Counted from the first letter of the stretch, positions 1 through 64,000 are shown. The stretch is DNA of 64,000 nucleotides from an uncultured Ignisphaera sp. (GCA_938074605.1 CALJEI010000001.1:1-64000), one strand, 5' to 3'. The notes: generated by a model from the sequence alone, not told the origin. Program-made: numbers and translations.

Positions 1-1
1 T

Positions 2-1132
2 TTTATTAATAGAGGCTGTATATATATTGAGAATGGATATATCTCTAAAATTGATGTAGAGCCATGCACTATTGTAGATGTAGAGGCTATTAATTTAGAT
101 GGCTATATAGCTGGCCCTGGGTTTATAGATACCCATATACACGGTCTTTTAGGATTTGATGTTATGGATGCTAAACCAAGCTCTTTTCTATCTATGTCTA
201 GAGTTCTACCAAAATATGGTGTAACAGGATTTATACCAACAACCATAACTGCTCCACACAACACTATTATTGAGGTTTGTAAAGCATTTGTAGAAGCCTA
301 TAGCCGATGGTCATCTTCAGTAGGAGCTAGACTGCTAGGACTTCATCTAGAAGGTCCTTATATAAATAGTAGTCGTGCTGGTGCACAAAATAAGCAGTTT
401 ATAAGAAAGCCAAATATAGATGAATTCAATGAATATTATAGTGCATGTAAGAGTCTTATAAGAGAGGTTACAGTTGCTCCAGAAATTGAAGGAGCCATTA
501 AGTTTATTGAAGCTCTTTCAAAAATGGGTATAGTTATTCAAATAGGTCATACAGATGCCACATACAGTGAGACCATCAGAGGTATTTTAGCTGGTGCTTC
601 AAAAGCTACCCATCTATACAATGGTATGAGGGGAATTCATCATAGAGAGCCAGGGGCTGCCATAGCTCTTCTATCAACTCCAAACATATATATAGAGCTA
701 ATAGCTGATTTAATCCATGTATCTAAAGAAATGTTAAAGTTTACAATAGATTATAGCAAAGTTGATAGAGTTGTACTTATAACAGATGCAATATCAGCTA
801 CTGGTATGCCGGATGGCATCTACGAACTTGGTGGTTTAAAGATTAAGGTTGAAGATGGTATACCAAAGCTTATAGACAGTGGTACTCTAGCTGGAAGCAC
901 CCTTACAATTGATAGAGCATTTAGAAACATCGTCTCTCTTGGATATAGCATAGGAGATGCATTTGCTATGGCGGCAACAAATCCTGCTAAATCCATAAAT
1001 GCTATAGAGAAAGAGAAAATAGGTTTAATTAAACCTGGATATAAGGCTGATCTAGTTATTCTAAATAGAAATCTAGAGGTGGTTATGTCAATAATTGATG
1101 GAAATATAGTATTCAGTAAAATCGATGTCTAA
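2..1132 (+). CDS. nagA: N-acetylglucosamine-6-phosphate deacetylase (5'-truncated by window edge)
   Basis: Amidohydrolase-fold enzyme that removes acetate from GlcNAc-6-phosphate, giving glucosamine-6-phosphate in the cytoplasm. The frame is open from base 2 with no start codon before the edge, so the N-terminus lies outside; the Met at 164 is internal because the metal-binding HxH (FIDTHIHG, 134-142) lies upstream of it. Other family signatures follow in order: LEGPYIN with the metal-binding Glu, IGHTDAT, THLYNGM, and TDAISATG with the catalytic Asp. The closing PGYKADLVIL is typical of the amidohydrolase beta-sandwich. About 376 codons are visible, close to a complete protein (about 380-390). 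The next gene, larC, is convergent. Confidence 0.93.
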   Translation, partial: FINRGCIYIENGYISKIDVEPCTIVDVEAINLDGYIAGPGFIDTHIHGLLGFDVMDAKPSSFLSMSRVLPKYGVTGFIPTTITAPHNTIIEVCKAFVEAYSRWSSSVGARLLGLHLEGPYINSSRAGAQNKQFIRKPNIDEFNEYYSACKSLIREVTVAPEIEGAIKFIEALSKMGIVIQIGHTDATYSETIRGILAGASKATHLYNGMRGIHHREPGAAIALLSTPNIYIELIADLIHVSKEMLKFTIDYSKVDRVVLITDAISATGMPDGIYELGGLKIKVEDGIPKLIDSGTLAGSTLTIDRAFRNIVSLGYSIGDAFAMAATNPAKSINAIEKEKIGLIKPGYKADLVILNRNLEVVMSIIDGNIVFSKIDV

Positions 1133-1217
1133 TAACATCATGTATTTCTATAAATTACTATCTTTATCATAATATTATACATGCTATATTGGATTCACAC
1201 TATCCTCTTAATATAGA

Positions 1218-2480
1218 TTAGGCTGTAATGCTATAGTTTTTATTTAATGCTCTGTATACCATGTCTAAAATTTTTCTTAGTGGTATTTTGAATTGATGTG
1301 CTAACCTCTTTATACTTTCATACTCAGGTTTTATATTTACTATATTGCCTTTATTATCTCTACTGATTTTTAGTAAAACTGTTTCTCTATAGCCATTGAT
1401 TTCTAGCTCCATTGGAACTAGCTCTCTATTTGGAACCACAATTCTATTGTATGTAAGATATCGAACTCCAAGAGTTCCTGTTTCTTCTATTAATATTTTT
1501 GCTAAATCCTTATAATTTTTTGTATCAGCTATAACCCTTATTGTATACCCTGGTCTATTCTTCTTCATATATATTGGAATTATTGAAACATCTCTTGCAC
1601 CAAAGTTTAGAAGTTTTTCAAAGGTATAGCCTATAACCTCTCCCGTAACATCATCAATATCAGTTTCAAGAACTACTACTTCCTCTAATCTATAGTCAAG
1701 AGCCTCATTAGCTTTTCTCCCAATGGCTATCCTTAGTATATTTGGTATTGCGCCAAAATCTTTCTCTCCAGCACCATATCCTACTGCCTCTACTTCAAAA
1801 AGTGGATATCGATAATTAAATTTTTTAATAAAGTTTATGAGTAGAGCTGCTCCAGTTGGTGTTGTAAGTTCCCCCTCTACAAATCCACCAACAATTATAG
1901 CTCTTCCCCTTTTAAGAATCTCCATAGTTGCTGGTGCTGGCACAGGATATACTCCATGGGAAAATCTTATATACCCTCCTCCAATGGCTACAGGCATTGA
2001 AATAGCATATACATTATATAGATTGAGACTTTGTAAGGCTAGTGCTACTCCAACAATATCTATAATAGTATCTACTGAGCCTATCTCATGAAGTTCAACC
2101 TCATCTATACTCTTGCCATGAATATACGATTCAACCTCTATAAGCGTCTTCATGGTATTGATGGAGAATTCCATAGCATTTCTATCAAGCTCTACCTTCT
2201 CTGCTACACACTCTATAGCTTTAATTAATTCAGAACCTCGTCTATGGATATGCTCTTCTCTAAGTCTTACCTCAAGCTTTTCAGCCTTCACCCCACCCCT
2301 TATAACATCAGTAAACAAAATCTCTACATCAGATACACCATCAATACACTTTGGTATAGCATCTTCAAGACTTTTAACAGCCTTTTGATCAGCCCCCAGA
2401 GAGATTAATGCTGAGAGAAACATATCTCCTGAAATACCAGCTACACTAGGGTCTACAACAACAATTCTATCCATAGGCAT
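1218..2480 (-). CDS. larC: LarC, nickel-insertion protein of the nickel-pincer nucleotide cofactor
   Basis: LarC puts nickel into pyridinium-3,5-bisthiocarboxylic acid mononucleotide, the cofactor of lactate racemase LarA and related enzymes. The N-terminal SVAGISGDMFLSALISLGA matches the LarC signature, followed by the ELHEIGSVDTIIDIVG segment with its His/Glu residues and ETDIDDVTGEVIG in the middle. At 420 residues it is one uninterrupted frame; some bacteria split larC by a programmed frameshift, but this one is not split. Two ATGs compete: the second (2474) sits 8 bases after GGTG and may be the true start. larB lies about 1.5 kb upstream on the same strand, separated by a decayed reductase. 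larA and larE are not in the window. Confidence 0.92.
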   Translation of the reverse strand: MPMDRIVVVDPSVAGISGDMFLSALISLGADQKAVKSLEDAIPKCIDGVSDVEILFTDVIRGGVKAEKLEVRLREEHIHRRGSELIKAIECVAEKVELDRNAMEFSINTMKTLIEVESYIHGKSIDEVELHEIGSVDTIIDIVGVALALQSLNLYNVYAISMPVAIGGGYIRFSHGVYPVPAPATMEILKRGRAIIVGGFVEGELTTPTGAALLINFIKKFNYRYPLFEVEAVGYGAGEKDFGAIPNILRIAIGRKANEALDYRLEEVVVLETDIDDVTGEVIGYTFEKLLNFGARDVSIIPIYMKKNRPGYTIRVIADTKNYKDLAKILIEETGTLGVRYLTYNRIVVPNRELVPMELEINGYRETVLLKISRDNKGNIVNIKPEYESIKRLAHQFKIPLRKILDMVYRALNKNYSITA

Positions 2481-2898
2481 TACACCATCTACATAGTATT
2501 GCTTGCTATAACCAGTAAAAAGCTATCTTATAGGTATAGATGCCTATCATAAACATACATCACATCAACATAGCTTTAATAAATATAGCCCATCTAAGCA
2601 TAAACATCTGAAATTATGTATAGGGGTACAAAAACATCGAAACCCTACACCATCAACTTTTCCTTCACCAGCCACCCATTTACCATAAGGCTTCTAATCT
2701 GGTTGTAGTTTAATTAAGAACACTCTCCACATAATACTGATTGATATGAATATTGAAATAAACGTACAAGATTTTTAATTTCAGCACTATATGCCTTATT
2801 AAAACTATTGCAATAGGTGTAAGATTAGTAATATAAAAATTAATAACTTCTAGATGGAGAAATGCTGCTATCCACAACACTATTACCTATAGATAGGC
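2481..2898. other. Intergenic region with a possible decayed fragment
   Basis: No intact gene. On the minus strand, about 2700 to 2606, a short coding-like stretch reads ..RSLMVNGWLVKEK.. then a stop and GFDVFVPLYIISDVYA. I could not assign it to a family. The right end presumably carries the former promoter of the broken reductase at 2899. Confidence 0.35.
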
Positions 2899-3909
2899 AT
2901 GGAGTATGTACGTCTTGGGTTTTCAGGTCTTAAAGTTTCGAGAATATGCTTAGGTGTAATGTCTTTTGGTGATCCTAGGTTACAGCCTTATGGTAGTAGA
3001 TAGGTAGTTGGCAAGGAGGAGGCTTTTAAAGTTTTGAATAGCGCCTGGGATTTAGGAATAAACTTCTTTTATACTGCTAATGTATATTCATTTGGTAAAT
3101 CTGAAGAGATTTTAGGAGAATTTTTACAGGGTAGAAGAGATGATGTTGCTGTGACAACAAAAGTTTATTTTCCAATAAGTAATAAGCCTAATGATAGAAG
3201 TCTATCTAGAAAACATACAATGAAGCAAGTAAACAATTCTTTGCATAGGCTTAAGACTGACTATGTTGATCTCTACCAGATTCATAGATGGGATGACGAT
3301 ACATCTATTGAGAAAACCCTTTCAACACTTACTAATTTAGTACGCCAAGGTAGGATAAGATATATGAAGCTTCAGGTATGTGGACTTGACAGTTTGTTAA
3401 AGCCTTCTTTATAGCTGAGGCTAAAGGGCTATGAAAAATTTGTAAGCATACAAACACCTTATAATTTACTGTATAGAGAAGAAGAAAGAAAAATGATACC
3501 CTTTTGTAAGGTACACAACATTGCATATTTAGCGTTATAGCCCTACGGCTGTAGGAGTTTTCTTAGGTAGATACTATAAGTATGGTAGACTTGTGGTAGG
3601 ATCTGATGCTCCTGAGCGTCTATTACCTGAGAGAGGCTTCTATGTCTACAAAATTTATATAGAGGCTCCAGAGAATGCTGAAATAGTTAAAAGAGTTATA
3701 GAAGTAGCAAAAAATAAGGATGCAACACCACTCAGATTGCTATAGCCTGGCTACTTCATAAAGGTGTAACAGCCCCCATAATAGGTATAAGTAAGGTAGA
3801 ACATCTTGAAGAAACTGTTGAAGCATTAAAAATAAAGCTTACTGATTATGAGATAAAGTATTTAGAGGAGCCCTGTAGACCTAAGCCGGTTCTCCATATA
3901 ACTAAATGA
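2899..3909 (+). pseudogene. Decayed aldo/keto reductase
   Basis: Conceptual translation across frames rebuilds a complete aldo/keto reductase. It starts MEYVRLGFSGLKVSRICLG at 2899, has the NAD(P)H-reductase pattern FYTANVYSFGKSEEILG and LKTDYVDLYQIHRWD, and ends TAPIIGISKVEHLEETVEAL. Lesions seen directly: an in-frame TAG at 3001-3003, a frame change near 3364, TGA at 3387-3389 where Trp is expected, another frame change near 3425, disruption around 3530-3560, and a one-base deletion near 3735 that breaks DATP-TQIAIAWLLHKG. With this many lesions it cannot make a full enzyme. An intact relative is at 36463-37488. It lies opposite in strand between larC and larB, which suggests it arrived by rearrangement. 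Confidence 0.9.
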
Positions 3910-3966
3910 TAGAATAGATTAGAATGGCTATTTGCAATACTCTAATAATTTTAACACTTTACATTT

Positions 3967-4764
3967 TCACATTTTTGTTGTATTTCCTCTACATAAAGAA
4001 ATTCTCCTACCAATTAAACTAGCTACAATAGCTGCATTTACTCCGTTATCTATATTTACAACTACTAAACCTAGTGGACATGCTTGTAACATTGAGTATA
4101 GTGCTGATACACCACCTCCACCAACACCATAGCCTACGGATGTTGGTACCCCAATAACCGGTATATCCAGTAGTGATGCTATTATTGAGGGTAGAGCACC
4201 CTCCATACCAGCTATAGCTATTACTACATCAACATCCTCTTCCTTAAGCCTCTTAACAGCCTCCAATACTCTATGGAGTCCTGCAATCCCAACATCATAT
4301 ACTGTTACCACTTTACAGCCCATTTCTAGAACAATAGTTTTTGCTTCTTCTGCCACCCTAACATCAGCTGTACCCCCTGTAACAATACCTACCCTACAGT
4401 TATACTCTAAAGCCTCTATATTCTTTAGCTTTACAGTAGCTATTCTACCAACCTCATTCACATTAACTATCACACTATCTATCGCCAAGTTCTTTAGAAA
4501 TATAATCTGGTCATCTCTAAGCCTAGATATTATAACTCTTCCAGTAACAGGTACAACTCTCCTAATAATATCCTCTAAAGTCTTTATATCTTTACCCTCA
4601 CCAAATACAATTTCAGGAATATCCCTTCTAATAAACCTTCCAAGATCATATCTAACAATATCATCTATATTCTCTATGGCGAAAAGTCTAATCCTTTTTA
4701 TAGCTTCTTCAACACTTATTCTCCCCTTTGCTATAGATTCAAGTATAGCCCTAATATCATCCAA
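3967..4764 (-). CDS. larB: LarB, pyridinium-3,5-biscarboxylic acid mononucleotide synthase
   Basis: LarB carboxylates and hydrolyses nicotinic acid adenine dinucleotide, the first step of nickel-pincer cofactor synthesis. The 265-residue protein has the usual small helical N-terminal part (RISVEEAIKRIRL, FGEGK) and a C-terminal AIR-carboxylase (PurE)-like domain with VGIVTGGTADVRVAEEA, DVGIAGLHRVLEA, VVIAIAGMEGALPSIIASL and VPTSVGYG. The start is TTG at 4764, eight bases after GGTG. It follows the VOC gene by 15 bases, so the two are very likely cotranscribed. Together with larC it implies that the cell makes the cofactor, but the enzyme using it is not in the window. Confidence 0.93.
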   Translation of the reverse strand: MDDIRAILESIAKGRISVEEAIKRIRLFAIENIDDIVRYDLGRFIRRDIPEIVFGEGKDIKTLEDIIRRVVPVTGRVIISRLRDDQIIFLKNLAIDSVIVNVNEVGRIATVKLKNIEALEYNCRVGIVTGGTADVRVAEEAKTIVLEMGCKVVTVYDVGIAGLHRVLEAVKRLKEEDVDVVIAIAGMEGALPSIIASLLDIPVIGVPTSVGYGVGGGGVSALYSMLQACPLGLVVVNIDNGVNAAIVASLIGRRISLCRGNTTKM

Positions 4765-4779
4765 ATATTTACACCTGTA

Positions 4780-5229
4780 CTATTCATAGTGTTCAAGAAT
4801 CTCAACAATAGCACCAAGACTCTCTTTTGCATCTATGTATATATATCTTCCTCCTCTAAACAAACCGCTTTGCTGAATACGACCTCCAGCCTCTATAAAT
4901 CTATTAATACACTCAGACTTACCACTAATGTCAAAGGCTATATGGTGTATTCCCTGCCCATATTTCTCTAGAAACTCCTTCCATGTACTAGGCCCATCTA
5001 TAGGTTCTATAAGCTCAACCACAATATTGTTTAAATTGAAAAATGCTAGTCTTGCCCTCCCCTCAGACGGAGACCCCATAAACATCATCTTAGTTTCCTC
5101 CCACCTACCTGTTTCAGTCACCCTAGATGGCTTTACCCCAAGTACTTTAGACCAAACAGCAATAGCTTTGTCCAAGTTTTTTACAACTATAGCAATTTGA
5201 ACAACATTTTTAAGTACCTCCTCACACAT
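4780..5229 (-). CDS. VOC-superfamily metalloenzyme (glyoxalase / methylmalonyl-CoA epimerase-like)
   Basis: A 149-residue vicinal-oxygen-chelate protein. Two beta-alpha-beta-beta-beta modules are visible: VVQIAIVVKNLDKAIAVWSK, then GQGIHHIAFDI and a terminal LGAIVEILEH whose Glu is a usual metal ligand. The pattern of one ligand in the second-module His-His and one in the closing Glu fits methylmalonyl-CoA epimerases and relatives, but the first-module ligand is not clearly His (VQIAIVV), so substrate assignment is unsafe. GGTG lies nine bases before the ATG. It is the first gene of a pair with larB, 15 bases apart. It may act on a metabolite of the nickel-pincer-dependent pathway; that is inference from position only. 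Confidence 0.8.
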   Translation of the reverse strand: MCEEVLKNVVQIAIVVKNLDKAIAVWSKVLGVKPSRVTETGRWEETKMMFMGSPSEGRARLAFFNLNNIVVELIEPIDGPSTWKEFLEKYGQGIHHIAFDISGKSECINRFIEAGGRIQQSGLFRGGRYIYIDAKESLGAIVEILEHYE

Positions 5230-5328
5230 ATTAATATTGCACCATAAAATCCTTTTTATTCTAGCTATAAAACATGCAAAAATTTTAAGATTTGCGGATA
5301 TGACTATGCAGCAACACTGCTATTTGGG

Positions 5329-6561
5329 GTGGCTTATACTGTGGTAAGCATATCTCTAAAGACAATTATAGTAGTACTACTCACAGATTCAATTATGTGG
5401 GGGATATGGTTTGGTGGACTATGGTTATATAGACCAGTGTTTGCAGCAAGACTGACTGATAGCTACACCCATATTGCAGTTTCTACAGCCATGCCATTGA
5501 TTGCTGCCTCAATTACATTTATAGTATCCAGCTTTCGTGAAGATTTTATAAGGAGGCATAGAGTTGTTCTATTCAAAACATCCATTATACTTTCAAGAGT
5601 AACATATCTAGTAACATCCTATATTATTCTTACTGATGTGTTTTACGGTCTAAAACTTCTTTATACAGTTTCAGCAGGTTTTACTACTGCAAATGCAATT
5701 TCATCACTAGCTGGAATAGCGTGGGCTGACTACATAGCTGACAACATTCCACCAAATTTTAAATCTAGATATATTGCACTAGATAGTATTTTCGGTACAA
5801 TAGGTGCTCTAATTGGTACATTTATTGCCGGTATAATGCTTTATGAAGCACATAGTATTTTAAGCTATGGTAAACTCTTCATAGTTATCTCAATAATACT
5901 TCTAGCCAACACACCACTTCTCACAATATTTGTAAAGGAATTTGGTGTATTCTCTACAGATGTAAGACACACATATTCACAGAGGAGTATTCATAGGGAA
6001 TCTTCAAGATATTTCTATCTATATCTAGCTGTAATAATAATATATCTTTCAATAAACCTTCCATCATCTATTATACCACCCTATATAATACATAGATTTA
6101 GAGGTGATGAATTCTGGATGGTATTAATCAATGGCGTTAGCCAGATGGCAAGTCTAGTAGCCCCTATGATGTGGAGTATTGCTATAGAGTTGATTGGCTC
6201 ACTTAATGCTACTAAAATTGCCGTAAGTCTAGCTATTGTAGCAAACATTGTGTTTCCATATATGCCTACACTACATCTCCAGATTGTAAGAGCTTTTCTA
6301 GCAGGAGCTAGTGGTATTGGGATATGGGTAACCTTATTCAGCTATCTTGTAAAAGATATTGACTCTGTTCACAGAATTAGCCATATAGCTAGAGTATTTA
6401 CTATACAGAGTCTAGTACCAGCAATTGCTATGAATCTAGGTGGTGCTCTAGCCGATATACTTGCTATTCCTGAGCTTGTATTTCTACTATCTGCAGCAGG
6501 CTTTATAGCATTAGCTTTACTGAAAACACTAAGCCTTAAAAATAATGTTGATTTAATGTAG
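5329..6561 (+). CDS. Major facilitator superfamily transporter
   Basis: About 410 residues of alternating hydrophobic segments, consistent with 12 membrane helices. Charged loops such as SSFREDFIRRHRVVLF between helices 2 and 3 resemble the MFS loop-2/3 motif region. Substrate unknown. The GTG at 5329 is the first standard start codon in the frame, although the frame stays open upstream with coding-like sequence (..CGYDYAATLLFG), so a non-standard or missed earlier start is possible. It is divergent from the VOC-larB pair, with about 100 bases between, which must hold both promoters. Confidence 0.8.
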   Translation: MAYTVVSISLKTIIVVLLTDSIMWGIWFGGLWLYRPVFAARLTDSYTHIAVSTAMPLIAASITFIVSSFREDFIRRHRVVLFKTSIILSRVTYLVTSYIILTDVFYGLKLLYTVSAGFTTANAISSLAGIAWADYIADNIPPNFKSRYIALDSIFGTIGALIGTFIAGIMLYEAHSILSYGKLFIVISIILLANTPLLTIFVKEFGVFSTDVRHTYSQRSIHRESSRYFYLYLAVIIIYLSINLPSSIIPPYIIHRFRGDEFWMVLINGVSQMASLVAPMMWSIAIELIGSLNATKIAVSLAIVANIVFPYMPTLHLQIVRAFLAGASGIGIWVTLFSYLVKDIDSVHRISHIARVFTIQSLVPAIAMNLGGALADILAIPELVFLLSAAGFIALALLKTLSLKNNVDLM

Positions 6562-6583
6562 CAATATAGTAAAATGTTATTCC

Positions 6584-6868
6584 CTATGCAATAGTTTTTG
6601 CCAGATCTGCTACCACACCCTCTGCCTCTTCCGCACTCTTAGCCTCTACTACATGTGTATGATCTGGCAAGAGTATTACTGTATAATTCTTAAACTTGAC
6701 TATATATGCCGGTCCTTTATCCATACACTCTGCTACCTCTGTTCCTAGCTGTGGGCTCTTGAATACCCTAAGAAGTTTTGCACATGATGAGTATCTAAGC
6801 GCCTTTATACCCTTTACCAGAAAGGCGGTCTCATCCTTAACAGTTATAGCTCTATCTACCCTCACCAT
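6584..6868 (-). CDS. Small conserved-looking hypothetical protein, 94 aa
   Basis: Not recognised. The product is soluble, with one Cys pair (SSCAKLL and AECMDKG), alternating strands around AYIVKFKNYTVILLPDHTHVVEA, and a helical tail AEEAEGVVADLAKTIA, suggesting a small alpha/beta fold. GGTG lies about ten bases before the ATG. It sits head-to-tail after the aminotransferase start region on the opposite side from the MFS gene, and its stop is only 22 bases from the MFS stop. Codon use is like its neighbours, so it is probably a real gene. Confidence 0.6.
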   Translation of the reverse strand: MVRVDRAITVKDETAFLVKGIKALRYSSCAKLLRVFKSPQLGTEVAECMDKGPAYIVKFKNYTVILLPDHTHVVEAKSAEEAEGVVADLAKTIA

Positions 6869-6961
6869 ATAGATTACACCACCTACTACTCTTCCTACCG
6901 AAGATTATAAGTTTTACTGGGATATCCCAAACTCTACGAGTAAGACCTAACAGTCTTCATA

Positions 6962-8326
6962 TTATTGAGGAGCCTTTAGAATCTCATCTAGAAATCTTGC
7001 AAATAACTCAATCAGCTTTTTTGCCTGCACCCTTGAATGTATCATCGATGGCATTAGGTGAGGCATTTTTTCAGAGAGATATAGTATTCTGTTGATTCTC
7101 ATAAATAGATGGAGTGCTTCATAGACCTTGCTACTATATCGTAAATAATATGCATCCTCTATACTCCTAGGCTTTGATTTTGTGAAATGAATACCTATCA
7201 TACTTCCAACATTTGTGATCCAGCAGGGTCTGCCATACTCCCCACACAGTCTATCCATTTCTTTAGCTACACTACTCCACATCTCATTAAAAACACCATA
7301 TTTTTCTCTATTCCTACTAAGGTAATCAACTAGTGTAAAGCCTGCTACAATAGTTATCGGATTTCCCGTAAACGTACCACCATGGAAGCTTCTAGTTCTA
7401 GACTCTGGATATCTTGTATGATTAAGTAGAGCCATTATCTCCTCTTTCCCACCAAATGCTCCTGCTCCCGGCATCCCTCCACCAATTATCTTACCCATAG
7501 TGATTATATCTGCCCTTACATTAAAATACTCTTGTGCTCCCCCTAATGAAAGTCTAAATCCTGTGATCACCTCATCAAATATTAATAGAGAACCATACCT
7601 ATCTGCAAGTTCCCTAACACCCTTTAGATAACCCTCTAAAGGCTCTATACACCCACCTGCTCCAGGTACAGGCTCTATTATAATAGCAGCTACATCGTAC
7701 GTCTTTAAAGCTCTCTCCATATCATTCAAATCATTATAGGAGACAGATACCGTATATCTAATTAGATCCTCTGGTAAGCCAGCTGATTCAGGTCCTGAAA
7801 ATGGTGGTGAAACTGCTGTATGGAGCTGATCTAGACCTCCATGCCAACCCCCTCTAATCTTAATAACATATCTCTTTTTTGTATATGCTCTAGCAAGTCT
7901 TATTGCATACATATTAGCCTCAGTTCCACTATTAGTAAATCTAACCATATCACAATTTGGTACTAGTTTTGTTAAAAGCTCAGCATATTCTACTGCATAA
8001 ATATTCTCAAACCCAAAATGGGTCCCATGCTTTGCAACCTCGTATATTCTATCAATAATAAAGTCAGGTGAATGACCTAGAATGTGAGCTCCGTGACCCA
8101 TCCAATAATCGTCATATCTATTTCCATCAACATCCCAAACAAAGGTATCTTTAGCTCTAACTATATAGAGAGGATAGGGATTGAAGAATCTTATATGATA
8201 TACTACGCCTCCAGGTAGAAACCTACTAGCCCTCTTTAAAACTTCTCTACTCTTACTAGCCATCTCATCATATACTTTAAGATATCTAGATATAAGTCTT
8301 TCAATATGCTGCTCAGATAATTCCAT
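6962..8326 (-). CDS. Class III PLP aminotransferase, glutamate-1-semialdehyde aminomutase-like
   Basis: A PLP enzyme of the aminotransferase III / HemL group. Visible hallmarks: FTNSGTEANMYAIRLARAYT (phosphate-binding and substrate loop), IRGGWHGG, LIFDEVITGFR with the PLP-pyridine Asp, TMGKIIGGGMP with the Schiff-base Lys, and SFHGGTFTGNPI. At 454 residues it is slightly longer than HemL (about 430), with an extra N-terminal segment. No other tetrapyrrole gene is near, so true HemL function is unproven; a related amino-group transfer is equally possible. ATG at 8326; no strong ribosome site is seen. Confidence 0.85.
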   Translation of the reverse strand: MELSEQHIERLISRYLKVYDEMASKSREVLKRASRFLPGGVVYHIRFFNPYPLYIVRAKDTFVWDVDGNRYDDYWMGHGAHILGHSPDFIIDRIYEVAKHGTHFGFENIYAVEYAELLTKLVPNCDMVRFTNSGTEANMYAIRLARAYTKKRYVIKIRGGWHGGLDQLHTAVSPPFSGPESAGLPEDLIRYTVSVSYNDLNDMERALKTYDVAAIIIEPVPGAGGCIEPLEGYLKGVRELADRYGSLLIFDEVITGFRLSLGGAQEYFNVRADIITMGKIIGGGMPGAGAFGGKEEIMALLNHTRYPESRTRSFHGGTFTGNPITIVAGFTLVDYLSRNREKYGVFNEMWSSVAKEMDRLCGEYGRPCWITNVGSMIGIHFTKSKPRSIEDAYYLRYSSKVYEALHLFMRINRILYLSEKMPHLMPSMIHSRVQAKKLIELFARFLDEILKAPQ

Positions 8327-8780
8327 AGTCTACAACCCAGAGTGTAATTATCTAAGTTAATTCTTAAAGAAAATATATAGACTACAACTAAAAGCTTTTT
8401 CCCTAGATGGAAAAAGGTCAAGAGTGATATCCAGTAGTTTACGGTTTGAATAACACTTTACATAACATCCATCATCTATGCAATACACCATGGCCTAAAA
8501 TATAGCAATTGATGATCCTGTAATAAAATAGTTTATACTCTTAAAGTCTCTAGATCTAGCCATCCTGCAATTCAATTATTGAAAGCTTTTAAACACTTGG
8601 TATAGTATCGACTCTAATGAAATAGTACACAATTAATTGGGGTAGAAGCCATTATAGTATAACTAGCTATGTAGGTAAGAGTGTTAGATAGTATAATGCT
8701 GGTGATAGTCCTATACACTACGGTATTAACATCTATATTTGATAAATCCTTACTCCTTACTATACATCCACTAGATGTAA
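8327..8780. other. Intergenic region, no gene recognised
   Basis: About 450 bases without a convincing gene on either strand. Only short frames occur. A minus-strand frame overlapping the aminotransferase start is out of frame with it and looks accidental. The left end must carry the aminotransferase promoter. Confidence 0.5.
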
Positions 8781-9443
8781 TTAAAAAGCCTTTATAGCAT
8801 TCTGTCTAGCTATACTAACCAGTAACTTTTTTAGTTGTGTTATAAAATCCTTTTTATTCCAATTGAGATAGAGCTCTATACCATCAATCACAATTGGTAT
8901 TAACCTTATTTTGCTTCTCCATGTATTGCTGAGCTGTTTTGAAAATATATCAACTATCTGCTCCCCATTAATTAATGGTTTTACCCCCTTAATTCTATAG
9001 ATAGCATAGATGGCGGTATAGATTATTATGGTTCTAGCTGCAGCTTCACTGAGTCTATAGTTCACTCTATACTTTATAGAACCCCCTGGTGGCTCATCTA
9101 AGCATATAGCTGGTATTTTTTTAAGTGTTATAGCTATACTACTGCTATATCTATCAATTTTAATTATATCGCTGATTCTTGGTAGAACCTTACACGCTTT
9201 AACCACCACAATATTAACACCACTAAGAGCCCTTTCAATACTTTCCAACTCCCTTTCACAATATTCCTCAATACTCCGAAACAATTCCTTCATAAGTTCA
9301 TCATAATTAATATTAATTGAAAATACATCCCTCATAAATGGTATGATATCTGTATTGATAAGCCGACTTGCTATATTATCTGTATATGCAGCAACCCTTA
9401 GGGGGCAACAACCAGTAAAAGGACAATATATAAGTCTAGGCAT
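8781..9443 (-). CDS. Hypothetical protein with N-terminal Cys motif, 220 aa
   Basis: Not recognised. The N-terminus MPRLIYCPFTGCCP places Cys at residues 7, 12 and 13. Further Cys lie in EEYCERE, VVKACKVLP and AICLDEPPGG, a pattern that could bind a metal or an Fe-S cluster. The middle has a Rossmann-like strand (VNIVVVKACKVLP), and the C-terminal half is helical and basic. No signal peptide or membrane helix. It stands alone between two long intergenic stretches, downstream of the symporter module on the same strand. A real gene is likely from its length and steady codon use; function is unknown. Confidence 0.6.
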   Translation of the reverse strand: MPRLIYCPFTGCCPLRVAAYTDNIASRLINTDIIPFMRDVFSININYDELMKELFRSIEEYCERELESIERALSGVNIVVVKACKVLPRISDIIKIDRYSSSIAITLKKIPAICLDEPPGGSIKYRVNYRLSEAAARTIIIYTAIYAIYRIKGVKPLINGEQIVDIFSKQLSNTWRSKIRLIPIVIDGIELYLNWNKKDFITQLKKLLVSIARQNAIKAF

Positions 9444-9501
9444 TATAGCACCAGCACCAGTAACTATTTAACCACTGTGTCCAGGAGGCTGATATATTTT
9501 T

Positions 9502-9705
9502 ATGAGACACCATGGAACTAGCCCATATAGGGTTGCAGCTAAAGACCTTTAAAGTAGTGATAGTGGAATAGCTTATATACTTGGTATTTCTATTCAAAAT
9601 TTAAATATCGATAGTTTGGATCAGTAAACCAAATAATGCTGGGAAACTTGTGAACTACCCATAGGAAGCATTATCCCTTTAGAGTGAAGAGGAGGTTAGT
9701 CAAAA
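9502..9705 (+). pseudogene. Probable decayed alpha/beta-hydrolase fragment
   Basis: The only thing seen in the 370-base gap 9444-9816. From ATG 9502 the frame reads MRHHGTSPYRVAAKDL, stop, SSDSGIAYILGIS..LNIDSLDQ, stop, then CELPIGSI. This resembles the start of archaeal proline-iminopeptidase-like alpha/beta hydrolases, where such a beginning is followed by a HGGPG loop and later by LPVxLIGHSWG. Here the HGGPG segment is missing and stops interrupt the frame. GGAGG at 9484-9488 may be its old ribosome site. Homology is from pattern memory only. Confidence 0.35.
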
Positions 9706-9816
9706 TTAGATTTACCACTATATCTATGGTATTGCTCTCTATTCTAAATAAATTCTCATTCCATAGAGCATTGAATCTGGGTCACAGGTAGTTGACTATT
9801 AATCTAGGTACCTATC

Positions 9817-11283
9817 CTACTTACTGTCAACTATTAATATAGACATAGTGGCTAATGTGGAGCCCAGCAATATCCATATAGGTGATGGCAGTGAGAGTAT
9901 TAGGGGTGCTGTTAATGCTTTTGAAACTCCATGCATAATTACTGAATATATTAAGATGGATTCGCCTACTAATATGGAGACTATTGGGTAGAGAAGACCC
10001 CTACCCTTTTTCATAGATATTCTTTTAACTATGCCTGCTATTGTTATTGGTGCTAGGGGGAGTAGTCCTGCAGATGATATTACTGAAAGCTCTACTATGT
10101 ACCCTATTCTCATTACACCTATTAGTGAAGCTAATGTGAGGAGTATAAGTATTGCTGTTACTGATATTGTTTTTGAGAGTTTTTCATTTAGTTTAGTGGT
10201 AAGCCTTTCATAGAGATCTCTTACTATTGAGCTTGATACAGTTAAAACAATAGAGTTTGCTGTTGATATTGCTGCTGCTACTATACTTACATAAACTATA
10301 GCTGCTAGAAGAGGGTGTGATAATGTTAGCATATATGGTGTTACAGAATCTCTATTCTTTAGAAGTACGGCCTCCACCTCTTTATTGTTTAAAGCTATAT
10401 AGCATCTAAACGCCATTCCAAGGAATACACATATAACAGTATATATAAAGCCATACAATGCAAAGTATCTAACAGTCCTTGTATAAGCCTTTTCATCCCT
10501 AGGTATATAGAGTCTTTGAACAACCTGTGGATTTGTTAATGCAAAGAATATCCACGGTACTGTAAGGCCTAGAAACATTTGAGGACTCCATGTAAATGAC
10601 AATAGATTACCACTAGAGCTATTGGTAAGAATCCCAACAAAAGTATTATAGTCTACACCACTCGATGGTAAAAGGAATGCTATTACCCATATTATAACCG
10701 CCATGCTCGATCCTAGCATCCATAGTCCTTGGAAAGCATCTGTTATAGCAACACTCCATAGACCTGCTATAAGCGTCCAGAATGCAATTGCTATAAATGC
10801 AAATAATACACCATATTCATACCCTAGACCAATAGAGTTGAATATCTCTCCAATACCCTTAAACTGTGCTGCTACATATGGTACTAACATAAATAGGTAT
10901 AGCAAAGCCGTAATTACACCAACAATTCTAGAGCCATATAGATCTGAAAGCATTTCAGATGGACTTACCCATCCTTTCCTTCTAGCCTCATACCATATGA
11001 TTGGCCCTATAGATCCTAATATAATAATGGTTGAAGCTAAATAAGCTAGTTCAAAACCTAAAGCAGCAATACCACTTGCAAAAGTTAATCCAACCAATCC
11101 AACCATCATAAAAGCACTATAAGTTGTTGCAGCATAGGTCATTGCAGATATAAGTCCACCAACTCTATAGCCCCCTACAAAAAATTCTTTAGAGCCCTTG
11201 CCAAGATATTTTCTACTTAGCCAAGCTAGCATAGATCCTATTACAAAAAACAGAAGTAGAACAGTAGTAAATAGTTCCTTCAC
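9817..11283 (-). CDS. Sodium:solute symporter family (SSS) permease
   Basis: A 488-residue membrane protein with about 13 hydrophobic segments and SSS features: GYRVGGLISAMTYAATTYSAFM near the N-terminus, GWVSPSEMLSDLYGS, LIAGLWSVAITDAFQG (sodium-site region) and IVAAAISTANSIVLTVSSSIVRDLY near helix 8. It would import a small organic solute with Na+, substrate unknown (pantothenate, proline and carboxylates are known SSS substrates). The GTG start overlaps the stop of the upstream small membrane gene by four bases (GTGA), so the two are translationally coupled and probably one transporter. The operator palindrome at 11490 and the divergent regulator suggest ligand-controlled expression. Confidence 0.9.
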   Translation of the reverse strand: MKELFTTVLLLFFVIGSMLAWLSRKYLGKGSKEFFVGGYRVGGLISAMTYAATTYSAFMMVGLVGLTFASGIAALGFELAYLASTIIILGSIGPIIWYEARRKGWVSPSEMLSDLYGSRIVGVITALLYLFMLVPYVAAQFKGIGEIFNSIGLGYEYGVLFAFIAIAFWTLIAGLWSVAITDAFQGLWMLGSSMAVIIWVIAFLLPSSGVDYNTFVGILTNSSSGNLLSFTWSPQMFLGLTVPWIFFALTNPQVVQRLYIPRDEKAYTRTVRYFALYGFIYTVICVFLGMAFRCYIALNNKEVEAVLLKNRDSVTPYMLTLSHPLLAAIVYVSIVAAAISTANSIVLTVSSSIVRDLYERLTTKLNEKLSKTISVTAILILLTLASLIGVMRIGYIVELSVISSAGLLPLAPITIAGIVKRISMKKGRGLLYPIVSILVGESILIYSVIMHGVSKALTAPLILSLPSPIWILLGSTLATMSILIVDSK

Positions 11284-11471
11284 CTAGCCCCACCACCAAA
11301 CATTTTTTCTAAAATTTTGAATCCTATAAGTATAGAGAGTAGCGTTAAAAGGATCCAATATAGTGCTACCCCAAATTTAGTAAGACCCATCATTATTTCT
11401 GAAAACCATTTAAACATTGGGATATAAAATAGTATTACAATTAGTATAGCTAAGATCATCATAGTTTTCAT
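11280..11471 (-). CDS. Small two-helix membrane protein, partner of the SSS symporter
   Basis: A 63-residue protein with two hydrophobic helices (MMILAILIVILFYIPMF and LYWILLTLLSILIGFKILE). Many SSS permeases are preceded by such a small membrane subunit (for example YhdT or DUF3311 types); I cannot say which family this belongs to. GGTGGG at about 11477-11482 precedes the ATG. Its stop overlaps the GTG start of the symporter by four bases. First gene of the operon directly downstream of the 11490-11507 palindrome. Confidence 0.75.
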   Translation of the reverse strand: MKTMMILAILIVILFYIPMFKWFSEIMMGLTKFGVALYWILLTLLSILIGFKILEKMFGGGAR

Positions 11472-11489
11472 TCTCGCCCACCTATGAAC

Positions 11490-11507
11490 GTTCGTTTACA
11501 AACGAAC
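11490..11507. promoter_or_regulatory. Perfect palindrome, likely operator of the symporter operon
   Basis: GTTCGTTTACAAACGAAC: 8-base arms with a 2-base spacer, perfect. It sits between the divergent symporter operon (start 11471) and the regulator gene (start 11566). For the minus strand a TATA-like CTTATAAA (about 11511-11520) lies just upstream, so a protein bound here would cover the region between TATA box and start of the symporter transcript. For the regulator it lies upstream of its TATA box. The natural candidate binder is the product of 11566-12573. Confidence 0.7.
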
Positions 11508-11515
11508 AGTTTATA

Positions 11516-11529
11516 AGCTTTATATATAA
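11516..11529 (+). promoter_or_regulatory. TATA box of the regulator gene
   Basis: GCTTTATATATAAA lies about 36-50 bases before the ATG at 11566, the right distance for a transcript start near 11550 and a short leader. Confidence 0.5.
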
Positions 11530-11565
11530 AATTTATGTAAAAACAGCAAATAGGGAAGCTCTAGA

Positions 11566-12573
11566 ATGTCTTTAGAGCTTTTTCAGAAAATCCTTGATAT
11601 ACTTGCTAAAAATCCCAATGGAGTACCACAGTCATATTTGTATAGAGCATTAGGTGTTTCTAAGGCATATATAAGCATGGTTTTAAGAAATATGGAGAGA
11701 TGTGGTATGGTCTACAGAGTCAGGGTTGGAAATTCATACATGGTTAAACTAGCTAGTAAGACTCTGCAAATCAGTAAGAGGCTAAAGCTCGGTATTGTAT
11801 GGTCAAGCGAGTATCTATTTCTAGGACACTTTGCTAAAGCTCTTAAAGATAAACTTGATATGGATATTACGGTCAATGTATATCCTAGTGCGCTACAGGC
11901 TACACTAGCTATTATTATGGGGGAGGTAGATGCTGTACTCAGTCCACTAGTTACACAACTATATGCATATATTCTAGCTAGAAACATGGTGATAGTTAGT
12001 GGTGGTGCTGGTGGTGGTGCTAAAATATATGAGTTTCCTAAAAGTAGATCAAATACCATAGTGTCTAGTGAAATTTCGACAATGGATTTCTGTAGATTGA
12101 TTGCAGGAAAAAAGAGGATAGTAGAATATGAAGGGGTAAGATACTTTACTACACCCAGTGAAGCAATAGAGATTATTAAGATGGGTAAAGCAAGATATGC
12201 AGTTTTATGGCATCCTCTAACAGAGTATATCAAATCTATAGAACATAGTGTAGTTGTAGAGTGCAGTGAATTTGAGGAATTGAAGCATTGCTGTACTTTG
12301 GCTATAGCAAGAAGCATTGGTATAGAAATGATTGAGAAGGTTGCAGATATATATAGAAGTGCCATTGATGAATTTTTGAAACAACCCTTAAAGTATTTAG
12401 AGTGGTACTCATCAATAACAGGAATAGATATAGCTCTGCTTAAAAAGGCATTAAATGTCTATACCTATACATCTGAAATTGATATCAAAAGTGTTGATAG
12501 AGTTATAGAGACACTTAATTTGAGCATTCCACAAAAGAGTATCATATTCAATGCTATTCTATCTCACATCTAA
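11566..12573 (+). CDS. Transcriptional regulator: winged HTH plus substrate-binding-protein-like domain
   Basis: Residues 1-65 form a winged helix-turn-helix of MarR/ArsR style (GVPQSYLYRALGVSKAYISM, recognition helix SKAYISMVLRNME, wing YRVRVGNSYMV). From about residue 70 a second domain resembles type 2 periplasmic binding proteins without a signal peptide: LKLGIVWSSEYLFLGHFAKAL, then EVDAVLSPLVTQLYAY, VIVSGGAGGGAKIYEFP, and an RYAVLWHPLTEY segment. This suggests direct sensing of a small ligand in the cytoplasm, in the general way LysR and ModE proteins do but with a different HTH. Divergent from the SSS operon across a perfect palindrome, so it most likely controls that uptake system and senses its substrate. 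Confidence 0.8.
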   Translation: MSLELFQKILDILAKNPNGVPQSYLYRALGVSKAYISMVLRNMERCGMVYRVRVGNSYMVKLASKTLQISKRLKLGIVWSSEYLFLGHFAKALKDKLDMDITVNVYPSALQATLAIIMGEVDAVLSPLVTQLYAYILARNMVIVSGGAGGGAKIYEFPKSRSNTIVSSEISTMDFCRLIAGKKRIVEYEGVRYFTTPSEAIEIIKMGKARYAVLWHPLTEYIKSIEHSVVVECSEFEELKHCCTLAIARSIGIEMIEKVADIYRSAIDEFLKQPLKYLEWYSSITGIDIALLKKALNVYTYTSEIDIKSVDRVIETLNLSIPQKSIIFNAILSHI

Positions 12574-12595
12574 TAAACATTAACTAAACTACAGA

Positions 12596-13564
12596 CTATT
12601 TTTCATAGAGCCAGCACTTAACCTTCACACCATTTACTATAAACTCTAGTGGTGTCTGCTCAAAGCACTTCTTCATAGCATTGGGACATCTACTAGCATA
12701 CTTACATCCCTTTGCAAGAAATTCTTTTTCTTCTATTGATGTCGTCAATTTTATCGCTTTTAACCACTTCTCCCTCCATTTAGGATCTGGCATAGGTGCT
12801 GATAGTAGCAGTGTTTGTGTATATGGATGTAGAGGTTCAGTAAATACTTTCTCTACGGGTCCCTGCTCAACAATCCACCCCCTATACATAATGGCTATAT
12901 AGTCACTTATATAGTAAGCAGTTGAAAGGTCATGTGTAATATACATGAATGATATCTTAAGGTCATCTTTAAACTCCTTAAATAGATTTACTATAGTTAC
13001 CCTAAGTGATGCATCAAGCATTGAAACAGGTTCATCTGCTATTATAAGCCTCGGTCTTGTAATCAGTGCTCTGGCAACTGATACTCTTTGCAGCTCCCCC
13101 CCAGAGAATTCTGATGGATACCTACCTTTAACCTTCTCTAAGCTTAGCCCAACTCTCTTAAGGACCTCCTCTATGTTAGCTTCAATCTCATTTTCACTAA
13201 TTTTTGCAACATTTTTAGCTGTTTCATAAAGATAGTCATAAACTTTTTTTAGTGGATTAAAAGATGCATAGGGATCCTGGAATACTGCCTGCACCTCCTT
13301 TCTAAACCATATTAGGTCCTCCCCCTTAAGCCTGTGTATATTTCTACCCCGGTATAGAATTTCACCATATTCTGGTGTATGGACACCTAGAATTATCCTT
13401 GCTAAAGTTGTTTTTCCTGAACCACTTTCACCAGCAACTGTAAATATAAATGGTTTATCCTCAAGAGTTAGCGACACATTATCTACGGCCTTAAATTCAA
13501 ATCCAAATAATCCATATCTAAATATCTTTGAAATATTCTTTACCTCGAGTAGGACGCTACTCAT
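12596..13564 (-). CDS. Oligopeptide-type ABC transporter ATPase (OppF/DppF-like)
   Basis: ATP-binding subunit of the peptide/nickel importer family. Walker A GESGSGKTT, Q-loop AVFQDPYASFNPL, signature SGGELQRVSVARAL, Walker B LIIADEPVSMLD and switch His ITHDLS are intact. The C-terminus has the oligopeptide-family extension HPYTQTLL and GCKYASRCPNAMKKC, whose Cys cluster may carry Fe-S or metal. The frame opens at 13594, but the ATG at 13564 is preceded by AGGTGAT at the right spacing and is preferred. It follows the OppD-like gene by five bases. Permeases and binding protein are absent here, so this pair must work with subunits coded elsewhere, or the cluster has been split. Confidence 0.9.
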   Translation of the reverse strand: MSSVLLEVKNISKIFRYGLFGFEFKAVDNVSLTLEDKPFIFTVAGESGSGKTTLARIILGVHTPEYGEILYRGRNIHRLKGEDLIWFRKEVQAVFQDPYASFNPLKKVYDYLYETAKNVAKISENEIEANIEEVLKRVGLSLEKVKGRYPSEFSGGELQRVSVARALITRPRLIIADEPVSMLDASLRVTIVNLFKEFKDDLKISFMYITHDLSTAYYISDYIAIMYRGWIVEQGPVEKVFTEPLHPYTQTLLLSAPMPDPKWREKWLKAIKLTTSIEEKEFLAKGCKYASRCPNAMKKCFEQTPLEFIVNGVKVKCWLYEK

Positions 13565-13569
13565 ATAAA

Positions 13570-14589
13570 TCACCTTTTCACATATAGCCAGCACGAAACA
13601 AATCTCTCTTTACCAATTTTAATTATAGGAGGTTCCTCCCTTCTACAAATATCCATAGCATAAGAGCATCTAGGATGAAACCTACAGCCAGGAGGAGGAT
13701 TGATGAGGTCTGGTGGCTGTCCTGCTAACCCTCTTCTAAGTGTCTTATCGCCTATTCTTGGCAGTGACTCTATCAATGCCTTAGTATATGGGTGCAGGGG
13801 ATCCTCAAATATATCATTAGTTGCTCCTAGCTCTACCCCCTTGCCAGCATACATAATTAGAATCCTATTTGTAACCATAGCTTGAACACCCATATCATGA
13901 GTCACCAATATCAGGGTATTTCTTAACTCCCTCTGTTTATCTAATAGCATCTGTAAAACACCTCTTTGGACAACAACATCTACAGCTGTTGTAGGTTCAT
14001 CAGCTAGCACAACTCTTGGTTTAAGCATAAGGGCAAGAGTAATGACAACCCTTTGCCTCATACCGCCAGAGAGTTGATGTGGATATGCATTTAAAATCTC
14101 TTTACTAAGCCCAACACTCTCTACATATTCTCTAGCCATCTTATATGCCTCATCAATGTCTACATCTATATGTGTTCTAATAGTTTCAATAAAATGTTCG
14201 CGTATCCTTTGAATTGGATTTAGCACATTCATAGAATTCTGTGGGATATAGGATATATACCTCCACCATATAGATGTTCTATCCTTTAGAGTCAGTATGT
14301 CAATGGTTTGTTCATTAATCTTGAGAATAACATTTCCTTTCTTTACTATAAGTGGGGGTTTTGTATATCCATATAAAATTTTTAGAAGCGTAGATTTACC
14401 ACAGCCAGATTCACCAGCTATCCCAAGAACCTCATCATTCTTTGCATAAAAATTTACATCATTTACTGCATCAACATAAGCGAAATTGCTATTAATAATA
14501 ATACTGTACCCCCCAGTCAAGTTGGCAACATTCAATACTGTATCTGAGACCGCTAATGCTACTCTATTAACCATCTCCTCTTTTATCAT
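13570..14589 (-). CDS. Oligopeptide-type ABC transporter ATPase (OppD/DppD-like)
   Basis: Companion ATPase. Walker A GESGCGKST, Q-loop YIPQNSMNVLNP, signature SGGMRQRVVITLALML, Walker B VVLADEPTTAVD and VTHDMGVQ are intact; the C-terminal HPYTKALIESLP plus PPGCRFHPRCSYAMDIC is the OppD tail with its Cys motif. GGTGG lies six bases before ATG 14589; the TTG three bases earlier (14592) would be too close. First gene of the two-gene operon. In related importers the two ATPases follow two permeases; here the upstream side is a 250-base gap and a divergent sugar kinase. Confidence 0.9.
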   Translation of the reverse strand: MIKEEMVNRVALAVSDTVLNVANLTGGYSIIINSNFAYVDAVNDVNFYAKNDEVLGIAGESGCGKSTLLKILYGYTKPPLIVKKGNVILKINEQTIDILTLKDRTSIWWRYISYIPQNSMNVLNPIQRIREHFIETIRTHIDVDIDEAYKMAREYVESVGLSKEILNAYPHQLSGGMRQRVVITLALMLKPRVVLADEPTTAVDVVVQRGVLQMLLDKQRELRNTLILVTHDMGVQAMVTNRILIMYAGKGVELGATNDIFEDPLHPYTKALIESLPRIGDKTLRRGLAGQPPDLINPPPGCRFHPRCSYAMDICRREEPPIIKIGKERFVSCWLYVKR

Positions 14590-14842
14590 CAAAATCCACC
14601 ACTATTATATCGAATATTTAGCTTTAAAAATTTATTGTTTGTCCATAGTATATATTAGCTTCACACAACCATGATAGCTAAAGATAATTAAAAGGTGCCA
14701 CCATTGCGCATTTAATATCATTCCATCTATTTTAAAATTATATGTGCTCTCTATCTTCATATACAATTACAATATAGTTTTAATTATTTTAACTAAAATT
14801 TTAAATTCTAACTATTGGTATATAAAGGACATGGTGTAGATA

Positions 14843-15868
14843 ATGGTTGTACCCATAGTATTGACTGGTGTAGCTGTATGCGACATTATAATTGCTGGTC
14901 TTGAACGAATAGCAGAACCTGGCGACATAGTATATGTCTCAGGATTTTCATCCATAGAGATTGGTGGTCATCCATGTAACATATCCATAAATCTTGCTAA
15001 AATGGGCTATAGAATTCATGATGTTATTGCTGTTAGTTCTATTGGTAGTGATCTTTGTGGTGAATTTATATTAAATATTCTTAGAGGATATGGTATTATA
15101 ACTGAATTCCAGATACATAAGGATGCTCGTAGTAATAAGAATGTTATTTTAGTTGTTAAGGGCGAGGATCGAAGATTTCATGTTGATGTAGATGCAACTA
15201 TTAAATTATCTCCAGATTATGTTATTGAAGTTATTAAGAGATATAGGCCTAGAGTATTCTATATAGCGCCTGGTCTCCTTGGCTATGTTGATGAAAATCT
15301 CAGAAATATCCTTATGATATCAAGGATGTATGGCGCTATAAATATGGTTGATGTAGCGGCTGCAAAACCTTTTGGAAGAAGGGACTGGGATTTTCTTATA
15401 AATTCGCTTGATAATACTGACATATTTCATGCAAATCTATATGAGGCTAGAAGGGTGTTTGATATAGATAGTATTGACAAAGCTATGAAAAGTATTCTTA
15501 GATTTGGCGTCAAAATAGCATTAATTACTGATGGCGAAAATGGTGCTTATCTTGCAAAGGACAACTACATAATATATCAACCAGCATTTAGAGTAGATGT
15601 TGTAGATCCTACTGGTGCTGGAGATGCTTTTCAGGCAGGCTTCATATACAAGCTTGTTGATATCTTAAAGGAAAATACGAATTTGTATAGTCTAGATAGC
15701 TTAGGGGTAGAGGAGCTAAAGCATATACTTCTGTGGGCCCAGGCCTCTGGAGCATCATGCGTAATGGGGATAGGAACTACATCAACAGTTTCTCAAGAAA
15801 ATATTAAACGTCTTATTTTAGATCAGGGGGATAGTATCCTAAAATCCACAAAAATATACACCATATAG
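14843..15868 (+). CDS. PfkB-family sugar or nucleoside kinase
   Basis: Ribokinase-fold kinase, 341 residues. The first PfkB signature region is present (SSIEIGGHPCNISINLAKMG), as is the second with catalytic Asp and anion hole, VDPTGAGDAFQAGF. The central part carries NMVDVAAAKPFG and ALITDGENGAYLA. The substrate cannot be told from sequence; a sugar (KDG, fructose) or nucleoside is possible. ATG 14843 is the first usable start, because an ATG at 14831 runs into a stop at once. Convergent with a second PfkB kinase about 100 bases away; the two are not close copies. Confidence 0.87.
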   Translation: MVVPIVLTGVAVCDIIIAGLERIAEPGDIVYVSGFSSIEIGGHPCNISINLAKMGYRIHDVIAVSSIGSDLCGEFILNILRGYGIITEFQIHKDARSNKNVILVVKGEDRRFHVDVDATIKLSPDYVIEVIKRYRPRVFYIAPGLLGYVDENLRNILMISRMYGAINMVDVAAAKPFGRRDWDFLINSLDNTDIFHANLYEARRVFDIDSIDKAMKSILRFGVKIALITDGENGAYLAKDNYIIYQPAFRVDVVDPTGAGDAFQAGFIYKLVDILKENTNLYSLDSLGVEELKHILLWAQASGASCVMGIGTTSTVSQENIKRLILDQGDSILKSTKIYTI

Positions 15869-15963
15869 CTATATTAAAGATCATTGGCTATTGCCACATT
15901 AATTTCCACCATGAAAGAAGAATCGCTAGCTACAAATAGGTTTATGATGCACTATTAACTAAT

Positions 15964-16920
15964 CTATAGCTTTTGTGATCCAACAAACTCCTCTAGTTCA
16001 CTTCTTCTTGGAAATGCTGTTACCGCACCTCTTCTAAGGCATTTAAGTGCTCCTGCTGCATTTGCATACTTTATAGATGTTTCAACATCTCTATTCTCCA
16101 AAATGTGATAGACTATAAATGTTGCTGTCCATGCGTCTCCAGCACCAGTTGTATCTACAGGCTCTATTCTATAGGCTGGTACATATACCTCTTCCTTTCT
16201 TGTGGCTACATATGACCCCTTTGACCCAAGCCTTATAGCAACAATGTCTATATTTGGATATCTCTCCATAACACTTCTAGCAACATATACATAGTCTCTA
16301 AAGCCAAACATATTCTCAATTTCGTCAAGCCCCATTGTAAGTATTGTTGAAACTTTTATGTATTTATCCATATACATTAGGGCTTTACTACCACTGCCCC
16401 ATATATCCTGCCTATAATTTGGGTCAATAGATATCTGAAGCCCCGCCTCAAATGCCATCTTCATGACTGTATACACAGCTTCGCTAAGAGGTGGATAGGC
16501 AGTAGCTACACCAGAAACATGCACTACCCTAGCCTTTAGAACCTCATCTAGGTTAATATCATTGGCACTAAGCATTGTATCTGCTGTTTTTACCCATGGC
16601 TCTCTATAGAAAAAGAAATCTCTTTCACCACCTTCATGCAAAACAACAAATGCCAGGCTTGTTCTTGCCTTTTTTCTTATAAGCCACCTAGTATCAACTC
16701 CTTCACGCTCAAGAAAATCCTCTAGCATATCCCCAAAAGGATCCTCCCCAACAGCGCCAATAAAAGCTGATCTTTGCCCAAGTCTAGCTACACCAACAGC
16801 AACATTAGCCGGCGCACCACCAAAATGTATTTCAAACCTTAACCCATCCCTATAAACACTAACTTCAGTAGGTATTACATCAACAAGTATCTCACCCATA
16901 CAAATTACATCAATAGCCAT
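15964..16920 (-). CDS. PfkB-family carbohydrate kinase (fructokinase / KDG kinase-like)
   Basis: Ribokinase-fold kinase of about 318 residues. It begins MAIDVICMGEILVDVIP, followed by FGGAPANVAVGVARLGQ (sugar-binding signature), ISIDPNYRQDIWG and VDTTGAGDAWTATF (ATP site with catalytic Asp). The ..DPNYR.. stretch is typical of fructokinases and 2-keto-3-deoxygluconate kinases, which would suit the uronate and Entner-Doudoroff gene content of the window. The frame opens six codons earlier (16938), but ATG 16920 has GGGA about seven bases before it and gives the usual family N-terminus. Confidence 0.88.
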   Translation of the reverse strand: MAIDVICMGEILVDVIPTEVSVYRDGLRFEIHFGGAPANVAVGVARLGQRSAFIGAVGEDPFGDMLEDFLEREGVDTRWLIRKKARTSLAFVVLHEGGERDFFFYREPWVKTADTMLSANDINLDEVLKARVVHVSGVATAYPPLSEAVYTVMKMAFEAGLQISIDPNYRQDIWGSGSKALMYMDKYIKVSTILTMGLDEIENMFGFRDYVYVARSVMERYPNIDIVAIRLGSKGSYVATRKEEVYVPAYRIEPVDTTGAGDAWTATFIVYHILENRDVETSIKYANAAGALKCLRRGAVTAFPRRSELEEFVGSQKL

Positions 16921-16938
16921 TAGAGATTCCCAAACCAT

Positions 16939-17508
16939 TATCTAAAATTCTGCCTAAAAACCCTTTTCACCAAACCACCCCAATATGTAAAAATTTTGGA
17001 TCAACTTTAAGGCCGTCCATTACATAAACTTATAGATATCCTCTGGGGAAGCGTAGTGGGGTAATAGGATATGTTAGTGAGAAAATACCTTGATGACATA
17101 TCTACTCTATAGAACAAGAGATAGAAACCATAGGAAAGTATACAAAAGTCTGCTTAACTATATAACAGGGTCTTTAACATAAACCTAATTATAGCACATA
17201 GTACATCTAGTGTTGGATCTATGGCTCCAAGCTTCACATTATATATTGGAAATGTAGTAAAGATGGATGCAAGGCCAAATCCACTATATAGAGAAAATGT
17301 AGTAAAACCTATATAAAATCTTGTCCTTTGGAATTGGAGGAGATCAAGGCATTGTATTGGAGATGTCTGGCCTCCAAAGACTAATAGAATAGCCCTTTGA
17401 ATTTTAAATAGGTTTAGATACTCTATCTATGAGATATTTTAGAGCATATTGGGTAATACCCTCATATAGTTTTTAATTCTCAGTACTATTCTAATCTTGG
17501 TGTAAAAC
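16939..17508. other. Long intergenic region with a coding-like fragment
   Basis: No intact gene in 570 bases. On the plus strand 17158-17316 is open and reads ..STSSVGSMAPSFTLYIGN.. and ..DARPNPLYRENVVKPI, then stops; a neighbouring frame from about 17318 continues KSCPLELEEIKALYW. This looks like protein-coding sequence broken by a frameshift, but I do not recognise the family. A GGTG at 17500 serves the next gene. Confidence 0.4.
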
Positions 17509-18855
17509 TTGAATTTTATAAGGAATAGATCTGTATTGGAGAGAGATGATCTGCATAAGATAGCTCTAGATGTCATAGAATATGGTCTTAGATCTGCAGA
17601 TCCTTATAATGCTATCCTCTCCTCCCTTAGGGTTAGGGACAATGTAGTTTATGTGAAGAATCTTGAGGTTAAAGTTGGGGGGAGAATTCATGTAATAGGT
17701 TTTGGCAAAGCATCTAAGAGAATGGCTAGTGCAATACATGATGCTTTAGGTAAGTATATCACAGGAGGTATTGTTATTTCTCCTGAAGAGCCAGGCTTTA
17801 TAGGCTCTATAGAGGTTGTAAAGGGCGATCATCCAATACCTGGAGACAATACCTTAATATCATCACAAAAAGTATTAGATTATCTCCAAAATAATGTCCA
17901 TGAAAATGATATAGTGTTTATACTTATTTCAGGTGGAGGTTCAGCCCTCTTTGAAGTTCCAGAAGATACTATTTCTTTAGATGATATTGGTAAACTAGCG
18001 AGGGAACTTATGAAGAGAGGTGCTGATATATTTGAACTTAATGCTGTTAGAAAAAGATTTTCAAAAGTTAAGGGAGGTAAGCTTCTTAAATACATAAGAG
18101 CAAAAAACATAGTATCTATAATTATAAGCGATGTTGTTGGAGATAGACTTGATACAATTGCATCAGGACCTACATCACCTGATGAAACAACCTATAGAGA
18201 TGTCTATAACATTTTAACTAGACGTAGACTATGGGATGAAATACCTGAAAGAATGAGAAGTATTATAGAGGCTGGATTAAATGGTAAGATCCCAGATACA
18301 CCTAAGCCTGGTGATCCTATATTTGAAAGAGTGCACAACATTATAGTTGCTAGCAATGCAATAGTTCTAGAGTTAATGGCTAGAAAAATAGAGGAATATG
18401 GCTTTAAACCACTAATCTTAACATCTATGATTGAAGGAGAGGCTAGAGAAGTGGGAAAAGTAGTTGCATCAATAATAAAGAATATCATATTCTACTCAAA
18501 ACCAATACAAAAACCTACTGCTCTTCTTATTGGTGGAGAAACTGTAGTTACTGTAAAGGGTAGTGGTATTGGTGGAAGAAATCAAGAACTTTGCCTCTCT
18601 TTAGCAATATCGATAAAAGGTTTTGAAACTGTAGCTGTGTGCATGGGTACAGATGGTATAGATGGTGTAAGTCCAGCAGCAGGTGCTATAGTAGATGGCT
18701 CTACTATTAATGAAGGATATAGAATGGGGTTAGACCCAATAAAATATCTTGAGAATAACGATAGCTATGGATATTTCTCAAAAATAAATAGAGCAATTAT
18801 AACAGGTTACACAGGAACAAATGTAAACGATATACTTCTAGCACTAATAAAATAG
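17509..18855 (+). CDS. Glycerate 2-kinase (GckA/MOFRL family)
   Basis: Phosphorylates D-glycerate to 2-phosphoglycerate, the last specific step of the archaeal non-phosphorylative and branched Entner-Doudoroff pathways. 448 residues, usual for the family. The N-terminal DUF4147 part holds VIGFGKASKRMASAIHDALG and VKGDHPIPGDNT, then LISGGGSALFEVPED and LNAVRKRFSKVKGGKL; the C-terminal MOFRL part holds ALLIGGETVVTVKGSGIGG, RNQELCLSLAI and MGTDGIDGVSPAAGAIVDG. The start is TTG with GGTG eight to nine bases upstream. Its stop abuts the stop of the convergent gene exactly. It fits the PfkB kinases next door in sugar-acid catabolism. Confidence 0.93.
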   Translation: MNFIRNRSVLERDDLHKIALDVIEYGLRSADPYNAILSSLRVRDNVVYVKNLEVKVGGRIHVIGFGKASKRMASAIHDALGKYITGGIVISPEEPGFIGSIEVVKGDHPIPGDNTLISSQKVLDYLQNNVHENDIVFILISGGGSALFEVPEDTISLDDIGKLARELMKRGADIFELNAVRKRFSKVKGGKLLKYIRAKNIVSIIISDVVGDRLDTIASGPTSPDETTYRDVYNILTRRRLWDEIPERMRSIIEAGLNGKIPDTPKPGDPIFERVHNIIVASNAIVLELMARKIEEYGFKPLILTSMIEGEAREVGKVVASIIKNIIFYSKPIQKPTALLIGGETVVTVKGSGIGGRNQELCLSLAISIKGFETVAVCMGTDGIDGVSPAAGAIVDGSTINEGYRMGLDPIKYLENNDSYGYFSKINRAIITGYTGTNVNDILLALIK

Positions 18856-20106
18856 TTAATTGTGTAAAAAATCGTAGATAAAAACCCTTTTAAAACTCTT
18901 CACCATAATTTTCCCTAAAATTACTGCTGCAAACACTATAGCTATTATGATAAGGTATATATGTGTTGTCCAGATATTTTCAGCTTTGTTTATCTGAATA
19001 CGCTCTACCTCTGTTCTATTTATTGAGTATATAGCCCATATCTCATTTGCAGGTCTTGGTTCAAGTTCTCTATATTCAGATGCAGCTACATATATACTAC
19101 TTTCATCTACAGCCATTTTACCTGTCCATAAAACCCATGGAGAGCTTGTAGATATTGTTATATTTGCAACGATATCCAGATTACTATTGAATACAAATAG
19201 ACTATTCATAGATATGTAGTAAGGCGCAATTATCTTTGTGCCAAACGCCAATATTCTATCATCCGTGTAGATAAGTCTAAATATTATATAGCCATTGAGT
19301 TTTCTCTCTTTTAGAACTCTACTACTGCCATCTATTTTTACAACCCCCATAGACCCCCCTAAATATGTATAGCCTTCCTGAGTAGATATAATGGCATAGG
19401 GATAGCCTTTAATATCATCTAGAACAATTGTTTTTACATGTCTTAAATCCTTGTCAAGTATCTCTACTCTAGGTACCTCAATATCTTTTGAATCTACATA
19501 TAGATAAAGCATCAACAGTAAATCATTTTGACCAGTAATCTTAGGCGAAGCATATGACCGCCTCCACGATAATGGAAACTCTATAGTATATACAGCTTTA
19601 ACATCTAGATTCTCTAGTGCCCTCCTCTCAATTCTATATCCACTAAAGTTAGAACCTTCAACTATACCTGCTACATAGATATATACACCATCGCTATATA
19701 TAGATGTAGCTATATCCATACCATCTGAAGGATTAGAAATATCCATGGAAACCACACCTAAATTTTCATTAAATGCAATTACTATCCACCCAAAATCACT
19801 ACCAGAAATATTCACTGTACCAACAACATATATGTTTCCACCATTCACAACACAATCATATAGCGTACCCATAGACCCTCTCCACACCCCTAGAAGAGCA
19901 CCCATACTTCTATCTCTAGCTTCAACCCTCATAACCGGAAAACCATCAGCTTCATCAAATCCAACAACATAAACTTTACCATTATACAAACATAGCGATA
20001 ATGCAATGTCCCTACCTACACTATAATCATCTAAAACAATCCATTGAAAAACACTATGTGTAGCTAGTAGAAAAAGAGTTATATAAATTACTACAGCAAC
20101 TCTCAT
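18856..20106 (-). CDS. Predicted secreted, membrane-anchored beta-propeller-like protein
   Basis: Not assigned to a family. An N-terminal signal or anchor helix (VAVVIYITLFLLATHSVF) is followed by about 350 residues of repeated short strands in which phrases such as VYVVGFDEADG, IYVVGTVNISG, IYVAGIVEGS and YTYLGGSMGVV recur. This is the look of WD/PQQ-like or SBBP propeller blades. A C-terminal helix (IYLIIIAIVFAAVILGKIMV) with a basic tail would anchor it. Most of the protein should face outside. The frame opens at 20127, but ATG 20106 has GGTGG nine bases upstream. It may bind extracellular polymers; that is a guess. Confidence 0.7.
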   Translation of the reverse strand: MRVAVVIYITLFLLATHSVFQWIVLDDYSVGRDIALSLCLYNGKVYVVGFDEADGFPVMRVEARDRSMGALLGVWRGSMGTLYDCVVNGGNIYVVGTVNISGSDFGWIVIAFNENLGVVSMDISNPSDGMDIATSIYSDGVYIYVAGIVEGSNFSGYRIERRALENLDVKAVYTIEFPLSWRRSYASPKITGQNDLLLMLYLYVDSKDIEVPRVEILDKDLRHVKTIVLDDIKGYPYAIISTQEGYTYLGGSMGVVKIDGSSRVLKERKLNGYIIFRLIYTDDRILAFGTKIIAPYYISMNSLFVFNSNLDIVANITISTSSPWVLWTGKMAVDESSIYVAASEYRELEPRPANEIWAIYSINRTEVERIQINKAENIWTTHIYLIIIAIVFAAVILGKIMVKSFKRVFIYDFLHN

Positions 20107-20127
20107 ATCATTTAACCACCACATCAC

Positions 20128-20498
20128 TAAAAACTACCCTAGATAAATAAAATAACCTTATATACCTCCATACCTATAATAGAGGATTTTATTCTAAATT
20201 ATTAGAATGAAACTATCAACTAATTCACTACTATGACAGAACTATAGCTATACTATGACTGCTTTAACTTCATCTCACACTTAAAATCAATATAAGGGAT
20301 ATTATTTTAGCTAAATTACCATATCTATCCATTCAATAAAATGATGAATTAAAACATTAAATACAATATATCTTAATACATCCTCCGTGGAATTCATAGA
20401 AAATCGTCAGTACATACCAATCAGCATATCAGACAATAAAGCTAAGTTTATCTATATGTAACAAATTAATAGAAAGAGTTAGAATCATATTTTATACT
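20128..20498. other. Intergenic region, no gene recognised
   Basis: AT-rich, with a small inverted repeat TTCTAAATTATTAGAA near 20195 and many stops. It should contain the promoters of the two flanking divergent genes. Confidence 0.5.
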
Positions 20499-22091
20499 AT
20501 GTATTCATTAGTACAGGTAAACTTACTAATTAAAAAATTTATATCCCAACCTTTTACTATGGACTCATTAGAGAGTATGTTGATAGGTGTGTATATGGAG
20601 GCTAAAATATTTGATTATGTTATTGATGGTAGAATACCTAGCTATATAAAACAATCCAATGATTTTATTGAAATACCATTTAAAATTAATGATAGTATAG
20701 ATATACTTTTCATAGAATTTACAACTCTAGAAACTGAATGTAGGCTTGGTGTAGGTATCGCTGATTCAAATGGCTATTTAAGGGGATGGAGTGCTGAAAG
20801 AAAATCAAAGATATATATTGCTAAAGGTACTGCAACACCTGGATATATCCCAGGCGACATCCCCTCTGGTATGTGGAAGATTATTATAAGACTTGATAGT
20901 ATGGCTAGCAATGGCTGTAGATATAGATTGAGGGTAGCTGGTTTTAGAACTGTGTTAGGTAGTATAAGATTTGAGGATGTATCTAGAACACTTTCTTATT
21001 TAACAAAAAATATAAATCTAATTGAGCTTATAAAAAACTACCTTGATCTTATCCCCATATTGAACTATACATATCCATGTAAAGACTATTCTAATGAATT
21101 TGAGGGGGCTAGAAATATTGATAACGGCCCCATGTGGTATAAAGGTGATCTACATACACACTCTATTCATAGCGATGGCAGAAATACTGTATGTGAATTA
21201 ATTATGTTGGCACGTACTAGAGGCCTTAATTTCATAGCTTTAACAGATCACAATACAATTGCTCAAAACTATGAACCTGCCATCTATAGATATAGAGAGC
21301 CTCTAGTTATCCCAGGGATGGAGATAACCACCTTCTATGGACATATAAATGTATTTAATATTAAAAAATATATAGATTTTAGAAGAAGGAATAGAGATGA
21401 TTTTAAAAAACTTATTGATGAAGTACATAGCGATGGAGGTCTAATTTCGGTTAACCACCCTGATTTATTTAGAGAATTTATGTGTAAAGACTGCCCATTT
21501 AGATATAGAGATGTTGAAGGTTTTGATGCTATTGAAGTTTGGAATGGACCATGGTATATATTAAACAATGAGTCACTCCTATGGTGGCACACACTCCTTA
21601 CAAAAGGATATAGAGTTACAGCAATTGGAGGTAGCGACTATCATGGTGTTGATTTGACGAGACTTGGTGAACCAACTACATGGGTATATGCAGATAACCT
21701 TACCATCGAAAGTATTTTACATGGTATTAAGTTGGGTAGAGTAAATATAACATATTCTCCTGAAAAACCGTTAATAAATATAAGGGCTCTTGCTAATAAT
21801 GGCAATATCTATATGATTGGGGATAGTATTAAGAAAGAAATATCCAACTCTATAGTGCTTACTATAGATGTTAGAAAAGCTAAAGGCTCTACTCTTAGAA
21901 TTATAACGCCACAAGATGTATATAAAGCCATAGAAATATCTGAAGATAACTTTAGATATAGAGAAAAAATAGATGTTAGTAACTATAACTTCATAAGAGT
22001 TGAAATTGGTATATATAGCGATTCTTATAAACTCATACCCCATAATTATGATGATGTACTAGCACTCACAAATCCACTATACATAGAGTAA
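20499..22091 (+). CDS. PHP-domain metal-dependent phosphoesterase with N-terminal extension
   Basis: 530 residues. The C-terminal half from about residue 210 is a PHP domain: KGDLHTHSIHSDG (metal-binding HxH), FIALTDHNTIA, IPGMEITTFYGHINVF, ISVNHPDLFREF and AIGGSDYHGVDL, with metal-ligand His/Asp residues in place. The N-terminal 200 residues are beta-rich (FIEFTTLETECRLGVGI, MWKIIIRLDS) and look like a carbohydrate-binding or PPC-type accessory domain, and a beta-rich tail of about 100 residues follows. This CehA/McbA-like arrangement occurs in proteins acting on phospho- or ester-linked substrates; substrate unknown. No signal peptide is evident. An internal Met at 20559 is an alternative start. 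Confidence 0.85.
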   Translation: MYSLVQVNLLIKKFISQPFTMDSLESMLIGVYMEAKIFDYVIDGRIPSYIKQSNDFIEIPFKINDSIDILFIEFTTLETECRLGVGIADSNGYLRGWSAERKSKIYIAKGTATPGYIPGDIPSGMWKIIIRLDSMASNGCRYRLRVAGFRTVLGSIRFEDVSRTLSYLTKNINLIELIKNYLDLIPILNYTYPCKDYSNEFEGARNIDNGPMWYKGDLHTHSIHSDGRNTVCELIMLARTRGLNFIALTDHNTIAQNYEPAIYRYREPLVIPGMEITTFYGHINVFNIKKYIDFRRRNRDDFKKLIDEVHSDGGLISVNHPDLFREFMCKDCPFRYRDVEGFDAIEVWNGPWYILNNESLLWWHTLLTKGYRVTAIGGSDYHGVDLTRLGEPTTWVYADNLTIESILHGIKLGRVNITYSPEKPLINIRALANNGNIYMIGDSIKKEISNSIVLTIDVRKAKGSTLRIITPQDVYKAIEISEDNFRYREKIDVSNYNFIRVEIGIYSDSYKLIPHNYDDVLALTNPLYIE

Positions 22092-22771
22092 TATCTATAA
22101 AACGGGTTCTGAGCTACGTAGTCTTTGATAGACATACATAGCTCTTGAGCTTCATCGCCCTATCCCCTTTCGGGAACACTTCATCAAGCTTAGCTTCCTT
22201 CAGTGTGAACTTAGCTCCCCACATCTGAAGGTTCAACACAGTTACACAACGACACAGAAAATATAAGCCTTCTATGAATTTTTGATACAAATTTTCGCTT
22301 AACATATGTTAATCAAAACAATATTATTGTTTTGTGGTTTGAAAAAGAAAATAAAAACAGTCCATCCCTACGAGAAGATTCAAAAACTATCTCCTGAATA
22401 CATTAATACTTTCGATAACGGCAGAGAAAGTCTAGTTCTAAATACTGAAAGGATGTTCCAATCTGCCCCATTTTCTAGATTCAGACTCGCCAATTAGGAT
22501 ACAAGCATACATGCAGCAAAACGCATAGAAATATAAATACAATTAAGATTAAAGAGCATCATTAATTTGGATAATCATTGTTTACAACAAAAATTATTTA
22601 CATAATTCTATTATATTATTCATGTATAACCTCCATAATATGGATTAAATTTAACATCTTATTGCTAAATCTATAGATAGAAGTTATATATGTATTTAGT
22701 AGAACTTAGTAGTAAATATTTTAAGGGCTGTTTCACAACATAAGCTTTTATTTATATCTGTTGTAGTTTTA
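22092..22771. other. Intergenic region with two back-to-back short frames
   Basis: 680 bases without a recognised gene. Two 63-codon frames start back to back at 22305/22306: a minus one (22114-22305) whose end reads LQMWGAKFTLKEAKLDEVF and ..RAMKLKSYVCLS, and a plus one (22306-22497). Bases 22120-22260 are visibly richer in G+C than the surroundings, as transferred or mobile-element DNA might be. I cannot assign either product. The TATA-like TTTTATTTATA near 22746 belongs to moaC. Confidence 0.35.
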
Positions 22772-22795
22772 GTGGTGTTTTTATTGAGTGTAAAG

Positions 22796-23227
22796 ATGAT
22801 TGATGTTAGTAGTAAAGATGAGATTCATAGAGAGGCTATAGCAAGAGGTTGTATAAAACTTAGAAGAGAAACTATTAATAGAATAAAAAGTGGAGCTATT
22901 GAGAAAGGCGATATATTTACAGCTTCAGCTTTAATTGCTATACAGGCTGTTAAGCAAACCTTCTTGCTACTGCCATTCTGTCATACTATAAGGGTAGATT
23001 TTGTTAAACCTAATATATGGATTGAAGGCGATGAAAGAGTTTGTGTAGAGGTTTTAGTTAAAGCACGTGAGAGAACGGGTGTAGAAATGGAGGCCTTAAC
23101 TGCAGTGTCAATAGCACTTCTAAATATATGGGATATGGTTAAAGCTTATGAAAAGGATGAATATGGCCAGTATCCATATACAGCTATAGAGAGTATACAT
23201 GTTGTAAGTAAAACTAAGATTTCATAA
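22796..23227 (+). CDS. moaC: MoaC, cyclic pyranopterin monophosphate synthase
   Basis: Second enzyme of molybdopterin/tungstopterin synthesis, converting 3',8-cH2GTP to cyclic pyranopterin monophosphate. The 143-residue product starts MIDVSSKDEIHREAIARG, the family N-terminus, and has KGDIFTASALIAIQAVKQT, LPFCHTIRVDF (LCHP motif with His, here CHT) and the strongly conserved RTGVEMEALTAVSIALLNIWDM. The frame opens at GTG 22772; ATG 22796 is preferred from the family start. No other cofactor genes are close. It supports use of molybdenum or tungsten enzymes such as aldehyde:ferredoxin oxidoreductases. Confidence 0.93.
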   Translation: MIDVSSKDEIHREAIARGCIKLRRETINRIKSGAIEKGDIFTASALIAIQAVKQTFLLLPFCHTIRVDFVKPNIWIEGDERVCVEVLVKARERTGVEMEALTAVSIALLNIWDMVKAYEKDEYGQYPYTAIESIHVVSKTKIS

Positions 23228-23275
23228 ATATGGATAGCTGCCTATATCCAGTGGTTCTAAGCTATGTGATATTCC

Positions 23276-23563
23276 ATGATTTATTTACCCCTTATTATAG
23301 GGCTTTTTATAGGGGTGCTACTCAGATTTATAAAGAAGATAAATATAATTAGGTTTATCAATAGATTCATAATGGTAATAGTCTTCATCTTAGTACTGTT
23401 AATAGGTATTGTAACAGGCTATACTATTATGATGAGACTCTCCATTATTGGTATTCAAACACTTTCTACACTAGCCATAGAACTTACACTCTTAACAATC
23501 ATACCAATAGCAATAGGCTTCTATATATCTTTAGCAATTATAAGGATTGGTAGAGTAAAATGA
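23276..23563 (+). CDS. LysO-family exporter, N-terminal half
   Basis: 95-residue membrane protein with three hydrophobic helices, matching the N-terminal part of the LysO (YbjE, DUF340) lysine exporters. In Escherichia coli both halves form one protein of about 300 residues; here they are two genes. The stop overlaps the start of the next gene by four bases (ATGA), implying coupled translation and a 1:1 heteromer. Assignment leans on the C-terminal partner, which has the clearer motifs. Confidence 0.75.
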   Translation: MIYLPLIIGLFIGVLLRFIKKINIIRFINRFIMVIVFILVLLIGIVTGYTIMMRLSIIGIQTLSTLAIELTLLTIIPIAIGFYISLAIIRIGRVK

Positions 23564-24153
23564 TGAATAGATTTTCGATAGCAGCAATATTTATTGTAGG
23601 CATTGGAATAGGTATAATACTGTATCTCAACAGTATAGCAATATCCATGCTATCAAAAGTAATAGAATTACTTCTATACATACTCATTACAATAGTGGCT
23701 ATAACCATAGCTTATGAGATTAAATCCTTTAAAGAGGTTATAGCTGATATACATTTATCACTAAAACTTATTGTAGCTACTATTCTAGGCTCCGTAGTAG
23801 GAGGAGTTATTGTAGCAGTAGTTCTACATGGTGATATAATAGCATATCTGGCTATCACCCTTGGAATGGGGTGGTACACATTTACAGGATCGTATCTAGC
23901 TACCATTGATAGCTATCTTGGGCTTCTAGGATTTACAGTAAACATGTTTAGAGAGATAACTCTAATTATCCTCTACCCAATTCTATCAAGAAAATACCCT
24001 ATTGAAGCCATATCAATTGGTGGAGCAACAACAATGGACACTACACTACCCATCATAATTAGGTATACAAATACTAGAATATCGACAATTGCATTTATTC
24101 ACGGTCTTGTTCTCACACTTTTAATACCAATAATCATTCCATTATTACTATAG
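23560..24153 (+). CDS. LysO-family exporter, C-terminal half
   Basis: 197 residues with about six membrane helices. The LysO core signature is clear: LGMGWYTFTGSYLATIDS, GLLGFTVNMFREI, ISIGGATTMDTTLPIIIRYT and FIHGLVLTLLIPI. LysO exports lysine or analogues such as thialysine using the proton gradient; substrate here is not proven. It overlaps the preceding N-terminal half gene by four bases. No regulatory site was seen. Confidence 0.88.
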   Translation: MMNRFSIAAIFIVGIGIGIILYLNSIAISMLSKVIELLLYILITIVAITIAYEIKSFKEVIADIHLSLKLIVATILGSVVGGVIVAVVLHGDIIAYLAITLGMGWYTFTGSYLATIDSYLGLLGFTVNMFREITLIILYPILSRKYPIEAISIGGATTMDTTLPIIIRYTNTRISTIAFIHGLVLTLLIPIIIPLLL

Positions 24154-24366
24154 TTGATCATCCTATTTCAATAGATAGAGCTTCCTTCAACCACCGGTTT
24201 AAAAGTTCTTACATAGTTAGTTTTACTAAAAATTGCTTATACAAAATTTCTTCATTGTAATAGAATTCCACTATAAAAACATGCTATTAGATTATGAATT
24301 ATAAAAAAGCTTTTATCCCCAACGATGGTTGACATATGTTAGCATAGTGTAGAGGATTGAGATACT

Positions 24367-25476
24367 ATGTATGAAATTAAAAAGGAATCTCTATATAGTT
24401 TATTGAAAAGACTTACAGAAGCTATAGGGCCATCGGGCTACGAAGATTCTGTAAGGGATATTGTTGTAGATGAATTGAAAAGCTATGCAGATTCGCTATG
24501 GATAGATTCGCTTGGAAATGTAATCGCTGTTAAGAAGGGGTCTAAAGGAGCTGCTAGACTTATGATTGCTGCACATATGGATGAGATAGGGCTTATCATT
24601 AGCTATATTGATGAGAGGGGCTTTCTAAGATTTCAACCAATTGGTGGTGTATCTGAACGTACACTACTTGGTCAGAGAGTTGCTATAAAGACTCTCAATG
24701 GCGACATCATTAGGGGGGTTATAGGGACAAAGCCTCCACATATAATGAAACCTGAAGAGATGAAACAAGTTCCAGATAGTAAGGATTTATATATAGATGT
24801 AGGTGTTAGTAGTAGGGCTGAGGTAGAAAAGCTAGGTATAACTATTGGTAGCATAGCAGTATTTGAGAGGGATTTAACTACATTAGGTACATCTGATGTT
24901 ATTATTGGTAAGGCTTTAGACGATAGAGTTGGTGTTGCTGCTATGATAGAGGCATTTAAGGCTATTGATGGCAATGATGTCGATGTTTATGCAGTGGCAA
25001 CAGTGCAAGAAGAGGTTGGCCTAAAGGGTGCTAGAGTTGCAGCATATTCTATAACACCCCATATTGCATTAGCTTTAGATGTTACAGTAGCTAGTGATGT
25101 AGCAGGAGTATCTGAACAGGACTGGATAACACAGTTGGGTAAGGGGCCTGCCATAAAGGTTGCTGATGGTAGGGCTGCCTCTGGACTTATAGCACATCCT
25201 GCTGTTAGAAATAAGCTCATAGAAATTGCAAAACAGTATGGAATACCATACCAGCTTGAGGTGCTCCATGGAGGAACAACAGATGCATCAATAATAGCAC
25301 TAAATAAAGAGGGGGTTCCAGCAGCAACAATATCAATACCTACAAGATATATACACTCACCTGCAGAAGTTGCAAATTTAAATGATATAGTAATGTCATC
25401 AAAACTGACAATGTTATTTGCAACCAAAATCACATCTGAATGGGCTTTAACACTTATACGCAAAAATTTCAAATAA
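24367..25476 (+). CDS. M42-family aminopeptidase (TET / deblocking type)
   Basis: Cytoplasmic zinc or cobalt aminopeptidase that forms large tetrahedral complexes and trims short peptides. 369 residues, normal for M42. Metal and catalytic residues are present in order: AAHMDEIGL (His, catalytic Asp), KALDDRVGVAAMIEA (bridging Asp), VQEEVGLKGA (catalytic and ligand Glu), ALDVTVASDV (Asp) and RYIHSPAEV (His). LHGGTTDAS is also typical. With the oligopeptide ABC ATPases at 12.6-14.6 kb it fits peptide use. Endoglucanase annotations sometimes given to this family are historical; peptidase function is more likely. Confidence 0.92.
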   Translation: MYEIKKESLYSLLKRLTEAIGPSGYEDSVRDIVVDELKSYADSLWIDSLGNVIAVKKGSKGAARLMIAAHMDEIGLIISYIDERGFLRFQPIGGVSERTLLGQRVAIKTLNGDIIRGVIGTKPPHIMKPEEMKQVPDSKDLYIDVGVSSRAEVEKLGITIGSIAVFERDLTTLGTSDVIIGKALDDRVGVAAMIEAFKAIDGNDVDVYAVATVQEEVGLKGARVAAYSITPHIALALDVTVASDVAGVSEQDWITQLGKGPAIKVADGRAASGLIAHPAVRNKLIEIAKQYGIPYQLEVLHGGTTDASIIALNKEGVPAATISIPTRYIHSPAEVANLNDIVMSSKLTMLFATKITSEWALTLIRKNFK

Positions 25477-25878
25477 ATAAATAATACACCTTTATATACA
25501 GCTATATCTAGTTAAGCTAATGCTCTACACCCTAGACCTCTCTACTATCTCTTTATTTTACACCATGTTTTCAGCAGATGATATTGTAAAGTTCTATAAA
25601 TCTTATAGAAGAGCCCTCATATAGATCAATGTAACACTGCTAGCAGTATTAACTATAAATAAACATAAGACTTACAACATAGGCAATATAAGCAAAGTAT
25701 TATCTAACTATTTATAGTTGTTCATAGTTTTATAAAGTGGCTAACCCTGTGATTAGCTCTTAATCACAAGTAAGCTACATATTTTTAATTGTAACACTTT
25801 GTAGGTATATTGGAGAAGTCCTGGGTCAACTACAAAAAACATATTAACTACCTTAAATAGTATTTTAGAGTAGAGAAA
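25477..25878. other. Intergenic region upstream of the pilin-like gene
   Basis: 400 bases without a convincing gene; its notable feature is the inverted repeat at 25748-25768, annotated separately. Confidence 0.5.
25748..25768. repeat. Perfect inverted repeat upstream of the pilin-like gene
   Basis: Arms TGTGATTA and TAATCACA (8 bases, perfect) flank a 5-base centre GCTCT. It is about 110 bases before the pilin-like gene. It could be an operator or an RNA hairpin; no T-run follows, so it is not an obvious terminator. Confidence 0.55.
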
Positions 25879-26310
25879 GTGGGCCCTACAATGCCTGATG
25901 AAAGAGGACTATTTATAGGAATGCCCATATTAATAGTAGCTACAGCTATTATAGGCATTCTATTCATTCAATGGGTAGTAGGTTTTGTTACCTCATTCGA
26001 AAGGGCCCATCTGCAAATATTTCATAGTAGCTACATTGATTGTTCAAGTAAAACATTATACTTACATGTTAGGAATCCTGGTGATGTGCCAATAGCTATA
26101 CAGGTGATTGAGATAATTGGTTTTGAGAGAATAGATAGCTTTACTAGATTTGGTAGAGGAGGATCATACACGCCAATAATCATAAATCCAAAAATTGATC
26201 GTGTAATATCTATACCACTGTCAAAAGATTATATCAGTGGTACTATCTATCAGATTAGGATATATACATCTACAGGTGAGGTGTATACAGCCATAATCAA
26301 TGCGGAGTAG
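25879..26310 (+). CDS. Small surface protein with pilin-like N-terminus
   Basis: 143 residues: a short charged start (MPDERG), one hydrophobic helix (PILIVATAIIGILFIQWVVGFV), then a beta-rich outer domain (LYLHVRNPGDVPIAIQVIEI, IYQIRIYTSTGEVYTAIIN). This is the layout of archaeal type IV pilin or archaellin-like proteins, and RG before the hydrophobic stretch loosely fits a class III signal peptide. No pilus assembly genes are near. GTG 25879 and ATG 25891 are both possible starts. Family assignment is inference. Confidence 0.6.
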   Translation: MGPTMPDERGLFIGMPILIVATAIIGILFIQWVVGFVTSFERAHLQIFHSSYIDCSSKTLYLHVRNPGDVPIAIQVIEIIGFERIDSFTRFGRGGSYTPIIINPKIDRVISIPLSKDYISGTIYQIRIYTSTGEVYTAIINAE

Positions 26311-26437
26311 ATTTCTGGTATATATTCTTTAAAGTACTGTTTAGAGACACTTCAAATAAAACTTCTTTAATTAAGCGTTATAAAATCTGGTAACTAAGCT
26401 ACTATTTTATACCCACTGATTAAGGTGATATATAGTA

Positions 26438-26914
26438 ATGGTATTTCCTGGTAAAAAAGTGGTTGTGGGTTCTGACGATCTTTACCCAATTGTAAATACA
26501 GTCATTAGATATCTTATAGAAAAAGGATTTGAGGTTATTACTGTAGGTGCAGCAAAAAGTGGAAAAACAGAGCCTTGGCCTTTAGTCGGCTATGAAGTTG
26601 GAAGAGCTGTAGCTAATGGTGAGGCTGATTGGGGTATAGCTATATGTTATACTGGTACAGGTGTGTCAATAGCGGCTAATAAGGTTAGAGGTGTTAGAGC
26701 AGCTCTATGTAATGATCCAGGGACTGCTAAGGGTGCAAGACTCTGGAACGATGCTAATGTCCTTGTTATGAGTGGAAGATTAGTTAGCGAGTATCTAGCT
26801 AAAGAGATTTTAGATGCATGGATTTCAAGTACCAATATAGATGAAAGTGAGGCAAAAAACATCGAAATGTTAAAAAGTTTAGATAGGGATTTACAAAGAG
26901 AGATGTTTAGATAA
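26438..26914 (+). CDS. RpiB/LacA/LacB-family sugar-phosphate isomerase, divergent active site
   Basis: 158 residues with the RpiB fold pattern: VVVGSDD at the first strand, ICYTGTGVSIAANKVRGVRA with the catalytic Cys, and GARLWNDANVLVMSGRLV. Compared with classical RpiB, the first-strand DH is replaced by DD, the catalytic-loop GTGxG by YTGTG, and the His before ND by Trp. These changes mark a subfamily whose substrate need not be ribose-5-phosphate; other pentose or tetrose phosphates are possible. AAGGTGAT precedes the ATG. An unidentified gene follows by 44 bases on the same strand and may be cotranscribed. Confidence 0.85.
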   Translation: MVFPGKKVVVGSDDLYPIVNTVIRYLIEKGFEVITVGAAKSGKTEPWPLVGYEVGRAVANGEADWGIAICYTGTGVSIAANKVRGVRAALCNDPGTAKGARLWNDANVLVMSGRLVSEYLAKEILDAWISSTNIDESEAKNIEMLKSLDRDLQREMFR

Positions 26915-26958
26915 GTCAATTAGTAAATGGTGTTATCCACTAGATCAAGGGGGTATAA

Positions 26959-27633
26959 ATGTTTAGATATATTCATTTAGAAAGGAAGATACTGAATAGA
27001 TTGAGGGGTGAACTAAATCTATACTGGATGCCATGCCTTCTCGTGAGGTTTCCTGAGTGTAGACCTAGGGATACATTTATATTTGACTGTGTTTTAAGAA
27101 CATACATCAATAACCCATATCTAGGGATACTCCTTTTAAAGAAGGCACCAAAGAATACAAAAATGGTTGATGAACCTCCTATAGAAGCTCAGAAGATTAG
27201 TATTGAAAAGTGTAGTGGTATTAATATTATTAATGAACTAAATGAAATAGGCAATGAAATTTATCGAGGAGAGTATACAAGACTCTATGAGCTTATAGAT
27301 AAACTTACTGAATATGAAGATATTGAAGTAAAAATGAGGTTATTCTTTAGAATGAAAAGATATGTAATACCTGCTGAAAAAGTTAGAGATATTGGAAAAA
27401 AAATAGCTATAGAATCCATAAAATCTGCATTAAAAACATTATGTATAAAAAGTATAGAAGAAAGCTATAGAGTACCAACAGTAGTAGCTGAACCTACATA
27501 CATATTGTTCTATACAGATCAAACATACACATTATCAGGGTTTGTAATAGGTAAAAAAATTATTGAAAGCAACTCACATGCAAAGATAATAAGTAAATTA
27601 AAAGAAAAATACGGAGCTTCCTTCTTAATGTAA
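26959..27633 (+). CDS. Hypothetical protein, 224 aa
   Basis: Not recognised. Soluble and mixed alpha/beta, with Cys at WMPCLLVRFPECRP and FDCVLRTY near the N-terminus and a basic C-terminal half (SKLKEKYG). GGGGGT lies just before the ATG. It follows the RpiB-like gene by 44 bases, so the two may form an operon. A degenerate copy of its middle (NEIYRGEYTRLYEL) seems to survive at 28523-28585, which suggests a past duplication. Codon use is like its neighbours. Confidence 0.6.
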   Translation: MFRYIHLERKILNRLRGELNLYWMPCLLVRFPECRPRDTFIFDCVLRTYINNPYLGILLLKKAPKNTKMVDEPPIEAQKISIEKCSGINIINELNEIGNEIYRGEYTRLYELIDKLTEYEDIEVKMRLFFRMKRYVIPAEKVRDIGKKIAIESIKSALKTLCIKSIEESYRVPTVVAEPTYILFYTDQTYTLSGFVIGKKIIESNSHAKIISKLKEKYGASFLM

Positions 27634-27918
27634 AACGCCTGCAAACTTTGTAAATATTTTGTATATTAGCTTAATACATTTAGCAACTCCAGACTGTAGA
27701 TATGGGGTACACTATTACTTAAACTAACATAGTTAAAGCCTATTCTCATATCCATAAGTATATAGAAGTATCAATATCTCTGCAAATGAGGCGAGGACTT
27801 CTGGATATAAAAAGAACATAGACTAAAATAAGATATGTAGCCAAGGATGTGTAGAATTTTCAAAGTGTGTTAAACTTAAAAAAATATAATGTATTCTTCT
27901 TTGTTTTCTTTACTACCT

Positions 27919-28158
27919 CTAGATAATCCTTATAGTGCCATCCTCTCTATGTTCATAGCACAAGCTATATAACATTGTAGTATGGCACTCTATGTAATTT
28001 CTCCTTCTATTATTATCCATATAATGCACTAATTCCTTATTCCATGCATTACTCTTATCGCTATTCTCTTTGTTACCGTCAAATACACTAGTTAACATCT
28101 TTACTTTTCTACCCGCATTCCCCATACTAAATATCTTGAGTTTAAACATATTTCCCAC
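27919..28158 (-). CDS. Doubtful small protein, 79 aa
   Basis: No family recognised. Either GTG 28158 or ATG 28149 could start it; GGTGTGGGA stands before the ATG and a TATA-like TTATATATT lies further upstream. The product is basic and hydrophilic (NNRRRNYIECH, YEHREDGTIRII). A perfect palindrome sits about 60-80 bases upstream of the start. Ribosome site and promoter make it better than random, but the composition is not convincing. Confidence 0.3.
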   Translation of the reverse strand: MGNMFKLKIFSMGNAGRKVKMLTSVFDGNKENSDKSNAWNKELVHYMDNNRRRNYIECHTTMLYSLCYEHREDGTIRII

Positions 28159-28217
28159 ACCAAGTATAGTATAAATGTTAACACTCTTATATATTATGCA
28201 TATATACTGATAAATAT

Positions 28218-28238
28218 CAGGTATACTTAGTATACCTG
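28218..28238. repeat. Perfect inverted repeat, possible operator
   Basis: Arms CAGGTATAC and GTATACCTG (9 bases, perfect) with a 3-base centre TTA. It lies upstream of the small minus-strand frame at 27919-28158 and about 380 bases before the fumarase genes. The short spacer is more like a dimeric-protein operator than a terminator. Confidence 0.6.
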
Positions 28239-28522
28239 GGTAGTACTTCTGAATTTATTCCATATGATTTCTTTTCCATACTAAAAGAATAAAACTTTCA
28301 ATTGTAATTTTTATTGTGGTATTTACTAGCTTAAGCCATCAAAGCTAGTTATGAAAGAGCTATATTGTTATCTAAATCCATTTACAAAATTATGATAACC
28401 ATACTATAAATGAAACTAGTCTGGAATACCATTATATAATATACTGTTTTAGCTAGAGTACCGCATGGTAAAACAGTACTGGGGGTGCTTCTATAGATGC
28501 CTTAGCAGCCTGATATACTACA

Positions 28523-28585
28523 ATGAAATTAGTAGAGGTATATGAAAATATTTATAGAGGTGAGTTCTCAAAACTATATTTATGA
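28523..28585 (+). pseudogene. Remnant related to the 26959-27633 hypothetical gene
   Basis: The frame reads ..ENIYRGEFSKLYL then stops. It lines up with NEIYRGEYTRLYEL in the hypothetical protein 1.3 kb upstream: about ten of fourteen positions are identical or similar. Short, so chance cannot be excluded. Confidence 0.3.
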
Positions 28586-28615
28586 GTATAAAGAATCTGT
28601 GATGTGGAGTAGACT

Positions 28616-29497
28616 TTGAACAACAGAATATTAGAGGAGGCTATAGAGAAAGCAGCTATAGAAGCTATAGCTAAAGCTGTAATCTACATACCACCAGATG
28701 TTAAGAAAGCTCTTATAGAGGCATTTAATAACGAGGTGAGTGAGGCAAGTAGGTTACAGATTAAAGCAATACTAAAAAATATTGAATTAGCTGAAAAGAT
28801 GAAGATGCCTCTATGTCAAGATACAGGGATTATAATGTATTATGTAAGAGTAGGCTATGAATTTCCGTCATTCAAAGTAATTGAGAAGAGTTTGGTGAAT
28901 GCTGTTAAAATTGCTACAAATACTATCCCCCTAAGACCAAATACTGTACATCCATTTACTGGAGAGAATCCTGGTAATAACATAGGGAGATATATACCGT
29001 ACATCAATATAGAGTTTATTGATGGTGATGAACTTGAGTTTACAGTAGTGCCTAAAGGTGGGGGCTCTGAATATGTCTCAGTTCTAAAGATGCCTCCCCC
29101 TGGAGAGGGTGTTAGAGCGATAAAAAAGGCTGTAGTGGATGCTGTACTAAGGGCTGGCTCAATTCCATGTCCACCTACTGTCGTTGGCGTAGGAATTGGT
29201 GGTGGCTCAGATATAGCTCTACATCTCGCTAAAAAAGCCGCATGTCTTAGAAAGTTAGGTTCATCAAATCCAGATCCAGTATTAGATAAACTAGAAAAAG
29301 AGTTATATGAAGCACTAAATGAGTTGGGTATAGGTGCTATGGGCGTAGGAGGAAGATCTACAGTACTTGCAGTACATATAGATTATGCACATAGACACCC
29401 TGCCACATTACCAATTGGTATAGTTTTTCAGTGTTGGGCTATAAGAAGAGCTACAGCTAGGATTAGCCGCGATGGAAGTTTTAAAGTATTTCAGTAG
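28616..29497 (+). CDS. Class I fumarate hydratase, alpha subunit
   Basis: N-terminal (alpha) part of the oxygen-sensitive 4Fe-4S fumarase, which interconverts fumarate and malate in the citric acid cycle. 293 residues, as in other two-subunit archaeal enzymes. Cys ligands of the cluster are visible in KMPLCQDTGI, SIPCPPTVVGVGIGG and AKKAACLRK; PNTVHPFTGENPGNN and GGGSEYVS are substrate-loop segments. The start is TTG, fixed by GGAG six bases upstream at 28606-28609. The beta-subunit gene follows by 18 bases. Confidence 0.93.
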   Translation: MNNRILEEAIEKAAIEAIAKAVIYIPPDVKKALIEAFNNEVSEASRLQIKAILKNIELAEKMKMPLCQDTGIIMYYVRVGYEFPSFKVIEKSLVNAVKIATNTIPLRPNTVHPFTGENPGNNIGRYIPYINIEFIDGDELEFTVVPKGGGSEYVSVLKMPPPGEGVRAIKKAVVDAVLRAGSIPCPPTVVGVGIGGGSDIALHLAKKAACLRKLGSSNPDPVLDKLEKELYEALNELGIGAMGVGGRSTVLAVHIDYAHRHPATLPIGIVFQCWAIRRATARISRDGSFKVFQ

Positions 29498-29515
29498 AAT
29501 TGGGGGTAATCACAC

Positions 29516-30115
29516 ATGATATATCTTCTAAAAACACCCCTTCAAGAGGGGGATGTTAGAAAATTAAAAGTTGGCGACACAGTGTATCTCACTGGAGTAG
29601 TTGTTACAGCTAGAGATGCTGCACATAGAAGATTTATTGAGTATTTAAAAGAAGGTAAATCTATTCCTATTGATTTAAGAGGAGGAGCAATATACCACTG
29701 TGGACCAATAGTTAAAAGGATAAATAATGAATTTAAGATTGTTGTTGGAGGACCTACAACTAGCGCTAGAATGGAGTTATACGAAGCTGATGTCATAAAA
29801 CGACTTGGTGTAAGACTCATTATAGGTAAAGGCGGCATGGGCTCTAAAACAGCTAAAGCATGCAGGGAATTTGGTGCCGTCTATACAATTTTTACAGGAG
29901 GTGCAGGAGTTCTTGCAGCAAATACAATTAAGCGTATTATAAAGGTTGAATGGCTAGATCTTGGAATTCCAGAAGCTCTATGGGTTCTTGAGGTAGAGAA
30001 CTTTGGACCTCTCCTAGTTACGATAGATACTACTGGTAGAAATCTAACAAAGGAGATTATAGAAGGGGCAAAACGTAAGTATAAAGAAATACTTAAAAAG
30101 CTTGAAGTAATTTAG
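29516..30115 (+). CDS. Class I fumarate hydratase, beta subunit
   Basis: C-terminal (beta) part of class I fumarase, 199 residues with the swivelling-domain motifs VYLTGVVVTARDAAH, LRGGAIYHCGPIVK, GGPTTSARM, IGKGGMGSKTAKACRE and FTGGAGVLAA. It works as a complex with the alpha subunit encoded just upstream. GGGGGT precedes the ATG. The gene ends before a 250-base spacer. Confidence 0.94.
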   Translation: MIYLLKTPLQEGDVRKLKVGDTVYLTGVVVTARDAAHRRFIEYLKEGKSIPIDLRGGAIYHCGPIVKRINNEFKIVVGGPTTSARMELYEADVIKRLGVRLIIGKGGMGSKTAKACREFGAVYTIFTGGAGVLAANTIKRIIKVEWLDLGIPEALWVLEVENFGPLLVTIDTTGRNLTKEIIEGAKRKYKEILKKLEVI

Positions 30116-30366
30116 CTAAACAGTTCATGGCTTTAACCAAAATAGAATATATCAAATTAAATAAAAATTAGTGAATTCTTAACCAGCTCTAAAAAATACG
30201 ACATTATAGATATTCGCTAGAGTAATTGGAAACAATATTTAAAACAACTCTATCTTAGTACATCTATTTTTAAGTAGATCGATAAGTGTAAGTCCTTAGG
30301 ACAGCAGATATGTAGAAATAGTAAAAATGAGTTAGAGTGTGATTCAATATAACAATATATGTGGGA

Positions 30367-31704
30367 TTAAATGATATGTTTAGATACTTTAACATTTCTT
30401 ACTAACACATATGGTATTTTTGATGGTGTTGAAACCTCCCACCACTGTATATTGTATAATTCTCTACCAATATACTCTGTATTGTTTAGAATATTAAGAA
30501 AACTGTCGGCTACACGAACTTTATTTACAGGTTTTATGATCCTACCATTCTCTATATAAAATATGGCATCTCTGGCTATTGTTGAGAAAAGTCCTTCAAC
30601 ATAGTTTTGCAACCTAGTGTACCAGTTGTTAGTTATAAGAAGTCCCCTTCTAACCTCTGATATAATATCGTCAAGCTTAGTATCACCAGGTTTAACCACT
30701 ATATTCCATGGGCTGGGCCTTATCCAGCCTGCATTAGCTGTAGACTTTGTATTCATGATTTTTGCAGTTTTTGTATTATGAAGTAATGTCTTTAGTACAC
30801 CATCCTCAATAATAGGTTTATTATATGTCTCTAGCCCTTCATAATCAAAGCTAGAAGCGTTTGGAAGTTCGTAGTTTCTAGGCTCATCAACTATTGTTAG
30901 CTTTTCTGAAGCAACTTTCCCGCCTATTCCACTCTTCATAAATATTGATAGCCCCATGAGCACTGAAAATGCTGAAGCCATATCAACTATATAGTCAAGT
31001 AGATTTCCAAAGACCATAGGACTAAATATAATGTCGTAAACCCCAGGCTCTATATCAACTCTATTCCTGGAATCAACAGCATATCTAGCAGCTATAGATG
31101 CCATTTCCTCTAAGCTATTAATATCATATTTTGTTGATGTAAAACACCACTGACCACTTCCACCAGGTTCTACAAAGGCTCTAATATATCCTTGGAGAGC
31201 TGTTTTAGATTCTGAAAGCTGTGTGCCCTTTGAAGTCGCTAGTGCTGTTTTCATATATGTTAGTTGGAGCATGCCTGCAACACTGTCTATCTTTTCCCTA
31301 TGCGCTACCTCAATAATACGTTCAGACAATACATCAATTTCATCCATAGCTTTTAAAATTCTATTATCAACTAACCCATCAATATACCTTACCGTCATAG
31401 AATCTGGGAGAGGTGCATAGAAATGAGATTCAGCAACCTTTAAAGCTACTGTATATATTTTGTCTATACTTCTTAAAAGCTCATCTATAGACTTTGGCTC
31501 ATAGCTACCCACAAATATTCTCCTATCCTTTGTTAAATAAAGCTCTATAACAATTGGCATCCAGCGCTGAATTACTGTAGGCTCACTATTTGCTATTTTA
31601 ACCATAACCCTTCTAGATGATGTAACTACTATTGCTGCTTCATCAAAACCTCTTCTAATAGATTCATCAACAAGTTTTTGAGCAATCTCAATTTCACCAT
31701 CCAT
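30367..31704 (-). CDS. TldE/PmbA-family subunit of the TldD/TldE protease
   Basis: 445 residues of the PmbA/TldE family, the non-metal-binding partner of TldD. In bacteria TldD/E finish maturation of modified peptides such as microcin B17 and degrade unfolded peptides. The HExxxH motif is absent, as expected for TldE; family stretches GVYDIIFSPMVFGNLLDYI, SFDYEGLETYNKPIIEDG and TKAIMNTKSTANAG-like sequence are visible. GGGGTGAT at the end of the TldD gene serves as its ribosome site, and only one base separates the two genes. In archaea the substrate is unknown. Confidence 0.88.
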   Translation of the reverse strand: MDGEIEIAQKLVDESIRRGFDEAAIVVTSSRRVMVKIANSEPTVIQRWMPIVIELYLTKDRRIFVGSYEPKSIDELLRSIDKIYTVALKVAESHFYAPLPDSMTVRYIDGLVDNRILKAMDEIDVLSERIIEVAHREKIDSVAGMLQLTYMKTALATSKGTQLSESKTALQGYIRAFVEPGGSGQWCFTSTKYDINSLEEMASIAARYAVDSRNRVDIEPGVYDIIFSPMVFGNLLDYIVDMASAFSVLMGLSIFMKSGIGGKVASEKLTIVDEPRNYELPNASSFDYEGLETYNKPIIEDGVLKTLLHNTKTAKIMNTKSTANAGWIRPSPWNIVVKPGDTKLDDIISEVRRGLLITNNWYTRLQNYVEGLFSTIARDAIFYIENGRIIKPVNKVRVADSFLNILNNTEYIGRELYNIQWWEVSTPSKIPYVLVRNVKVSKHII

Positions 31705-31705
31705 A

Positions 31706-33151
31706 CTATATCACCCCAAGTCTTATTTTAGATAATCTAACATCAGGTCCTCCAAACCACACAGGTACTCCCTGCATAGGTTCACCCTTGCCACAAGTGC
31801 CAGCATAGAATCTAAGATCTTTTCCTACAGCATCTATTAAGCTATAGAAGGCCCTAGTCGTCAACTCAAGTACAGGATTTCTAACAAATTTTGTGGCTTC
31901 GCCATTCTCTATAAGATGCGCCTCTAAACCTACATATCTCTGACTCCACCTCTCATCATCTATATTCCACTCCATATAACTCTTTATATATACACCTAAT
32001 CTTATATCCTCCAATAACTCATCAAAGCTGTAGTCCCCAGGCTTAAGATATGTATTAGCCATTCTAACTATGGGCTCGCTCCCATAGTACATAGCCCTTG
32101 CAGCAGCATTACTATCAACATTAAATATTTGTGCTGTCCATCTATTATGTAGAAACTCATTTATTACCCCCTCTCTATAGAGGTACCTAGATCTTGCAGC
32201 TACACCTTCATCATCATATAGGTAAAATCCATAGCTATTAGGTATGGTTGGATCATCTATGACAGTTGCATACTGATTGCCAATTCTCTCACCAATCATA
32301 TTGGGTTTAATGAAGCTTTTACCAGCTTGTGCAGCTTCTCTTCCAAGTATTCTATCAGCTTCACTGGGATGACCACAACTCTCATGAACTATAAGAGCCA
32401 CTATTTCACTTCCTACTATTACAGGTATTTCTTCTTTAGGAGGTTCAACAGCGGTGAGCAGTATTTTTTCAAGAGTTTTTGTCTCATTTACAATAATGTC
32501 TTCAAGGTTCCACTGTTTAATTTGTTCAAAACCACCACTACCACCAAACTGTTCAAATCTCTGGATAGAACCCTTCTGAGGATGTGATACAACAACATTG
32601 TAAAATACTGATAATCTAGGTATTCTACTCTTAACATAGGCTCCATCTGTATTTAGAATCAGTTTCTCCTCTATAGATTCATTATAGCTTAGTGTAAATA
32701 CCTCCACTTTTGCATCTACAATACTTTTTGAAGCACTATTCCATAGTTCTCTATGGAGGGCAATTTTTTGCTCAATATCAATAGAATCAAAACTCTTTTG
32801 CTCAATAACACTATAGCTAGCTCTACCAACTTTTGCAGGAGCAAACTTTATAGGCTTCTTCATAAGTCTTGAATGGGCTTTGGCTAATCTATAAGCATCT
32901 TCAACAGCCTTTCTAATAGATTCTCTATCAAGTGTATTGGTAGATGAAAAACCTAACGCTCCATCAACCAACACTCTTATACCAATGCCGTCACTTACCT
33001 CATAACCTGAAGCTATAATTAAGCCATTTCTTGATACTATCCCAAATCCGTCTATTCTATGATATCTAACCTCAGCATAACTTACGTTAAATTCTTCAGC
33101 AACCTTTAAAGCATACAATGCTATATCTTCATACAAAAATACCGCCCCCAA
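31706..33151 (-). CDS. tldD: TldD metalloprotease subunit
   Basis: 481-residue zinc protease subunit. The zinc motif HESCGH (in LIVHESCGHPSEAD, near residue 260) is intact, and the later Cys region FYAGTCGKGEPMQGVPVWFGGP is typical of TldD. The longest frame starts at TTG 33151, but another TTG at 33136 lies four bases after GGGGGCGGT, a good ribosome site, and gives MYEDIALYALKVAEE as N-terminus. That shorter form (476 aa) is more likely. The TldE gene follows by one base. Confidence 0.92.
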   Translation of the reverse strand: MGAVFLYEDIALYALKVAEEFNVSYAEVRYHRIDGFGIVSRNGLIIASGYEVSDGIGIRVLVDGALGFSSTNTLDRESIRKAVEDAYRLAKAHSRLMKKPIKFAPAKVGRASYSVIEQKSFDSIDIEQKIALHRELWNSASKSIVDAKVEVFTLSYNESIEEKLILNTDGAYVKSRIPRLSVFYNVVVSHPQKGSIQRFEQFGGSGGFEQIKQWNLEDIIVNETKTLEKILLTAVEPPKEEIPVIVGSEIVALIVHESCGHPSEADRILGREAAQAGKSFIKPNMIGERIGNQYATVIDDPTIPNSYGFYLYDDEGVAARSRYLYREGVINEFLHNRWTAQIFNVDSNAAARAMYYGSEPIVRMANTYLKPGDYSFDELLEDIRLGVYIKSYMEWNIDDERWSQRYVGLEAHLIENGEATKFVRNPVLELTTRAFYSLIDAVGKDLRFYAGTCGKGEPMQGVPVWFGGPDVRLSKIRLGVI

Positions 33152-33213
33152 TATTCTTTACATAGAAGCCCTTTAAAAACTATTGGTTTAGCTTTTGAGA
33201 TTAACTATAGCTG

Positions 33214-34332
33214 CTATATATATACATTAGGGCCAAATATTTCATAGATTATAAGATCCTCCTTACCCTCGTTTATCACTATATGCTCTTCAGCAGCATC
33301 ATATGAAACAAATAACTCATCTCTATATGGATCTCCCCCTACAATCTCGACACCATTTATCTTCCCCCTACCTCTCCAGACAAATAATAGAAATGCACCC
33401 TTTCTACTCATCTTTAGTTTGGTATTTGGTGCTACTCTCAATTCAATTCCACTAAACTTTCTTGTATTTCTAGGACTGAAAATCCATTTTTCGGTAAATT
33501 CCTTACTACTCTCTATATTCTCTGGAATAGTGTGATACTTTCTATAGAATTTAACATCTCTACAAGTATTCCAGTCTATCAGCTTTAGAACCTCCTCCTC
33601 ACTTTTAGGCCCATTTAAGAGATATTGCTCTTTAGATATAATCCTATTGTACACCTTTGCCTGTAGTATTGTAGCCACATCAGATTCCTCTTGAACCTCT
33701 AATGTGAGTAGTGTACAAGGTGCATGAACAACACCCGCAAGAACATGAAAACCTTCACCAACATTACATCTATATGCTGGAGATAAATCAAGTATTTTAT
33801 CGTCACTCCACCTTTTTAGAAGCTCCAAAATCTCATCTTCAGTAACATCAGAGTGAAAGCCTAGATGTATATATGGTGTAGATCCTCTATCACTGTGATC
33901 TAGATAGTAATATGCCTCCTCCTTTGGATTAGAGTTCCAGTACTTCTTAGCATACTCCTCACCTGCATGTAGATGTAGTGGAATCTGGATACCAGGGTCG
34001 AGAATTTTTGTTAAAACACCAAATCTATTGCCATATCTCTTAGCATAGCTTTTCCCAAGAAGCCTCTCAGGAAGAATCTTAAGGGCATCTCGAAAAAAGA
34101 TTTTTGAATCCTTTATAGCTAGTTCTGAAAGCCCATTATAATCTGTACCAAGAATACTTACAGCTGAAGCAAGCCACCTCTCACTAATCCAGCCCCTACC
34201 TTCAACATAAATTTTATCTAAACCTAGCCTTCCACCAGCTGGATATAGAGGTCTTGCTACATAGTTTGGTTTAAACCTTAGAATACCATTATTATTGTCA
34301 AGTTCTTTACTCAAAATCTTTTCTATATCCAT
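33214..34332 (-). CDS. Class I mannose-6-phosphate isomerase-like cupin protein
   Basis: 372 residues resembling type I phosphomannose isomerases, which interconvert fructose-6-phosphate and mannose-6-phosphate. Candidate metal ligands sit in IPLHLHAGEEYAKKYW, EAYYYLD and VVHAPCTLLTLEVQEESD, and a second cupin-like beta domain closes the protein (GAFLLFVWRGRGKINGVEIV). Some positions differ from canonical ManA, so the substrate could be another sugar phosphate or a free sugar. Divergent from the IMPase/FBPase gene; in hyperthermophiles phosphomannose feeds compatible-solute and glycan synthesis. Confidence 0.7.
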   Translation of the reverse strand: MDIEKILSKELDNNNGILRFKPNYVARPLYPAGGRLGLDKIYVEGRGWISERWLASAVSILGTDYNGLSELAIKDSKIFFRDALKILPERLLGKSYAKRYGNRFGVLTKILDPGIQIPLHLHAGEEYAKKYWNSNPKEEAYYYLDHSDRGSTPYIHLGFHSDVTEDEILELLKRWSDDKILDLSPAYRCNVGEGFHVLAGVVHAPCTLLTLEVQEESDVATILQAKVYNRIISKEQYLLNGPKSEEEVLKLIDWNTCRDVKFYRKYHTIPENIESSKEFTEKWIFSPRNTRKFSGIELRVAPNTKLKMSRKGAFLLFVWRGRGKINGVEIVGGDPYRDELFVSYDAAEEHIVINEGKEDLIIYEIFGPNVYI

Positions 34333-34505
34333 TTCAGACCACTACAAGTAAAACTGTGCTACACACTAATAAACATAGATACTGGATGAATACTCTACTT
34401 ACAGTGACACTATTTAATTTATTTAGAACGCGTCCAATACACAATTTGTATAGCTAAAAATATATTATTGTAGAAATCAATATAGTTAGGCAATGGTTAG
34501 ACAAA

Positions 34506-35318
34506 ATGTGTGGAGATCTTGAAACAAATATTATTGCTTGCATCAATAATGTTTTAAATTATCTTAGATCAAGTAATGTTTCAAGCAATGTAGTGGGCTC
34601 CAACGTATTTGGAGATATATCAAAAGAATTCGATGTAGTTGCTGAGGATATTCTTGCCAACTGTATCGCCAATGCATTAAATGATGTTGTAATTGTTGGT
34701 GAGGAGAGGGGTGTGAGAAGATATGGGGGTAGCAAATGGATTGCCGTTATAGACCCTGTTGATGGTAGTAGTAATTTCGATGCCGAAATTCCATGGTCAT
34801 CAATATCAGTAGCTCTAGCAAAAAACTCCCCCAATACATACTTAACCCTAAAGGACGTTGTATTTGCTGTAGTTGCAGAGATTTTTAGAGATAGAATGTA
34901 TATGTATAGAAATGGGGATGTTGAGATAATTGGTAGTAGAGTTTCTAGAAGGGGTTTACCAAAACCCATGCTGCTCGGCTATTTTGAAACATTAGATTCA
35001 TACAAACCAATAGAGAGCTATATGTCATTAAGAGGAAGAGTTACTCTAAGATCGCTAGGTAGTGCTGCTCTAGATATAGTATATGTAGGTTTGGGAAATG
35101 CTGAAGGTTTTATTGATATGAGATCAAAGTTAAGAAACGTGGATGTTGTAGCAGCATTGAAAATTGCTTTAGCAATGGGTGCTAAAGCATATGTATGTGA
35201 TTTTAATGATGCCTTAACTATACCAATAGAGGATTTAATTAAAATAAGATGCATTTTGGTTGGATACAATGAAGCATATCTAACTAAATTAATAGAAGCT
35301 ATATGGAAAACTTCATAG
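34506..35318 (+). CDS. Inositol monophosphatase / fructose-1,6-bisphosphatase family phosphatase
   Basis: 270-residue Mg-dependent phosphatase of the IMPase superfamily, in archaea often acting on both inositol-1-phosphate and fructose-1,6-bisphosphate. Metal-site residues: GEERG (Glu), VIDPVDGSSNFDAEIPW (two Asp) and LRNVDVVAALKIAL (last Asp). LGSAALDIVYVGLGNAEGFID is the family helix-loop. Starts at ATG 34506, opposite to the ManA-like gene. The product would supply either compatible solutes, inositol lipids or gluconeogenic fructose-6-phosphate. Confidence 0.9.
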   Translation: MCGDLETNIIACINNVLNYLRSSNVSSNVVGSNVFGDISKEFDVVAEDILANCIANALNDVVIVGEERGVRRYGGSKWIAVIDPVDGSSNFDAEIPWSSISVALAKNSPNTYLTLKDVVFAVVAEIFRDRMYMYRNGDVEIIGSRVSRRGLPKPMLLGYFETLDSYKPIESYMSLRGRVTLRSLGSAALDIVYVGLGNAEGFIDMRSKLRNVDVVAALKIALAMGAKAYVCDFNDALTIPIEDLIKIRCILVGYNEAYLTKLIEAIWKTS

Positions 35319-35362
35319 TAAATTTAATCAGTGAACTAAATATTAAAGGTTTTTACAACTAT

Positions 35363-35544
35363 GGCAACCACTATAGTGTTCTTTGATGTAGAGTTGAGAG
35401 TGTAAGAGATGGCTACATGAATGAGTTCTTAGAAATTTCTCTAGAGGAGTAGCTCTAGTTAAAATTCAAGGAATAGCTTTAAACTACATTATTGGAAAAG
35501 TTAGTAAGATGGAGGGAAGTACAACATCTACAATTAATCCATAG
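35363..35544 (+). pseudogene. Unidentified decayed coding fragments
   Basis: Two overlapping frames look like one broken gene. 35363-35449 reads ..VESVRDGYMNEFLEISLEE with one stop; a shifted frame 35446-35544 continues GVALVKIQGIALNYIIGKVS and KMEGS. Family not recognised. It lies in the 268-base gap after the IMPase gene. Confidence 0.3.
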
Positions 35545-35586
35545 ATGAAAGGAATAACTAGAGTTGATATGAAGATCTTCTATTCT

Positions 35587-36084
35587 TTAGAGTGGAGTAA
35601 AGACCTCTGTATTATCTCTAGCTACATCTTGATCTAAATATTTTGCAAGATCTATCATATTGCTAATCAAATTTCTCAAAAAAGTTGTTTCTCCCTTATA
35701 CTGATTAACATAGACTAGTGTATTTTCTGGAAAATCATCGCTATACCTATTTAAAATTCTAGTAAATTTATCATTGGCAATATAAATTATAGGTTCAACT
35801 GGCACCCTCCATATACCACTTTTTTCAGCATTTATTAAAGCTTCAATAATTTCTCTATCTGATGCATCTTCACTTAAGTTTACCAATGCTGCATAATGTG
35901 TATCTATATAGTGTACAGCCATATATGCTATCATTCTGCCATTCTTTCTACAAAGAAACATTACATACTCTGATGAATCAGGAAATACTATATGGCCATA
36001 CTCATCAACATCTATACCAAACTCCTTTAAATAACTCAGAAATCTATTTAGATCATGGACATAAATAAATGATATTACTGCCAT
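35587..36084 (-). CDS. Hypothetical protein, 165 aa
   Basis: Not recognised with certainty. A core of alternating strands and helices (YVMFLCRKNGRMIAYMAVHY, HYAALVNLSEDASDREIIEA, LINAEKSG, PIIYIANDKFTRILNRY) is reminiscent of a GNAT-type acetyltransferase without a clear acetyl-CoA P-loop. Soluble, acidic. Starts at ATG 36084. It stands between two decayed regions. Length and composition support a real gene. Confidence 0.6.
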   Translation of the reverse strand: MAVISFIYVHDLNRFLSYLKEFGIDVDEYGHIVFPDSSEYVMFLCRKNGRMIAYMAVHYIDTHYAALVNLSEDASDREIIEALINAEKSGIWRVPVEPIIYIANDKFTRILNRYSDDFPENTLVYVNQYKGETTFLRNLISNMIDLAKYLDQDVARDNTEVFTPL

Positions 36085-36450
36085 TTATTTACACCAAAGG
36101 TTTCTTTATGTTACTTAAATTAAAGTTGCTAGAATAATATAGTGAGCTGAAACTGTATGTATATTACAATTTATACTTCCTTACCTACATAGAGTTCACT
36201 TATTAATCTATACACTCATTAGTACCCTCAAGATTCTAATATACATAAAACTATTAATTCTAAGATGACTTGGTGAAGCTATTGTAGTAGGAAACATTAG
36301 GCAGGAGGTAGATGATGTGAAGACTAATAATCATATAAAAGTTATTGAATGTTATCTACTGAGAAACAGTGTAGATATCTGCCTAGAATATTGATGGCGA
36401 ATAGCAATATTTATAAGGAAAATTAACGTTAATGTGGCTAATGTAATCTT
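36085..36450. other. Intergenic region with a 41-codon coding-like fragment
   Basis: No intact gene. The plus frame 36269-36394 is open and reads LGEAIVVGNIRQEVDD.. and ..LLRNSVDICLEY, stop, with no good start; it could be the tail of a lost gene. The right end carries the promoter of the aldo/keto reductase (TATA-like TTTATAAGG near 36410). Confidence 0.4.
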
Positions 36451-36462
36451 TTGGTGATGTTT

Positions 36463-37488
36463 TTGAGATACATATCTTCACCCATATGCGGCATTAAAGT
36501 ATCTATAATATCCCTTGGTACATGGTATCTTCCAAGATCAAGTGAAAAAGATGAATACGGTATCTATAGAATTGATGTTGAGGAGACTAAAAGGGTTTTT
36601 AAATATGCTTACGACAGTGGTATAAACTTTATAGATACTGCTAATAGATACCACGGTGCCGTCTCTCCTGTCCCTCTAACACATGTAGGCTATGCTGAAA
36701 GAGTTATCGGCAAAATTATACTTGAGCTAGGGCTAGAAAGAGAGTCTCTTGTTATATCCACTAAAGTTGCTGGTGAAATGGCTAACTGGCCAAACGCCTC
36801 TGGTCTTAGTAGAAAGCATATTATGTGGCAAATCAGAGAGAGTTTAAAGAGACTTCAGATGAACTATATCGATGTTTACTATGCTCATAGATTTGATCCA
36901 GAAACTCCAAAGAGAGAAACCATATCAACATTTAACGACCTTGTTAGACTAGGCTATATAAGATATATAGGTGTAAGTAATATTCCTGCATCAGATCTTG
37001 TTGAATATCAAGCGATTGCTGATAAATATGGCTATGAACCTATTTCATTTCTCCAATACAAATATAATTGGTTGGAAAGAGATATAGAGAGGGATGTAAT
37101 ACCTATTGCAAAAAAGTTTGGAGTATTTCTAACAGTCTACTCCCCCCTTGCCCAAGGACTTCTAACTGGAAAGTATATAGATATTGAGAAAAAACAGTGG
37201 ATTGTGCCACCTATGTCAAGAGGGGAGATATCTGAGGGGCCAAGAAGAATGTTTATAGAAGAAAATCTGAGGAGGCTACTGCTATTTATAGAGTTTGCAA
37301 AAAGTAAAGATATCTCACCAACTCAGCTAGCAATATCATGGATATTACATAGATCTCTACAGCTTGGTGTATCAATAATACCGATTGTAAGTATATCAAA
37401 CGTTAAACAACTTGAGGAAATAGTAAGTTCTCTAGATGTCAAGCTTAGTAGTGATGACATGAAATACCTTGATGAAATAGCTAAATAG
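36463..37488 (+). CDS. Aldo/keto reductase
   Basis: NAD(P)H-dependent TIM-barrel oxidoreductase of about 341 residues. Catalytic and cofactor residues: FIDTANRYHG (Asp, Tyr), ISTKVAGEM (Lys), LKRLQMNYIDVYYAHRFD (His) and the C-terminal VSIIPIVSISNVKQLEE nucleotide region. The subgroup resembles potassium-channel-beta/YghZ-type reductases. TTG, GTG and ATG stand in a row at 36451-36459, but GGTGAT at 36453-36458 makes TTG 36463 (MRYISSPICGIKVSIISLG) the best start, and it also matches where the decayed homologue at 2899 begins. Substrate unknown. Confidence 0.9.
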   Translation: MRYISSPICGIKVSIISLGTWYLPRSSEKDEYGIYRIDVEETKRVFKYAYDSGINFIDTANRYHGAVSPVPLTHVGYAERVIGKIILELGLERESLVISTKVAGEMANWPNASGLSRKHIMWQIRESLKRLQMNYIDVYYAHRFDPETPKRETISTFNDLVRLGYIRYIGVSNIPASDLVEYQAIADKYGYEPISFLQYKYNWLERDIERDVIPIAKKFGVFLTVYSPLAQGLLTGKYIDIEKKQWIVPPMSRGEISEGPRRMFIEENLRRLLLFIEFAKSKDISPTQLAISWILHRSLQLGVSIIPIVSISNVKQLEEIVSSLDVKLSSDDMKYLDEIAK

Positions 37489-37521
37489 TAGCTTAAGAAT
37501 ATTTATCGTAATACTGTGTAG

Positions 37522-38415
37522 TTGTGTATAACTTTTAAGTATTTTAAAAGAGTAAGGATATGCTTTAAAAAACAGTGGTTAGAAATGCTGAAATCATGGA
37601 GAATATTTATAGCTATAATTTTTTTAAGTGCAATTGGGGGTTTCTTTAAAATCTTAGGAGGTTTTGTAGGCAGCTCTAAATCTGTTTTTGTAGACGCTCT
37701 TACCTCTATTGCAAATACTTTAGCTATAGTTATTATGTATAAGTTTTTTAATATAAGTATGGAACCTCCTGACGAAGATCACCATTATGGACATCATAAG
37801 ATGGTATTGGGAGGCCCAATATCAACACTAATGCTATATTCATTTGTAGCTGGTATTATAGTTATTGACCTATATGAGACTTTCGGCAAGCCCTACACGG
37901 TAGGTATTCTAGCACCCATATTTGCATGTATAGGCCTTGCACCATATATTCTAGCAATAGCTTTAGCTAGATATATTGGTGGTACATTTTCATACTATGC
38001 TAGATTTACAGTCATTGAAATAATTGAGAGTATGACGACTATAGCTGTAGCTTTTGCAGGTGCTTTAATAAACTACTTAATAGATTTTGCAGGCGCTATA
38101 GCACTCTCATGCTATTTATTAATAGAACTTACAAAAAGCTTTAGAGAAATTTTAGAGTACATAAGTGATGCAGCTCCAAAGGAGGTTATTAGAAATCTAG
38201 AGAGTATTTTAAATGGCTATGGAATTACTGCTAAAAGAATTAGAATAAGAAGAATTGCTGAAAACCTTTACCAAGGAGATATTGTGGTAAAACTTCCACC
38301 AAACATAAGTATTGAGAAAGCCCATCAATTAATAGACTTGTTAGAAAAGAAGCTTAAAGATAGACTTAACGCAGAAATTACAATCCATACTGAGCCAGAG
38401 AGTGAAAAGGAATAA
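37522..38415 (+). CDS. Cation diffusion facilitator (CDF) family transporter
   Basis: 297-residue divalent-metal exporter, six helices plus a cytoplasmic ferredoxin-like C-terminal domain (from about residue 215). The helix-2 region SSKSVFVDALTSIANTLA has the metal-site Asp but Asn at the second position, where zinc exporters have Asp; the cytosolic EDHHYGHHK segment is the usual Hx3H-type loop. Helix-5 metal residues appear in FTVIEIIESM as Glu rather than His/Asp. The substrate (Zn, Fe, Mn) is therefore uncertain. Several upstream in-frame starts exist; ATG giving MLKSWRIFIAI is an alternative. Follows the aldo/keto reductase by 33 bases. Confidence 0.85.
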   Translation: MCITFKYFKRVRICFKKQWLEMLKSWRIFIAIIFLSAIGGFFKILGGFVGSSKSVFVDALTSIANTLAIVIMYKFFNISMEPPDEDHHYGHHKMVLGGPISTLMLYSFVAGIIVIDLYETFGKPYTVGILAPIFACIGLAPYILAIALARYIGGTFSYYARFTVIEIIESMTTIAVAFAGALINYLIDFAGAIALSCYLLIELTKSFREILEYISDAAPKEVIRNLESILNGYGITAKRIRIRRIAENLYQGDIVVKLPPNISIEKAHQLIDLLEKKLKDRLNAEITIHTEPESEKE

Positions 38416-38430
38416 CAATAAAGATGATAT

Positions 38431-39021
38431 TCATCTTCTTCGCCTAAGCTTTATCCAAGGACTATAGCATAGCACATTCCATAACTCCCTAATCTTCTGA
38501 TGGTTATCTCTATCTAATAGCATACCCCTAAGCTGCTCTATATTTGTATTGTTCTTGCTTTTTATATACAGTACATCGTCTTCATAAGCACATGTAACTT
38601 CCTCTATAATTTCGCGGACATCATCATCCAAATCCTCTAATAGTATTTCACTATAGCCAAGCTCTTTTAACATCTTTCTAGATGCTATATTATCTAGCCT
38701 AGTTGTTGCTATATAGAGCTCAATACCCTCCATATCCATTAGCTCCTCTATAGATACCTCAATAGCTTTACCAATACCACGCCCTCTAGAATCCTTCTCT
38801 ACTGCAACATAGTATATTACTCCTATTCGCATAGGTTTTGTCTCTACAATATAAAATACCCCTACACCAACAATAGCATCTTTATCTCTACATACTACAG
38901 CCCTACATCTACCTAACTCTATACATGTAGTAGCATAATAGGCGTGAAACCATGACAGAGTACTCTCTATAACTCCTTTAACATCATCTATACATTCTAT
39001 ATTACATTCCTCAATAATCAC
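38431..39021 (-). CDS. GNAT-family N-acetyltransferase
   Basis: 196 residues, acetyl-CoA-dependent acetyltransferase. The acetyl-CoA pyrophosphate loop is EKDSRGRGIGKAIE (Q/RxxGxG/A form RGRGIG), preceded by VIYYVAVE and followed by LYIATTRLDNIASRKMLKELGY, the usual GNAT C-terminal motif. The last 60 residues are a short extra tail rich in basic residues. The GTG start lies within AAAGGTGATT. Convergent with the CDF gene and divergent from nurA. Substrate unknown. Confidence 0.85.
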   Translation of the reverse strand: MIIEECNIECIDDVKGVIESTLSWFHAYYATTCIELGRCRAVVCRDKDAIVGVGVFYIVETKPMRIGVIYYVAVEKDSRGRGIGKAIEVSIEELMDMEGIELYIATTRLDNIASRKMLKELGYSEILLEDLDDDVREIIEEVTCAYEDDVLYIKSKNNTNIEQLRGMLLDRDNHQKIRELWNVLCYSPWIKLRRRR

Positions 39022-39129
39022 CTTTTACACCCATCTAGTTCAATATTTTCGCTCATCTCTCTCTTATATAAACTTCTACCCAGTTAAATAATAGCAGGTA
39101 ATTTTAGAGTGTTACCAGGGTAAATATAC

Positions 39130-40113
39130 ATGCTTACAAAGGCATTAGATGTTGCAATATCAGCATTTGGATCTCTTAGGGGTAAGATAGATGAGGTTCT
39201 AGCCATAGATAGTATCGCAAAGATTAGGAATCTGTGGATTCCATATAAAGGTTCTAGAAACCCCTATCTTAAACCTTATACCATTGCAGCCATAGATAGC
39301 GGCTTCAATTATAATGAGTATAGAGGATATGCATTATATGTTCTAAATGTTGTAGATGTTATTATTGATAGTTTTATGGGGGAGAAGATAGATGGTTATG
39401 TCGATATAGATATTATAAGCTGTAGTAATATAGAGAATGAACTGTCTCTTCTCTCTATGTCTATGGAGATAAAAACTATGGTTAGAATACTCAATATGGC
39501 TGATATTATTCTAATGGATGGAAGTCTTATAGCCATGTTTTCAAAACTTAGAAGAGCCTCCCTAGAGGATGACCATGAGCTTCTAGAGGCCAAGGGTGTA
39601 AATACCTCTCAGATACTTAAAGAACTTATATATACAGTCTCTATATATCCAAAGAAAATAGTATTTATATCGAAAAACTCTAACGCTAAAGATGCATTTG
39701 GATTTATAAAGGGAGACATCTATTATTTCGAGAGATATACCGATGGACTACCCGGCTACTCGAAGCCTATTTCTCTCATACACTCAAAGCATTTAGGTAT
39801 ATCAATAGCAAATAGAGCTTTTAGACATATTGTAAAAAATATCGTTGGTACCGACATATCCATAGTAGTTTCCTATGTGAGATTTGAACCCTTTTCTAGA
39901 ATATATCGACTTGAAATACCTGTAGAAGCTGGTGAAGATGTTGATACAAGGATTAGATATATTATGGATGTTGTATCAGATTTTATAGTAGCAGGCTATC
40001 CATATCCACTAATGAGGGCAGATCAAATTGCTAAAATAGGGCTAGAAGATATTAATAGAATATCAAGTATACTCGGAATTTCCTACGACCCAAGGGCTAG
40101 AGAACCTCTATGA
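39130..40113 (+). CDS. nurA: NurA 5'-3' nuclease
   Basis: RNase-H-like nuclease that works with HerA in DNA-end resection during recombinational repair. 327 residues. The metal-site acidic motif AAIDSGFNYNEYRG (near residue 57) and the second, IILMDGSLIAM (near 128), are present; SKTS-like ISKNSNAKD and the C-terminal GYPYPLMRADQIAKIG are typical of NurA. herA follows by 13 bases, so they form an operon. A TATA-like CTTATATAAAC at about 39063-39073 can serve nurA and, reversed, the divergent GNAT gene. mre11 and rad50, linked in other Crenarchaeota, are not next to it. Confidence 0.9.
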   Translation: MLTKALDVAISAFGSLRGKIDEVLAIDSIAKIRNLWIPYKGSRNPYLKPYTIAAIDSGFNYNEYRGYALYVLNVVDVIIDSFMGEKIDGYVDIDIISCSNIENELSLLSMSMEIKTMVRILNMADIILMDGSLIAMFSKLRRASLEDDHELLEAKGVNTSQILKELIYTVSIYPKKIVFISKNSNAKDAFGFIKGDIYYFERYTDGLPGYSKPISLIHSKHLGISIANRAFRHIVKNIVGTDISIVVSYVRFEPFSRIYRLEIPVEAGEDVDTRIRYIMDVVSDFIVAGYPYPLMRADQIAKIGLEDINRISSILGISYDPRAREPL

Positions 40114-40126
40114 GGATTATAATAAT

Positions 40127-41629
40127 ATGACTACCCTCCAAACAGAAAATGGCAAAAACCTAAATCTTCAATTTGATATTGTTGGTTATATTGTTGGTGA
40201 ATCAAAGCCCTATAGGGCTGATATTATAGCGTTTAGACCGCTTGCAATTGGCGAATACCTCTATATGGAGTACTACGACTATAAAGTTCTAGCAATGGTT
40301 AGTACATCAATAACTGGAAGCCCTGTAATAACTGATAGTCTTATTGATCCAAGAGATATCGAGCGCCTTATTAAGAGCATTAGATATGGTGAGAGGATGT
40401 ATTACCATAGGGGTTCAATAAAAATTCTTGGAAGCATTAATGGTTCTAGCTCTAAGCTCTATATGCCTCCTATACCACCTCCTCCGGGTACAGAGGTGTA
40501 TAAGGCTCCAAAGTCAGCATTGGCAAAGGTTTTTAGTCAAAATGGAAGGGAATTTATTAGAATTGGTACTCTTTTAAGAGAATTAGATGTTGAAGTAAGG
40601 GTAAATATAAATAAGATTGTGTCTAGACATCTAGGGATACTTGCAATGACTGGAATGGGTAAAAGTAATCTTGTAGCTCTTATTGCTAAGAGGATAGCTG
40701 AACTTGGTGGCACAACAATTATTTTTGATTATCATGGCGAGTACTCATCTATGAGACCACCAAATATTATTGTAAATGTTGTTAAACCAAAGATAAATCC
40801 TTTAAGCCTAGATTTAGAAGAAATTGCAAGACTATTAAACATACCTAGAAATGCTACTAGGCAGAGAATGGCTTTAAGGGAATGTATTGAAAATATGGAT
40901 GAAGGTGACTTCTTTATGAAGCTTAAAAAATGTTTACAGGGTAGAGTAGGTAGATATGGGGTATCTGCACAAAAGGTACTAGATTCTGTGATAGCATATG
41001 AGGGTTTTCTGAAAAGAATTCTGAATGAAAAAATAGAAGATATTGTTAATAGTATTATTCTTGGTGCAATAAATATAGTTGATTTAAGTGATCTACATTT
41101 GAATCAAGCTGATGCCATAGTATCTCACTGGCTTAGTAGGGTTCTAGAGGCTAGAAAAATTGATGTGTGGAGCAATGGTTCACAAGGAATTCCCTCACCT
41201 CTTGTTCTAGTTATTGAAGAAGCACATATATTTATATCAGCCGATAGCGATACTGCTACAAGGAGAAGTGCAGAATCTATTGTAAGAGAGGGTAGAAAGT
41301 TTGGTATAGGTCTTATAGTTGTCTCTCAAAGGCCTAGAGGCCTAGACCCAACTATACTAAGCCAGCTAGGTAACCTAGCAATCCTAAGAATAGTTCATCC
41401 AGAGGATCAGCAGTATGTTGCTAAACATTGTGAACCTATAACACAGGACATTGTTGAGGAACTTCCAGGGCTTAATATTGGTGAGGCTATTCTTCTTGGT
41501 GAATGGGTCTCTGTTCCTACAATAGCTAAAATAGATCTTGTAAAGGAAAAATTGTCTGGTGGAGATATGGATGCCGCTTTCTATTGGAGTAAGACATTTT
41601 CAGCTAGAACTGAAAATCTTGGTATGTAA
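40127..41629 (+). CDS. herA: HerA DNA helicase/translocase
   Basis: Hexameric FtsK-like ATPase, 500 residues. The HAS-barrel N-terminal domain spans roughly residues 1-150; Walker [19 protein letters not shown] lies near 178, followed by [11 protein letters not shown]. Walker B is [11 protein letters not shown] near 362, and sensor/Arg-finger segments are [17 protein letters not shown] and [19 protein letters not shown]-like. It bridges to NurA, coded 13 bases upstream; GAGGA before the ATG overlaps the nurA end. The 3' end overlaps the convergent TBP gene by 26 bases, an unusually tight arrangement. Confidence 0.95.
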
Positions 41630-42308
41630 GTTTCTTTCTACTTTTTATAAAGTCTACAGTCTCTAATTCCTCACTAAGTATCTCTTCCTCAACCTTGATC
41701 TCTCTTAGACACCCCAACTCTTTTAACTTTAGAAAGACGTTTCTAACTGATAGAAATACTTCATCCTCACTCTTAGCACCAGTTATAACCATCTTTCCAC
41801 TACTAAATATGAGTAAGACGACATGCGGATCTGTCAATCTGTATATAAGCCCTGGAAACTGCTCTGGTTCATACATTGTATTCTCTAAGAGAAATGCGAC
41901 CTTTTCAAGCATTATTTCTGCACCAAGATTTGCCGAAGCTACAATATTCTGTATCTGTATTCTTGGTCTAGATGTTATAGGTACATCATATTTTATTAGC
42001 ATTTTTACAATTTTTTTAACAGCTTTTATTAGATCTGGAGTGCTCTTAGCGCCTGTTACAACCATTCTACCTGATCTAAATACCAGTGCTGTAACCTTTG
42101 GACTATCCAGTCTTAGTACAAGCCCGGGAAACTGATCGGGATCATATTCAACATTTGGCAGTACTTTATCTAAGTAATCTAGATCTATATTCTGCTCTAT
42201 AGATACTGTAGCTACTATATTTTCAACCTTTACCCCTATATATGGATTATTTAAATCAGCTAGATACTTTTTGTAAAACGCTTTATAATAGGAATCAAGT
42301 GACTGAAT
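41604..42308 (-). CDS. tbp: TATA-box-binding protein (TBP), start codon non-standard
   Basis: General transcription factor that binds TATA boxes. Both saddle repeats are visible: [15 protein letters not shown] with [14 protein letters not shown], then [14 protein letters not shown] with [14 protein letters not shown]. The only standard start in frame is ATG 42065, which would delete most of repeat 1, so it cannot be the true start. The frame stays open upstream to a stop at 42321-42323 with no ATG, GTG or TTG. ATT at 42308 (then [20 protein letters not shown]) is the best candidate, just after AGAGTGTGGGA and downstream of a TATA-like TTTATAAAC near 42343. The C-terminus carries about 20 extra residues. 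3' end overlaps herA. Confidence 0.9.
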
Positions 42309-42400
42309 AGTCCCACACTCTTATTTAATTCTATACAGTTTATAAAGATATATTTAAGCATATTTATAAACGCTATTTATATCAACTATGTAAAATATTT

Positions 42401-43171
42401 TCATAAGAGTGAAAGTAAATCCTCTATTGCTAACAGCCTTGGAAGCTCATAAATTCCTTCATTTTCAACTATAGCATAAGGTTTTGTATCAGCTAATAAA
42501 GCTCGGTTCCTTAAGATTGGTGAAAGATAACCCTCAGGAGAAGTTGTTATAGGTGTACCACTTTGATAAAGTCCTGCTGCAGGTAATACCAGTGCTTTTA
42601 AATTGTCCTTCAATGGCGTTAATAGAAAACATGGAAACTTTATGCTATAACCAGTAATAGGATCCTTTAACGACACACTAGGATGTTCATGTGCCATAAT
42701 GAGAAGCTCTACATTCTTTTCCTCTAAATCTCTTAAGACATCCTTATGCCCATGGGCAAATAGTATATTCTCCAGTTTGAGTCTTTCATGGACTTCCACA
42801 TTATATTTTTTAGAGATAGAATACATAAATGTGTCATGATTTCCTCTAACTAGTATTACTTTAGAGAACATCTTTGTAGCATATGTAAAGAATTCACCTA
42901 AATCTCTAGATTCCCTCCTCCCAAGTCTATCAAATAGATGCTTAACATCACCAACAACTATAAGGGTATCTGCTTTAACAATATTAAGACCCTTCTCTAT
43001 ATACTCTAAAACTTTCCTCAATTGCATTCTAGGTAAGTAGACACCCTTTTCAGCCATATACTCCTCAAATCCTAAATGAATATCAGCAATTGCAAATACC
43101 CTAAACCTCTCTAGATATATAGCAGGTATATCGCTAATGGCAAAGATCCCTGGGTAAAGCTCATAAAGCAT
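42401..43171 (-). CDS. Archaeal metallophosphoesterase (MJ0037-type, SbcD-related)
   Basis: Calcineurin-like phosphoesterase of 256 residues. Metal motifs: AIADIHLGFEE (DxH), VGDVKHLF (GD), LVRGNHDTFM (GNHD), ILFAHGH and MAHEHPSVSLKD (H, HxH). This set matches the small archaeal SbcD-related family rather than Mre11, which is longer and has an extra capping domain. The frame extends 41 codons upstream to 43294, but ATG 43171 has GGGGTG at 43178-43183 and gives MLYELYPGIFAI as N-terminus, which is preferred. Substrate unknown; a nucleic-acid or nucleotide role is suggested by its family and by repair genes nearby. Confidence 0.87.
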   Translation of the reverse strand: MLYELYPGIFAISDIPAIYLERFRVFAIADIHLGFEEYMAEKGVYLPRMQLRKVLEYIEKGLNIVKADTLIVVGDVKHLFDRLGRRESRDLGEFFTYATKMFSKVILVRGNHDTFMYSISKKYNVEVHERLKLENILFAHGHKDVLRDLEEKNVELLIMAHEHPSVSLKDPITGYSIKFPCFLLTPLKDNLKALVLPAAGLYQSGTPITTSPEGYLSPILRNRALLADTKPYAIVENEGIYELPRLLAIEDLLSLL

Positions 43172-43427
43172 ATTAAACACCCCTATTTCTAAATTTTTAT
43201 TTAGAGATATAAAATTATAGTGTTTATGAAATATAAAAATTAGCTTTACACATTTGGGTATTTGATGAAGAGTTAAAGAGTCTATATAGCTCACCCAAAA
43301 TTATTTACACAGTAGGATGTAAGGTATGTGAAGTTACTCTAAAGGATAATACAGATTTAAAAAGCTAGTCAAAGCGTATAGAATAGAATATAGCTTTTTC
43401 TACATCCCTACTTTTCTTGATGGATAT

Positions 43428-44108
43428 TTATTCTACTGGTACTCCATAAATGGCTAAAGTATATCTGTATTCAACTAATATCCTCTTTTCATCTATCTCC
43501 AAAACTATACCCCTCTCACTAAAGCTTACTATCTTTACTCTTTTGCCAATATCTATACCAAGTTTATAGATGTCAGCAATAATTTCACCTCCAGCCGTAC
43601 AAAGTATTCTAACAATCCTAATAGTTAAACCTATTGAAAACTTTATTAAAGGCTTTGCCTTTAAAACGTCAGTAGAGGGTGTTGCACCTGGAATAGGATT
43701 TCCATGAGGACATATTGATGGTTTTCCAAGAAATTCATATAGTTTATCAAAAAATTCCTCTGGAAGATGCTCCATCATGTGTGCATATCTATGTGCCTTT
43801 ACTGAATCCATATTTAAGATATTAACTAGAAAGTACTCTGCTATCCTATGTCTTCTAACTATTTTTTCAGCTATTGCCCTACCCTTTTCAGATAGTCTAA
43901 CACCTTTATATGGCTCCCATATAATAAGATTCTTTGCAGCTAGCTTGGAAATCATCTTAGATATAGTAGCAGGCTTTACACTAAGTTCATTAGTTAATAC
44001 AGTTGTTCTAGCTTCACCAAAAAGCTCCTCTAGCCTATATATAGCCATTAAATAATCCTCCAAAGCCCTTGAACTCCTATCAATACTGCTTCTTACCAAC
44101 ATTTTCAA
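43428..44108 (-). CDS. DtxR/MntR-family metal-dependent transcriptional regulator
   Basis: 226 residues in the usual order: HTH (EDYLMAIYRLEELFGEAR.., recognition helix KPATISKMISKLAAKNLI), dimerisation/metal domain (RRHRIAEYFLVNILNM, AHRYAHMMEHLPEEFFDKLYEF with His/Glu/Met ligands, PSICPHGNPIPG), and a C-terminal FeoA/SH3-like domain from about 150. It should repress in the presence of Fe(II) or Mn(II). Divergent from feoB, with two matching palindromes in the 68-base gap, so it very probably controls feoB and itself. Confidence 0.93.
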   Translation of the reverse strand: MKMLVRSSIDRSSRALEDYLMAIYRLEELFGEARTTVLTNELSVKPATISKMISKLAAKNLIIWEPYKGVRLSEKGRAIAEKIVRRHRIAEYFLVNILNMDSVKAHRYAHMMEHLPEEFFDKLYEFLGKPSICPHGNPIPGATPSTDVLKAKPLIKFSIGLTIRIVRILCTAGGEIIADIYKLGIDIGKRVKIVSFSERGIVLEIDEKRILVEYRYTLAIYGVPVE

Positions 44109-44122
44109 TCACATACAATATT

Positions 44123-44138
44123 TTTAGACACATCTAAG
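44123..44138. promoter_or_regulatory. DtxR-type operator, site 1
   Basis: TTTAGACACATCTAAG: dyad TTAGA-N4-TCTAA. It resembles the TTAGGTN-type operators of DtxR/MntR regulators. It lies on the dtxR-like gene side of the shared TATA-like GTTTATAAAT (44138-44147). Confidence 0.7.
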
Positions 44139-44146
44139 TTTATAAA

Positions 44147-44162
44147 TTTAGATACACCTAAA
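44147..44162. promoter_or_regulatory. DtxR-type operator, site 2
   Basis: TTTAGATACACCTAAA: outer arms TTTAG/CTAAA perfect, inner bases imperfect. It starts 24 bases from site 1 and together they form a 40-base near-dyad centred on the TATA-like element, 15 bases before the feoB start. Binding would block both divergent promoters. Confidence 0.75.
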
Positions 44163-44176
44163 CCTATTTGTGGTAA

Positions 44177-46357
44177 ATGATAATGAGTAAACACTGTATC
44201 TATTGTGCTAGCTGTAGCCATCGCTCTACACAATACACAAACTTTAACGAAATTAAGAAAAAGATTAAAAACTGTAATATCGTAGTTGCCATTCTTGCAC
44301 AGCCAAATATTGGCAAATCAACACTCTTTACCAGAATTACTGGTAAAATTTCCCACATAGCTAATTTCCCTGGTACAACAGTTGATATTAGAATGGGGGA
44401 GACCACATATAGAGGTAGAAGTATATGTTTTATAGACCTTCCAGGCGTCTATGGACTCTCAGCCACCACTATTGATGAAAATATAGTTAGGGAGTTTGTA
44501 GCAAATAATATTGCAGACCTATATCTAGTTCTTTTAGACCCACTAAATCTAGAGAAATCCCTCTATCTAGCATTACAAGTCCTAGAAATAACACATAGAG
44601 TTATTATAGCTATAACGAAATGGGATATAGTACACTCAAAAGGTATCCACATTCATTTAGATAATATACGAAGAATCCTAGGTGTACCTATAGTCGCAGT
44701 TTCAGGTATAACAGGTGAAGGTATATACCATCTCCTAGACACTATAATAGATGCAGTAGATAGGCATTCTATTACTCGAGATAAACCTATAGAAATTAAC
44801 TATGGTGTGCTAGAGCCCTATATAGAAAGAATTAAACTATCAATCATAGAATCCAATAGCGTTAGTGAATCAACTGCTAGATGGCTTGCCATAAGAACAC
44901 TTGAAGACAATCCCCTAACCCTAAGCCGTTATCTTAAAGACATTGATAAGCTTTATAGAGTTGTTAGAGAAGTAAAAAACGAAATTCAACTAAAGTTTAA
45001 TAGAGATGCTAGTGAGATTATTGCTGGAAGTAGATATGGCTTCTGTGAAAAAATTGCTAAAGCCTCAACCATTAGAGTAGAAATGCCTATAAAACCTAGC
45101 CCCATAGATAAACTATTTCAACACCCTATACTAGGCTTTATATCAAGTATTTTAATTCTAGCCGCCACATTTATTATTGCCTTTATCATAAATACAGGCT
45201 TTCCACTAAATGTATTGTTTTCACTAATAGGTTTAAAAGAAGTAGCAGAGCTATTACAGGAGTATACTATTAGTGGTGTAATAGCAAAAATCTTCGATAT
45301 AGCATCTCAAATAATAAGAAGCTATTTAGAACACAATACACTTTTTGCAAGTCTTATTGCAGATGGTATTATTGCTGGAGTTGGTGCTGTAATATCATTT
45401 CTACCACTAATATTTACTGTAATTCTTTTCCAAGCAGCCTTAGAGGATTCGGGAATAGGCCCCAGAATGGCTATAGCACTACATAGCCTGTTTACAAAGT
45501 TTGGTCTATCTGGAAGAGCTATATATCCACTACTTATAGCTATAGGCTGTAATGTTCCAGCAGTATTATCCTCTAGAACTGCAATAGATGATACTGAAAG
45601 ACTTGAAATCATCACCACCATTTCATTCATACCATGTCAAGCTAGACTCCTAGTTCTCCTAGTCTTCATATTTACCCTCTTTAGAAATAACCCAACCATC
45701 CAAATGATAACATTTCTAGCAGTATATGGTATTGGAATACTGCTCTATCTCGCTATGTCAAAACTCTTAAGAACCCTCTTATTCAAGAGAAGAGACAACC
45801 CAGAGCTAATACTAGAAGTCCCACCCTTACATAAACCAAGTATAAAAGTTATGATGTGGAACTCATGGGATTTAACAAAACATTTTCTTTATAAGGCTGG
45901 AGTTATAATCTTAATACTAAGTATGGTTATATGGACTCTACTCAATTTTGGATTCAGCGGATATGTCCATGGAGATATTTCTACAAGTTATGGAGCCTAC
46001 ATCGGTAGATTAATTGCTCCTCTTTTCACTTCACTGTTTAAGGTTAATGAAGAGAATGCATGGAAGTTAGGATTAACACTAATTGCTGGCTTTATAGCTA
46101 AAGAAGGCCTTATCTCAACATTAGCTGTAATGAGTGGTGTTGAGGAAGGAGAGGCTATAGAAGTACTCGGTCTTACACCTCCTCAAGGATTCTCGATATT
46201 ACTACTTTTTATGTTCTATATACCATGTGCTGCAACCATTGCAGTTATATACAATGAGACTAGAAGCTACAAGTATACAATGCTAGTAGCAGTCTACCTA
46301 TTTATAACATCTATACTAATTTCATTGACTGTATACACATTTATAAGTATATTTTAA
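44177..46357 (+). CDS. feoB: FeoB ferrous-iron transporter
   Basis: Fe(II) importer of 726 residues. N-terminal GTPase domain: G1 AQPNIGKSTLFTRITG, G2 FPGTTVD, G3 DLPGVYGLS, G4-like ITKWD, then guanine-dissociation-inhibitor-like helical domain and a membrane core with two Gate domains (IADGIIAGVGAVISFLPLIF; TLIAGFIAKEGLISTLAVM) around FeoB_C (IGCNVPAVLSSRT). Before the GTPase is an extra segment with Cys at 7, 10 and 13 (HCIYCASCSH), a possible metal-binding or FeoA/FeoC-like substitute. No separate feoA is near; the regulator's C-terminal domain is FeoA-like. The start is ATG 44177 or 44183. Confidence 0.95.
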   Translation: MIMSKHCIYCASCSHRSTQYTNFNEIKKKIKNCNIVVAILAQPNIGKSTLFTRITGKISHIANFPGTTVDIRMGETTYRGRSICFIDLPGVYGLSATTIDENIVREFVANNIADLYLVLLDPLNLEKSLYLALQVLEITHRVIIAITKWDIVHSKGIHIHLDNIRRILGVPIVAVSGITGEGIYHLLDTIIDAVDRHSITRDKPIEINYGVLEPYIERIKLSIIESNSVSESTARWLAIRTLEDNPLTLSRYLKDIDKLYRVVREVKNEIQLKFNRDASEIIAGSRYGFCEKIAKASTIRVEMPIKPSPIDKLFQHPILGFISSILILAATFIIAFIINTGFPLNVLFSLIGLKEVAELLQEYTISGVIAKIFDIASQIIRSYLEHNTLFASLIADGIIAGVGAVISFLPLIFTVILFQAALEDSGIGPRMAIALHSLFTKFGLSGRAIYPLLIAIGCNVPAVLSSRTAIDDTERLEIITTISFIPCQARLLVLLVFIFTLFRNNPTIQMITFLAVYGIGILLYLAMSKLLRTLLFKRRDNPELILEVPPLHKPSIKVMMWNSWDLTKHFLYKAGVIILILSMVIWTLLNFGFSGYVHGDISTSYGAYIGRLIAPLFTSLFKVNEENAWKLGLTLIAGFIAKEGLISTLAVMSGVEEGEAIEVLGLTPPQGFSILLLFMFYIPCAATIAVIYNETRSYKYTMLVAVYLFITSILISLTVYTFISIF

Positions 46358-46419
46358 TAAAATGATTAGAGGTTAGATAATTCAAAACTACTAATAGAAT
46401 ATGGAGGGTTAAGTAATCT

Positions 46420-47583
46420 GTGCCTGAATTCGTAATAAATGTTAGTAATATCATATCTTCACTCTGCCATTCTTTACTGCGTTTAGAGCCCTATACAGTA
46501 TGTCCATTTAGATGCATATACTGCTACTCTAGATGGTATATAGAGGATTCAATAACAGTTGTATATCCAAGGAAATTTATTTTAGATAAATTTAATGCCA
46601 TAGTAAAAAGAATGTATAGAAAGGGATTGAGATATATCCCATTTAGACTCTCTACACTAGTTGATCCATTTCCTCCACATGAAGAACTCTATAGATTTTC
46701 AGAAAAATTGCTTAGGATTTCAATTAAATACGAATATCCCTTAATTATAAACACAAAAAGTATTTTAATAGCAAGAGAACCATGGATAAACTACATCACA
46801 AAATTAGCTGAGGAGAAGAATATCCTTATTCAAATATCTATACCTATCCTAAGGGGTGATGTAGGTAGAAGTCTAGAGCCCTCAGCTCCACCACCATCAC
46901 AAAGACTCTCTATAGCTAAAAAGCTTTCTGAGTTAGGGATCCCAATAGCTCTCCGGATATCACCATTTATACCATCTTTCTCACCATCATCTATAGAAGA
47001 AATTAGAGAAGTTGTAGATGTATTTAAGGAGTATGGTATTAAGCATGTAATTTTTGAAGGTCTTAGAATAGAGTCTGAAAATCTTAGCTGGTTAATAAAG
47101 GTTTCTAGTTCTAACAGCATAGAGATGGAGAACTACAGTATTAGAGAAGTAAATGGTTTAAAACCTATAGTAAGGCTATCCCGAAGAATCCTAGAACCAA
47201 TCTATAGAATCTATGTTGAATTACTGACAAAGAATTGTATAACCTTTGCAACTTGTAAGGAAGGTATATTCAACCTACATACAGCTGAAGATTGTTGCGG
47301 CTTTTATCTTCTAAAAAACTATGTTAGAAGACCTACACTATGGGATGTATATAGATTTACTGTAAGTCATGCTGCTTTGGAACCACAGACAATACTCTCC
47401 CATATTTGTAAGGAAAATAAAATCATCTGTAGCAATACTTTAGATGAATATCCAAGAGAGTTATCAAAGCCCCTTAAATATCATGAAAAGAAGCTGCAAA
47501 AAATACTTAGTAATAGAAATCTTCTAGAACATCTAACACCAACATTAACTATTAGCAATGGAAAAATATATGCAAAAAGGTAG
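46420..47583 (+). CDS. Radical SAM protein (SplB-like)
   Basis: 387 residues. The 4Fe-4S/SAM motif is C28-x3-C32-x2-C35 (TVCPFRCIYCYSRW). Downstream SAM-domain strands include YPLIINTKSILIARE, ILIQISIPILR and IPIALRISPFIPS, as in spore photolyase-like SplB proteins, although the SplB photoproduct residues are not evident. Later Cys (TKNCITFATCKEG, EDCCGFYL) may bind a second cluster or metal. The start is GTG, preceded by GGAGGG at 46403-46408. Function unknown; a small RNA-, DNA- or peptide-modifying role is possible. Confidence 0.85.
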   Translation: MPEFVINVSNIISSLCHSLLRLEPYTVCPFRCIYCYSRWYIEDSITVVYPRKFILDKFNAIVKRMYRKGLRYIPFRLSTLVDPFPPHEELYRFSEKLLRISIKYEYPLIINTKSILIAREPWINYITKLAEEKNILIQISIPILRGDVGRSLEPSAPPPSQRLSIAKKLSELGIPIALRISPFIPSFSPSSIEEIREVVDVFKEYGIKHVIFEGLRIESENLSWLIKVSSSNSIEMENYSIREVNGLKPIVRLSRRILEPIYRIYVELLTKNCITFATCKEGIFNLHTAEDCCGFYLLKNYVRRPTLWDVYRFTVSHAALEPQTILSHICKENKIICSNTLDEYPRELSKPLKYHEKKLQKILSNRNLLEHLTPTLTISNGKIYAKR

Positions 47584-47623
47584 TTGGAGTAGAGTGCTGC
47601 CATCCTTAATTATCGTAATAGTA

Positions 47624-48403
47624 CTAAAGCTTTTTTAGGTCTTCAGAAATTAGCATAGCTATTTTCTTACCTGATAACAGCATTGAGCTGAATATAGGCC
47701 CCATTCTCGGAAGTCCATGAAGTGCTGCTACAGACATTCCAGCTGCATACAATCCCTGTATAACCCTTCCTGTGAATTCAATAACCATCTTCTCTGATAG
47801 CTCTGAATACGCAGATTTTTCTCCAGCCAATACTATTTTTGCTTCAGGTATTTTTCTAGCCACAATCTTTAAAACCTCTGCATCGTGGCCCGTAGCATCA
47901 ACAACAGCTTTACTTAATACAAAGAGAGGATCTACATGCAAATTCGACATAACTACGGAGCTCCATTGTATTACAACACCTTCTATCCTAATCGGATTCT
48001 CCCTATATATAACATCCTCAATATATATACCATTGACTATCTTAGCTCCAGAGTCTATAGCACCTACAGCAAGTTTAGCCATAAGCTCTGCTGCATCAAT
48101 AACGTATAGCTGTTCATCATCATCATAGAGATATCTTATATTAAAATCCTTTAGTATTGGAATAGTGGTTTCATCAACAACAATTTTATGTAGAAGCATT
48201 CCACCTCCACCAATACCACCACCAAAACTTAGCCTTCTTTCAAAAACAACTACCTTAAAGCCTTTGTCAGCTAGATACTTAGCTGCTGTCATACCAGCAG
48301 GCCCAGCTCCAACAATAACAACATCTACATTAGACATATTTATCCAATCTCTAGAGGTATGTCGCCAAATAGCCCTGGATATCTTCTCTTCAAGTGATTT
48401 CAT
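47624..48403 (-). CDS. thi4: Thi4, thiamine thiazole synthase (archaeal, sulfide-using type)
   Basis: FAD/NAD-binding enzyme that makes the thiazole moiety of thiamine from NAD and glycine. 259 residues. FAD motif VDVVIVGAGPAGMTAAKYLA near residue 27, FERRLSFGGGIGGGGML, VDATGHDAEVL, and RMGPIFSSMLLSGKK at the end. In yeast Thi4 the backbone Cys in this region donates its sulfur once; here the matching segment is NLHVDPLF with His, as in methanogen enzymes that use sulfide and turn over many times. ATG 48403 is reasonable. It is convergent with the radical SAM gene, about 40 bases apart. Confidence 0.9.
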   Translation of the reverse strand: MKSLEEKISRAIWRHTSRDWINMSNVDVVIVGAGPAGMTAAKYLADKGFKVVVFERRLSFGGGIGGGGMLLHKIVVDETTIPILKDFNIRYLYDDDEQLYVIDAAELMAKLAVGAIDSGAKIVNGIYIEDVIYRENPIRIEGVVIQWSSVVMSNLHVDPLFVLSKAVVDATGHDAEVLKIVARKIPEAKIVLAGEKSAYSELSEKMVIEFTGRVIQGLYAAGMSVAALHGLPRMGPIFSSMLLSGKKIAMLISEDLKKL

Positions 48404-48457
48404 AGTTGATCGTAGAAGCTATAAAAATTATTCAAATATAAGTTTTTGAGAACTTAA

Positions 48458-49573
48458 TTAAGGTAAACTTGATAGCCAGGCTAAAGGCTTTATATAGTCC
48501 TTACCCCTTGCCTCAAAACTACCTATAACTACCTGTAGGTACTCCTCCGATCTTCTAATATCCTCAACAGCCTCTAGCTTACCATATGCAACAATCTCTT
48601 CACCTTCTCTAGCAAGATCTATATAAAGCCCCTCATAACTAACAACATATCTTATGGGTTTTGATGGTGTTTTTCCATCAATGATCTTTACATTCTCTAC
48701 ACAATATATAGCTGGCATAAAGATAGAGTTACTAGAATCAACAACTTTAGCTCTAATTTTAACCAGTCCTAGGGGTTTTACAATTTTATCCTCCCATCTT
48801 TCATTTACTTCATTCTCTGTCTTAACTGGGTGTATGGAGAATTGCCTCCCCCCATATAACACCCTATTCCATTTATATTTACCGTAGAGCAACTTAGCCT
48901 CTTCAAATGATAGTGGATGTATTCTTATGATATCACTAGCCCACTCATCAAGAATTTTATCCGTAGGTCTATAAAAACCACTATTTGGTGTGTCAAGGAG
49001 TTTTTTAACTGCCTCTCTAACCCTATAGCTATTCTCAACACCATATACAATTAGATCTATATCTGAGTATACTAAGTTGTGTATCTTTAATAATATAGAG
49101 CCTGTTACACCAAAGCTATCTAAAGGAACATCACTCTCCTCAGATATTCTAGTTACTAATTCAAGCACCTGCTCCTCTAATGGATCCCTAGATTCATCCA
49201 CTATCTCTTTAAGTCTTTCCTCTGGTTTGTAATGCCTCTTAATATAGCCTATTGGAACCTCTATAAGTTCTACAGACCTATATCTATCAAAGGTTATATA
49301 GTGGGGATAGTTCTTTCTAAGAAAATCCATTGTTTGAGCAACACCCATAGCACTATAGTATGGTAGTATCCTCCCAAATTGTACACCATTTCTACTCCAC
49401 TTAACTCTAATAGTAGACTGGTAGCCAGGTATATACTTAAGGTAAGCAATAATCTTATCAACAGGATGTATATTGCCTATAACAGCAAACAATAGTCCTT
49501 CTCTTGATTCTATAAAATCTCTATCCCTAAAGCCCCTCAAAGGTGTTTCACACCTTAAGCTTATAGTTAACAT
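48458..49573 (-). CDS. Predicted archaeal nucleotidyltransferase
   Basis: 371 residues. A nucleotidyltransferase core lies in the middle: FGVTGSILLKIHNLVYSDIDLIVYG has the GS loop and the DxD metal pair. It resembles the archaeal predicted nucleotidyltransferases grouped as COG1665 (assignment from memory). The N-terminal 130 residues and the C-terminal beta-rich part (KTPSKPIRYVVSYEG, GEEIVAYGKLEAVE) are accessory. It lies 13 bases downstream of a CitG-like gene on the same strand. In bacteria CitG products are transferred to an acyl-carrier protein by CitX/MdcG, also a nucleotidyltransferase, so a linked role is conceivable. Confidence 0.75.
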   Translation of the reverse strand: MLTISLRCETPLRGFRDRDFIESREGLLFAVIGNIHPVDKIIAYLKYIPGYQSTIRVKWSRNGVQFGRILPYYSAMGVAQTMDFLRKNYPHYITFDRYRSVELIEVPIGYIKRHYKPEERLKEIVDESRDPLEEQVLELVTRISEESDVPLDSFGVTGSILLKIHNLVYSDIDLIVYGVENSYRVREAVKKLLDTPNSGFYRPTDKILDEWASDIIRIHPLSFEEAKLLYGKYKWNRVLYGGRQFSIHPVKTENEVNERWEDKIVKPLGLVKIRAKVVDSSNSIFMPAIYCVENVKIIDGKTPSKPIRYVVSYEGLYIDLAREGEEIVAYGKLEAVEDIRRSEEYLQVVIGSFEARGKDYIKPLAWLSSLP

Positions 49574-49586
49574 CTCTAAAACAGTT

Positions 49587-50561
49587 TTAAGTTCTAATAA
49601 TTCTCCTACCCTTAGCTACTGCATATAACGATATTGCTGAAGCTACTATATCTGCAGAAGAACCAGGATTTACATTACCTCTATGAAGTTCATCGTCAAA
49701 TTCTTTTAAATCATTTCTACAGGAATTCCAATCCTCTATACAAGATCTATAGAGTTTCTTTGCTTTATCCATAACATAGCTAGCAATTTCAACACCATTT
49801 CTTCTAACAATAAGTGTATCTATCTCTTTAGAGAGAAGATATAGATATGTTTCAACAATTGCTCTATTCCAGTCATTATGAACAGCAATTCTTTCACCTA
49901 TATGCTTTACTAGCTCTATACTCCTTACATACCCCTCCACAACCTCTCTAGCAACAACATCATACCTAGAGCTATAGACTAGTATATCCCAGAGTCTATA
50001 GCCCCCTTCAATAATCTCTCTTCTATATGAGGGGCTCCACACATCTGGATATACAGTGTCAACTGGTCTATACTTTCTAATATAGCTTGGTGAAGCACGT
50101 CTAACAGCCTTATACATCATTATAGAGTCATAGACTGTACTATACTTTTCAATAAGATTTCTAGCTGTTTCCACTACAGTCTTAACATTTGGCTCTACAG
50201 ATTTATAGACACCTTTTAAGAATCCTATCGATAGCGAGAGAGGGGATATTAGAAGTGCTGTTCCAAGGGAAGTATTGCCACCACCACTTAAATCCATAGA
50301 ATCATTAACAATACCATAGATGATATCACCAATAGTATTTTTTAATTGAAGACTTCTTGAGAGTTTAAACCCCCTAATACTACACTTATGCAAATAATGA
50401 ACTGCTTGAATTCCTGCTATAAGAAAATCTTCAAACCTTATATCACTAAAATCTCTAAGCCTATGAACATTTCCAGGCTTAGGATAAGCAGAAACCTCAA
50501 GTACTAATCCTAAGCTGAGCAGTGTAGCATAGCGGATTAAAGCAGCCATAACTATCCACAT
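49587..50561 (-). CDS. Triphosphoribosyl-dephospho-CoA synthase-family protein (CitG/MdcB-like)
   Basis: 324 residues of the ATP:dephospho-CoA triphosphoribosyltransferase family. Core motifs are LEVSAYPKPGNVHRLRDFSD near the N-terminus, DSMDLSGGGNTSLGTALLISPLS, and the closing DDELHRGNVNPGSSADIVASA, all of which are the family's signature segments. In bacteria it makes the precursor of the citrate lyase or malonate decarboxylase prosthetic group. No such acyl carrier protein or lyase gene is in the window. ATG 50561 or 50549 starts it. A predicted nucleotidyltransferase follows by 13 bases. Archaeal members of this family have no proven function. Confidence 0.85.
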   Translation of the reverse strand: MWIVMAALIRYATLLSLGLVLEVSAYPKPGNVHRLRDFSDIRFEDFLIAGIQAVHYLHKCSIRGFKLSRSLQLKNTIGDIIYGIVNDSMDLSGGGNTSLGTALLISPLSLSIGFLKGVYKSVEPNVKTVVETARNLIEKYSTVYDSIMMYKAVRRASPSYIRKYRPVDTVYPDVWSPSYRREIIEGGYRLWDILVYSSRYDVVAREVVEGYVRSIELVKHIGERIAVHNDWNRAIVETYLYLLSKEIDTLIVRRNGVEIASYVMDKAKKLYRSCIEDWNSCRNDLKEFDDELHRGNVNPGSSADIVASAISLYAVAKGRRIIRT

Positions 50562-50617
50562 AACATATTAAAATAGAGCTTAAAATAAAAAATTATATAC
50601 TTCTAATGATGTTAAGT

Positions 50618-51121
50618 TTAATTGTTAACCTTTTTCATAATTTGACACTGAAATATTTTAATAACATTATTTGCCTCAACATCAACTAATACTACTACCC
50701 TTTCCACACCACTCTTATAGAGACATACATATGATTGTGACGCCCTTAGTTCTACACTTCCATCCCCCTTAACATATAATTTTATCATTGGTTTTACCAT
50801 AGTTATATTGTATCCATCCCTAAGCAGACTCTGTACATCTGGATTACTCTTAAGTATGTCAATAACTTTTACTCTATATTCATCGCTTATCTCAATAAAC
50901 TGTAATTTTACTGGATTGCAAAACCATTTAAACCTCAATGAACAGAATTGTTTAAATAACGCTTTCTGCGTCGTATTGACTGTATTGTGGTTCCACCATA
51001 CTCTAAACGGCTCTATATTATTGCCAGAGCTCTGATTCTGTTGCGCATATACTAATGCAACCACCATAGCTATTGTCACCATAGCTCCAACTATAACTCC
51101 ATTTTTTATAGATCTTACCAT
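50618..51121 (-). CDS. Small secreted or membrane-tethered hypothetical protein
   Basis: 167 residues: N-terminal signal or anchor helix (NGVIVGAMVTIAMVVALVYA), a short Q/N/S-rich linker (QQNQSSGNN), then about 130 residues with four Cys (KQFCSL, KWFCNP, SYVCLY, FQCQIM) that may form disulfides outside the cell. Strand-rich: MIKLYVKGDGSVELRAS, VERVVVLVDVEANNVI. Family not recognised; a PepSY-like resemblance is only superficial. It lies upstream of the CitG pair on the same strand with a 56-base gap. Confidence 0.6.
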   Translation of the reverse strand: MVRSIKNGVIVGAMVTIAMVVALVYAQQNQSSGNNIEPFRVWWNHNTVNTTQKALFKQFCSLRFKWFCNPVKLQFIEISDEYRVKVIDILKSNPDVQSLLRDGYNITMVKPMIKLYVKGDGSVELRASQSYVCLYKSGVERVVVLVDVEANNVIKIFQCQIMKKVNN

Positions 51122-51620
51122 GTTTTACACCCTATCCTATGATGGATTAAGCCGCTAATTGCTTTTTAGGATGCCTCACAAAATGTATGTTTCTATAAAT
51201 AGAATTTAAAATGAAACCGTTGTTTTTGAATTTAATAACAATTTAAATAAAATGATACAAAGTGCTTTCCATACAATTACTAGATATTAACGATAAAGCC
51301 ATAGAAAATTTGGTTAAGAGCTCTAATTGCCTATGAAGTATTTCCATAGCCTACAACTAAGTAGTAAAAAGCTGAGGCTTATTTCTTCTAAATTTCTAAG
51401 AGTCTCTACCTTTGTAGTTTTAAAGAGCTTTAGATAAAAATGTAAGGGGTAGTATCTTCAAGACTCCTAGGGCTACAAAGCTATAAACATAAAAACTATG
51501 GAGATACCGGTCTCCATAAACCTTTGCAAAACTAGAAACAACATCTTAGGATTCTTTAAAGTAGCTAAAAATATAATTTCTCTGAGTTGTACTTATGTAT
51601 CTTAACTATAGGGATCTATA
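51122..51620. other. Intergenic region with a strong hairpin upstream of the MetE-like gene
   Basis: 500 bases without a convincing gene. Contains the 51497-51518 hairpin and a longer-range pair CTTTGTAG (51410-51417) / CTACAAAG (51473-51480), so a structured 5' leader or small RNA is possible. Confidence 0.45.
51497..51518. repeat. Perfect hairpin upstream of the MetE-like gene
   Basis: Arms TATGGAGA and TCTCCATA (8 bases, perfect) around TACCGG. It ends 102 bases before the MetE-like start. It is G+C-richer than its surroundings, which would stabilise an RNA stem at high temperature. Confidence 0.5.
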
Positions 51621-52613
51621 ATGCGGTCTAGTCATGTTGGTAGCTTTCCCCTAGGATATAGTTTTGGTAATATTAAGCGTATACTTTTTGATTTATTTGA
51701 TATTGGTATTGATGTCCCTACCTATCCCCAGCTTAGAAGCTTTATTGATATATATCTAAAGCCTCTTGAAGATCTTGGTATAGTTAAAAATAAGAAAGGT
51801 ATATACTTTTCCTCACCTGAAAAACTTCAAGCAATAAAGATCGATACTATTGAAATAGCTGATGCCAGGGTAGCAATGTCTATTATAAGGGAGAACAATC
51901 TATTATTTAAAGGTCTTAGAGCCCCCATAGCAGGTGTTTTTACTCTTGCCTCAAGGGTTTATCTCTCTAACGATATCTCAAGGGGTTTATATGCAACTGG
52001 TATAGCGAATATAGATTCTGTAAGGAGTTTCTTTAAAAGCTATGTCTCTAAGATTATAAACTTTGTTAAAGATGTTGGATACAATATAGTGTTTTTTGAT
52101 GAACCAAGCCTTGTACTCATTATTGGTAGAAAGATACTTTTTGGATGGTCAGAAGAAATGATTATAGATATTCTTAGTGATTTAGCTAAGAGGGTGTCTG
52201 GGGCTGAGGTTGGGATACATATATGCGGTCCCTTAAATAAAAGGCTTTTCAATCTCGTGATTCAAGTTGATGGTATTAAATACTATAGTTTTGAATTTTA
52301 TTCAAATCCACGTAATATTGATATTATAGATAGAAATCTTTTGGAAAAATATGACAAGATTATCTCACCTGGTATAGTAAGTGCATCTAAACCTGTTATA
52401 GAGAGTATAGAAGAGTCGTTTACCATACTGAGAAAACTATATGAAAAGATTGGTAATAGGATAGATTTAGTTTCTGGAGACTGTGGCTTTGGAGGTCTAC
52501 GAGGGTCTTTAGGTGATGAAGAGAAGGAGTATGGAGTAGCTTTAGGGAAACTCAGAGTTGTTATTGAATCAATTAAACGGCTAGAAAAAGAGATTGGTAT
52601 ATATGCACCATAG
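51621..52613 (+). CDS. MetE-like (cobalamin-independent methionine synthase fold) methyltransferase
   Basis: 330 residues of the MetE/UROD C-terminal barrel. The N-terminus SSHVGSFP is the family substrate loop. Zinc ligands: GIHICGPL (His, Cys) and SGDCGFGGLRG (Cys). VVFFDEPSLVL is the central strand, with the Glu usual in MetE. The length is that of the short archaeal MetE homologues without the N-terminal half; the methyl donor in such archaeal enzymes is a corrinoid protein or other methyl carrier. A 24-base gap separates it from the helicase gene on the same strand; they may be cotranscribed. Confidence 0.85.
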   Translation: MRSSHVGSFPLGYSFGNIKRILFDLFDIGIDVPTYPQLRSFIDIYLKPLEDLGIVKNKKGIYFSSPEKLQAIKIDTIEIADARVAMSIIRENNLLFKGLRAPIAGVFTLASRVYLSNDISRGLYATGIANIDSVRSFFKSYVSKIINFVKDVGYNIVFFDEPSLVLIIGRKILFGWSEEMIIDILSDLAKRVSGAEVGIHICGPLNKRLFNLVIQVDGIKYYSFEFYSNPRNIDIIDRNLLEKYDKIISPGIVSASKPVIESIEESFTILRKLYEKIGNRIDLVSGDCGFGGLRGSLGDEEKEYGVALGKLRVVIESIKRLEKEIGIYAP

Positions 52614-52636
52614 CGAAGTTAATACTATATTATGGG

Positions 52637-54481
52637 ATGCTGTGCTCCATGGATGATAGAGAGATTTCTGTATTTCCATATAAGGTGCCTAGGATTGGCC
52701 AGCTAGATTTAATAAAAGCTATACTTAGTTATAGTGAAAAAACCTCTATTATTAATATTAGAGCCCCAACTGGTTTTGGTAAAACTGTAGCTGTACTTTA
52801 TTCAGCTACTAAAATTGTTGAAAGGGGTATTGTTGACAAAATTCTCTATGTAGTTAGAACTAGGAATGAGCTTGACCCTGTTATAAAGGAGGCTAAAAAT
52901 ATTGGCATAAACTTTACAGTGGTTTACAGCGGTAGAAGAATGTGTCCATATGCTCTAAATAAAGCTATCTCCAATGAAGGTTTTTGGCTATTCTGCTCCA
53001 TTCTTAGAATTCAGGGTAGGTGTCAGTACTATAGTAAAGCGCTTAAAACATCTATAGACAGTATTAAGAATGTCGTAAACCTCCTCGATGACCATTTCAC
53101 AATAGCTAAAACACTATCTAGTAGAACTGGTATATGCCCATATTTTTCTCTATTGATGTTATCCGAACATGTTCCTCTAACAATAGCCACCTATCCATAT
53201 CTATTTAAAGAACATATACTTTTAACAACCTTCTCCCACCTAGATCCCACAAAGACTCTTCTTATTATAGATGAAGCCCATAACATAATTAATATTGGAG
53301 GTATTATGGGCGATTCTATAGATATTAATATAGTTGAATCCTCAATTAATGAAATTCTAGAACACCACCACGATGTACAAGAAGTTGTTGAATTTCTACA
53401 TAGATTAGCCATGGTTAGAATTAGTGGCAGAGGGTTTAGATTTATTGGCAAAAATAGTATTGGGTTAGAGAAATCAGTGGTGGAGAGAATATCATCAATT
53501 GCAAGTGATATAGCTATGAGAACAGTCCTAGATATTGGAAACTCTATAGATAAGGCAATGGAGAAAGATCTAAAAATTGTATACACGTCAAAGTTTCTGG
53601 AAACACTATCCAAAGAATACTTTGAGTTATTTGGTTTAGCTACACATAATGGTAAAATAGAGCTACATGTCTTGCCGATCTCCTTTAATCCTCTTAGAAA
53701 ACTAATTGAACAATTTAAACTTACAATTATGATGAGTGGTACACCTCCTTCAAATAAATTTCTTAGGCAGTTAGCTGCTATTCAAAAGGATATTACATCT
53801 ATTGATGTTGAAGAATTTGGGGCACCAAATTATATTCATAAAAATACATATGTAGTGATATTTACAAGTGCAACCACAAGTTATACTGCAAGAAGTGAAT
53901 CTATGTATAAAGTATATGCAAAGCTCATCAATGAGATATATAATAGTAGTAGAAAGTGGATTGTGATGGCTGTCTATCCAAGTTATGAAGTTATGCTAAA
54001 TATATTGAAGTATCTTACCTCCTCTAACAACTCAATTGTTGATAGTGGAGAGCCTCTCTCAATCATCAAAAACATACTGCTTACAAAAGATAGTGCTATA
54101 CTCCATACTGTTGCTGGTGGAAGACTTACAGAGGGTATTGAGCTTATAAAGAATGGTGAAAGTATGATAAAATGTATAGTTATCATAGGCATCCCCTATC
54201 CCCAGCCCGACGACTATATAGAGATGATTCTAAGAAATACCAGGGGTGGTGAACCCTATATAGATTACTATATGGAAGTAGCCACAACTAGAATTATACA
54301 AGCAATAGGGAGAGCAATAAGATCTGAAAATGACTATGCTCTTATAATCCTTGCTGATAAAAGGTATAGAAATCCATCTATCATAAAAATGCTTAAGTTA
54401 AATATAAAAAGAATTGCTACATCAGTAACTGAAATAGGAAATATAGTAGAGCAATTCTATAATCAACTACAATTTAAATAA
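52637..54481 (+). CDS. XPD/DinG-like Fe-S superfamily 2 DNA helicase
   Basis: 614 residues. Walker A RAPTGFGKTVAVLYSATK near residue 40; Fe-S domain with four Cys at about 103 (RRMCPY), 120 (WLFCS), 129 (GRCQY) and 168 (GICPYF); DEAH box LIIDEAHNII near 212; and C-terminal motifs TMMSGTPP, HTVAGGRLTEGIELI and IIQAIGRAIRSENDYALII with the motif VI Arg residues. XPD helicases unwind 5'-3' in repair. The usual XPD N-terminus is present; the gene may start at ATG 52637 or 52649 (MDDREISVFPYK). Confidence 0.93.
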   Translation: MLCSMDDREISVFPYKVPRIGQLDLIKAILSYSEKTSIINIRAPTGFGKTVAVLYSATKIVERGIVDKILYVVRTRNELDPVIKEAKNIGINFTVVYSGRRMCPYALNKAISNEGFWLFCSILRIQGRCQYYSKALKTSIDSIKNVVNLLDDHFTIAKTLSSRTGICPYFSLLMLSEHVPLTIATYPYLFKEHILLTTFSHLDPTKTLLIIDEAHNIINIGGIMGDSIDINIVESSINEILEHHHDVQEVVEFLHRLAMVRISGRGFRFIGKNSIGLEKSVVERISSIASDIAMRTVLDIGNSIDKAMEKDLKIVYTSKFLETLSKEYFELFGLATHNGKIELHVLPISFNPLRKLIEQFKLTIMMSGTPPSNKFLRQLAAIQKDITSIDVEEFGAPNYIHKNTYVVIFTSATTSYTARSESMYKVYAKLINEIYNSSRKWIVMAVYPSYEVMLNILKYLTSSNNSIVDSGEPLSIIKNILLTKDSAILHTVAGGRLTEGIELIKNGESMIKCIVIIGIPYPQPDDYIEMILRNTRGGEPYIDYYMEVATTRIIQAIGRAIRSENDYALIILADKRYRNPSIIKMLKLNIKRIATSVTEIGNIVEQFYNQLQFK

Positions 54482-55002
54482 TGAGTTCAATTGAAATTTA
54501 GTAGCTAGATTATGGCATGACTACTTAAAATACATGGATTTAGAATCAGTATAGAGGAAAAGCATTAGCATTACAAACTTGCACGGAAACTAAATCTCTA
54601 GAGACACTACTTCTACTGGTTTTCTTCAGATAACATCAGTAAAGAGAAATTGTATGCCCATGGCTATGAAATATTTAAGTAGCTTGAATTGTTTAAAAAT
54701 AAAGAATGTTATTGAAAATTGTAATGAAATTATAGATATGCAATGTTTATTGATTTAAGAAGTATGACTAGAGAGATAAATAAAACTTTAATGGAGGTTA
54801 TAAGGTAAAGGATAGCTGTTTAAAATCTTTACCAAAAGCTGTATACTATGAATGATGTAGAGGATTTATTATGACTTAACATATTGTAGATCTATTCTAT
54901 TACCTATAGGCTATGATATTTAGGCTATTTGGTGTTATTCTTGAAAGTATATTTGCAAATATCTCGCAATGAATGGAGCTTATAAATTTATTTTAGTTTT
55001 AC
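54482..55002. other. Intergenic region, no gene recognised
   Basis: 520 AT-rich bases. Some short stretches look coding-like (for example AMFIDLRSMTREINKTLMEV in a plus frame around 54738-54800) but stops interrupt them and no family is recognised. The TATA-like GCTTATAAAT at 54979-54988 is the probable promoter of the deacetylase gene. Confidence 0.4.
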
Positions 55003-55026
55003 TTGACCCAGTATATTGGGACTTGT

Positions 55027-55854
55027 ATGATGCAGGAATTCTCAAAATATATTGAGGAGCTCTTAAAACTATCTGAAGAAGAGGCTATCAACACACTTGT
55101 GAAAAAGGTTATGTATCCAGACTTTAATGTAGCATTTGAAAAAGCTAAAAAAATTCTGTGTATTGCACCACATCCAGACGATTGTGAAGTTGGTGCAGGT
55201 GGAACTATAGCGTCTCTTACAAAAATGGGTAAGGAGATATTTATTGCTATAGCCACAGATGGCTCTCTTGGAACATCAGATCCAAGCCTATCACCACAAA
55301 AACTTGCATATATTCGTATGGCCGAGCAAGAGGAGGCGGCTAGAATAATAGGTGTAAAGAGAATTGTATGGCTTGGCTATAAAGATGGGTATATGCCATA
55401 TGATAGAGAGGCTAGAGCAAAACTTATTGAAGTAATAAGGATTTTAAAGCCGGAAATAATATTTTCGCCAGATCCATGGCTCTCTTACGAGGCACATCCA
55501 GACCATAGAAATACAGGGCTTTTATCAGCTGAGGCAATTATGGCTTCAGGACTTCCACACTATGTTGGAGAAGGAACATTAATGGGTTTAGAACCATGGC
55601 GTGTAAAATATGTAGCGTTTTACTATACGTCAAAGCCAAATTACTACTATAATATTACAGATACAATAGATATTAAGCTAAAGGCTTTAAAAGCACATAA
55701 ATCACAATTTGAAGTCAATTGGAATGAATTTGAAACATTAATAAAATTCATAGCGGCTCTATACGGTAAGAGAATTGGAGTGAAATATGCAGAGGCATTT
55801 AAACTACTTCCAACACAGCTTATACATGCTATACCATTTACAGAGATGGTATAG
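55027..55854 (+). CDS. PIG-L-family N-acetylglucosaminyl deacetylase
   Basis: Zinc deacetylase of about 275 residues. The metal and catalytic motif is IAPHPDDCEVGAGG (HPDD) and the later ligand is in EAHPDHRNTG. DGSLGTSDPSLSPQKLAYIRMAEQE resembles LmbE-type members. Archaeal homologues deacetylate GlcNAc or di-N-acetylchitobiose, so it could share amino-sugar use with NagA at the other end. The frame opens at TTG 55003, but ATG 55027 lies behind GGGA and just after the expected transcript start of the TATA box at 54979, and is preferred. Confidence 0.88.
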   Translation: MMQEFSKYIEELLKLSEEEAINTLVKKVMYPDFNVAFEKAKKILCIAPHPDDCEVGAGGTIASLTKMGKEIFIAIATDGSLGTSDPSLSPQKLAYIRMAEQEEAARIIGVKRIVWLGYKDGYMPYDREARAKLIEVIRILKPEIIFSPDPWLSYEAHPDHRNTGLLSAEAIMASGLPHYVGEGTLMGLEPWRVKYVAFYYTSKPNYYYNITDTIDIKLKALKAHKSQFEVNWNEFETLIKFIAALYGKRIGVKYAEAFKLLPTQLIHAIPFTEMV

Positions 55855-56459
55855 ATCACATTAAACTTAGATAAAGTAAATAATATTTACATACATAAAT
55901 TAAAACAACTGTAAAATCTTTAGAATTAAGAAAAAGCCTATTGCCTATGAACTAACTTATTTATTTTTATTTCAAAATCACTATATAATATTCATTTAAC
56001 TGTATTTAGCAGTTTTCTGTCATTTTTAGGGTAGACCTAAGCTATCTAGCGACTTCATCAGAAATAATAAGCCAGATCATTTAGAAAGCATTGCTCTTGC
56101 TATGGAAGTCTTTATTACACTAGGTTCCTAAAATTAAAAGTGATTCTTTAACAGATATTTGAGTTACTGTATTAGCAAGATGTTTTTAACAATAGATGTA
56201 TTTAACCACTTGACTCACAAGCTAATCTAAAACTTTTGTATTGAGTTTCTTTGCCCAGAAATTATATAGCTGCTACTTATTTAACTTAACAATATTATTT
56301 GGGTCAACTCTTAAATTTAAGGATTTATTATAATAGTAAAGTTTTGTGTGAAGAAAGTAGCTAAGGGGGTTCTTGAAAAATAAATGTGTAACAAGTCTTT
56401 GCAGCTTGTAAGGTTAACCATTTAAACTTTGAAATATCAATTTCCTATGGTAGAGCCCT
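55855..56459. other. Intergenic region with weak coding-like traces
   Basis: 600 bases. A plus frame near 56040-56130 reads ..SSDFIRNNKPDHLESIALAM.. and then stops; it may be a decayed gene of unknown family. T-rich stretch at about 55955-55972 (TTATTTATTTTTATTTC) could terminate the preceding transcript. Confidence 0.4.
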
Positions 56460-57851
56460 ATGAGTTATAAACCAGATTGGGATAGTATTAAAAAACACTA
56501 TGAGATTTTTAATAAAGAGTTCAGACCAGCATGGTTTCATGATGTAAAACTTGGTGTTATTATTCACTGGGGTCTGTATTCTGTACCAGGTTGGGCTCCA
56601 CCACTAGGTGAGCTTAGCTATATTCCTGAGGTATATGGATTGGAATTTTGGTTTAGATACAACCCTTATGCTGAATGGTACTTTAATACATTGAGAGTTG
56701 CTGGAAGTGCTTCATCCATATTTCATGAACTTACCTATGGTAAGAATTTTCAGTATGAAATGTTTGCTAAAATATTTGAAGAGGAATCAAATAAATGGAG
56801 AGCATCTGAATGGGTTAGATTATTTGTTAAAAGTGGTATAAAGTATGTAGTTTTTGTTACTAAGCATCACGATGGTTATCTTCTTTGGCCAAGTGATGTA
56901 AAGAATCCTAGAAAGCCAAATTGGTTTTCTACAAGAGATTTTGTAGGGGAGCTTGAAAGGGAGTGTAGATCCTCAGGTGTTAGATTTGCAACATATTATT
57001 CAAGTGGTATTGACTGGACATTTAATCCCACTATTATAGTTGATCGTGAATCTTTTAGAAGAGCAACGATCTTTGATGATGATTATAGGAATTATCTTAG
57101 AAGACATTGGTATGAACTTATAGATAGATATAAGCCTGAGATACTATGGAGTGACATAGGATATCCATTTGAAGATGATTTGCCTGAACTCTTCTCATAC
57201 TACTATAATGCTATTGGAGATGGGCTTGTAAATAATAGATTTACAATGAGGCACTACGATTTTACAACACCTGAATATAGACTTATCAATAGAATTTCTG
57301 AAGAGAAGTGGGAAACTGTTAGAGGGATAGGCTATTCATTTGGGTATAATAGAGCTGAGGGGCCGGAACACAGCTTATCGTATGAAAGGCTTATACATCT
57401 ATTACTAGATGTTATTAGTAAAAATGGCAACCTATTACTTGGTGTTACACCAAAAGCAGATGGAACCATACCACAGCATCAAGCAGAGCTTCTTTTAAAG
57501 CTTGGCCAATGGCTAAAAACGTATGGTGAAGCCATATATGGAACAAGACCATGGATTCAGGCAGAAGGTATTGCAATAGGGGCCGAGGATGGTATACCAC
57601 TTAGGTTTGTCAAAAAGAATGAGAGGCTATATGTATTTCTCTTAGGAAAAACAAAATCCAGAAAACTAGTGATAAAGCCTTTTGAGGGTATCTTAAAAAG
57701 TGTGAATGGGGTATATATTGAGATGATTGGTGAAGAGCCTATTAATTGGAAGCAGACATCGCATGGAATTGAAATTGAAATTCCAAAATATCTCTATCCA
57801 TCACCTGCCTACGTTATAAAGATAGAACCCCTACCACAAATAGAAAAGTAA
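56460..57851 (+). CDS. Alpha-L-fucosidase, glycoside hydrolase family 29
   Basis: 463 residues, the length of archaeal GH29 enzymes. FHDVKLGVIIHWGLYSVPGWAP begins the barrel (HWG near residue 36), TKHHDGYLLWPS near 137 binds substrate, and LWSDIGYP near 231 contains the likely nucleophile Asp. YSSGIDWTF and HSLSYERLIHLLLDVISKNGNLLLGVTPKADG close the barrel. A C-terminal beta domain (LYVFLLGKTKSRKLVIK) follows. It releases fucose from glycans; no signal peptide is evident, so it acts inside on imported oligosaccharides. Stand-alone transcription is likely, with long gaps on both sides. Confidence 0.92.
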   Translation: MSYKPDWDSIKKHYEIFNKEFRPAWFHDVKLGVIIHWGLYSVPGWAPPLGELSYIPEVYGLEFWFRYNPYAEWYFNTLRVAGSASSIFHELTYGKNFQYEMFAKIFEEESNKWRASEWVRLFVKSGIKYVVFVTKHHDGYLLWPSDVKNPRKPNWFSTRDFVGELERECRSSGVRFATYYSSGIDWTFNPTIIVDRESFRRATIFDDDYRNYLRRHWYELIDRYKPEILWSDIGYPFEDDLPELFSYYYNAIGDGLVNNRFTMRHYDFTTPEYRLINRISEEKWETVRGIGYSFGYNRAEGPEHSLSYERLIHLLLDVISKNGNLLLGVTPKADGTIPQHQAELLLKLGQWLKTYGEAIYGTRPWIQAEGIAIGAEDGIPLRFVKKNERLYVFLLGKTKSRKLVIKPFEGILKSVNGVYIEMIGEEPINWKQTSHGIEIEIPKYLYPSPAYVIKIEPLPQIEK

Positions 57852-58350
57852 TATCCATGGATACCCCTTTAATATAGTGACTCATTACATCTCTTTTTGT
57901 TTCAATATCTAAAACTTAAATCAATCCTTATTTTAATACCTAAGAGCTGATTCTTTGGAAAATTCCCAAGAGCTTATTTAAGTTTAGGCAATCCTCTTAA
58001 CTTTACTCTAAATGACAGAAACCCATATTTTTGTTAAATGATAATTGCCAAAGACTATATTCACTCTATAATCAAATAGTGTAGAAAAATAGTATCATCT
58101 CTTGTAACTATCGTTGTAGGTATGTAGTGAAGATCAAGGTAGATAGAGTATTCAGTATAGTAGATATGTTTTTAGTCATACAATAGAAACTTGCATCACT
58201 AAATATTAAAGATAAATTAAGATACAAAGTTTTTTCCCAGGATGATGAACAGTTTATGAAAAAGTTTAGGTTGAGGCTTTTATTTTAATTAAGCAAAAAT
58301 TCATATCGTAAGCCACAATTATTAGGTTAAAAATAGATTGTTTAGTTAAA
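57852..58350. other. Intergenic region with an interrupted frame
   Basis: 500 bases. The plus frame 58127-58288 is open for 53 codons except for one TAG (58184-58186), reading VKIKVDRVFSIVDMFLVIQ, stop, KLASLNIKDKLRYKVFSQD. It could be a decayed gene; family unknown. T-run near 58365 (reading minus: gene end side) belongs to the next gene. Confidence 0.35.
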
Positions 58351-59466
58351 TTAGAAGTTATATAGTATTTTTTTGATTAGGTCAAGTATTTTTGCCTGGT
58401 CTCCTATTTCTCTAGCTTTCTCAAGTTCATCCCTATGTCTATAAATCTCTAGAGCTTTTTTCATTGCATTGGCAAAGAATTCTTTAGATAGCCTCATGCC
58501 ATCTACAGGATCCATTCTATATGTAAATTGATCTAATATATACCACCCAGTATATCCAATATCTATTGTTGCATAGAGAAAGTCTATAAGCTGCCATATA
58601 TCCCCAGTACCAACAACTCTATCTTCATCATTGCTATGGGTTTTAGCCGTATTTATATGTATTGATAGAAGGGGTACATCAAAGTAATGGGAGAGATAAA
58701 CTGTATAAGCTGGCTCAACAGCATACATAAGCTCATGGCCATAGTCTATAGTTATGCCAACAGCCTTTTTACTAAGTTCATCATTTATTTTTCTAGCCAT
58801 TGCTATTGCAACATGGGTTGTTGGTATAATCATGTTGCCTTCCTTAGGCTCCTTAAGCTTAGCTTCAATACATAGCATCATATTCTTTTTAATAGCTTCA
58901 AAGGCAAGCTCTTTTAACCCATCTAGAAACATTGTAAGCTTTTTACCATGGTTAACCTCAAAGCTATAATCCCACCCATCTTGGCCGGGCCAAAATGAAA
59001 CTACATCAACATTTAGTCTCTTAGCTATTTCAATACTATTTATGAGAATCTCCATAGATTTCCTCTTAAGCGAGGAGTCTGGATTTGTGAGAGTACCAAG
59101 TTTAAATTGTGGAACACCAGAGAGATCTATAGCAAAACCTGCAATCACCATGTTGTTAGCCTCAGCATATCTTTTAACACTATCAACGAGATCCCATTCA
59201 ACATTGAAATTCTCATCAAAGAACTCCATGTTTATAGGGATAAAAGCCTTTATCCCAGCCTTCTTTATTCTTTCAATCTTTGAAATTATATCTGAGGGTA
59301 GCTGTGGAGTATAGCCCTTTGCCATAAATCTATCGCTAAAAGGCCCAGCCGCCCATGTCCCACTACCAAATTTTATATGAAATACCTCTAGAAATCTATC
59401 TACCTCACTACCCTCTAAAAACCCCTTAAATTCATCTAATTTATTTAATAGTTCATGTTTAACCAT
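58351..59466 (-). CDS. Xylose-isomerase-like TIM-barrel sugar isomerase (rhamnose-isomerase-like)
   Basis: 371 residues of the AP-endonuclease-2/xylose isomerase TIM barrel. Metal-site segments in order: MMLCIEAKLKEPKEGN (Glu), AVGITIDYGHELM (Asp and His), SIHINTAKTHSNDED (His, Asp) and an N-terminal FHIKFGSGTWAAGPFSDRF. VVSFWPGQDGWDYSFEVNHGKK resembles L-rhamnose isomerase RhaI and related ketose epimerases. Exact substrate (rhamnose, lyxose, fucose-derived sugar) cannot be set. GGTGG stands just before the ATG. It lies on the minus strand with the mutarotase-like gene and GH2 upstream. Confidence 0.8.
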   Translation of the reverse strand: MVKHELLNKLDEFKGFLEGSEVDRFLEVFHIKFGSGTWAAGPFSDRFMAKGYTPQLPSDIISKIERIKKAGIKAFIPINMEFFDENFNVEWDLVDSVKRYAEANNMVIAGFAIDLSGVPQFKLGTLTNPDSSLKRKSMEILINSIEIAKRLNVDVVSFWPGQDGWDYSFEVNHGKKLTMFLDGLKELAFEAIKKNMMLCIEAKLKEPKEGNMIIPTTHVAIAMARKINDELSKKAVGITIDYGHELMYAVEPAYTVYLSHYFDVPLLSIHINTAKTHSNDEDRVVGTGDIWQLIDFLYATIDIGYTGWYILDQFTYRMDPVDGMRLSKEFFANAMKKALEIYRHRDELEKAREIGDQAKILDLIKKILYNF

Positions 59467-59568
59467 TATACCACCCCCATTCTAAACTACTAAAAGCTGT
59501 GTATAAAATTTTTTGCTCATAAATTTACCTTAAACTGTTATTTCCACCGCTATATATACGCTACCTAA

Positions 59569-60483
59569 CTATTCTATGAATGTTCTAGGAAGTTTTGGCT
59601 CTAATTTGTTTATAACACTACTTTCATTAGGCTTTAGATCCCCTACCTTTATAATGCTCCAAACTTCAGTGTGTATATTTGTTTCTCCTGGTTCAATTTT
59701 TCTTAAAGGCCCTATTGTTTCAAGCTCTAAAAATAGATTATTTGTATAAACCTCGGTAGAGACATTAAAATCTGGATATAATGCTCTTTCATATTTAAAC
59801 ATTTTCACAAATACATAACCCCCCACATAGTAGGCTACCCAAGGCGGATTTGCCCTTACCCCTATTTTAAAAGGTTTTTCAATAGAGGGATGCTGTAAAA
59901 CAAATATGTAATTGTCTGAAAGAATAAGTCTTTCATCTGTAAGTCTTGTATAGGGCCATATAGATATTACTCTATCTGGTAAAAGACCCTTTTCATCAAT
60001 AGGTTTTGGCTTTATAGGTATTATTGCAAATCCTTCCCTTCTCATTACTGAGAGTGCCCAACATGAAAACTCTATAGGCCATCTACCAATATTGGTAATG
60101 CTATGAACAACATTAATAGCACCATTAATAGGTGAGGGCTTTAGCGTAATGCTCTTTAATATAGAGTTCTGCGGCTCTGGATTACCCAATACTACAATAC
60201 TATCCTCCTTAACCTCAATAGAAACTGGCTTATCATCCAGGGAGTAGGATCTGGGCATTGCTTCAGGTGAAACCCAAAGCCTATGGCCACCATATATCCT
60301 CCAGAAACCCTCAACAGTATTTATACCAAACTCTGGTACTATACCAAATAGGTTAAACTCAGATCTATCCTTAGGCGCTAGATATAGTATTCTAGGGCCA
60401 AAATCTACTGCAATACCAACAATAATATTGTTCATATAAAACATTCTAACTTTAAAGCCATCTACCAATATCTCCACACCCAT
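59569..60483 (-). CDS. Galactose-mutarotase-like protein (aldose epimerase fold)
   Basis: 304 residues of beta-sandwich sequence typical of mutarotase-like proteins: GIAVDFGPRILYLAPKDRS near the start, RIYGGHRLWVSPEAMPRSY (His/Glu region), VVHSITNIGRWPIEFSCWALSVM and ETNIHTEVWSI. It could interconvert sugar anomers or belong to a DUF4380-type group; catalytic residues are not confirmed. The frame extends 31 codons upstream to 60576 as hydrophobic non-family sequence (YYLLVWLVF), but ATG 60483 with GGTG at 60487-60490 is preferred. It sits among glycosidase genes, supporting a role in sugar use. Confidence 0.6.
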   Translation of the reverse strand: MGVEILVDGFKVRMFYMNNIIVGIAVDFGPRILYLAPKDRSEFNLFGIVPEFGINTVEGFWRIYGGHRLWVSPEAMPRSYSLDDKPVSIEVKEDSIVVLGNPEPQNSILKSITLKPSPINGAINVVHSITNIGRWPIEFSCWALSVMRREGFAIIPIKPKPIDEKGLLPDRVISIWPYTRLTDERLILSDNYIFVLQHPSIEKPFKIGVRANPPWVAYYVGGYVFVKMFKYERALYPDFNVSTEVYTNNLFLELETIGPLRKIEPGETNIHTEVWSIIKVGDLKPNESSVINKLEPKLPRTFIE

Positions 60484-61273
60484 AAACACCAGCCATACCA
60501 ATAAGTAGTATCCCCTTCTTACTCCTCTTAAAAAGAGCTTAAAAAATCTATATATCTTCTCCATGCTAAAACCCAAAGTGCTTAGAGCATAACCCCTATA
60601 TCATCTAGAGCCAAATGATGATAAGAATCCATATCTTCCACTATTGTTTTTGTATTGATATTATTTGATTGCCCTTTTATTACTATTGAATAGCTTTTAC
60701 TTATAATTTCTATAGAACAATAGAAAAGTTTATACACCCAATACTATACTTAAAGCAACATAATAGTTAAAGTTACTCTATGGAGTAATAAAAAGCCTTG
60801 AAATCTCTTAAATAAGGACTCCCCAAGAGTAGCTATGACAATAATCGTTAGTATCCAAAGAGGTAGAACATTTAAAACCATTCTAAACATTTATAAGGGT
60901 AATGCCAATTTAAGATCAATACAGGGAAAATAGAGATAATATTGTAAGTAAACTAACTGCTATAGACTTATATGAAAACTAAACCCCTCTCTAACTCCGA
61001 TCAATACCTATGACAACAAAGAAATTACAAATTCATATAAACAATTTTGTTAAAAATAAGTATATATATTAACTTTTTATCTTCTTTTTATTATCCATCC
61101 TATTGCTATTCCTATTCTGTTGATGGTATTGATGTAATTTTTGTTAATGTAGTTGTTGCTGTAATGGTAATAGTTGTAGCACCAGGTATAGATGTAGGAG
61201 TAGGTGTTAGGCTTTTAAATTAAATCCTTAGATTAGATATGCTATGTGGTGAAAGGCTAAATATAGACAAAAA
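60484..61273. other. Intergenic region with a binding-protein tail remnant
   Basis: 790 bases without an intact gene. The right part (61077-61219, minus) holds the remains of a Thr/Pro-rich, membrane-anchored C-terminus, listed separately. The left part has no open frame beyond the false N-terminal extension of the mutarotase-like gene. A TATA-like TGTATAAACTT near 60728 (minus) could be a promoter. Confidence 0.5.
61077..61219 (-). pseudogene. C-terminal remnant of a solute-binding or surface protein
   Basis: Minus frame reads SLTPTPTSIPGATTITITAT.. and TTTLTKITSIPSTE, then a stop; a shifted frame continues RIGIAIGWIIKRR and a stop at 61077-61079. A Thr/Pro linker followed by a hydrophobic helix and a basic end is the classical tail of crenarchaeal ABC solute-binding proteins. 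Only the tail remains and it is frameshifted, between the mutarotase-like and GH2 genes, so a sugar-binding protein was probably lost here. Confidence 0.4.
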
Positions 61274-63013
61274 TTACTTTATGAATGTAGGTATGTTTTT
61301 AAATAGTTTTGATACTATTAATACTGATAGTTTTGGCTGTCTATCTCTACTATAAACCCCCTTTCTATTCAATATCGTTCTTAGTGGATTTTGTGGCGTT
61401 CTAAAGTCTGCAAAATTCCATATGTGTAGCCCTACTATATAGTTTCTTTTAATTAATGCCTCAATATAGTTTCTAATCATTTCTGCTTGGTATTCCTCTG
61501 ACCACATCTGTGGTGGATCGCTATGAAGTCCTAGATAGGCATCTGCACCAAATTCTGTTATAATTATTGGCTTTTCTGGAAATCTCTGATGTATTTGCTC
61601 TACCTCCTTTAACATGGCTTCAGTACCCCTTTCTATATCACCCCACTCAGAGTACCAGCCGCGATAGTAGTTAAGCGATATTACATCCACATAGTCTAGA
61701 GCAAGATCTCTAGTAGATCTATGAGAAGCAAATGTTGTTGGCCTTGAAGGATCTAGTTCTTTAAAGAGGCTTGACATTCTTTTTATAAATTCTGCTACCT
61801 CTGGTATATCGCTAGGCGGCTCATTTGTTACACTATACATTATCACCGATGGCCTATTCTTATGCTGCTTTACCATCTCCTCAACAAATCTTTTCGCCTT
61901 CTTGAAGTATTCCTCACTGCTAAAGAGTTTTGCTACCTCCTCCCTACTTAATATGCGATCCATACCTGAGTAGCATAGAGGAGGCTCTAAAATCACCATA
62001 AAACCAAACTCATCAGCTAAATCTAGATGTTCATTTGAGTAAGGGTAATGCGTAGTTCTAAAGGAATTAGCGCCTATTTTTCTCATTAAATAGAAGTCTC
62101 TTACAAGAACCGCGCCATGCATATATTTACCTAGTACTGGAAAGTCTTCATGTCTACCAAATCCTTTAAGGAATATAGGTCTTCCATTCAAATATATCTT
62201 TCCTTCTTTAACCTCGATTGTTCTAAACCCTATACGTTCATAGACTGAATCCCTCACAGTATCATCTACATAGATCTCTACGACAATATTGTATAGATTA
62301 GGATCTTCGGGACTCCACGGCTTAACACCATCAAATCTCCTCTCATACTTAAATACCCCAGGCTTAACATCTTTCACCATCTCTTCAAACAATACATTTG
62401 ACAATTCCTTATCCATCAACGCAAATCTTACATTAATGCTTCTATTACACACTGTATTGATGGAGGCTTTAAGACTTCCATCACTACTTGCATTTATAGT
62501 AACATCATCAATATAGCATGTATCTGTAAACTCAAGATATACAGGTCTATGGATACCACCATAGTGAAAGAAGTCAAAAGCCGTTACATTAAGCTCTCTT
62601 GCAGGGGGTAGATTAAATATGGATGGAGTATTATCTATCCTAGCGACAATTCTATTAAAACTACCACACTTAATGCTATTTACTTCAAATTTAAACTGTG
62701 TAAATGAACCTTCATGCTCACCTACAAATTCATTATTAACCCATACCCTAGTTCTATATCCTGCACCCTCAAATACTATCCACGCCCTCTTATCCTTTAG
62801 AGAGCCATCAACATAGAAATCTCTTTGGTACCAGGCTATATTTGTAAATTGGTCCCATTCCGGATTCTGTTCATTCCAAGATGACGGAACATATATAAGT
62901 TCATTTGAACTAAATCCCTTAAACCATTCTTCTTTATCACCTATCAACTCTCTGTCTATCCTAAATTTCCAAAAACCATCAAGGGGTATCCTGGGTCTAA
63001 ACCACGATTTCAA
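61274..63013 (-). CDS. Glycoside hydrolase family 2, beta-glucuronidase-like
   Basis: 579 residues, the size of bacterial and archaeal beta-glucuronidases. Order: sugar-binding jelly-roll (RIPLDGFWKFRID, FDFFHYGGIHRPVYLEF), Ig-like domain, and TIM barrel with FRTTHYPYSNEHLDLADEFG, acid/base Glu in YSVTNEPPSD (near 397) and nucleophile Glu in IITEFGADAYLG (near 486). YRGWYSEWGD and the NxK-like loop (NPLRTILNRKG) resemble GUS carboxylate recognition. No signal peptide. The start is TTG 63013. With the uronate isomerase upstream it would feed glucuronate into catabolism. Confidence 0.88.
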   Translation of the reverse strand: MKSWFRPRIPLDGFWKFRIDRELIGDKEEWFKGFSSNELIYVPSSWNEQNPEWDQFTNIAWYQRDFYVDGSLKDKRAWIVFEGAGYRTRVWVNNEFVGEHEGSFTQFKFEVNSIKCGSFNRIVARIDNTPSIFNLPPARELNVTAFDFFHYGGIHRPVYLEFTDTCYIDDVTINASSDGSLKASINTVCNRSINVRFALMDKELSNVLFEEMVKDVKPGVFKYERRFDGVKPWSPEDPNLYNIVVEIYVDDTVRDSVYERIGFRTIEVKEGKIYLNGRPIFLKGFGRHEDFPVLGKYMHGAVLVRDFYLMRKIGANSFRTTHYPYSNEHLDLADEFGFMVILEPPLCYSGMDRILSREEVAKLFSSEEYFKKAKRFVEEMVKQHKNRPSVIMYSVTNEPPSDIPEVAEFIKRMSSLFKELDPSRPTTFASHRSTRDLALDYVDVISLNYYRGWYSEWGDIERGTEAMLKEVEQIHQRFPEKPIIITEFGADAYLGLHSDPPQMWSEEYQAEMIRNYIEALIKRNYIVGLHIWNFADFRTPQNPLRTILNRKGVYSRDRQPKLSVLIVSKLFKNIPTFIK

Positions 63014-63089
63014 CTCTGTTCACAGGCACTAATATAGAAAAAGATTAAATATATAAACTTTCTTAATTATTAAGCCATGCATCATACAA

Positions 63090-64000
63090 TTACATTAAAC
63101 CATATAGAGACTTTGCATTTTCATTTAGTAATGCTTTTGCTATCTCAAGCGCCATTTCTCTATCTATGAATCCCTCTTCAATAAACTCCGCCAATATATA
63201 TGCCAGCTGACTTTTAGCTAATAATGCCTTCCCATAGACCCAGTCAGCTACATATGCATCACTAAAGAATCCCCCTATTTTATTATATGGAAGCATTTGA
63301 AGCCTTAAGCGAAGATATGACCTAATCAATTCTGGATACATAGAATACCACCAGTAACCACTTAGATAAACATTAGGGTAGTTCTTAGCTATAACTGTCA
63401 TTGGATGATTTAATAGTGCATCTGCTATAAATATGTCAAATTTTATGGTTGGGTATGCTGAGAAGAGTTTTGTTAAATTGATAATTTGTTCAGAATTAAA
63501 TAGTGTTATAGCGTAATCTGGTGGTGAAGCACCTGCTATAGGTCTTTTTACACCTAGCATAAGCTGAATAGCTATATTGTATTGTTCACAGAATTCAAGC
63601 ACAATTCTAAGAATATATGATGCAATGGCATTCCTGGCTAGAGGGTCTAGTATGCCATGTGACCTTAGAGTATTTAAGTATGTATTTACGGTGGTTTTAT
63701 CGCTTTTACTAACAGCTATGGAGATAAATTCGTCATCTGGCTGAACATTTATTGTGATAGCCACAATGCTTCCTACAAATCTCTTAAGGAGGACCATAAT
63801 TGCTTCTTCAAGTAGATTAGCATTTGTTATTTCTAACGATACTACCTCCTCCAGACGTTTAAGATTAAGCTGAGTTATATTAGGCAGTATTGGATCCACT
63901 CTTAGAGCTCCTGTAAATAACTCTCTATCATACTCTACATTTTTTTCAAGAGGATTTATTGTTAGAAAGGATTTCTCTACAGGAACCATATTTCTCAAAA
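63090..64000 (-). CDS. Uronate isomerase (UxaC)-like, 5'-truncated by window edge
   Basis: The visible 303 codons match the C-terminal two-thirds of uronate isomerases, amidohydrolase-fold enzymes that turn D-glucuronate into D-fructuronate. Segments: PIAGASPPDYAITLF, AYPTIKFDIFIADALLNHP, KNYPNVYLSGYWWYSMYPE, FFSDAYVADWVYGKALLAK and IAKALLNENAKSLYGL. The N-terminal HxH metal motif and about 150 residues are missing because the gene runs off the window; a TTG at 63998 is in frame but internal. It is divergent from bacterial UxaC, so the exact uronate is uncertain. GH2 follows by 76 bases on the same strand. Confidence 0.7.
   Translation of the reverse strand, partial: LRNMVPVEKSFLTINPLEKNVEYDRELFTGALRVDPILPNITQLNLKRLEEVVSLEITNANLLEEAIMVLLKRFVGSIVAITINVQPDDEFISIAVSKSDKTTVNTYLNTLRSHGILDPLARNAIASYILRIVLEFCEQYNIAIQLMLGVKRPIAGASPPDYAITLFNSEQIINLTKLFSAYPTIKFDIFIADALLNHPMTVIAKNYPNVYLSGYWWYSMYPELIRSYLRLRLQMLPYNKIGGFFSDAYVADWVYGKALLAKSQLAYILAEFIEEGFIDREMALEIAKALLNENAKSLYGLM

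Follow-up and report, generated by a model that had tools for sequence, protein, structure and literature searches.

LysR-type regulators carry an N-terminal winged helix-turn-helix (HTH) followed by a C-terminal type 2 binding-protein fold, and a regulator of the same general layout is encoded at the archaeal locus described here; its HTH, however, is MarR/DUF7343-like, and its C-terminal domain, of about 265 aa, matches solute-binding proteins of the SsuA/THI5 type, so the use of a type 2 binding-protein fold for cytoplasmic sensing, joined to a MarR-like HTH, would make for a design unlike that of LysR. The SsuA, TauA and THI5 (NMT1) solute-binding proteins have the same fold, whereas here it is fused to an HTH, comes without a signal segment and is partnered by a sodium:solute symporter (SSS) instead of an ABC importer.

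As for the control of NAD supply, the bacterial niacin repressor NiaR (HTH plus 3H domain) represses niacin uptake and NAD genes (niaX, nadC and pnuC in S. pneumoniae; PMC5343564), and in the model proposed below the regulator would work alike, although it is archaeal, has a type 2 binding-protein fold for a sensor in place of the 3H domain and goes with a different transporter family. The Nudix-related NAD regulator, NrtR, controls de novo NAD genes (PMC6800001), and it is likewise at de novo NAD genes that we place the present regulator, which, however, lacks a Nudix domain and has its HTH at the N-terminus. No HTH was found in the Nudix proteins of Sulfolobus acidocaldarius, where strains with Nudix deletions show a joint rise of nadA and nadB, a response to which no regulator was assigned (PMC10311068), and whole-word NAD, quinolinate or nadA is absent from the main text of the regulatory-network paper on S. 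acidocaldarius (PMC8578740). On the transport side, human SMCT1 (SLC5, SSS superfamily) carries nicotinate with sodium at low affinity (Km about 0.4 mM; PMC11037918); this human protein and the archaeal symporter are members of the same superfamily. Neither a description of the present regulator nor one of any NAD-metabolism regulator for these archaea was found in the literature searched, most subscription papers and regulon databases being outside reach, and, as far as found, a control circuit for NAD supply had not been described before in these archaea.

Layout of the locus and fold of the regulator

The stretch of DNA analysed (the window) comprises 64,000 nucleotides from an uncultured Ignisphaera sp., a heat-loving archaeon (GCA_938074605.1, CALJEI010000001.1:1-64000), and its features of interest are the following:

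9817..11283, - strand: SSS (sodium:solute symporter) permease, GTG start, 488 aa, PF00474 match
11280..11471, - strand: 63-aa small membrane protein with two hydrophobic helices, from ORF reading, overlapping the symporter
11485..11500, no strand: conserved operator core of the AAC-N4-GTT type, TGAACGTTCGTTTACA, matching elements found ahead of the small ORF and ahead of nadA within the genus
11490..11507, no strand: inverted repeat GTTCGTTT-AC-AAACGAAC, similar repeats lying 5' of the small ORF in several same-family relatives
11510..11517, - strand: TATA-like box serving the small ORF/symporter operon, read as CTTATAAA on the - strand, from sequence and aligned orthologous promoters
11566..12573, + strand: regulator, winged HTH plus type 2 periplasmic-binding-protein-like domain, 335 aa
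11566..11751, + strand: winged HTH domain, regulator residues 1-62, MarR_2/DUF7343 above cut-off and AlphaFold model
11773..12570, + strand: type 2 binding-protein-like domain, residues 70-335, SsuA/THI5/TauA-like by Foldseek against the PDB

The unit as a whole is real, conserved and functionally interpretable, while its operation, substrate and ligand are predicted. An earlier note, made from the sequence, had read the start of this arrangement correctly: a two-helix protein overlaps an SSS permease by four bases, as bases 11280-11283 (GTGA) are common to both ORFs. The same holds for the divergent winged-HTH protein whose C-terminal domain was said to look like a type 2 solute-binding protein, as structure prediction, set beforehand as the test, did produce that fold. 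The AlphaFold model of the regulator (26 aligned sequences; pLDDT 92.1, pTM 0.76) consists of an N-terminal winged HTH (helices 3-15, 22-29 and 33-45, wing 49-62) and a large alpha/beta domain, and residues 8-62 match the DUF7343/MarR_2 HTH above cut-off in the Pfam scan, which gave no match to the LysR HTH or to the 3H domain of NiaR and no Pfam domain for the C-terminus; the Nudix-like sensor domain of NrtR was not matched in the regulator either, a binding-protein fold taking its place. The top PDB matches of the C-terminal domain in Foldseek were 3ksx, 3e4r, 2x26, 6ssy and 4esx, the best-matching proteins being SsuA, TauA, Thi5 and PqqT (binders of alkanesulfonate, taurine and a thiamine precursor among them), with E 4e-14 and a TM of 0.74 of target for SsuA 3ksx and 825 structure matches at E<=0.001 altogether, and a sequence profile matched solute-binding protein 3un6 over residues 69-264 (E 0.004). 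A fumarase returned by a single-sequence PDB search of the regulator was dismissed as noise, and no leading hydrophobic signal segment was seen in the protein.

The residues invariant in the alignment (E82, Y83, P127, G147, G150, G151, S171, M173, P217, C242, C243 and Y299; a second alignment gave nearly the same list) sit in their majority within the binding-protein domain, which would be consistent with a conserved ligand. The regulator is single-copy in the window's genome, and its family occurs, mainly as a single copy, in 115 of the 197 genomes of the order, named relatives being Ignisphaera, Zestosphaera, Fervidicoccus, Pyrodictiaceae, Hyperthermus and Candidatus Aramenus; phylum-wide matches below about 60 bits, which mainly covered the HTH alone, were left out of the counts. 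Scanning contigs with the single regulator protein recovered no relatives, whereas the alignment query did recover them.

The symporter matches PF00474 (SSF) with 101.7 bits over residues 34-404 (cut-off 22.8), its transport presumably being Na+-coupled, and orthologs are present in 93 of the 197 genomes (E<=1e-40). The 63-aa protein, for which the Pfam scan gave no domain, is probably an accessory subunit of the symporter, and small hydrophobic ORFs are found 5' of the symporter in most related loci, both within and outside the order. Symporter and regulator adjoin each other divergently in 21 of the 29 best-matching related loci, mostly with a small hydrophobic ORF in between, and the same order (symporter divergent from regulator, small ORF between) recurs in eight of the nine loci read outside the order (families f14, f33, f34, f38 and f41), the exception being L235, whose symporter match is weak, partial and same-strand.

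Around this unit, the window also holds two ABC transporter ATPases (12596-14592, - strand; oligopeptide Opp/Dpp type by eye) that are convergent with the regulator and adjoin it in the nearest relative (L002/L125), though not in more distant ones. Further out are a class III aminotransferase resembling glutamate-1-semialdehyde aminomutase (6962-8326, - strand; 346 of 527 bits and thus under the HemL cut-offs), a 220-aa ORF with no Pfam or NCBIfam match (8781-9443, - strand) and two adjoining related sugar-kinase-like genes, PfkB-type by eye, on opposite strands (14843-15868, +, and 15964-16938, -).

The inverted repeat and the conserved operator

What had been noticed as a perfect 18-base palindrome is slightly less than that, its 8-base arms being perfect and its central AC non-palindromic, and it lies where it was said to lie, i.e., between the TATA-like box of the symporter operon (11510-11517) and the operon's start, the small ORF beginning at 11471. 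The bare palindrome at 11490-11507 is no rarer than chance and not significant in its own right (14 inverted repeats of comparable quality in the window versus 8-18 in Markov shuffles), and since such repeats are not rare in this AT-rich window, the case for it must rest on conservation. The equal frequency of such repeats in shuffled sequence is what could make one regard the palindrome as a chance inverted repeat within an accidental neighbourhood, yet this is extremely improbable, being contradicted by the recurrence of both the arrangement and the operator position in many families. A palindromic operator is conserved upstream of the orthologous operons, just as the earlier note's proposal implied, and because it is found at the same position in these related operons, the repeat is more than a product of chance.

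The operator common to the regulator/symporter intergenic regions is CCGAAC-ANNT-GTTCGG, its order-wide form being CCGAACANNTGTTCGG and its cross-family core AAC-N4-GTT, which is kept even in the variants seen before the symporter in two f5 loci (GGAAACAATTGTTTCC in L049, GAAACATATGTTTC in L043). In the window, the core at 11485-11500 overlaps the palindrome, the exact repeat of which turns out to be a lineage-specific form. In aligned orthologous promoters, the operator centre follows an A/T-rich TATA-like block by about 18 bp on the symporter side, and the small ORF begins just 3' of the operator. Given these two neighbours, and going by archaeal promoter anatomy, the operator is expected to overlie the point at which transcription of the symporter operon begins, and a protein bound there would act as a repressor.

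Within the window's own family, the operator has drifted. The nadA promoters of the window's genus carry TTAAACGTTTGTTTAA (G034, G098) or a near form of it (G024), and a TTAAACGTTTGTTTAA-type element, in opposite strand reading, is found in the symporter promoters of the genus just before the small ORF. When ten genomes were searched for AAACGTTYGTTTA, four of the five exact matches lay at nadA or the symporter, as did several one-mismatch matches, including that at 11486-11498 of the window, and the conserved core in the window is placed at about 11485-11500 because matches of this type mark nadA and symporter promoters. Related repeats, such as GTTTGTATGTGTACAAAC in G068, point to a likely role for the longer repeat, too, in this family. 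Allowing up to three mismatches to the window's exact repeat gave many chance matches within the family, controls being as numerous, with only the symporter site being exact in G000, and an exact f1-type site in contig C1 of G024 was taken as chance, as it falls inside an ORF.

The operator at NAD genes of relatives

Among the 197 genomes searched, exact CGAACANNTGTTCG was found at 59 sites in 45 genomes, which is no clear genome-wide excess over the reversed-pattern control, and it is the location of these sites, not their frequency, that is striking as evidence for an operator: 46 of them were tallied at the symporter/regulator or at nadA/nadB/nadC, with two at an isochorismatase-family gene, two at transporter genes and nine without assignment. 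Most of the sites in the Sulfolobaceae-like family f11 (Candidatus Aramenus being the named Sulfolobaceae relative) are situated before or between nadA, nadB and nadC, and no symporter match was found in that family at the threshold used (E<=1e-40). G129 (f9) has two sites, of which one marks the regulator/symporter and the other nadA-nadC-nadX. In G010, a nadA-nadC-nadX operon adjoins the regulator gene itself, the two being divergent with TTGAACAAGTGTTCAA in between, and in G098, of the window's genus, such an operon is convergent with the regulator. The self-contained sensing and uptake unit proposed by the earlier note is, thus, supported as an overall interpretation but drawn too narrowly, as in relatives the operator is also found at nadA/nadB/nadC and at an amidase gene.

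Several further observations concern the same neighbourhoods. In G034, nadX of nadA-nadC-nadX has next to it a remnant of the regulator's C-terminal part (L158, 5666-5911, - strand), a full-length copy being encoded elsewhere in that genome; this suggests that the regulator has moved away from the nad operon. Three f11 genomes (L092, L115 and L124) have two radical SAM genes directly 5' of nadB, ending just before the operator. In the f11 genomes G066 and G096 (L095 and L099), the exact operator has an MFS transporter gene on one side and an amino-acid-permease-like gene on the other, both being candidate alternative importers of an NAD precursor or aspartate. The regulator's neighbours in f11 (folE, pepQ, moaA and glnA) were set aside as a regulon, the exact operator being at nad genes instead. 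In part of the window's genus (L031-L034), a regulator apart from the symporter is often located just 5' of a 1-Cys peroxiredoxin gene and near nreA, which possibly reflects an extra link to redox control or simple relocation; the peroxiredoxin and NreA genes were also considered as regulon members and set aside.

A matrix built from 15 symporter-side sites only was run on nadA promoters, the window's family, where this order-wide matrix fails to recognise the operator, being kept outside the main comparison. The median nadA promoter score was 19.9 in the 23 genomes with the regulator versus -5.3 in the 19 without it (Mann-Whitney p 6e-8, indicative only, because the genomes are related and 17 of the 23 come from f11), and the scores separate likewise within f2, f9, f10 and f11, each of which holds genomes both with and without the regulator. 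Low scores (-4.4 to 3.8) are seen for the three f5 genomes that have the regulator, their operator being a variant, e.g., GGAGAACAATTGTTCTCG. The nadA operator sites are, then, present where the regulator is present and absent where it is absent. As there are several MarR-like HTH proteins in the genomes of this phylum, it might be argued that the regulator acts locally on the symporter only and that another MarR-type protein binds the palindrome at the nad genes; this seems quite improbable, however, given that the nadA operator is found only where the regulator family is, also inside single families, and that the regulator sits beside nad operons in G010 and G098.

Judged by an operator common to NAD-precursor synthesis genes and the symporter, the putative role of which is uptake, the regulator would belong to the functional class of niacin/NAD-responsive regulators. 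The winged HTH would bind the short palindromic operator over the expected start of symporter-operon transcription (in relatives, the operator likewise overlaps the expected start of the nad genes), and transcription would be blocked as long as an NAD-pathway metabolite occupies the cytoplasmic binding-protein-like domain; once the precursor becomes scarce, the repressor would release and the SSS symporter, together with its small partner, would import the precursor. That the regulator might be an activator instead, or respond to some downstream signal (NAD+, ADP-ribose, quinolinate or NMN, for example) and not to the imported precursor, is compatible with the rest of this scheme and represents a lesser, though serious, possibility: the binding-protein fold family takes many ligands, organic acids and phosphonates included, the bacterial NrtR answers to ADP-ribose, and nadA/nadB are up in an S. 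acidocaldarius double mutant devoid of a known and a probable ADP-ribose hydrolase (PMC10311068), while the location of the operator 3' of the TATA-like box, over the expected start site, fits repression rather than activation. Repression by the regulator at the nad genes is a claim that can be tested directly, because the genetically tractable Sulfolobus belongs to the group with the operator at these genes.

NAD-precursor supply and the symporter substrate

With the operator placed at NAD genes, we infer that the imported solute can be narrowed to an NAD precursor, and it is plausible that the regulator senses exactly the solute that the symporter imports. nadA was not found in the window's genome (a 97.8% complete draft, in which an absence could be a gap); present are nicotinate phosphoribosyltransferase (pncB) and a protein of nicotinamidase type in which the motifs RDWHPPNH and WPPH occur. 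The precursor would most likely be nicotinate, feeding the phosphoribosyltransferase, or, alternatively, nicotinamide, which the genome's nicotinamidase would then convert. In 118 high-quality genomes, nine have both symporter and nadA, 50 the symporter only, 33 nadA only and 26 neither, i.e., the two show a tendency towards mutual exclusion (odds ratio 0.14, p 6e-6, with no correction for relatedness), which fits an importer replacing de novo synthesis. Genomes devoid of nadA keep pncB, often along with the symporter, as would be expected for a niacin-type importer.

The named models nearest to the symporter by sequence are those of pantothenate (PanF) and proline (PutP) transporters, and this, together with the operator near MFS and amino-acid-permease genes in G066 and G096, could be taken to mean that the regulator does control NAD genes while the symporter carries some other compound, such as pantothenate or an amino acid, e.g., aspartate, itself an input of the NAD pathway. 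This seems unlikely, as every named model is far under its equivalog cut-off (PanF 85.8 of 328, PutP 66.6 of 515.5 and MctP 49.1 of 625 bits), symporter and nadA are largely alternative to each other, and the nadA-less genomes retain pncB, often with the symporter, in the way a niacin-type importer would have it.

We therefore hold, with a good deal of confidence, to the reading of the unit as a one-component module for the control and uptake of an NAD precursor of the vitamin B3 type, in which the regulator is a repressor and the symporter imports nicotinate or a relative. Rather likely, too, is the broader reading of an undescribed archaeal family of NAD-homeostasis regulators (MarR-like HTH plus SsuA/THI5-type domain) controlling nadA/nadB/nadC and niacin uptake, with the SSS symporter as the missing importer, assisted by the small partner subunit; its scope would be NAD synthesis in Sulfolobaceae-like archaea and niacin uptake in their nadA-less relatives. 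The source of NAD precursors in the genomes without nadA is an open annotation gap that is addressed hereby, with a mostly single-copy regulator family being tied to NAD-precursor supply and a common orphan symporter being given a testable substrate class.

The amidase gene mentioned above belongs to two f4 genomes (G015 and G026), where an operator site is found at the start of an isochorismatase-family gene, the product of which is an amidase within the nicotinamidase superfamily. The G015 product shares 33% identity with the nicotinamidase-type protein of the window's genome, and its closest PDB match is an N-carbamoylsarcosine amidase-related protein; the f4 gene may, accordingly, encode another kind of amidase.
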